NCBI GenBank assembly: GCA_004292785.1
Contig: RDXG01000206.1
Location: 1 to 32,947 of the forward strand
Origin: Bacteroidota bacterium
Lineage (GTDB): Bacteria > Bacteroidota > Bacteroidia > Cytophagales > Thermoflexibacteraceae
Direction of reading: 5' to 3'
DNA: 32,947 bases
The position numbers and the translations under genes were made by a program. The notes under the pieces were generated by a model that worked only from the letters and a program-made list of their open reading frames with translations, was not told the DNA's origin and made no database searches. This document shows, in pieces, positions 1 to 32,947 of the stretch (its first letter is position 1; the number at the start of each line of letters is the position of its first letter).

Positions 1-93
1 TTCGATGATCGCAGAAAGTAGTTTTTTAGCAATGTTGGTGTCTTCTAACAAAAACTTAAAAAAAGTATCGTAAATTGGATTGGCTATTTGCAT
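1..93 (-). CDS. Partial N-terminus of a conserved Bacteroidota protein, possibly Rpn/PD-(D/E)XK nuclease-like; runs off the left edge
   Basis: Reverse strand from ATG at 93 is open to the edge: MQIANPIYDTFFKFLLEDTNIAKKLLSAIIE, resembling the N-terminus of Rpn-like proteins. Confidence 0.55.
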   Translation of the reverse strand, partial: MQIANPIYDTFFKFLLEDTNIAKKLLSAIIE

Positions 94-171
94 ATTTTTG
101 TTGGTTACTTGTCGAAATTGTAAAAGCATACATTTTTTAATTAAGAAAACCCCAAAAATGTATGCTTTTTG

Positions 172-1137
172 CTAATAATACGCTTCTTTTTCCAAATAAT
201 ATTGGACATAATCCTCTACCCCGTCTTCAAGCGTGCAAAAAGGACGTGTATAACCCGCAGCTTTGAGTTTGCTCATATTTGCTTCCGTAAAATATTGGTA
301 TTTTTCACGAATATCGGCAGGCATATCAATAAAACGAATGTCGGGTTTTATGGAAAGTGCATCAAAAGTAGCTTTTGCCAAATCCAAAAAAGTTCGAGCT
401 TTTCCTGTTCCCAAATTGAAAATACCACCTTTTTCTTGATTTTCCATCAAAAATAAGCAAATATCAATGACATCTTTGACATAGACAAAATCCCGTAATT
501 GATTGCCATCTTCGTACTTTTCGTGATGCGATTTGAACAAATTGACATAACCATTTGCCTTAATTTGTTTAAAAGAATGGAAAATAACCGAAGCCATGCG
601 GCTTTTGTGATATTCATTCGGACCGTACACATTAAAAAACTTCAGACCTGCCCAATAAGGTGGTTTTTGGCTTTGTTCGAGTACCCACAAATCAAAAATT
701 TGTTTGGATTGTCCGTAAGGATTGAGTGGGGCAAGTTTTGGAATTTGCTTTTCGTCGTCTTTGTAACCCAATTCTCCTGCACCATAAGTAGAAGCAGAAG
801 AGGCATATACCAAAGGAATATCATATTTGACACAAGCCTGCCAAATCTTTTTGGAATATTTGACATTGAGTTCTTCAAAAATTTCAGCATCAAATTCGGT
901 GGTATCTGTTCTTGCTCCCAAATGAAAGATAAAAATTACCGTTTGATGATTTTGGTCGAGCCATTCAAAAAACTCGTTTCTATTGACTTTTTGACTAACC
1001 TCTTTGCCGTCCAGATTTCGTTCTTTGATTGGATTGTCAAAATTATCTACGGCTATGATGTCTGTATAACCTTGTTTGAGCAAAAGGCTCACCATACAAC
1101 TTCCTATAAAACCTGCTGCTCCTGTAACTACGATCAT
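172..1137 (-). CDS. hldD: ADP-L-glycero-D-manno-heptose-6-epimerase-like NAD-dependent epimerase
   Basis: Rossmann GAAGFIGS, YxxxK motif (YGQSK), FNVYGPNEYHK and GNQLRDFVYVKD typical of HldD/RfaD. Confidence 0.85.
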   Translation of the reverse strand: MIVVTGAAGFIGSCMVSLLLKQGYTDIIAVDNFDNPIKERNLDGKEVSQKVNRNEFFEWLDQNHQTVIFIFHLGARTDTTEFDAEIFEELNVKYSKKIWQACVKYDIPLVYASSASTYGAGELGYKDDEKQIPKLAPLNPYGQSKQIFDLWVLEQSQKPPYWAGLKFFNVYGPNEYHKSRMASVIFHSFKQIKANGYVNLFKSHHEKYEDGNQLRDFVYVKDVIDICLFLMENQEKGGIFNLGTGKARTFLDLAKATFDALSIKPDIRFIDMPADIREKYQYFTEANMSKLKAAGYTRPFCTLEDGVEDYVQYYLEKEAYY

Positions 1138-1158
1138 ATTGTGCTAAAAAATTTTGTG

Positions 1159-1166
1159 CAAATATA
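1159..1166 (-). promoter_or_regulatory. Bacteroidota -7 box (TATATTTG) upstream of hldD
   Basis: CAAATATA on + strand about 22 nt upstream of the start codon. Confidence 0.45.
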
Positions 1167-1366
1167 CAAAAAAACGTTTCTACTAAATTTTCTTTGCTAA
1201 TTTAATACAAAAAAAATCAAAAATCATTTTATAGAAAAAATTTAACAAGAAAAAATATTTGAAAACAAATTTGCCAAACCTTTAAAGATTTTGCAAATCT
1301 GAAACCAATTATTTTTAAGAATAAAAAGAAAATCGTTGCAAAACGCTAAAATTATCAAGCAATCAT

Positions 1367-1374
1367 TATCTTTG
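1367..1374 (+). promoter_or_regulatory. Bacteroidota -7 box (TATCTTTG) upstream of OmpH gene
   Basis: TATCTTTG about 50 nt upstream of GTG start at 1426. Confidence 0.55.
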
Positions 1375-1425
1375 CAAAATTTTGAAATTTAATAAATTGA
1401 TCACAAACTTATAAATTTTTTTCTA

Positions 1426-2067
1426 GTGAAAAATCTATCACTAATTTTGAATGGCGTTCTAGCCCTTGCGGTAGCAGTTTTGTACTACCTACATTTTTCT
1501 TCCAAAGGAACAGCCGATGTTTCTTCTGATTCTGCCCCTGTTCAACAAGGCGATTTGACGATTGCCTATGTAAATTCAGATTCTTTGTTGAATAACTACT
1601 CTATGTTTGAGGATATGCGCAAAGAATTAGACGAAAAACGCGCCAAAGCTGAAGATCAACTCATGAAAAGAGGCAGACTTTTGCAAGGCGAAGTAGAAAG
1701 TTTCCGCAGAAGAGCAAGCGCAGGCATGGTTTCTAACAATGAAATGAAACAAAAAGAACAAGAATTGATGCAAAAAGAACAAGAAATCATGGAATTTCGC
1801 CAAACGGTTGCTGCTGGTTTGATGGAAGAAGAAAAGTTGATCAACAACAAAATCTATGATAGTTTGGTAGAATACTTGAAAGAGTACAACAAAGACAAAA
1901 AATACAGCTACATTTTTAACTACACCAAAGGCGGCGCGATTTTCTTGCCAAAAGAAGGCGCAGAAGTTACCAATGAAGTTTTGAAGGGTTTGAACGAAAA
2001 ATATAAAGCCTCAAAAACCACTTCTGACGCTAAAAAAGACGATCAGGAAAAAAAAGATAAAAAATAA
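1426..2067 (+). CDS. OmpH/Skp family outer membrane protein chaperone
   Basis: N-terminal TM/signal, IAYVNSDSLL start of the mature domain, coiled-coil EKRAKAEDQL...KEQELMQKEQEI; GTG start. Confidence 0.8.
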   Translation: MKNLSLILNGVLALAVAVLYYLHFSSKGTADVSSDSAPVQQGDLTIAYVNSDSLLNNYSMFEDMRKELDEKRAKAEDQLMKRGRLLQGEVESFRRRASAGMVSNNEMKQKEQELMQKEQEIMEFRQTVAAGLMEEEKLINNKIYDSLVEYLKEYNKDKKYSYIFNYTKGGAIFLPKEGAEVTNEVLKGLNEKYKASKTTSDAKKDDQEKKDKK

Positions 2068-2111
2068 TTAAAAATTTTCTTGAAATGTTTTGCAAATTAA
2101 AAAACTAATTT

Positions 2112-2119
2112 TACCTTTG
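2112..2119 (+). promoter_or_regulatory. Bacteroidota -7 box (TACCTTTG) upstream of tRNA-Thr
   Basis: TACCTTTG 17 nt before the tRNA 5' end. Confidence 0.55.
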
Positions 2120-2136
2120 CAACACAATTCAAGTAA

Positions 2137-2209
<73 letters not shown>

Positions 2210-2214
2210 CTTTT

Positions 2215-2247
2215 AAGCAAAAACCAAAAAGTTTTTGCTTTTTTTTA
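2215..2247 (+). terminator. Rho-independent terminator after tRNA-Thr
   Basis: AAGCAAAAAC-caaaaa-GTTTTTGCTT followed by a T tract. Confidence 0.8.
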
Positions 2248-2250
2248 TGC

Positions 2251-3135
2251 CTAAAAATACAAATTATGCCAAATCCAACCTTGCAAATGATTGTATTCCA
2301 AAGTAGGAGCAGGCAAATGAATCATATTAACCAAAGAAAATATTTTTTTCAGAAATTTGTTTTTGGTTGGAATATGCCCCAAATGAATGTCCAAACCCAC
2401 AAAAAAACGTCTGTAAGGCACAAGATCAACTGCTAAATTTTGAGAATCTTGGGCATACAACATATTGCTTCCAGAATAACCAAACGCCAAATTCAGATAT
2501 TTAAACGCCTTTTTTTTAGTAAAAGCATACAAATCGATGCTGTACCAATACGTTTGTCCGTTGTAATCTTTGAGAACCTGCTCCAAAAAACTTTTTCCCA
2601 AAGTATTTGGGCGTTGTGAAGCAAAATTACTTGTATGAAAAGAAAATTTTGGGTAAATTCTTTGTTCTTTCCACAAAAAATATTGACTTGCAAAAAGCGC
2701 AGAACCAGAAAAATTTGCCAATAAATCTCCCCAACTTGCGCCGTAGTTAGCTGAATATCCATCAAAAATTTCAATAGGCGAAAGCATCAGAAAACTTGCG
2801 CTACTTGCATAAAAAACCGCTTTTTTTTCAGAAATTCCTGTGTTTTTTAGGGCATCAAAAGCAAAATTTGTGAGTTGGTAAGTGCTAAAACTATGTCCGA
2901 GTTTGTCCATTTGTTGCCATTCCAAATTATCGTTGAACCAACGAAAAGATTGGCGAGGTGAGTTGGCATACCAAAGCTCTGAAAGCCCGATCATGCTTGC
3001 GGTATAACCTACGCCTGACCAAATTGCCAAACGTTTGAATTTTTGAGAAGAAATACTGTCTGTTTGGGCAAAAATTGGGCAAACAAACAAAATTTTTATG
3101 GCAAAAATTAGGAAAAATACTTGTTCTTTTTTCAT
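2251..3135 (-). CDS. DUF2279-like periplasmic/membrane protein
   Basis: Signal peptide; W...QQMDKLGHSFSTYQ, SPIEIFDGYSANYGASWGD motifs typical of DUF2279. Confidence 0.7.
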   Translation of the reverse strand: MKKEQVFFLIFAIKILFVCPIFAQTDSISSQKFKRLAIWSGVGYTASMIGLSELWYANSPRQSFRWFNDNLEWQQMDKLGHSFSTYQLTNFAFDALKNTGISEKKAVFYASSASFLMLSPIEIFDGYSANYGASWGDLLANFSGSALFASQYFLWKEQRIYPKFSFHTSNFASQRPNTLGKSFLEQVLKDYNGQTYWYSIDLYAFTKKKAFKYLNLAFGYSGSNMLYAQDSQNLAVDLVPYRRFFVGLDIHLGHIPTKNKFLKKIFSLVNMIHLPAPTLEYNHLQGWIWHNLYF

Positions 3136-3373
3136 AAATAAATTTACGAAAAAATACTAGATTTGGTATAAAAAAAAATTGTCTATCAATTTTACTTTTT
3201 TTATAACAAATATACGAAATTGAGTATCCAATTAAAATTAGTTATGATTATTTTATTAAGTAAATACTTGATAATCAGATTTATACGAGACTTTCGAGGT
3301 GTCGGATAATTGTGCATAATTACTTGTTCACAAAAAAAAACTGTTTAAAGAACGTAATTTTAATTTAGCTTGT

Positions 3374-3381
3374 TATCTTTG
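3374..3381 (+). promoter_or_regulatory. Bacteroidota -7 box (TATCTTTG) for PBP2 gene
   Basis: TATCTTTG overlaps the 5' end of the ORF-caller start, implying a downstream real start. Confidence 0.55.
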
Positions 3382-3432
3382 CATTATTATACACCAAAAA
3401 ATTACAGACTTCTAAAAATTAAGCTATTTTAC

Positions 3433-5427
3433 GTGGACATAAGAGCAATTTTTGTAATATTTGCTATCGTACTGGTATCTGCTATTTTTGCAATAAAATT
3501 ATTTTCTATTCAAATTTTTAGCAACGGTTACGAAGAAGAAGCCAAAAATAATGTGGTAGAAAGAGTCAGAACCATTCCACGTAGAGGGATGATTTATGAT
3601 AGGGATAACAATTTGATTGTAGCCAACGAATATAGTTATGAACTGATGGTTAAGCCCAGAGAGTTTAAGTTAGCCAAAAATACGAATGATTCTTTGCGTT
3701 TTTGCGAAATTTTTTCACTTTCTATAGAAGAATTGCGTAACAAATTGTTTAGAGCCAGACGTTATGCCCCTTATTTACCAACTGTTTTAAAAAAACAAAT
3801 TGATTCCGAAAGTTTTGCTATGATTCAGGACAGAATCACGGACTATCCAGGACTAAGTTATCAGGCAAGAACGATCAGACGTTATCAAACAACGCATTTT
3901 GCGAGTGGTTTGGGATTTATTAGAGAAATTGATAATGAGTCTTTAGAAGATAAGAAATCAGACGACTATGAGCCAGGTGATTTGATCGGGAAAGCAGGCA
4001 TAGAAGCTAGCTATGAAAAATATTTGCGTGGTACACCAGGTTTTAAATATATTTTGCTTAATGTAAATCGAGTAGAAAAAGGTAGATTTAATGGTGGAAA
4101 AGACGATAAAAGCGCAATGGCAGGATCAAATCTTACTACTTCTATCCAAATGGATTTGCAAACATACGGAGAAGAACTGATGCAAAATAAAATAGGAAGT
4201 ATTGTAGCAATAGAACCTGAGACAGGCGAAATTTTAGCTTTGGTTTCTGCGCCAACCTACGATCCAAATTTGCTTTCAGGAAAAGGAAGAGAAGTAACAG
4301 CAAATTATCATCAACTGCTCAATGATATAGACAAACCTATGTTTAACAGAGCAACTATGGCACTCTATCCGCCAGGATCAACCATAAAAACTGTGCAATC
4401 CATCATTGCTGTTGGCATGGGAGCAGTAGATTTCACGCAACGTTTTTCTTGCGCCAAAAATCTTGTCAAATGCCATGGACATCCGTCGCCTGTGGATATT
4501 GCAGGCTCTATCCAATATTCTTGTAATCCATATTATCATCAATTATTCCGTAGAATATTGAACCACCAAGACGAACGAGCTGAAACTCCACGAAAAGGTT
4601 TGAAAGTTTGGAATGAATATATGAAACGTTTTGGTTTAGGCAGAAAATTAAATACGGATTTGTTTATGGAAAAAGCTGGGCGTATTCCTAGCCCAGAATA
4701 TTATGATCGCAAATTTCAAACCACTGCTTGGCACAGGTCTAGCATTTATTCTTTGAGTATTGGGCAAGGTGAAATGGGAACTACGCCTTTGCAAATGGCA
4801 AATATTGCTGCAATTATTGCCAATAGAGGTTATTATCGAATTCCGCATATTGTAAAAGCAATAGACGGAGATACTTCTTTGATTGACAAACGTCTAAGAG
4901 AAAAAATTACGGTCATGCCCGATAGTTCTGTAATAAACGGAAAAGAGTTGTTCGAACCCGTAGTAAATGCTATGGAAAGAGTTTTGACCGCAGGAACAGC
5001 CAGTAGAGGACAACTTCATGGAGTTCAAATTTGTGGAAAAACAGGAACAGCACAAAACTCACAAGGCGAAGATCACTCGGTTTTTATTGCTTTTGCTCCA
5101 AAGATTAACCCCAAAATTGCAATTGCTGTGTACATAGAAAATGCAGGTTTTGGTGGTACTTGGGCAGCTCCAATTGCAAGTTTGATGATTGAAAAGTACC
5201 TAAAAAAAGAAGTCAAGCGAAAAGCTTTGGAAAAATCGATCATAGAAAAAAACTTTATCATTCTTAAAAAGGACAGAAAGAAAAAGATAACTCCTACCGT
5301 TGTGGAAAATTTGCAACGTTTGGCAGTTACTCCTGTAAAAGACAGCAAACCAAAAGATATTCCTTCAGAAAAAAAGGCTGTACCTACTTCTTCAATAGCA
5401 GTTTTGCCAAAAAGTGAAAAAAAATAA
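3433..5427 (+). CDS. mrdA: Penicillin-binding protein 2 (transpeptidase)
   Basis: N-terminal TM; RRGMIYDRDNNLIVAN; STIK (YPPGSTIK) nucleophile motif, KTGTAQ motif; start re-assigned to GTG 3433 (ORF 3370 begins over a promoter). Confidence 0.85.
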   Translation: MDIRAIFVIFAIVLVSAIFAIKLFSIQIFSNGYEEEAKNNVVERVRTIPRRGMIYDRDNNLIVANEYSYELMVKPREFKLAKNTNDSLRFCEIFSLSIEELRNKLFRARRYAPYLPTVLKKQIDSESFAMIQDRITDYPGLSYQARTIRRYQTTHFASGLGFIREIDNESLEDKKSDDYEPGDLIGKAGIEASYEKYLRGTPGFKYILLNVNRVEKGRFNGGKDDKSAMAGSNLTTSIQMDLQTYGEELMQNKIGSIVAIEPETGEILALVSAPTYDPNLLSGKGREVTANYHQLLNDIDKPMFNRATMALYPPGSTIKTVQSIIAVGMGAVDFTQRFSCAKNLVKCHGHPSPVDIAGSIQYSCNPYYHQLFRRILNHQDERAETPRKGLKVWNEYMKRFGLGRKLNTDLFMEKAGRIPSPEYYDRKFQTTAWHRSSIYSLSIGQGEMGTTPLQMANIAAIIANRGYYRIPHIVKAIDGDTSLIDKRLREKITVMPDSSVINGKELFEPVVNAMERVLTAGTASRGQLHGVQICGKTGTAQNSQGEDHSVFIAFAPKINPKIAIAVYIENAGFGGTWAAPIASLMIEKYLKKEVKRKALEKSIIEKNFIILKKDRKKKITPTVVENLQRLAVTPVKDSKPKDIPSEKKAVPTSSIAVLPKSEKK

Positions 5428-5477
5428 TGTTTTTTTAATAAAACGTAAAAAAATATTATTTCTTTCACTCCCTTGTT

Positions 5478-5485
5478 TATATTTG
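5478..5485 (+). promoter_or_regulatory. Bacteroidota -7 box (TATATTTG) for polyprenyl synthetase
   Basis: TATATTTG 17 nt before ATG at 5503. Confidence 0.45.
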
Positions 5486-5502
5486 TGCAAAAAATAGTAA
5501 AT

Positions 5503-6477
5503 ATGAAGACAGACATCAAAACCATTCGCCAGCCAATAGATCATGAAATGACCGAATTTGAGGAAAAATTTAAGGATTACATGAAATCTAAAATTTGGTT
5601 AGTCAATAAAATTATGACTTACATTGTTGACAGAAAAGGCAAGCAAATGCGACCTATGTTTGTTTTTTTGACCGCAGGAACTTGCGGACAAATTTCTGAA
5701 GCCACTTATAGAGGGGCAGCCCTAATCGAATTGTTGCACACCGCCACACTTTTGCATGACGACGTGGTAGATGACTCAAATTATAGACGTAGTTTTTTTT
5801 CGGTAAATGCCATTTGGAAAAACAAAATTGCAGTTTTGGCAGGCGATTATTTGCTCTCAAAAGGTTTGTTACTTTCCATTGATCATGACGATTTTGCTTT
5901 GCTTAAAATTGTGTCAAAAGCAGTTAGAGAAATGAGTGAAGGCGAAATTTTGCAGTTAGAAAAAGCCCGAACTTTGGACATTACCGAAGAAATTTATTTT
6001 GAAGTAATTCGAATGAAAACCGCAACTTTAATAGAGGCTTGTTGTGCTGTAGGAGCTTCTTCTGTAGGTGCAAATCCTGATTATGTAAGTAAAATGGCTG
6101 TTTTTGGAGAAAAAATAGGCATTGCCTTCCAAATTAAAGATGATTTGTTTGATTATGGTGAAGTAGAAATTGGAAAACCGCGCGGAATTGACATCAAAGA
6201 AAAAAAAATGACCTTGCCTTTAATTCACGCACTCAACAAATCTGACAAAACAAGCAAAAACAAAATAATTAATTTGATCAAAAACGAAAGTGATAATCCC
6301 AAAAAGGTAGCTGAAGTCATTGATTTTGTCAAAAAATCTGATGGATTGAATTACGCCATCAAAAAAATGGAAGAATTTATTGTAGAAGCAGACACAATTT
6401 TGGCAACCTTTCCAGAATCAAGTTTCAAAACTTCTTTACAGCAGCTGGTCAGATATACGATTGAAAGAAGTAGATAA
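5503..6477 (+). CDS. Polyprenyl (octaprenyl-type) diphosphate synthase
   Basis: GKQMRPMFVFL, LLHDDVVDDSNYRR (first Asp-rich motif), FQIKDDLFDY (second Asp-rich motif); ATG 5503 preferred over 5473. Confidence 0.9.
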   Translation: MKTDIKTIRQPIDHEMTEFEEKFKDYMKSKIWLVNKIMTYIVDRKGKQMRPMFVFLTAGTCGQISEATYRGAALIELLHTATLLHDDVVDDSNYRRSFFSVNAIWKNKIAVLAGDYLLSKGLLLSIDHDDFALLKIVSKAVREMSEGEILQLEKARTLDITEEIYFEVIRMKTATLIEACCAVGASSVGANPDYVSKMAVFGEKIGIAFQIKDDLFDYGEVEIGKPRGIDIKEKKMTLPLIHALNKSDKTSKNKIINLIKNESDNPKKVAEVIDFVKKSDGLNYAIKKMEEFIVEADTILATFPESSFKTSLQQLVRYTIERSR

Positions 6478-6481
6478 AAAA

Positions 6482-6507
6482 AAGCAAGACTTTTTAGGGT
6501 CTTGCTT
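6482..6507 (+). terminator. Hairpin terminator after polyprenyl synthase gene
   Basis: AAGCAAGAC-tttttagg-GTCTTGCTT. Confidence 0.6.
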
Positions 6508-6509
6508 GG

Positions 6510-6583
6510 TGGAGAATATCGGACTTGAACCGATTACCTTTTGCATGCCATGCAAACGCTCTAGCCAGATGAGCTAATCCCCC
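6510..6583 (-). tRNA. tRNA-Ala (anticodon GGC)
   Basis: Reverse strand GGGGGAT...TTTGC-ATGGCAT-GCAAA...GGTTCAAGTCC...ATTCTCC-A, CCA encoded at 6507-6509. Confidence 0.93.
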
Positions 6584-6594
6584 ATAATCTGATG

Positions 6595-6602
6595 CAAATA
6601 TA
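6595..6602 (-). promoter_or_regulatory. Bacteroidota -7 box (TATATTTG) for tRNA-Ala
   Basis: CAAATATA on + strand 12 nt upstream of the tRNA 5' end. Confidence 0.5.
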
Positions 6603-6624
6603 AATATTTTTCTTAGAAAAAAAA

Positions 6625-6656
6625 TTTAACGCCGTAATTTTATTTATGGCGTTAAA
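6625..6656 (-). terminator. Terminator of rpsP
   Basis: TTTAACGCC/GGCGTTAAA stem followed by a T-rich tract on the minus strand. Confidence 0.75.
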
Positions 6657-6662
6657 CAAAAT

Positions 6663-7193
6663 TTATGCTTGTGGCTCTTCTTGAACTTCAGGCGTAGCGT
6701 CGGCTTTTACTTGTTCTGCAAGTTTGGCAGCAGCATCTGCTTGTTTTTTCTGAATAGCATCAATTCTAGCTTGATTTACTTTTACTTCAGCAGCAAATTT
6801 GGCACTCTTATCTGTGCTTTTTGCTTGGCTTAATTTGCCTGCAACTGCTTGCAATTTAGCCAATTTTGCACTTTTCCATTCAGCAAGTTTGGCATCAGCT
6901 TGTTCTTGGGTAATGGCTTTTTTGTTTACACCAATTTGCAAGTGTTTTCTGAACAACAAACCTTCTTCAGAAAGCAAATGACGAACTGATTCGGTAGGTT
7001 GCGCACCTGTCATTAACCATTTGAAAGCACTTTCTTGATCAATTTCAAACAAAACAGGGTTCAAATTTGGGTTAAAAGTACCTAATCTTTCAATGAATCT
7101 ACCATCACGTGGTGATTTTGAGTTGGCTACTACAACATTGTAAATAGCGTTTCTTTTACGACCTCTACGGGCTAATCTGATTTTTACAGACAT
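6663..7193 (-). CDS. rpsP: 30S ribosomal protein S16 with extended Ala/Lys-rich C-terminus
   Basis: MSVKIRLARRGRKRNAIYNVVVANSKSPRDGRFIERLGTFNP; start at 7193 rather than 7229. Confidence 0.95.
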   Translation of the reverse strand: MSVKIRLARRGRKRNAIYNVVVANSKSPRDGRFIERLGTFNPNLNPVLFEIDQESAFKWLMTGAQPTESVRHLLSEEGLLFRKHLQIGVNKKAITQEQADAKLAEWKSAKLAKLQAVAGKLSQAKSTDKSAKFAAEVKVNQARIDAIQKKQADAAAKLAEQVKADATPEVQEEPQA

Positions 7194-7320
7194 ATCAATA
7201 TATAAATTTAGATAGAACACGTCTATCAATTGGGTTGCAAAAATACTATTTTTTTATTGAAAACAAAAATAATTCAAAATATTTTGCTTGTTTTGTTTCC
7301 TAATTTTTTTTCTAAGAAAA

Positions 7321-8058
7321 ATGAAAATTATTTTATTGTTATCTTTTATTCTTTTTAACATTTTTGCACAAGATATTTACGCGCAAAAGAAAAAGGTAAA
7401 ATCGTTTTCCAAAGTAAAAATACTCGCCATTGACGCAGGACATGGTGGGCTTGACAATGGCTGTTCGGGCAAAAAAATCAAGGAAAAAACGATCAATTTT
7501 GCGGTTTCACAATTACTTGGCAATATGATTAAAAAAAAATATCCAAACATTAAAATTGTATATACTCGAACTAAAGATCAATATTTGAGTATTGATCAAA
7601 GAGTTCAGACTGCCCACCAAGCAAAAGCCGATTTGTTAATTTCTATTCACACCAACCATGAAAATAGCAGAAAAGTGAAGGGAACGGAAACCTTTATTTT
7701 TGCCGAAGGAAAACCGACCAGAATTGTCATTGAAACCAAAAAAAAAGGTAAAAAGAAGAAAACTATTAAAATTATTCCCGCAGCAAAATCGCCAAAAAAT
7801 AAAATTGCACTGAAAAGAAGTGAAGATTTGGCTAAAAAAATTGAATTGGAATATGTCAAACAAATTAAAAGAAATAGTAGAGGCGTAAAAAAAAGACCGC
7901 TAAAAATATTAAGAATTAGCAAAATGCCTGCGGTTTTAACAGAATTAGGTTTTTTGTCAAATTCAGAAGAAGAAGTTTATTTGTCTTCCAAAAAAGGGCA
8001 AGAACAACTCGCAAAAACCATTTTTACTGCTTTCGAACAATATTTGAAAGGCAAATAA
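7321..8058 (+). CDS. N-acetylmuramoyl-L-alanine amidase (Amidase_3)
   Basis: ILAIDAGHGGLDNGCSG, ISIHTNHENS, PAVLTELGFLSN motifs; signal peptide from MKIILLLSF. Confidence 0.9.
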   Translation: MKIILLLSFILFNIFAQDIYAQKKKVKSFSKVKILAIDAGHGGLDNGCSGKKIKEKTINFAVSQLLGNMIKKKYPNIKIVYTRTKDQYLSIDQRVQTAHQAKADLLISIHTNHENSRKVKGTETFIFAEGKPTRIVIETKKKGKKKKTIKIIPAAKSPKNKIALKRSEDLAKKIELEYVKQIKRNSRGVKKRPLKILRISKMPAVLTELGFLSNSEEEVYLSSKKGQEQLAKTIFTAFEQYLKGK

Positions 8059-8059
8059 A

Positions 8060-8092
8060 AAAAATATCATTTTTTAGAGAAATGGTATTTCT
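8060..8092. repeat. Dispersed 33-bp palindrome copy 1 (13-7-13)
   Basis: AAAAATATCATTT-TTTAGAG-AAATGGTATTTCT; left arm has two differences from AGAAATACCATTT; begins 1 nt after the amidase stop. Confidence 0.8.
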
Positions 8093-8107
8093 GAACAATT
8101 TTTTTGC

Positions 8108-8205
8108 TTTCTCAAAACCAAGAAGCAACAGGGTTTTGAGAAACCCTTGTGGCAGGTTTGAGAACCTGTCACCACATAAAAATTATCCGATGGTTTTTTG
8201 AGAAA
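8108..8205. repeat. Nested inverted-repeat structure enclosing two hairpins
   Basis: Outer TTTCTCAAAACCA ... TGGTTTTTTGAGAAA; inner GGGTTTTGAGAAACCC (8131-8146) and GTGGCAGGTT-TGAG-AACCTGTCAC (8149-8172). Confidence 0.75.
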
Positions 8206-8255
8206 GTATTTGTCAGTTAGGAAAATTTCAATTATGTTCGCAAAAAAATAAAATT

Positions 8256-8879
8256 ATGCTAATAACTAAGGAAGATTTTTTTGTTTTGAACAAATAACTT
8301 GAAAGTCAAAGTAGGCATTTGGCTTTGGAATATTATCAAGGAAAAATTATTCCTAAAACCGATTCTGAACCTTTATTTGTCCTTGATTTAGCAGTTATCA
8401 AACAACATCTTCATCAAATTGCGCTTATGACTTCCAAAAAACATAGCAAAATTAGTACAGAATTGATCGGAGTTTTTAATAATTTTACCCAAGAAAACGA
8501 AAATTACGAAGTTTTTGATAGTAATTTGATGGTATTTTTGGAGGCTTTGGAAAGTTATGTTTATCCTGATATGACGGTGGCGCACAGTCAAAACCAAATT
8601 TTTGTTGGCGAAATGTTGAAAAATCCTTTGATGGTGGCGGAAGTTTTGTCGGATAGCACAGAAAAAAAAGATCGAACTCTCAAAAAAGATGCTTATTTGG
8701 CTTGCGATTCTTTGCAAGATTATTTGATGATCGAACAAAATTTTTTGCAAGTAATTCATTATTTCAGACTCGAAAACGTTTGGCAATCAAGCACTTACCA
8801 ATCTATTGACGATCAAATTATTTTTGCAGGTATTCCTTTTGTTTTAGATTTGAAAAAGATTTATAGAAGAGTTTTATAG
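8256..8879 (+). pseudogene. Uma2-family (DUF820, PD-(D/E)XK-like) endonuclease with in-frame TAA at 8295
   Basis: ATG 8256 in the same frame as ORF 8319: MLITKEDFFVLNK*LESQSRHLALEYYQGKIIPK...YVYPDMTV...PLMVAEVLSDSTEKKDRTLKKDAYL; Uma2 motifs downstream retained. Confidence 0.7.
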
Positions 8880-8880
8880 T

Positions 8881-8913
8881 AGAAATACCATTTCTTAGAG
8901 AAATAGTATTTCT
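8881..8913. repeat. Dispersed 33-bp palindrome copy 2 (13-7-13)
   Basis: AGAAATACCATTT-CTTAGAG-AAATAGTATTTCT; begins 1 nt after the Uma2 stop. Confidence 0.85.
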
Positions 8914-8930
8914 GAACATTATTTTTTTGA

Positions 8931-10559
8931 TTATTCCGCATCTAAAAACGGATAACGATAATCCACCGCAGGCACAAAAGTTTCTTTGATAGAACGAGGC
9001 GAAACCCAACGCAACAAATTTAAAGCAGAACCCGCTTTGTCGTTTGTGCCAGATGCCCTTGCCCCACCAAAAGGCTGTTGCCCAACCACTGCCCCCGTAG
9101 GTTTGTCGTTGATGTAAAAATTGCCCGCCGCATTTTCTAATTTCCTAGAAGCCGACTCAATGACATAACGATCTTGCGCAAAAAATGCTCCTGTCAAGGC
9201 ATAAGGCGAAGTTTGATCTACCAAAGTTAAAGTTTCTTCAAAACGGGCATCTTGATAAACATAAATTGTCAAAACGGGTCCAAAAATTTCTTCACACATG
9301 GTCAAATATTGGCTGTCTTCGGCTCTGATGATGGTTGGTTCTACAAAATAGCCTACAGATTTGTCATAATTTCCGCCTGCCACAATTTCTACGCCATCTT
9401 TTTTTACTCTGTCAATATATTTTGCAATGTTGTCAAAAGATTTTTCATCAATTACGGCATTGACAAAATTCCTAAAATCTTCAACTTTGCCCATTTTAAT
9501 TTCTTTCAAATCGGCAAGCATATAATTTTTAACTTCTTCCCACATACTCGCAGGAATATAAGCACGCGAAGCCGCAGAACATTTTTGTCCTTGATACTCA
9601 AAAGCCCCACGAACCAAAGCCGTAGCCAATGCTTTTCTGTCTGCCGAAGGGTGCGCCATCACAAAATCTTTTCCGCCTGTTTCGCCTACAATTCTAGGGA
9701 AACTTTTGTATTTGGCAATGTTATTTCCGATGGTTTTCCAAATGTGTTGAAAAACTCCTGTACTTCCTGTAAAATGGATTCCTGCAAAATCTGCATGATC
9801 CAAAACAATTTTGCCTGTTTCTACGCCTTCTGTATAAATCAAATTGATCACTCCTGCGGGCAAACCTGCCTCTATAAACACTTCCATCAACACATTTGCG
9901 GAATAAATTTGCGAAAAAGCGGGTTTCCAAACCACCACATTGCCCATCATGGCAGGTGAAGTTGGCAAATTTCCTGCGATTGCCGTAAAATTGAAAGGAG
10001 TCAAGGCATAAACAAAACCTTCGAGAGGGCGTTGTTCTGATCTGTTCCAAATTCCTGCGCTAGAAATGGGTTGTTGCGAATAAATATCGGTCATAAATTG
10101 GACATTGAAACGCAAAAAATCTATAAATTCGCAAGACGAATCAATTTCGGCTTGATAGGCGTTTTTGGATTGTGCGAGCATGGTTGCTGCATTGATTTTT
10201 GCGCGATATTTGGTAGCCAACAAATCTGCGGCTTTCAAAAAAATAGCTGCTCTGTGTTCCCAAGCCATATTTTTCCAATCTTCTTTGGCGTTGAGTGCCG
10301 CTTGAATGGCTTGTTGAACGTGAGTAGAGTCGCCTTGTGAAAAATAACCGATCACGTGTTGGTGGTCGTGAGGAGGAGCAATTTTTACTTTATTTTCTGT
10401 AAAAACTTTTTCTCCGCCAATGTACATCGGCACATCAATCACTTCTGAACGCATTTTGGCAAGCATTTCTTTGAGTGCATGGCGTTCTGGACTGCCCACA
10501 GCGTACATTTTGACAGGCTCATTGATTGGAGTAGGAACTTTAAAATTTCCGAAAGTCAT
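8931..10559 (-). CDS. pruA: Delta-1-pyrroline-5-carboxylate dehydrogenase (L-glutamate gamma-semialdehyde dehydrogenase)
   Basis: ALDH motifs VGETGGKDFVMAHPSAD, FEYQGQKCSAASRAYIP, EEIFGPVLTIYVY, GAVVGQQPFGGARASGTNDKAG; start 10559. Confidence 0.92.
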   Translation of the reverse strand: MTFGNFKVPTPINEPVKMYAVGSPERHALKEMLAKMRSEVIDVPMYIGGEKVFTENKVKIAPPHDHQHVIGYFSQGDSTHVQQAIQAALNAKEDWKNMAWEHRAAIFLKAADLLATKYRAKINAATMLAQSKNAYQAEIDSSCEFIDFLRFNVQFMTDIYSQQPISSAGIWNRSEQRPLEGFVYALTPFNFTAIAGNLPTSPAMMGNVVVWKPAFSQIYSANVLMEVFIEAGLPAGVINLIYTEGVETGKIVLDHADFAGIHFTGSTGVFQHIWKTIGNNIAKYKSFPRIVGETGGKDFVMAHPSADRKALATALVRGAFEYQGQKCSAASRAYIPASMWEEVKNYMLADLKEIKMGKVEDFRNFVNAVIDEKSFDNIAKYIDRVKKDGVEIVAGGNYDKSVGYFVEPTIIRAEDSQYLTMCEEIFGPVLTIYVYQDARFEETLTLVDQTSPYALTGAFFAQDRYVIESASRKLENAAGNFYINDKPTGAVVGQQPFGGARASGTNDKAGSALNLLRWVSPRSIKETFVPAVDYRYPFLDAE

Positions 10560-10603
10560 GGTTTTGGTGTTTATTTTAGAATTATGTAAAATTTGAAATT
10601 TCG

Positions 10604-10611
10604 CAAAGATA
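10604..10611 (-). promoter_or_regulatory. Bacteroidota -7 box (TATCTTTG) for P5C dehydrogenase
   Basis: CAAAGATA on + strand, upstream of start 10559. Confidence 0.5.
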
Positions 10612-10666
10612 GGAAAAATTAGTATAAACAAAATATTTTTCTTTACTTTTGAATGATTAGTTTTTT

Positions 10667-10699
10667 AGAAATGCCATTTCTTTAAAAAATGGTATTTCT
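10667..10699. repeat. Dispersed 33-bp palindrome copy 3 (13-7-13)
   Basis: AGAAATGCCATTT-CTTTAAA-AAATGGTATTTCT in the divergent pruA/RM intergenic region. Confidence 0.85.
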
Positions 10700-10778
10700 G
10701 ACTCAAAAATTAAAGATTCAAATTATTTGCGCAAAATGTTTTTTATTTTACCTTAGCATTTCAAAATCATCAAAAAAT

Positions 10779-13700
10779 ATGACACTCAACGCAATACTTA
10801 CCAAATATAGAAAAGAAGCCTTAAACGAAAGAAATAAAGGCGATAAGTTTGAAAAATTGATGCAATCTTATTTGAAAACCGATCCTTTGTATGCAAACAA
10901 ATTTAAAGATGTTTGGATGTGGAACGAGTTTCCCGCAAAAAATGACTTGGGAAGTATAGATACGGGCATAGATTTGGTCGGACTTACGCATGAAGGCGAT
11001 TATTGGGCGGTACAGTGTAAATTTTTTGGGCAAGATGCTGAAATACATAAACCCGACGTAGATTCGTTTTTGGCTACTTCCAGTCGAAGATTTAGGAACG
11101 AACAACAGGAGGAAGTCGGATTTGCCCATCGTTTGTGGATTGCTACAACCAATCATTGGGGCAAAAATGCGGAAGAGGCGATTCAACAGCAAAACCCACC
11201 TGTAAGCAAAATTAGTTTGCATAACCTCAAAGAAGCCCCGATTTCTTGGGAAAAATTGGATAAAGGCATAGTTGGCGATCAGGCAATTATTTCAAAAAAA
11301 ACAATACGCCCACATCAGCAAAACGCATTAGAAAATACCCACAAACACTTCCAAACAGAAAACAGAGGCAAATTGATCATGGCTTGCGGAACAGGAAAAA
11401 CATTTACTTCCCTTAGAATAGCAGAACATGAAACAAATAATAAAGGCTTAATTTTGTTTTTAGTGCCTTCTATTGCCTTGTTAGGACAAAGTTTGAGAGA
11501 ATGGACTGCCGAAGCCATCGAACCAATACAAGCAATTTGTATTTGTTCAGATGCGCAAGTGAGTGCTAAAAAAAGTAAAAACGAGGACTCTACAGATGGA
11601 TTTACCATCACCGATCTTGCCCTGCCCGCTTCTACTGATGTCGAAAAAATAATCAAACAATTTGAAAGCATAAGAAAAAAAACAAAAAAAGGAATGACCG
11701 TTGTTTTTTCTACTTATCAATCTATTCAGGTTATTGCCAATGCGCAGGAAAAACTGTTAAACAAAAGATATGAAGACGGTTTTGGAATTTTTGATCTGGT
11801 AATTTGCGACGAAGCACACAGAACCACAGGAATTACTTTGGCAGGAGAAGACTCTTCGCATTTTGTAAAAATACATGACAACAATTTTATCAAAGCAAAA
11901 AAACGTATCTATATGACTGCCACGCCCAAAATTTATTTAGAAAACGCCAAAAATAAGGCAGATAAATATGAGGCATTGCTTTGTTCGATGGACGACGAAA
12001 AATTGTACGGAACGCAAATCTATAGAATTGGTTTTGGAGAAGCAGTAGAACAAGGACTCCTCACCGATTACAAAGTATTGATTCTGGCACTTAACGAAGA
12101 GCAAATTTCAAAAGCCATTCAAGACATGGTTACAGACAAAGACAACGAAATTAACATCGATGATGCCTCCATGTTGTCTGGTTGCATAAAAGCACTTTCC
12201 AAACAAGTCATTGACAATTCTTTGAAAGATAGCGATCCTGAACCCATGCACAGAGCTGTAGCTTTTTGTAGTAAAATTGTTGATTCTAAAAAAATAACCA
12301 ATGCTTTTAATAATTTGAAAGGAAGTTATTATCAAAAACTTTCTCCTGAAGAACAAGAAAAAACAGTCATTGTTTCTTCGGATCATGTGGATGGCACTAT
12401 GTCCTCGAATACAAGAGAAGAAAAATTGAGTTGGCTAAAAGAAGACACAGCAAACAAAAACGAATGTAGAATTTTGACCAACGCCCGATGTTTGAGTGAA
12501 GGAGTAGATGTACCCGCACTCGATGCCGTAATTTTTATGTCAGCACGCGATTCGCAGGTAGATGTCGTGCAATCGGTGGGCAGAGTGATGCGAAAAGCAC
12601 CAAACAAAAAATATGGCTACATTATCATTCCTGTATTGTTTCCTTCTAATACCGTTGCACACCAAGCAATGGACGACAATAAAAAATATAAAGTAGTCTG
12701 GACTGTTTTGAACGCTTTGCGCGCACACGACGAAAGGTTTGATGCCGAAATTAACAAAATTGAACTCAACAGAAAAAAGCCCGATAACATTATCGTTACC
12801 ACAGTTAAAACCGAATCGGAAGAAGGAACTACGGCAAGTTCAGAAGTACAAAAAGCCATCGACGCACAAATGGCTTTACAATTTAAAGAATTACAAGGAG
12901 CTATTTATGCCAAAATTGTAGAAAAAGTAGGAACAAAAGAATATTGGGAAAAATGGGCGAAAGATGTAGCACGCATTGCAGAACAATACATCACAAGAAT
13001 ACGAAAATTGATCAATTCGCAAGAATCGCATAGAAAAGATTTTGCGGATTTTTTGGCAGGATTACAAAACAACATCAACCCTGCCGTATCAGAGACGGAA
13101 GCCATAGAAATGCTTGCACAACATTTGATCACCAAACCAATATTTGATGCACTTTTTAAAGGATATTCTTTTGTCAAAAACAATCCTGTATCCATTGCCA
13201 TGCAAAAAATGGTCGACATTTTGGAAGAACATTCCTTAGAAAAAGAAACAGAAGTTTTGACAAAATTCTACGAATCTGTCAAAAGAAAAGTTGCAGACAT
13301 TGACAATGCAGAAGGAAAACAGAAAATTATTGTAGAACTTTACGATAAATTTTTTAAAACCGCTTTTCCTAAAATGGTAGAAAAACTCGGAATTGTTTAT
13401 ACTCCCATCGAAGTCGTGGATTTTATCATTCATTCGGTGGAGGCAGTTTTGAACAAAGAATTTGACCGCAGTATTTCTGACGAAAACATACATATTTTAG
13501 ACCCATTCACAGGCACAGGAACGTTTATGACCAGATTGTTGCAAAGCAAACTCATCAAAAAACAAGATTTGCAACGAAAATATACCCAAGAACTTCACGC
13601 CAACGAAATTGTATTGCTTGCCTATTACATTGCCGCCATCAACATAGAAAATGCTTTTTTTGATTTGCAAGAACCAAAAAACGACTATATGCCATTTTCT

Positions 13701-15623
13701 GGAATGGTTTTGACCGATACTTTTCAATTAGGCGAATCGGAGGCTAGCCAGCAGGCGTTTTTGGATATGTTCCCGCAAAATTCCGAACGAGTGGAAGCAC
13801 AACGAAAAGCACCTTTGCGAGTAATTATTGGAAACCCACCCTATTCGGTAGGACAAAAATCTGCAAACGACAACGCACAAAATCAAGAATACAAGGCTTT
13901 AAACAGAAGAATAGCAGAAACTTATGCACAAAATAGCCAAGCTACTTCCTTAAAAGCTTTATACGATTCTTACATTAAGGCTTTTCGATGGGCATCAGAC
14001 CGTTTGGAAAAAGAGCATGGCGGAATCATTGCTTTTATTACCAATGCAGGTTGGTTAGAAAGTAATGGAATGGATAGTTTTCGTAAATGCCTTGAAAAAG
14101 AATTTTCTAGCATTTATGTTTTTAATTTGAGAGGAGCAATTCGGGGGCTTTCGGGCATCAATGCCAAAAAAGAGGGGCAGAATGTTTTTGATATTATGAC
14201 AGGAGTCGCCATTATTTTTTTGGTAAAAAATCCGAATTTAGAAATACAAAAGGCTGATATTCAGTATTTTGATATTGGTAATTATCTGAATAAAAAACAA
14301 AAATTGGAAACTATCCAAAAATTACATTCTGTTCAAAACATTAGTTGGCAAAAACTAGAACCCAACGAACAAGGCGATTGGATTGCACAAAGAAATGAAG
14401 GCTTTATGGATTTGTTACCTTTAGCGTCTGAAAAAAAGTATGATACAAAGAGTAAATCATTTTTTTTAACTTATTCCTTAGGACTTGCTACAGGACGTGA
14501 TGCTTGGGTATATAATTCCTCAAAAATGGAATTAGAAAAAAATATGCAAAAAACCATTCTATTTTTTAATCAACAATCCAATAATTTTGAAAAAGCTAAA
14601 AAAGAAAAACCTGCTTTAAAAATTGATGATTTTATTGATACTGATCCTACTAAAATTAGTTGGAATAGGAATTTTAAAGATGATTTAGAAAAATATAAAA
14701 TATTTTCTTACCAAAAAGAGGCTTTGGTAACAGGATTTTATCGACCTTTTTGTAAGCAACATCTTTATTTTGATAAAGACTTAAACGCAATGCTTTATCA
14801 AAACAAAAAATTATTTCCTAAGTCAAATTTGGAAAATAAAGTAATTTGTGTTTCTTGTGTGGGTTCAAGTAAAGGTTTGTCAGTGATTATGTCAAATTCT
14901 ATTGTTGATCTACATTTTAACGGAGATACGCAATGTTTTCCTTTATATTATTATGAGGAAATTATTAGAGAACAAAGAACGCTTTATACGCAAAGCGAAA
15001 AGGAATTTGTACGCAGAGATGGCATTTCTAATTTTATATTGGAGCAGGCTCGCAGTCTTTATGGCAATTTGCAAAAAGAGGACATTTTTTATTATGTCTA
15101 TGGTTTTTTGCATAGTCCTTCCTATCGTGAAATGTACGCCAACGACCTAAAAAAGATGTTGCCTCGCCTGCCTTTGGTAGATTCGAGTTCGGATTTTTGG
15201 GCATTTAGCAAAGCTGGTCGTGCTTTGGCAGATTTGCATTTGAATTATGAAAAAATGCCTTCTGCTTTGGGCGTAGATGTGGTTTTTATAAACGAAAACA
15301 CAGCGAATTATGAAGTACAAAAGATGCGTTTTGGCAAAAACGGAAAAGAAATTGATAAATCTACGATTGAATACAATAGCCAAATAATGTTAAAAAACAT
15401 ACCTTTGGAAACCTATCAATATGTGGTAAATGGCAAATCTGCGGTTGAATGGCTGATGGAACGCTACCAAATCACTACTCACAAGGAAAGTTTGATCAAA
15501 AACGATCCAAATGATTGGTCGGCGGAGCTAGGAAACGAAAAATATATTTTAAACTTGCTTTTAAGTGTGATTCATGTAAGTTTGGAAACCTTAAAAATAG
15601 TGAAAAATTTGCCTGTAACATAG
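10779..15623 (+). CDS. Type ISP-like single-polypeptide restriction-modification enzyme
   Basis: N-terminal Mrr-like nuclease (GIDLVG...YWAVQCKF), helicase (MACGTGKT, ICDEAH, MTATPKIY, SVGRVMRK), N6-MTase (LDPFTGTGTFMTRLL, NPPYSVG), C-terminal TRD-like region (GRDAWVYN); ATG 10779. Confidence 0.9.
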   Translation: MTLNAILTKYRKEALNERNKGDKFEKLMQSYLKTDPLYANKFKDVWMWNEFPAKNDLGSIDTGIDLVGLTHEGDYWAVQCKFFGQDAEIHKPDVDSFLATSSRRFRNEQQEEVGFAHRLWIATTNHWGKNAEEAIQQQNPPVSKISLHNLKEAPISWEKLDKGIVGDQAIISKKTIRPHQQNALENTHKHFQTENRGKLIMACGTGKTFTSLRIAEHETNNKGLILFLVPSIALLGQSLREWTAEAIEPIQAICICSDAQVSAKKSKNEDSTDGFTITDLALPASTDVEKIIKQFESIRKKTKKGMTVVFSTYQSIQVIANAQEKLLNKRYEDGFGIFDLVICDEAHRTTGITLAGEDSSHFVKIHDNNFIKAKKRIYMTATPKIYLENAKNKADKYEALLCSMDDEKLYGTQIYRIGFGEAVEQGLLTDYKVLILALNEEQISKAIQDMVTDKDNEINIDDASMLSGCIKALSKQVIDNSLKDSDPEPMHRAVAFCSKIVDSKKITNAFNNLKGSYYQKLSPEEQEKTVIVSSDHVDGTMSSNTREEKLSWLKEDTANKNECRILTNARCLSEGVDVPALDAVIFMSARDSQVDVVQSVGRVMRKAPNKKYGYIIIPVLFPSNTVAHQAMDDNKKYKVVWTVLNALRAHDERFDAEINKIELNRKKPDNIIVTTVKTESEEGTTASSEVQKAIDAQMALQFKELQGAIYAKIVEKVGTKEYWEKWAKDVARIAEQYITRIRKLINSQESHRKDFADFLAGLQNNINPAVSETEAIEMLAQHLITKPIFDALFKGYSFVKNNPVSIAMQKMVDILEEHSLEKETEVLTKFYESVKRKVADIDNAEGKQKIIVELYDKFFKTAFPKMVEKLGIVYTPIEVVDFIIHSVEAVLNKEFDRSISDENIHILDPFTGTGTFMTRLLQSKLIKKQDLQRKYTQELHANEIVLLAYYIAAINIENAFFDLQEPKNDYMPFSGMVLTDTFQLGESEASQQAFLDMFPQNSERVEAQRKAPLRVIIGNPPYSVGQKSANDNAQNQEYKALNRRIAETYAQNSQATSLKALYDSYIKAFRWASDRLEKEHGGIIAFITNAGWLESNGMDSFRKCLEKEFSSIYVFNLRGAIRGLSGINAKKEGQNVFDIMTGVAIIFLVKNPNLEIQKADIQYFDIGNYLNKKQKLETIQKLHSVQNISWQKLEPNEQGDWIAQRNEGFMDLLPLASEKKYDTKSKSFFLTYSLGLATGRDAWVYNSSKMELEKNMQKTILFFNQQSNNFEKAKKEKPALKIDDFIDTDPTKISWNRNFKDDLEKYKIFSYQKEALVTGFYRPFCKQHLYFDKDLNAMLYQNKKLFPKSNLENKVICVSCVGSSKGLSVIMSNSIVDLHFNGDTQCFPLYYYEEIIREQRTLYTQSEKEFVRRDGISNFILEQARSLYGNLQKEDIFYYVYGFLHSPSYREMYANDLKKMLPRLPLVDSSSDFWAFSKAGRALADLHLNYEKMPSALGVDVVFINENTANYEVQKMRFGKNGKEIDKSTIEYNSQIMLKNIPLETYQYVVNGKSAVEWLMERYQITTHKESLIKNDPNDWSAELGNEKYILNLLLSVIHVSLETLKIVKNLPVT

Positions 15624-15645
15624 AAATACCATTTCTTAAAGAAAA
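15622..15645. repeat. Degenerate half-copy of the 33-bp palindrome
   Basis: AGAAATACCATTT-CTTAAAG then a decayed right arm; overlaps the RM stop codon. Confidence 0.65.
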
Positions 15646-15663
15646 CTTTTAATTTTTAATCAC

Positions 15664-15909
15664 ATGAAAACAATATTGTTAAGCGGATTTTATATCAGCA
15701 ATTTTGAATGGTTTATGATTTTGCTCTTTATTTTTGGAGTATTTTCGGGATTTGTGGCATTGATTGCCTTTTTTATTCGGAAAACAGATTGGTATAAAAA
15801 TAGTACACACAAACATAAGTTTGCAATTTCTATTTTTATATCTTTTTTGCTAGTCATTTTGCTTGGATTTTTGTGGCTTTTGAAGATGGTTTTTTTGGCA
15901 AATATTTAA
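15664..15909 (+). CDS. Small membrane protein of unknown function
   Basis: 81 aa with two hydrophobic helices. Confidence 0.5.
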   Translation: MKTILLSGFYISNFEWFMILLFIFGVFSGFVALIAFFIRKTDWYKNSTHKHKFAISIFISFLLVILLGFLWLLKMVFLANI

Positions 15910-16009
15910 TGTTATGCTGTTGAAACAAGAAAAAAATCCGTTTTTGGGATTATTTTTTTATAGCTTATTTTTATCAATAGGCTAAATTACTCAAAAAAAT
16001 AGCATATTT

Positions 16010-16050
16010 AAAAATAAAAACCTCTTTTTAAATAAGAGGCTTTTATTTTT
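16010..16050. terminator. Bidirectional terminator between 15909 and 16043 ORFs
   Basis: AAAAATAAAAA-CCTCTT ... AAGAGG-CTTTTATTTTT. Confidence 0.7.
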
Positions 16051-16582
16051 TTATGTCACGTAAACTTTCCACTTGTTCTTCTGTTAAATTTGTCAATTTA
16101 GAAATTAACTTGTTGTCAAATCCTTCAAAAATTGCATTTTTCGCAATTTCAATTTGTTTGCCTTCCACTGCTTCTTCTACCGCTGTCTCAATGGCACTTT
16201 TCATGCCCCAATATTGAATCAGGTTTTCCTCATAAATTGATTTTTGTTCGGCAGTCAAACCCGCCAATTCCGCAGTACCAAATGCTTTCTGAAAAATTGG
16301 CTCGTTCAAAATATTTGGAATGTGATCAAAACTTGCCAAATTTTTCAGAAAATAACACCATTTGTCAAATTTGGTTTTTAATTCATTTTCTTTCAATTTG
16401 AACAAGGGCATTTGCAAAAATTTGAAATGCAATTTGTCAAAAAATACATCTCCGTCTTGATCTTTAAGGGTTACATCAGGTAATAATTGGTTCAAAAAGT
16501 CAATTAAAAGGTCTTTGTTGCCCTCTTCGCCAAAAAGTTTTTTGAAACCAAAATCTGTGTATGGATTAATATATTTTGCCAT
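16043..16582 (-). pseudogene. Rpn/PD-(D/E)XK nuclease family protein with apparent internal deletion of the catalytic core
   Basis: N-terminus MAKYINPYTDFGFKKLFGEEGNKDLLIDFLNQLLP joins directly to the post-catalytic segment VTLKDQDGDVFFDKLHFKFLQMPLFK...FDKW. Confidence 0.7.
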
Positions 16583-16656
16583 TTTTTTAGTTTTTTAGCA
16601 AGTTAAGAAGAATATTATAAATTTGAAAATAGATAATTCTAATAAATAAAAATTTT

Positions 16657-17334
16657 CTAAAAAATCACATTTTTATACAATTTTTTGACAGAAATGGCAC
16701 ATTCAGCCACTAAAATTGTGTCGTTTAGGTCTGAATAAGTCGTTTCAAACCAATTTTCGCCAATTTTTTCATGCACATATACGCCAACTTTTTCTTGTTC
16801 TACAAAAATAATTTGTTCTAATGATTCTAGTTTTTTGTAATTTTCTAATTTAGTTTCTAAATCATATTTTCTGGTACTTGGCGATAAAACTTCAAAAACA
16901 GTATTTGGATTTAGACAAACTTTATACTTTTTTTCAGTCTTTGAATTAATAAAAATTTCTTCTTTTAATTGTTCTTTAAAAACAGAAGAATCGGGTTTAT
17001 AACAATGCGGGGCAATAGATTTGATGTAAATTAACAAATTACTTGGAAAAACTTCCCAACGCAGATCATTTTTTTCTACAAAATCGGTTAGCCAATAAAT
17101 AAAATTTCTAACAATTCTTTCGTGGTTTGTCATGGTTTCGTAAAGATGATCGATTAAGGAAATAGTATAACCTTTGTGGTATTCGATTCGGTATTCGCAA
17201 ATTTCGTTTAATTCCAAAAAATCGGTTATATTTGTCTGAAAAGCAATATTTTCGGGCAAAATCAATCGAGCTTCGATGCTTTTGGGCATGGAATTTACTA
17301 TTTGGATAGGAATTTGGAAATCTTGAATTTTCAT
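16657..17334 (-). CDS. Uma2-family (DUF820) restriction endonuclease-like protein
   Basis: ISLIDHLYETMTNHERIVRNFIYWL, YKPDSSVF, NPNTVFEVLSPSTRKYDLETKLENYKKLESLEQIIFVEQE. Confidence 0.85.
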   Translation of the reverse strand: MKIQDFQIPIQIVNSMPKSIEARLILPENIAFQTNITDFLELNEICEYRIEYHKGYTISLIDHLYETMTNHERIVRNFIYWLTDFVEKNDLRWEVFPSNLLIYIKSIAPHCYKPDSSVFKEQLKEEIFINSKTEKKYKVCLNPNTVFEVLSPSTRKYDLETKLENYKKLESLEQIIFVEQEKVGVYVHEKIGENWFETTYSDLNDTILVAECAISVKKLYKNVIF

Positions 17335-17731
17335 AAGGCAAGTTTAGGTATTTTTTAGTTTTGTTTCAAATTTTTTGTACTAATTTTTTATCTTTAAGAT
17401 TTTCGTAAGTCTTATTTTTTAATAAAAGTATATTTTTTTGAAATTATAGGTAAATTTCTAATCTTATTTTTTATATTTTCTATATTTTTTTTTCAAAAAT
17501 ACTTCTTTTTTAACCCTATTTTCAAAAAAAAATATTTTTTATACAAAAACCTTGATTTTTACAGTTTATTTAAAGGTTTATAGGTTTATTTTTAAGCCTA
17601 TTTTTAAAAATTGTATTACATTTTTTGTAAAATAGCTTATTTTTTAATGCTATATTTTCAAAAAATATATCTTTTTTATAAAAATACGTAAAAAAAATAC
17701 CCTATTGATTTGAAAATTAAAAAAATGATTT

Positions 17732-17739
17732 TACCTTTG
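17732..17739 (+). promoter_or_regulatory. Bacteroidota -7 box (TACCTTTG) for porin
   Basis: TACCTTTG 29 nt before ATG 17769. Confidence 0.55.
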
Positions 17740-17768
17740 TCTTATAAATATCAAAACCCATAAGAAAA

Positions 17769-19079
17769 ATGAAAACAAATTACTTATTTCTTAGCTTAGT
17801 AGCAGTTTTGTTTACTGCGTGGTTTAGCTCTCCTGTGCAAGCACAAGACGAAACCAAAAAAGAAGATGAAGACAAAGGCGAATTCAGTATTTCAGGCTAT
17901 TTGGATAGTTACTATTTTACGAATTTTAATATGCCTAAATCTCGCGACAATATGGGACAATCAGGTGTTGGCAGAGGCTTTGATCGCCGATTGGATCAGT
18001 TTCAAATAGGCATGGTTCAAACAGTTTTTAAATATAAAACAAAAAAATCTGAAATGGTGGCAGATTTGGCTTATGGTCAAAGTGCAGTTTATGGAAATTA
18101 TGGAAATGTGCCTAATTTGCCCGCAGGCTCGTCAGTAAACGGATTGATTCCTAGTTATTATGGTGTGCCTTTGGCAAACGATGCTTATTCTGCGATTATC
18201 ATTAAACAAGCCTATTTCAATTATAAAGCCACCGAAAAACTATCTTTTACGGCAGGTCAATTTGGAACGCACATTGGTTATGAAATGATTGATGCCCCTT
18301 TGAACTATTTTTATTCCATTAACCACACTTTCAATAGCGGTATCCCTTTTTATCATTTGGGTTTGAAAGCTACCTACGAATTTAATTCGAAAGTTTCTTT
18401 GATGCTCGGTGCGGTAAACGGTTTTGATTATCTTCACGACAACAACCGTGGAAAAGGTTTGATTTGGCAATTAACCTTGAAACCTATGGACGGACTTACT
18501 GTTTATTTCAACGGAATCAGCACCAATGAAGCAAGCGCAGACAGCGTAGGCGGTGCATTTAAAAGCGCACCAAAAGGCAATTTTACAGTTTATGATTTGG
18601 TTGCAAACTACAATGTAGGCAAATGGAATTTTACTACTTGGTTACTTTTGGGATCGGCAGACGGACTTGGAAACAGTTTTGGAACAGCTTATAATTTGGA
18701 TAAAACTAGAAATTGGGGCGGTGCAAATTTTTATGCAGTTTATAATTTCAATGATGTTTTTAGTTTGGGAACTCGTGTAGAATATTTTGACAACTCGGCA
18801 GGTGTAAGAGGTTTGTTAAACAAAAAAGTAAGTTCGGTAAGCAACGAGGGCGTAAAAAGTTACGAATTTGCAGGAGCAGATTGCTACACTTATACACTTA
18901 CTTCCAATATCAAACTCGCCAACGGACACATTACTTTAAAACCTGAATTCCGTTATGATTTTTTCAAAAAAGTAGAAGGAGCTTTGAACGAAGATTCACA
19001 ACAATTCATGGACGAAGACGGCAAATATACCAAAAACAGCCAAGCAACTTTGGGCATGGCAATGGTTTATTCGTTCTAA
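17769..19079 (+). CDS. Outer-membrane beta-barrel porin (BBP2-like)
   Basis: Signal peptide ending AQ/D; ISGYLDSYYFTNFN, alternating beta strands, terminal aromatic MVYSF. Confidence 0.75.
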   Translation: MKTNYLFLSLVAVLFTAWFSSPVQAQDETKKEDEDKGEFSISGYLDSYYFTNFNMPKSRDNMGQSGVGRGFDRRLDQFQIGMVQTVFKYKTKKSEMVADLAYGQSAVYGNYGNVPNLPAGSSVNGLIPSYYGVPLANDAYSAIIIKQAYFNYKATEKLSFTAGQFGTHIGYEMIDAPLNYFYSINHTFNSGIPFYHLGLKATYEFNSKVSLMLGAVNGFDYLHDNNRGKGLIWQLTLKPMDGLTVYFNGISTNEASADSVGGAFKSAPKGNFTVYDLVANYNVGKWNFTTWLLLGSADGLGNSFGTAYNLDKTRNWGGANFYAVYNFNDVFSLGTRVEYFDNSAGVRGLLNKKVSSVSNEGVKSYEFAGADCYTYTLTSNIKLANGHITLKPEFRYDFFKKVEGALNEDSQQFMDEDGKYTKNSQATLGMAMVYSF

Positions 19080-19107
19080 AAAAATCTGGGTAGTGCTTTT
19101 ACAATTC

Positions 19108-19144
19108 AAAAGCCATTTGACTGGGGAGTCGATGGCTTTTTTTT
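19108..19144 (+). terminator. Rho-independent terminator after porin
   Basis: AAAAGCCAT-TTGACT-GGGG-AGTCG-ATGGCTTTT then T tract. Confidence 0.8.
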
Positions 19145-19204
19145 ATGCAAAACAACTTTTTAACATTTATTTCGTTTTACAAAAAAACCTAAACCATTTT
19201 TACA

Positions 19205-20665
19205 ATGAAAAAATTATTGTTTATCCTCATTGCCTTGTCTGTTTTTTCCTGCACAAGTAAGCAAAATTCAGCAGAAAATGAAACTAAAACTGATGAAAAA
19301 CCAGAAATAACACAAAACCAGACTCTCGCAGAACCTGAAAACAAAACCGATCGGCAGGTGCAAAGTTCTGAAAGTAGCACAAAATCTGAAAAGGTCGTTT
19401 CTCCGCAAACTTATCCTTACAAAGCAACAAAATCATTGATTGCCGATCAAGAATTAAACAATTTTTTGGAAACTTATGAACCCAAAAAACAAATTCAAAA
19501 GATCGATAATCGTTATAATCAAGTAGTTATGGGCAAAAAAGGCATCACTTGTGTATTTCCCGCAGGCTGTTTTGATCTGAAAAACCCAAGTGATTCGGTG
19601 CAAATAGAATTGATAGAATATATGAACCCAAGCGATTTTCTGTTTGGCGGTTTAGGCACTGTTTGTGAAGGAAAAATGCTCGAAACAGGCGGAACGGCAT
19701 ACATAAACGCCACAGTCAATGGCGAAAAAGTGGCTTTGAAAAAAGATTATTTGATCGCCTTCCAAAAACCCAAAAAAGTCAAAAAAGATATGCAATTTTT
19801 TACAGGAGTGCGCGCAGAAAACAAGGAAATTGATTGGAAAGTTGGTACGGAAACCTTAAAAACAGAAAATTTGTCAGGAGATTTAAACGATTTTTTTACT
19901 CCTGAAGAAATTAAAGGGAAAATACCTTATCCAACCGAATTGTATGAAAGAGGAACAGATGGAAACTCCTTAGAAAATTTCAAAAAACGAAATACGGATA
20001 GTGACGCGCTTGGATTTCTATTTTTTGATAAATTTATCTCTTCTAGGGAAGAATATGCTGACGAAAATTTGGAAGGAATGGAAATTATTTGTCAAGATTT
20101 ATTTCACAAAGCTAGTTTTATTTTCAAAAATAAACCAATTGATCACAGAAACGACATCATATTGTCTGATATTAAGGTAAAAAAATTGTTGGAAGGAAAG
20201 TCAAAAGCATTGTCTAATAATGCCAAAATGGTATTTAAAATGGCAGATTCAAAACCGCCTTACAAAATACGCAAAACCAAAGATTTAACAGAATTTATAC
20301 GCACTAAAATCAGTCAAAGTAACACTTTTGCCACCAAACAATTAGGTTGGATAAATTGTGATCGTTTTCCTGCAAGTGTTGAAAAACAACAATTTGCATT
20401 TGAGTTATCCAACATGAAAAGCGCGCAAGTGCAATTATATTTCCCTTCAATGTATAGTTTTTTGCCAATTCAAGCCAATGGAAATCAATTTTCTTCGGCT
20501 ATTCCCAAAGGAGAACGAATAAAAGTAGTTATTTTTGGAATCAACGACAAAAACGAAAAAGTAATGTCCTGCCAAGAAGTGGAAAATTCTCAAAGTAATC
20601 CAAGCGTAAAAAACGAATTTGTGCCGTTTTCGAAGGAAACTTTTGAGAAACTTTTAGGGTCTTAA
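19205..20665 (+). CDS. Lipoprotein of unknown function with a ZU5-like beta-sandwich segment
   Basis: Lipobox MKKLLFILIALSVFSC; FPAGCFDL...VQIELIEYMNPSDFLFGGLGTVCEGKMLETGGTAYINATVNGE. Confidence 0.65.
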   Translation: MKKLLFILIALSVFSCTSKQNSAENETKTDEKPEITQNQTLAEPENKTDRQVQSSESSTKSEKVVSPQTYPYKATKSLIADQELNNFLETYEPKKQIQKIDNRYNQVVMGKKGITCVFPAGCFDLKNPSDSVQIELIEYMNPSDFLFGGLGTVCEGKMLETGGTAYINATVNGEKVALKKDYLIAFQKPKKVKKDMQFFTGVRAENKEIDWKVGTETLKTENLSGDLNDFFTPEEIKGKIPYPTELYERGTDGNSLENFKKRNTDSDALGFLFFDKFISSREEYADENLEGMEIICQDLFHKASFIFKNKPIDHRNDIILSDIKVKKLLEGKSKALSNNAKMVFKMADSKPPYKIRKTKDLTEFIRTKISQSNTFATKQLGWINCDRFPASVEKQQFAFELSNMKSAQVQLYFPSMYSFLPIQANGNQFSSAIPKGERIKVVIFGINDKNEKVMSCQEVENSQSNPSVKNEFVPFSKETFEKLLGS

Positions 20666-20671
20666 TTATTG

Positions 20672-20706
20672 AAAACTACGCATTTCTCTAAGAACTGCGT
20701 AGTTTT
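20672..20706. terminator. Bidirectional hairpin terminator sharing the palindrome core
   Basis: AAAACTACGCA-TTTCTCTAAGAAC-TGCGTAGTTTT between convergent genes. Confidence 0.75.
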
Positions 20707-20715
20707 ATTTTTTTG

Positions 20716-23700
20716 TTAAATTCTAATGCCAACAATCGTAACGTCATCAACTTGATGCTCTCCCGCTTGATTTTTCCAATTTTCGAAGGTTTGATGCAAA
20801 TATTTTCCTTGTTCGGACATGGTTTTGTCTGAAATTTCTAAAAATAATTTTTTCAAATTGCTGGTCATAAATTTTTTGTTTTTTTCCCCGCCAAATTGAT
20901 CTTGATAACCATCTGTGCATAAATAAATGGTTGTGTGTGGCAAGAGTTGAGAGGAGAGAGTTGAGGGATTTGAGTTTTTCATTCCCTGGTCTCTATTCTC
21001 TTGCTCCTCAACTCTAACAAGGTGTTTTTCAAAAAAACGTTCTTCTTCTTGTTGTGTTCCCCCGATGGATCGTTTGGTTGCTTTAATTTCCTTTAATTCC
21101 CGATTTTGAACATAATAAAGCGGATTCATTGCGCCCGAATATTCGATTTTAGAAATACCATTTTCAACGGAAGTGGAATTTCTGATGGTCAAAATAGAAA
21201 TGTCCATTCCGTCGTTGGTATTGGTTTCTTTTTGGCGCAAAACTCGGTGAACTTCTTTGTGTAATTGGTTCAAAATCAAGTCGGTAGCATGAATTTGGTT
21301 TTTGATAATAATTTCGTGCAACAGCTGATTTCCGATCATAGACATAAACGCACCTGGCACGCCATGACCTGTGCAATCGGCAACAGCTATAAATTTTATG
21401 GTTTCGATCTGCCCTTTGTGATCGACTTTTTGTATTTCTTCGAACCAATAAAAATCGCCTGAAACAATGTCTTTGGGCTGAAAAAGAATAAAAAAATTGT
21501 CTTTGCCCAAACTTTTACTTATTTTTTCTTCAAAAGGCAAAATCGCTGTTTGTATGCGTTTGGCGTAAGTAATGGAAGCTGTTACATTTTCGTTGCGTTT
21601 CTGAATTTCGAGGTAAGCCAAATTTAAAGCGTTGTTGTTTTGAGCCAATTCTTCATTTTGGGTTTCAATTTCTGTTTTTTGTTCCAAAATTTCGCTAGTT
21701 CGTTCCCTAACTTGCAGTTCTAACCATATTTGTTGCTCTTTGATATTTTGCATTTTTGAACGATAAATCCAATACAAAACGGCTATGATTATGCTTAAAA
21801 CCAAGATTCTGAACCACCAAGTTTTCCAAAAAGGCGGAATGATTGTCAATTTGATCGAAATGCCTTTTTCGTTCCAAATTTTGTCGTTGTTCGAGGCTTT
21901 TACCCTAAAAATATATTCGCCATGTGGAATGTTGGTGTAGGTTGCCGCCTGCAAATTTCCCACATTCCAAGTCTTTTCGAAGCCTTCCAAATAAAAAGCA
22001 TATTCGTTTTTTTCGCTGTTTTTATGGTTTAAAGCTGCAAAATGAAAGGAAAAAATATTTTGCGTATAATCCAAAACAATTTCTGTAATTTCGTGAATCG
22101 GTTTTGAAAAGGAATTTGCCGAATCCAATTTGACAGACTGATTAGAAATTCGAAAATCTGTAAAAACAATTTTTGGAATTTGCGCATTATTTTGCACTTG
22201 CAAAGGATTAAAATAACTAATTCCCTTTGCTTCGCCAAAATATAAAGTTCCGTCATGGGCTTTGTAAACTGCTGTTCGGTTAAAATTAGGACTTTCCAAA
22301 CCATCTTTAACCGTAAAAACTTGCACTTTGCGTGTTTTTTTATCCAATTTTACCAAACCTCGATCCGTTCCTGTCCACAAATTCCCAAAATCGTCTTCGG
22401 TAATTGATCTGATTACATTCGACAAAAAACCATGCCTTTGATCAAAAACTTCAAACAAATTCTTTTTTTCGTCAAAACGATTTAACCCATTTCGCGTAGC
22501 AAGCCACAAAATTCCGCTTTTATCTGAATAAATATGATACACAAAATTATCACTCAACGAATTTGCATTTTTTGGATCATTTTGAAAACGCTTGAATTTT
22601 CCATGTTCAAATTTGTTAAAACCGCCTCCGCTAGTGCCAAGCCACAATATTTTTTCGGTTTTATTTTCTGCAATGCAAATCACTTTGTTGTGGCTGATGC
22701 TGTTTGTGTCTTTGGGATCGTTTTTGTAGGCTTTAAATTCGCCATTTTCATAACAATTTAGTCCATTTCCTTCTGTTCCCACATAAATTTTTCCATCTTG
22801 TGCTTCATGAATAGCCACAATAAATGGGTGATTTGGGCTATTTTTTCCTTCCAACGGAAATCGTTTAAATTTTCCATTTTCATAAACATTCAAACCGCCT
22901 GTTTCTGTACCGATCCAAATTTTGCCCTTAGAATCAGTCATTAAAGTACGAATATAATTGTTGCTAAGGCTATTTTCATTTTTTGGGTCATGATAAAAAG
23001 TGTTGAAAATGCCGTTTTCCAATACGTTCAAACCGTTTGCTGTGCCAATCCAAAGCCTGTTTTCTGAGTCAAAAGTAATAGCGCCACCCCAATTTCCTTT
23101 GAGTCCGTTTGGGTTGGAAGGATTTTGACGATAATGCCCAAAAGGAGTTTTTGTCAAACGATTTAAGCCGTTAGATTTTGTGCCAATCCAAAAATTTTGC
23201 TGCGAATCTATTTTCAAATCTTCTATTTCGTTAGAGGAAATGCTGCTCAAATCGCAAGGATCGTTTTGGTAACGAACAAAAGAATGATTTTGAAAAAGAT
23301 TTAAGCCTGATCCCCAACAACCTACCCAAATGCTCTGATCAGCAGTTTCTGTGATGGATAAAACCTTGTTTCCGCTAATGCTGTTCGGGTTATTGGGATC
23401 ATGTTGGTAACGAACAAATTGCTCGTTTTCGAAATTTGCCAAACCACCGTCCCAAAAACCTACCCAAATTTTGGATTTAGAGTCCTGAAAAATAGTACGT
23501 GGATTATTATTATTTGCCGAAAAATTATCTTTTGGATCGTTAAAATAGCGTTTGAATTTGCCGTTTTGGTATTTGTTAAAACCTCCATTCCAGCAACCTG
23601 CCAAAATTTCGCCATTTTTGCTTTCCAAAATGCAAGTTACATCATTGTGGCTCAAAGAATTTGGATTGTTTTTGTCGTTTCTGAAATTTGTCCATTGTTG

Positions 23701-24165
23701 GTTTTGGTACGCAAAAATTCCTCCGCCCCAAGACGCAAGCCAAATCGAGCCATCTTTTGTTTGTATCATTTCCTCAACGGCTTTGTTTGCAATTATTTTT
23801 TCGTCTTTTGAATAGATCACGTTTTCTAATGTGCCACTTTTGTAGCGATACAACCTTCCAGAACCGCAACCAATCCACATAAAACCCTGATTATCAATTA
23901 ATAAACTTCTAAAAATTTCTTGTTTGAGTTGGCTTGGGTTTAACAAAAAATCTTGCAAAGGGCGTGCTTCATAACCGTCATATCTGTAAATTCCGACAGA
24001 AGTAACGAGCCAAATAAATCCATATTCGTCTTCTGTGATGTCGTAAACGTTGTTTTCTGAAAGAATATCGATGTTGGTAGACTCAAATCGAATGCGATCT
24101 TGGGAAAATGTTTGCATACAAATTCCTAAAAAAAGTAAGATCAAATATGCGCAACGAATCATCAT
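20716..24165 (-). CDS. Two-component-regulator propeller / Y_Y_Y / SpoIIE-type PP2C phosphatase sensor
   Basis: Repeated IW(V/I)G..GGLN propeller blades, TWNVGNLQAATYTNIPHGEYIFRVKASN, TM helix, coiled coil, SGDFYWFEEI...VADCTGHGVPGAFMSMIGN...CTDGYQDQFGG. Confidence 0.9.
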   Translation of the reverse strand: MMIRCAYLILLFLGICMQTFSQDRIRFESTNIDILSENNVYDITEDEYGFIWLVTSVGIYRYDGYEARPLQDFLLNPSQLKQEIFRSLLIDNQGFMWIGCGSGRLYRYKSGTLENVIYSKDEKIIANKAVEEMIQTKDGSIWLASWGGGIFAYQNQQWTNFRNDKNNPNSLSHNDVTCILESKNGEILAGCWNGGFNKYQNGKFKRYFNDPKDNFSANNNNPRTIFQDSKSKIWVGFWDGGLANFENEQFVRYQHDPNNPNSISGNKVLSITETADQSIWVGCWGSGLNLFQNHSFVRYQNDPCDLSSISSNEIEDLKIDSQQNFWIGTKSNGLNRLTKTPFGHYRQNPSNPNGLKGNWGGAITFDSENRLWIGTANGLNVLENGIFNTFYHDPKNENSLSNNYIRTLMTDSKGKIWIGTETGGLNVYENGKFKRFPLEGKNSPNHPFIVAIHEAQDGKIYVGTEGNGLNCYENGEFKAYKNDPKDTNSISHNKVICIAENKTEKILWLGTSGGGFNKFEHGKFKRFQNDPKNANSLSDNFVYHIYSDKSGILWLATRNGLNRFDEKKNLFEVFDQRHGFLSNVIRSITEDDFGNLWTGTDRGLVKLDKKTRKVQVFTVKDGLESPNFNRTAVYKAHDGTLYFGEAKGISYFNPLQVQNNAQIPKIVFTDFRISNQSVKLDSANSFSKPIHEITEIVLDYTQNIFSFHFAALNHKNSEKNEYAFYLEGFEKTWNVGNLQAATYTNIPHGEYIFRVKASNNDKIWNEKGISIKLTIIPPFWKTWWFRILVLSIIIAVLYWIYRSKMQNIKEQQIWLELQVRERTSEILEQKTEIETQNEELAQNNNALNLAYLEIQKRNENVTASITYAKRIQTAILPFEEKISKSLGKDNFFILFQPKDIVSGDFYWFEEIQKVDHKGQIETIKFIAVADCTGHGVPGAFMSMIGNQLLHEIIIKNQIHATDLILNQLHKEVHRVLRQKETNTNDGMDISILTIRNSTSVENGISKIEYSGAMNPLYYVQNRELKEIKATKRSIGGTQQEEERFFEKHLVRVEEQENRDQGMKNSNPSTLSSQLLPHTTIYLCTDGYQDQFGGEKNKKFMTSNLKKLFLEISDKTMSEQGKYLHQTFENWKNQAGEHQVDDVTIVGIRI
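20943..21015. repeat. Second palindromic segment, in-frame within SpoIIE paralog 1
   Basis: AGAGTTGAGAGGAGAGAGTTGAGGGA ... TCCCTGGTCTCTATTCTCTTGCTCCTCAACTCT imperfect arms. Confidence 0.6.
21151..21183. repeat. 33-bp palindrome copy within SpoIIE paralog 1 (right arm decayed)
   Basis: AGAAATACCATTT-TCAACGG-AAGTGGAATTTCT; encodes RNSTSVENGIS on the minus strand. Confidence 0.75.
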
Positions 24166-24190
24166 ATTATTCCAAAAATCAATCTGTTAG

Positions 24191-24198
24191 CAAATTTA
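24191..24198 (-). promoter_or_regulatory. Possible -7 box (TAAATTTG) of SpoIIE paralog 1
   Basis: CAAATTTA on + strand, 26 nt upstream of start. Confidence 0.35.
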
Positions 24199-24297
24199 AA
24201 GCTAATTATTTATTTGCTTTTTTGTTTTTTTGCGAAATTTAAGGAATCATTTTGATTATTTGAGTTTTGGCAACTTAATTAATTCAAAATATTTCGT

Positions 24298-24858
24298 TTA
24301 TTTTGTTTGTTTGATGCTATCCGTTTGTTTTTGAGAAGTCAAATTAAAAGCAAAAATTTCTTGATGCCCAACAGGGATTTTAAAAATATTTTGCAAAGGA
24401 ATTTCTAACAAATAAGCCCAAATACAACGAATTACGCCAGAATGTGTGATCAACAATATTTTTTTGTGGGACATTTTTCTGCATTTTTCCAAAAAAAGGC
24501 TTACTCTTTCAAATAATTCGAGCAAATTTTCGCCTTGTGGTGGTTTTTCATTCGCAAAATCCTGCATCCAAATGTTGAGTTTATCCTGATCTATTTCGTT
24601 CCATGTTTGTCCTTCCCATTCTCCAAAATTAATTTCCATCAGAGCATTTTCAAAAATAATATTATCGAAGTGAAGTTCCTCTGCCAAATTTTTGCAACGC
24701 AACAAAGGACTGCAAAAAATAGCCTCGAAATCTGTGGGCAACTCGTTTTTGAATTGTGCCACTTCTTCCAAAAAACTATCTGCCAAAGGCACATTAATTT
24801 GTCCGTAACAAATATCTTTGCGGGCAACTTTTGTGTGCCTAATTACATAAATTTCCAT
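24298..24858 (-). CDS. cobC: Alpha-ribazole phosphatase-like histidine phosphatase
   Basis: MEIYVIRHTKVARKDICYGQ, FCSPLLRCKNLAEEL, ITHSGVIRC; overlaps cobS end; start 24858. Confidence 0.8.
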   Translation of the reverse strand: MEIYVIRHTKVARKDICYGQINVPLADSFLEEVAQFKNELPTDFEAIFCSPLLRCKNLAEELHFDNIIFENALMEINFGEWEGQTWNEIDQDKLNIWMQDFANEKPPQGENLLELFERVSLFLEKCRKMSHKKILLITHSGVIRCIWAYLLEIPLQNIFKIPVGHQEIFAFNLTSQKQTDSIKQTK

Positions 24859-25631
24859 AATGCCAAAAAAGTTAAAATACAAACACATTCAGTCATTTGT
24901 TCTACCGCACCCAAACAATCGCCTGTATAACCGTCAATCCATTTGTTAAAAAAACGCCTTGAATAAAAATAAAGTACAAACAAAGGAAGAATGACGAACA
25001 AAAATTTCCAGTCAAAAAAACAAAGTCCTATCAAAGGAGTCAAGCCAAAAAAATATGCTCCTGCAATTTCTTTGTAACTGTGTGCTTTGGCAATGGGTTT
25101 GGCTTTGCTGCTTTCGTCTTCTCTGGAATATTGGGACGTAAAAACGATATTTATTGCGGTTAATCGTGCCAAACTATGATAATTTACAAAAATAAGCGCG
25201 AACAAAACAGGATTTTCGGTAGTAATTTTTGCCAACAAATCTGTTAATCCTATGAATTTTAAACCAATCAAAAAGACTAAAGAAATAGCTCCGTATGCCC
25301 CAATTCTGCTGTCTTTCATGATTTCCAAAATTTTTATTTTTGTCCAACCGCCACCAAAACCATCAAAAACATCTGCTAAACCGTCTTCATGAAAAGCACC
25401 TGTAAGCAATACGCCCGCAATAAGCGAAAAAAATACAGCAATAGGAATGGCGAATAAAAAACTAGCCAAATAAAAAATAAGAAAAGAAATTGCGCCCACA
25501 ATCCAGCCAATTAGCGGAAAATAGCGCGTTGCCTTGTTGATATAATCTGGCGAATGATCAATGTTTTCAGGGCAAGGAATTCTTGTGTAAAACATTAAAG
25601 CCGTAAAAAAAATGCGTATTTCTTCTTTCAT
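24843..25631 (-). CDS. cobS: Adenosylcobinamide-GDP ribazoletransferase
   Basis: FYTRIPCP, GAFHEDGLADVFDGFGGGW, MKDSRIGAYGA motifs. Confidence 0.93.
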   Translation of the reverse strand: MKEEIRIFFTALMFYTRIPCPENIDHSPDYINKATRYFPLIGWIVGAISFLIFYLASFLFAIPIAVFFSLIAGVLLTGAFHEDGLADVFDGFGGGWTKIKILEIMKDSRIGAYGAISLVFLIGLKFIGLTDLLAKITTENPVLFALIFVNYHSLARLTAINIVFTSQYSREDESSKAKPIAKAHSYKEIAGAYFFGLTPLIGLCFFDWKFLFVILPLFVLYFYSRRFFNKWIDGYTGDCLGAVEQMTECVCILTFLALWKFM

Positions 25632-25633
25632 TT

Positions 25634-26638
25634 TTAGTCTTTATTTGAAACTCCTGCACTTTCAAAACTTGCCATATTATTCAAAAAAGCAACTGCATTT
25701 TGGATAATTGGATAGGCAAGGGCGCAACCTGTGCCTTCGCCTAAACGCATATTAAGTTTGAGTAAAGGCTTGGCTTGCAAATAATTTAACAGATTTTGAT
25801 GCCCAAATTCATCGCTTAAATGACAAAAAACAGCATTTTTTTTAATTTTAGGATTAATTTTGAAAGCCACCAAATAGGCTGCACTTGCAATAAAACCATC
25901 TATGAGAATCAACATATTTTTTTGATAAGCCGAAAGCATAGCTGCGCAAATTTGAGCAATTTCAAAACCGCCAAAAGTTTGCAAAATTTCCATCGGATTT
26001 TTTATTTTTCCGTGAAAAACTTGTGCTTTTTTTAGGATTAAAATTTTGTTTTCAAATTGCGTATCGTTTAATCCTGTTCCTCTACCTACACATTTTTCGA
26101 GTGGCAAATTGCACAAATAAGCCATCAGCATACTTGCCGAAGAGGTATTTCCGATTCCCATTTCGCCAAAACCGATCACATTACAATCTTGTTCAAAAAG
26201 CTCTGCTACAATGCTTTCACTTTTTTCAAAACATTGCGTTAGTTGGTTTTGCGTCATTGCTTTTTCTTGCAAAAAACTTTTTGTACCCTTGTCTATTTTG
26301 GCATCAATAAGATTTTTGTTGGCTTCAAAGTTAAAATTTACTCCTGAATCAACTATTTTTAAACTGATTTGGTTTTGCTTGCAAAAAACGTTGATCGCCG
26401 CGCCGCCTTGCAAAAAATTCATGACCATCTGAAAAGTAACTTCCTGCGGATAAGCACTTACGCCTTGTGTGGCAATGCCATGATCGCCTGCAAAAACCAC
26501 GATATTCGGATTTCGTAGGCTTGGGGAAAGCGAATTTTGGATATTTCCAATTTGTAAAGCCAAATCTTCGAGTGTGCCTAAGGCGCGAATGGGTTTGGTT
26601 TTAAAATCGATTTTGTGTTTGAGTTTTTCTGTAAGCAT
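25634..26638 (-). CDS. cobT: Nicotinate-nucleotide-dimethylbenzimidazole phosphoribosyltransferase
   Basis: KTKPIRALGTLEDLALQIG, VVFAGDHGIATQGVSAYPQEVT, FGEMGIGNTSSASM, LRLGEGTGCALAYP-like end; start 26638. Confidence 0.93.
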   Translation of the reverse strand: MLTEKLKHKIDFKTKPIRALGTLEDLALQIGNIQNSLSPSLRNPNIVVFAGDHGIATQGVSAYPQEVTFQMVMNFLQGGAAINVFCKQNQISLKIVDSGVNFNFEANKNLIDAKIDKGTKSFLQEKAMTQNQLTQCFEKSESIVAELFEQDCNVIGFGEMGIGNTSSASMLMAYLCNLPLEKCVGRGTGLNDTQFENKILILKKAQVFHGKIKNPMEILQTFGGFEIAQICAAMLSAYQKNMLILIDGFIASAAYLVAFKINPKIKKNAVFCHLSDEFGHQNLLNYLQAKPLLKLNMRLGEGTGCALAYPIIQNAVAFLNNMASFESAGVSNKD

Positions 26639-26646
26639 TTTTTTTA

Positions 26647-26654
26647 CAAAGCTA
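26647..26654 (-). promoter_or_regulatory. -7 box (TAGCTTTG) immediately upstream of cobT
   Basis: CAAAGCTA on + strand 9 nt before the cobT start. Confidence 0.4.
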
Positions 26655-26701
26655 ATCAATAAGATTTTTTAAAGAAATTTTTTAGTCGTGTCAAATTTAT
26701 A

Positions 26702-27127
26702 TCAAAAAAACATCAGATCTGCTTCTGTCCATTCTTTTCTTGCCCTCACAGAAAAAAGTAATTCTTGAGAATAAAATTCTAATAAATACTTTCGATCGGA
26801 TTCGAGGCTATTTAGCAATAAATTCACAGATTCTAATAAAGGAAGCCTATGTTTTTGGTTAAATTTTGCTAAAACTCTAATCCACGCCAAAGTAATGGTT
26901 TCGTGATAACCGCTAGAATCGCTGTTTATAATTCCCACAGAATCGTTAAATTTTTGTACTCCTGCTCGCATCAATTCGATGGCTTTTTGTTCAGAATTTT
27001 GGAAAATGTAGCAAAAACCAACGGTCAGATGTGCCTCGTGAGTCCATGCTTGGCGAGTTAATTTTTGACTTTCAAATTTTTCTAATAAATTTGTAATTTC
27101 GCGTTCAAAATGATAAAAAATATTCAT
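26702..27127 (-). CDS. Conserved protein of unknown function
   Basis: WTHEAHLTVGFCYI...MRAGVQKFN...SSGYHETITLAWIRVL pattern; start 27127 gives minimal overlap with kynU. Confidence 0.6.
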   Translation of the reverse strand: MNIFYHFEREITNLLEKFESQKLTRQAWTHEAHLTVGFCYIFQNSEQKAIELMRAGVQKFNDSVGIINSDSSGYHETITLAWIRVLAKFNQKHRLPLLESVNLLLNSLESDRKYLLEFYSQELLFSVRARKEWTEADLMFF

Positions 27128-28394
27128 GGCAAATTTTGAAAATAGTTTGAGTTTTGCGCAAATTAAGGATTCTAAGGATTTATTAAAAGATTTTCGCAAA
27201 GAATTTTATATTCCCCAAAAAAATGGAAAAGATACGATTTATTTTTGCGGTAATTCTTTGGGTTTGCAAGCCAAAAATGTGCGTACAGAAATTGAAAAAG
27301 AATTGGATAAATGGGCAAAATTAGGCGTAGAAGGACATTTTGAAGGGCAAAATGCTTGGCTTTCTTATCACCGTTTGCTCACAAAAACTTCGGCAGAATT
27401 GGTTGGAGCAAAACCCGAAGAAGTGGTTTTGATGAATAATTTGACAAGTAATTTACATCTGTTATTGATTTCGTTTTATCAGCCAAAAGGCACAAAATAC
27501 AAGGTTTTGATGGAAGGCGGAGCTTTTCCGTCTGACCAATATGCCGTTGAGTCGCAGGTGCGTTTGCGTGGTTTTGACCCCGAAAATGCCATTGTTGAGA
27601 TTTTTCCTAGACCTAACGAATTTGTGTTAAGAACCGAAGATATTTTGCAAAAAATAGAAGAAATTGGCGAAAATTTGGCTTTGGTGTTTTTTGGCGGAGT
27701 GAATTATTACACAGGACAAGCCTTTGATATGCAAGCAATTAGCAAAAAAACACATCAATTTGGTGCAAAAGTTGGCTTCGATTTGGCGCACGCGATTGGG
27801 AATATTTCACTGGATTTGCACGCTTGGCGGGTAGATTTTGCGGTTTGGTGTACTTACAAATATCTAAATTCTGGAGCAGGTGGAGTGGGAGGGGCGTTTG
27901 TGAACAAAAAATATGCAGAACAAACTGATTTACAACGACTTGCAGGTTGGTGGGGACATAAAGAAGAAGAACGTTTCCAGATGAAAAAAGGTTTTAAACC
28001 AATGTACGGCGCAGAAGGTTGGCAATTAAGCAATGCTGCAATTTTGTCGATGGCGAGTCATAAGGCATCTTTGGAACTTTTTGAACGCGCAAAAATGGAA
28101 AATTTGATCGCTAAAAGTCAAGAATTAACGGCTTATTTGGAATTTTTGATCGAGGATTTTAATGCATCTCAACAAAAAATAAATCTGAAAATTATTACTC
28201 CCAAAAACCCTAAACAAAGAGGTGCGCAGCTATCTTTATTGGTTGAAAACGGCAAAAATTTGTTTCATTTTTTGACTGAAAACGGAATGGTTGTAGATTG
28301 GCGCGAACCGAATGTTATAAGACTTGCACCTGTGCCTTTGTATAATAGTTTTGAGGATATTTTTAGGTTTTATGAGGTTTTGAAAAAATTTTGA
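27126..28394 (+). CDS. kynU: Kynureninase
   Basis: FCGNSLGLQ, EGHFEGQNAWLSYH, GGVNYYTGQ, GFDLAHAIGN, WCTYKYLNSGAGGVGGAFV (PLP Lys). Confidence 0.93.
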   Translation: MANFENSLSFAQIKDSKDLLKDFRKEFYIPQKNGKDTIYFCGNSLGLQAKNVRTEIEKELDKWAKLGVEGHFEGQNAWLSYHRLLTKTSAELVGAKPEEVVLMNNLTSNLHLLLISFYQPKGTKYKVLMEGGAFPSDQYAVESQVRLRGFDPENAIVEIFPRPNEFVLRTEDILQKIEEIGENLALVFFGGVNYYTGQAFDMQAISKKTHQFGAKVGFDLAHAIGNISLDLHAWRVDFAVWCTYKYLNSGAGGVGGAFVNKKYAEQTDLQRLAGWWGHKEEERFQMKKGFKPMYGAEGWQLSNAAILSMASHKASLELFERAKMENLIAKSQELTAYLEFLIEDFNASQQKINLKIITPKNPKQRGAQLSLLVENGKNLFHFLTENGMVVDWREPNVIRLAPVPLYNSFEDIFRFYEVLKKF

Positions 28395-28400
28395 TGCTTT

Positions 28401-31400
28401 TTATATTCGAATTCCCAAAATGGTTATGTCGTCAATTTGTTTTTCTTCGAAGGTTTCGGATAGGATTTGTTTTTGCTCTGCCATTTGTTTTTCAGAAATT
28501 GAAAAAAGCAATTTTTTGAGTGTGCCAACCATAAATTTACGTTTTTGCTTGCCCCCAAATTGGTCTTGATAGCCGTCAGAACACAAATAAATAGTTGTGT
28601 GAGAGGAAAGAGTTGAGGGATTCGAGCTTTTCATTCCCTCTTCTCTCACCTCTTGCCCCTCGCCCCAAACAAGGTGTTTTTCAAAAGTTCGTTCTTCTTC
28701 GGTTTGTTTGCCTCCAATGGATCGTTTGGTGGCTTTTATTTCCGTAAACTCTTGATTTTGAACCAAATAAAGCGGATTCATAGCTCCTGCGTATTCTATT
28801 TTAGAAATACCATTTTCAACGGAAATGGTATTTCTTTCGATGCCTAAAATTGCAATGTCCATGCCGTCGTTGGTATTGGTTTCTTTTTGGCGCAAAACCC
28901 GCTGAACTTCTTTGTGCAAATCACGCAAAATTATGTCTGGCGAATATACTTGATTTTTGATAATAATTTCGTGCAAAAGTTGGTTGCCAATCATAGACAT
29001 AAACGCACCAGGAACGCCGTGTCCTGTGCAGTCTGCTACTGCAATAAAAGTTATCGTTTTGGTTTGCCTTTGTATTTCTTCAAACCAATAAAAATCACCT
29101 GAAACGATGTCTTTGGGTTTGTAAAATACAAAAAAATTGCCTTTACCCAGATTGCGTGCCATTCTTTCTTCGAAAGGCAAAATTGCATTTTGGATACGTT
29201 TGGCATAATTAATTGAAGCAAAAACGTCTTCGCTTTTCTTTTCGATGAGGTGTTTTTGTTCGCTAATAATATCTAGCGTTTGTTTAATTTCTTCTTGTTG
29301 TTGCTCTAATTCTGCATTTTTTTCTGTGATTTCGGCAGTTCTTTCTTTGATAATTTTTTCTAATTTGATTTTGTCATTTTGCAAACGTCTTGTGTTCCAT
29401 TTCACAATTCCGTAAATTGCCAAAGCCGAGCAAATTGCGTACAACAAATATGCCCACCAAGTACGATAAAAAGGCGGCAAAATTTGGATTTTGTAGCTTG
29501 CAATTTCACTTTCAAGGTCATAAATATTTTTGGCTTTTACCTTAAAAATATATGTTCCTTCGGAAAGGTTGGTATATTCTTTTTCCGTATGCAAACTCCA
29601 TTCTGACCAATTTGGGTCAAAATTTTCTAGTTGGTAGCTGTATAAAGTGCGTTCTTCGTGGTCGAAAAATGGGGCAGCAAATTGGAAAATGAGATTGTGA
29701 TCTTTGTATTCCAGACTTGAAAAACTCTCAAAATTACTTATTTTAGGTATATTGCCTCCGTAAACTAAATTATCTTCTTCTACAATTATTTTGCGAATTA
29801 GACAATTAAATTTTTGTTGATAATTTTTAGTATCTTTTGTTAAATCATATCTGTATAATCCTTCACTGCCTCCAATCCATGCAATGCCTGAAGGTTCAAT
29901 GTAGTATGCAGCTAAAAACATATCAGGGATTCTTCGAAACGGAAGATATATCCAATCATATTTTCCTTTATTGTCTGGTTGTAAATAACCAATAGCTCCA
30001 TTTTTATTGTCTGTTGGGAAAATCCATATTTTACCATCAGGCATTTCTATTAATGAAGCTATACTATGACTACCATCACAAAAAATTTCGCCAAACTCAC
30101 AAAATGAATCAAAACGATCTGTTTTTGAATTATAAATATACAGCCCCTTACTTGTCCCAAAAATGATTTTATTTTTAAATTTAAAAGGAGAAATATTTTT
30201 TAATGATGCAAAACCATCTTTTTCTTTGTAATAACGAACTTCATTTATTTTTTTGTCATCTGTGATTTTTGTTGTAACTCTTATTACGCCATTATTAGAT
30301 GTTCCAATCCATATTTCGCCTTTGTCGCCTTCAATAATTCCAAGTATGTCATCTTTCACTTCTTCCCATTTGTATTCAGTAATCCACTTGTCGTTTACAT
30401 ATATTAAGGAAATTAATAAGTCCTCATCTGTACTAAAAATTCTATCAGAATTGATTGATGATTGATATAGTTTGGTAGCGTGTCCACCCTTGTATATTTG
30501 TTTTGCTTTGTCCGCTTTTATTTCGTAAATGCCATGTGAAGTTCCAACTAATAAAGATTTTCTTTTTTTATCTTCCAAAAAACACCAACCTTGTCCTGCC
30601 TGTATATTTTTAAATTCTTGTATTTGGTTGTTTTTATCGATAAAATAAATTTTTTGGTGTGTTGCAATGTAAATAATTCCATCATATCGAATAACATCCT
30701 CGACCATGTCTTTTAAACCTGCATATTGATTCCAATAACTCAAATCTTGGGAATGTTCTGTTTTGCTAATGCCATTATTTAAACCCAACCATATATTTTC
30801 ATTGTTGTCGGTTGCAACTTCCCATACATTATTATTTTGTAAAAGATTATTTTCATTATACTTTTGCAGAGTTTGTCCTTGTTTATCAATTAATAAAGCT
30901 CCCTGCTTTAAAGACCCCAAGACAAAATATTCTTTTTGAAATACACTACCTGAATAAATATTATTATCTATGGTAAAATCTTTATTTGAAAGGTTAAATT
31001 TTTTTGGAATACTGTCTGTATCGGGTTTATATAAGTATAAGCCTTCTGTTCGGGTAGGAATTAAAAAAGTATTTTTGTTATATGATAGAGCCGAGTTGAA
31101 TCGATTTTTATTTTTGAAAAAATCAGATTTTTGAACATACTTCAATTCGTTATTTTCTATTTTCATTAATCCTTTTTCGTATAACTGCGCATAATAAGTA
31201 TCTTGATATACAAAATCACCTAAAAATCTGCCTGTATCTGCTTTAAAGATACTTAGTTTTTCTGGGGATTCGGTATATTGTAATATTGCATCATAAGTTT
31301 GGAAATATAAATGTTTGGAAGTAGAATGTACCCATTTTACTATACCTAACTTTGACATGGTATCTGTTAGGTTGATGAGGCTTTTATATATTGTACTGCC

Positions 31401-31718
31401 CTTTTCATTAGTAGTTAAATAACCAAACTCATCAATAGCAGTTACATATACTTTTCCTTTTGTATCTGTTACCAAACCGTAAACAGAAGCCTGCTTCTCG
31501 TTTGGAATATACAACCAAGACACGCCATCATATTCTATTACCCCATTACCTACCCCAAAATACATTATACCCCTATTATCTTGAACAGCACTAAAAACTT
31601 GAGGTTCATTACCATATTCTTTGGGCGTATAATTCCTAATAAAGGGAAAACCAATTTCTTGGGCAAAAAGCCTTGTGCAAAACAGAAGTATGATAAAAAA
31701 GAAGATAAGTTGTTTCAT
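28401..31718 (-). CDS. Propeller / Y_Y_Y / SpoIIE-type PP2C phosphatase sensor (paralog 2)
   Basis: Signal peptide MKQLIFFFIILLFCTRLFAQ; Reg_prop-like blades; C-terminal SpoIIE module near-identical in layout to paralog 1; start 31718. Confidence 0.88.
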   Translation of the reverse strand: MKQLIFFFIILLFCTRLFAQEIGFPFIRNYTPKEYGNEPQVFSAVQDNRGIMYFGVGNGVIEYDGVSWLYIPNEKQASVYGLVTDTKGKVYVTAIDEFGYLTTNEKGSTIYKSLINLTDTMSKLGIVKWVHSTSKHLYFQTYDAILQYTESPEKLSIFKADTGRFLGDFVYQDTYYAQLYEKGLMKIENNELKYVQKSDFFKNKNRFNSALSYNKNTFLIPTRTEGLYLYKPDTDSIPKKFNLSNKDFTIDNNIYSGSVFQKEYFVLGSLKQGALLIDKQGQTLQKYNENNLLQNNNVWEVATDNNENIWLGLNNGISKTEHSQDLSYWNQYAGLKDMVEDVIRYDGIIYIATHQKIYFIDKNNQIQEFKNIQAGQGWCFLEDKKRKSLLVGTSHGIYEIKADKAKQIYKGGHATKLYQSSINSDRIFSTDEDLLISLIYVNDKWITEYKWEEVKDDILGIIEGDKGEIWIGTSNNGVIRVTTKITDDKKINEVRYYKEKDGFASLKNISPFKFKNKIIFGTSKGLYIYNSKTDRFDSFCEFGEIFCDGSHSIASLIEMPDGKIWIFPTDNKNGAIGYLQPDNKGKYDWIYLPFRRIPDMFLAAYYIEPSGIAWIGGSEGLYRYDLTKDTKNYQQKFNCLIRKIIVEEDNLVYGGNIPKISNFESFSSLEYKDHNLIFQFAAPFFDHEERTLYSYQLENFDPNWSEWSLHTEKEYTNLSEGTYIFKVKAKNIYDLESEIASYKIQILPPFYRTWWAYLLYAICSALAIYGIVKWNTRRLQNDKIKLEKIIKERTAEITEKNAELEQQQEEIKQTLDIISEQKHLIEKKSEDVFASINYAKRIQNAILPFEERMARNLGKGNFFVFYKPKDIVSGDFYWFEEIQRQTKTITFIAVADCTGHGVPGAFMSMIGNQLLHEIIIKNQVYSPDIILRDLHKEVQRVLRQKETNTNDGMDIAILGIERNTISVENGISKIEYAGAMNPLYLVQNQEFTEIKATKRSIGGKQTEEERTFEKHLVWGEGQEVREEGMKSSNPSTLSSHTTIYLCSDGYQDQFGGKQKRKFMVGTLKKLLFSISEKQMAEQKQILSETFEEKQIDDITILGIRI
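28599..28675. repeat. Second palindromic segment, in-frame within SpoIIE paralog 2
   Basis: GTGAGAGGAAAGAGTTGAGGGA-ttcgagcttttcat-TCCCTCTTCTCTCAC core plus flank. Confidence 0.6.
28803..28835. repeat. 33-bp palindrome copy within SpoIIE paralog 2, perfect 13-bp arms
   Basis: AGAAATACCATTT-TCAACGG-AAATGGTATTTCT; encodes RNTISVENGIS in-frame. Confidence 0.85.
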
Positions 31719-31867
31719 AAAAAAATTAAGTTGATAGTTGAACGATAAAAGTTCAGATTTTGTTCCAAAATGCCAAAATTGGCTTTGTGGCGAAGCAATT
31801 TCTTCATTGCCCAATCAAAACGAACTAATTTCGTTGCTCATAAATTATGCTTTTTAGATTTTTGTTG

Positions 31868-31875
31868 CAAAGATA
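31868..31875 (-). promoter_or_regulatory. -7 box (TATCTTTG) of SpoIIE paralog 2
   Basis: CAAAGATA on + strand upstream of 31718 start. Confidence 0.45.
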
Positions 31876-31885
31876 GAAAAAAACT

Positions 31886-31920
31886 AAAAACCTTCACAAG
31901 CCAAACTTGCAAAGGTTTTT
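31886..31920 (-). terminator. Terminator of the MoxR-type gene
   Basis: AAAAACCTT..CAAG-ccaaa-CTTG..AAGGTTTTT. Confidence 0.65.
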
Positions 31921-31921
31921 T

Positions 31922-32947
31922 CTACAAAGTAATTTCTCTGCAAGTCCTATAAATGTCCTGCCAACCTTCGCGCTTTTTAATGACCGTATCCAAATATTCT
32001 AACCAAACGAGTTTGTCTTGTACGGGGTCTTTGACTACTGCGCCAATCAATCCCGAAGCCACATCTTCTGCGGTCATTTGCCCATCGCCAAAATGGGTTG
32101 CCAAAGACATTCCGCTAGTAACCACCGAAATTGCCTCTGCCGTACTCAAAGAGCCTGATGGAGATTTGATTTTGGTTTTGCCATCTTCCGAAACGCCTTC
32201 TCGAAGTTCTCTGAAAATGGTTACAATTCTTTTGATTTCTTCCAAAACCGAAATTTCTGCGGGCAATTCCATGCTTTTGCTATAACTTGCTACTCGCTGT
32301 TTGACAATGCTAATTTCCTCTTCCGAAGTAGCAGGAACGGGCAAAATAACGGTATTGAAACGTCTTTTTAAAGCTCCAGAAAGTTCGTTTACGCCTTTGT
32401 CGCGGTTGTTTGCCGTAGCAATGACGTTGAAACCTTGTACTGCCTGAATTTCGGTGTTGAGTTCTGGCACAGGCAAAGTTTTTTCGGAAAGAATGGTAAT
32501 TAACGTGTCCTGAACATCAGAACCGATTCGGGTCAATTCTTCCAAACGTGCAATTTTTCCGTCTTGCATGGCTCGCATCATGGGCGTAACTACCAATGCT
32601 TTTTCGGAGGGACCTTCGGCGATCAATTTTGCATAATTCCAACCGTAGCGGATTGCTTCCTCGCCTGTGCCTGCCGTTCCTTGAATGAGTAGGGTAGAAT
32701 CGCCTGAAATGGCGGCGGCTAAATGTTCAGAAACCCAAGATTTGGCTGTGCCAGGCAAACCGTACAACAACAAAGCACGGTCTGTGGTCAAGGTGGCAAC
32801 GGCAATTTCCATCAAACGCCTGCTACCAATGTATTTTGGGACAACTTCAAAACCGTTTGCCAATTTTCCGCCCAACAAATAGGTAACTACCGCTTGCGGG
32901 GACATTTTCCATTGCACAGGACATTTTTGTTTGTCTTGTTTTTTGAT
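31922..32947 (-). CDS. MoxR-type AAA ATPase (truncated by right edge)
   Basis: LLYGLPGTAKSWVSEHLAAAISG Walker A, VQGTAGTGEEAIRYGWNYA, ATANNRDKGVNELSGALKRRF; frame open to edge (IKKQDKQKCPVQWKMSP). Confidence 0.88.
   Translation of the reverse strand: MKKQDKQKCPVQWKMSPQAVVTYLLGGKLANGFEVVPKYIGSRRLMEIAVATLTTDRALLLYGLPGTAKSWVSEHLAAAISGDSTLLIQGTAGTGEEAIRYGWNYAKLIAEGPSEKALVVTPMMRAMQDGKIARLEELTRIGSDVQDTLITILSEKTLPVPELNTEIQAVQGFNVIATANNRDKGVNELSGALKRRFNTVILPVPATSEEEISIVKQRVASYSKSMELPAEISVLEEIKRIVTIFRELREGVSEDGKTKIKSPSGSLSTAEAISVVTSGMSLATHFGDGQMTAEDVASGLIGAVVKDPVQDKLVWLEYLDTVIKKREGWQDIYRTCREITL

Follow-up and report, generated by a model that had tools for sequence, protein, structure and literature searches.

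Palindromic repeats lying in frame within protein genes are best known from Rickettsia, with REP elements scattered within genes elsewhere. The Rickettsia palindromic elements (RPEs; Ogata et al. 2000, 2002; via PMC10969869, PMC3733652) are dispersed palindromes found both between genes and in frame in unrelated protein genes, and the classic RPEs, from Rickettsia, are approximately 150 bp long. REPs are shorter (20-40 bp), occur in many dispersed copies with a bias towards gene 3' ends, and are in some cases located within ORFs; the intragenic REPs in recB of X. campestris and X. oryzae lie at approximately the same site (PMC3733652). In nematomorph mitochondria, coding sequences contain inverted repeats of up to 284 bp whose arms are kept complementary, and for which template switching has been proposed (PMC6649704).

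The window analyzed here is a stretch of 32,947 nucleotides from a Bacteroidota draft genome (G000; 3.7 Mb, 391 contigs; all genomes compared are drafts), and the relatives that protein searches returned belong to the Bacteroidota, with several Cytophagales or Microscillaceae MAGs among them. It carries palindromes that we name AGAAAT after their first bases (Table 1). As with RPEs, these are dispersed between genes and lie in frame in several unrelated genes, but they differ from RPEs in being 33 bp long (11 codons) and doubly nested, in belonging to another lineage, and in that several families occupy one hairpin of one domain family. Size, copy number (36 in the window's own genome), 3'-end bias and intragenic copies are shared with REPs, whereas the consensus AGAAAT...ATTTCT lacks the GTAG or CGTC end tag of the REP superfamilies, and no copy was found next to a RAYT (Y1) gene in any of the 30 such loci fetched from seven genomes. 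Unlike the nematomorph repeats, the AGAAAT, AACTTTTGG and AACCTT palindromes are copies of dispersed repeat families. The kind of element is already known from RPEs and intragenic REPs; the repeat families, their host lineage and the multi-family hotspot appear to be new, within the open-licence literature searched, where the repeat sequences themselves gave no match.

Table 1. Palindrome copies, inserts and host genes in the window.
Feature	Position	Strand	Remarks
In-frame 33-bp palindrome AGAAATACCATTTTCAACGGAAATGGTATTTCT	28803-28835	-	Perfect 13-bp arms; codons RNTISVENGIS; predicted SpoIIE beta-hairpin
Degraded copy	21151-21183	-	2 mismatches; codons RNSTSVENGIS; equivalent hairpin in the paralogue, host gene 2
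Intergenic copy	8060-8092		Immediately follows a stop codon; 2 mismatches
Intergenic copy	8881-8913		Immediately follows a stop codon; 1 mismatch; minus strand reads RNTISLRNGIS
Intergenic copy	10667-10699		Divergent genes on either side; 1 mismatch
Truncated (half) copy	15622-15644		First half plus a few bases
Host gene 1	28401-31814	-	1137 aa; Reg_prop (two-component-propeller), Y_Y_Y and SpoIIE domains
Host gene 2	20716-24165	-	1149 aa; Reg_prop, Y_Y_Y and SpoIIE domains
Second insert, host gene 1	28599-28653	-	Loop preceding SDG motif; imperfect inverted repeat; absent in 10/10 outside homologues
Second insert, host gene 2	20940-21015	-	Counterpart of the host gene 1 insert; imperfect inverted repeat; absent in 10/10 outside homologues

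The first-pass annotation had singled out the palindrome of host gene 1 for its perfect arms and its in-frame position, and both were verified, the element falling exactly on codon boundaries of the ORF. The three intergenic copies it matched to this element are genuine, but the 13-7-13 architecture it gave them results from decay. In canonical copies the pairing is 15-3-15, and the two halves are inverted repeats in their own right, AGAAAT-NNN-ATTTCT (AGAAATNNNATTTCT). Its translation of the copy at 8881 was also correct, with two residues differing from the peptide of host gene 1, while the copy in the second SpoIIE gene and the half copy had been overlooked. Altogether, the window holds five copies at up to 3 mismatches, against none in 100 dinucleotide shuffles. 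A separate palindrome, AAACTACGCATTTCTCTAAGAACTGCGTAGTTT, lies between convergent genes at 20673-20705, with a T-rich stretch after it. Matches to known RNA families in the window were limited to two tRNAs, and such a family was rejected as an identity of the AGAAAT repeat.

Genome-wide, the excess that the first-pass annotation had proposed to look for was found: at up to 2 mismatches, the pattern AGAAATNNNATTT-N7-AAATNNNATTTCT matches 36 times in the window's own genome, and the reversed control pattern not once. Two same-family genomes gave 76 and 123 matches to a looser pattern, and 25 genomes from other families of the order gave none to a stricter one. Genomes G001 and G002 are rich in copies, G003 and G004 poor; as far as tested, the repeat is confined to one bacterial family. 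Among 131 unique copies the arms covary (pair 5: AT 77, CG 37, GC 7; pair 7: AT 101, TA 25; pair 8: AT 85, CG 37), indicating that hairpin pairing has been kept rather than one fixed sequence. The 33 bp amount to 11 codons, with one reading frame open across nearly all variants. Of 132 copies in the fetched loci, 107 fall between genes and 17 within ORFs of at least 90 aa, the ORF calls being mechanical and some short ORFs possibly spurious; the copies are moderately concentrated near the 3' ends of genes (63/95 copies within 40 nt, compared with 45% at random). An intrinsic terminator was rejected, since no consistent U-run was seen by eye in the flanks and the 3' bias is only moderate. Growth of the palindrome into host flanks was likewise dismissed as a general rule, because overall extension did not exceed the shuffled-flank null, although a few copies extend by 7-12 bp. 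Additional 33-bp palindrome families were observed at loci of genomes G001 and G002, some of them doubly nested in the same manner (AAAGATGACATCTTT..., AACCTTNNAAGGT...), which suggests that such repeats form a broader class in the host bacterial family.

The comparison with homologues concerns how the palindrome came to be part of SpoIIE. All ten homologues aligned from other genomes are 7 aa shorter at the palindrome site, in agreement with the first-pass statement that this stretch is usually shorter. Relative to an 82% identical protein of the window's genome, its nearest relative there, carrier L142 (G001) shows a gap of 30 nt that coincides precisely with the palindrome, and carrier L153 (G001) shows a 27-nt gap against an 82% identical relative, likewise from the window's genome. 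Homologues without the repeat but with the same residues and length would have refuted insertion; instead, in close relatives lacking it the turn is shorter and its residues differ. The net gain in carriers is 6-10 residues rather than 11, implying that the old turn was partly replaced or trimmed. Turn length also differs between SpoIIE paralogues, and a palindrome is missing from some of the long turns. Judging from these alignments, the palindrome is inserted extra residues and not a coincidence, with the reservation that no strain-level empty site was seen. Together with the 36 copies against 0 and the other in-frame hosts, the insert-free close homologues support the comparison with RPEs drawn in the first-pass annotation, as to behaviour only.

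In an AlphaFold2 model of the SpoIIE domain (mean pLDDT 83.7), the strands are residues 106-116 and 124-133 and the insert comprises residues 115-125, so that the DNA hairpin matches the tip of a predicted protein beta-hairpin; this placement is a prediction, without data on solvent exposure or activity. The AGAAAT element was found at this hairpin in six proteins from two genera, and two unrelated 33-bp families, AACTTTTGG and AACCTT, in four further proteins. Both are dispersed repeats as well: AACTTTTGG has 8 copies in G001, 2 of them in SpoIIE hairpins, and AACCTT has 64 in G001 and 69 in G002. Within a single paralogue clade (approximately 70% identical), the hairpin holds an AACCTT copy in one frame, decayed but still recognizable AACCTT copies in another, and a AACTTTTGG copy. 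Strong palindromes of any sequence in 175 SpoIIE domains are located mainly at this one hairpin, but this set is biased, part of it having been fetched for carrying a copy, and the rough odds ratio obtained from it is not to be read literally. A half element (RNGIS) occurs in another protein. SpoIIE-type phosphatase domains are abundant in these bacteria, numbering 93 in the 3.7 Mb of the window's genome and roughly 75-113 in four related genomes; four of the 93 matches are known carriers, and most paralogues have no palindrome.

A quick tree of 44 rows showed that carriers do not form one clade, and no fewer than three gains or losses are needed to account for its well-supported branches. Across clades, AGAAAT carriers are 0.69 identical in the upstream 18 nt, compared with 0.42-0.49 (permutation P < 2e-4), while sharing of the downstream flank did not go beyond chance (P = 0.17). 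Since carriers of different clades have this upstream flank in common, short-patch gene conversion among the approximately 93 paralogues probably contributed to the spread of AGAAAT, as inferred from sequence, in addition to separate insertion events that involved different families and more than one frame. The shared flanks also leave the number of true insertions uncertain.

Besides SpoIIE, at least six gene types carry the AGAAAT element in frame, the hosts being a CHAT protein, two CHAT-like paralogues, a membrane protein, a PUFA-synthase-like protein, a nuclease-like protein, methylase paralogues and a histidine kinase. Several of these names come from our reading of the sequences rather than from Pfam, which confirmed one CHAT domain and the methylase domain in L126, and returned no match for the membrane protein or the PUFA-synthase-like protein. 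In the latter, the linker is too variable for a clean gap comparison, and the L126 copy may be untranslated, being so near the 5' end of the frame. Nearly all in-frame copies use one common frame, whereas those in the methylase paralogues of L148 are read in another; there, tandem methylase-like genes have a copy each in a different frame, at 812, 2639 and 3974 (KEIPFLKEMEFL). In the histidine kinase (L278, 1526-1640), the AGAAAT copy lies shortly before the ADTGVGM motif and adjoins a second in-frame 33-bp palindrome, encoding RDDIFQKDVIS. The arms of this second palindrome continue past its ends in the coding sequence of the host (AATTTAGTAGCATC / GATGCTACTAAATT), which looks like copying by fold-back.

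Overall, we favour the explanation that a dispersed 33-bp REP/MITE-like repeat entered the SpoIIE turn in frame and then decayed or spread among paralogues, to which we assign a probability of roughly 0.85; it rests on the dispersal of the repeat, the extra residues relative to close homologues, the several protein hosts and the several families at one hairpin. The length of 11 codons and the open frame would allow entry into a gene without breaking its frame, and selection would spare copies between genes and in permissive turns. One such turn would be that of SpoIIE, running from the strand ending in DGMDxxxxxI to the strand xYAGAMNPL, where the inserted arms probably extend both antiparallel strands and the loop forms the turn. 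Later, a copy could degenerate, as seen in host gene 2, or spread to other paralogues, partly by short-patch conversion carrying some flank along. That the element is selfish, that it moves in trans through an unidentified enzyme or through template switching, and that it is nearly neutral for the protein are inferences; template switching could also keep the arms alike, as proposed for the nematomorph coding palindromes (PMC6649704). No mobilizing enzyme could be linked to the repeat by the Y1 loci mentioned above, and no obvious target-site duplication was seen by eye in the flanks of the copies.

It is also possible, though doubtful in our view, that each family entered the SpoIIE hairpin only once, in the distant past, and that all else reflects conversion, duplication and loss among paralogues without new insertion. 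The upstream 18 nt common to AGAAAT carriers of different clades would fit such a history, as would L191 and L324, which have common flanks despite domains only about 52% identical, but a single entry is hard to reconcile with three unrelated families at the hairpin, with AACCTT occurring there in two reading frames, and with the chance-level sharing of the downstream flank. Rather improbable is a REP element moved by a REP-associated tyrosine (Y1) transposase: although Y1_Tnp genes are present in all seven genomes searched and the size, location and intragenic copies are REP-like, the lack of copies near any of the 30 Y1 loci fetched leaves the link unsupported, and the element has no GTAG or CGTC tag.

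The palindrome might alternatively be kept as an mRNA or DNA hairpin with a control function (3'-end protection, attenuation or protein binding), the peptide being a by-product. Covarying arms, the moderate 3'-end bias and the folding energy of the copy in host gene 1 (-13.9 kcal/mol, z -3.4) speak for this, yet the copy in host gene 2 folds no better than shuffles (z -1.1) and other copies are decayed while the gene remains open, and most SpoIIE paralogues lack the palindrome altogether, so that we consider a control element very improbable. Finally, a chance or codon-driven palindrome in a variable loop, unconnected with the intergenic copies, could appeal to the variable turn length of the paralogues and to their long palindrome-free turns, but it is practically excluded by the absence of matches in shuffles and by six AGAAAT carriers plus two more repeat families at one site, and the genome-wide counts had already refuted it.

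Insertion of a dispersed repeat, our preferred reading, makes this a clear example outside Rickettsia of repeat DNA becoming protein. With several 33-bp families, dozens of non-coding copies, insert-free close homologues and about 100 paralogues of one host domain, the question of how repeats turn into protein becomes approachable, and since several unrelated families share a hairpin, the choice of site and frame and the course of decay can be tested directly. More speculatively, the SpoIIE hairpin could be a standing landing pad, where palindromes of several families, through insertion and short-patch conversion among the roughly 100 paralogues, supply new beta-hairpins that diversify partner recognition by these signalling phosphatases; we regard this as unlikely. 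A second SpoIIE loop, before the SDG motif, carries inserts too. In both SpoIIE proteins of the window, this second insert is about 20 aa long (...SSNPSTLSS...) and possibly represents another repeat family.
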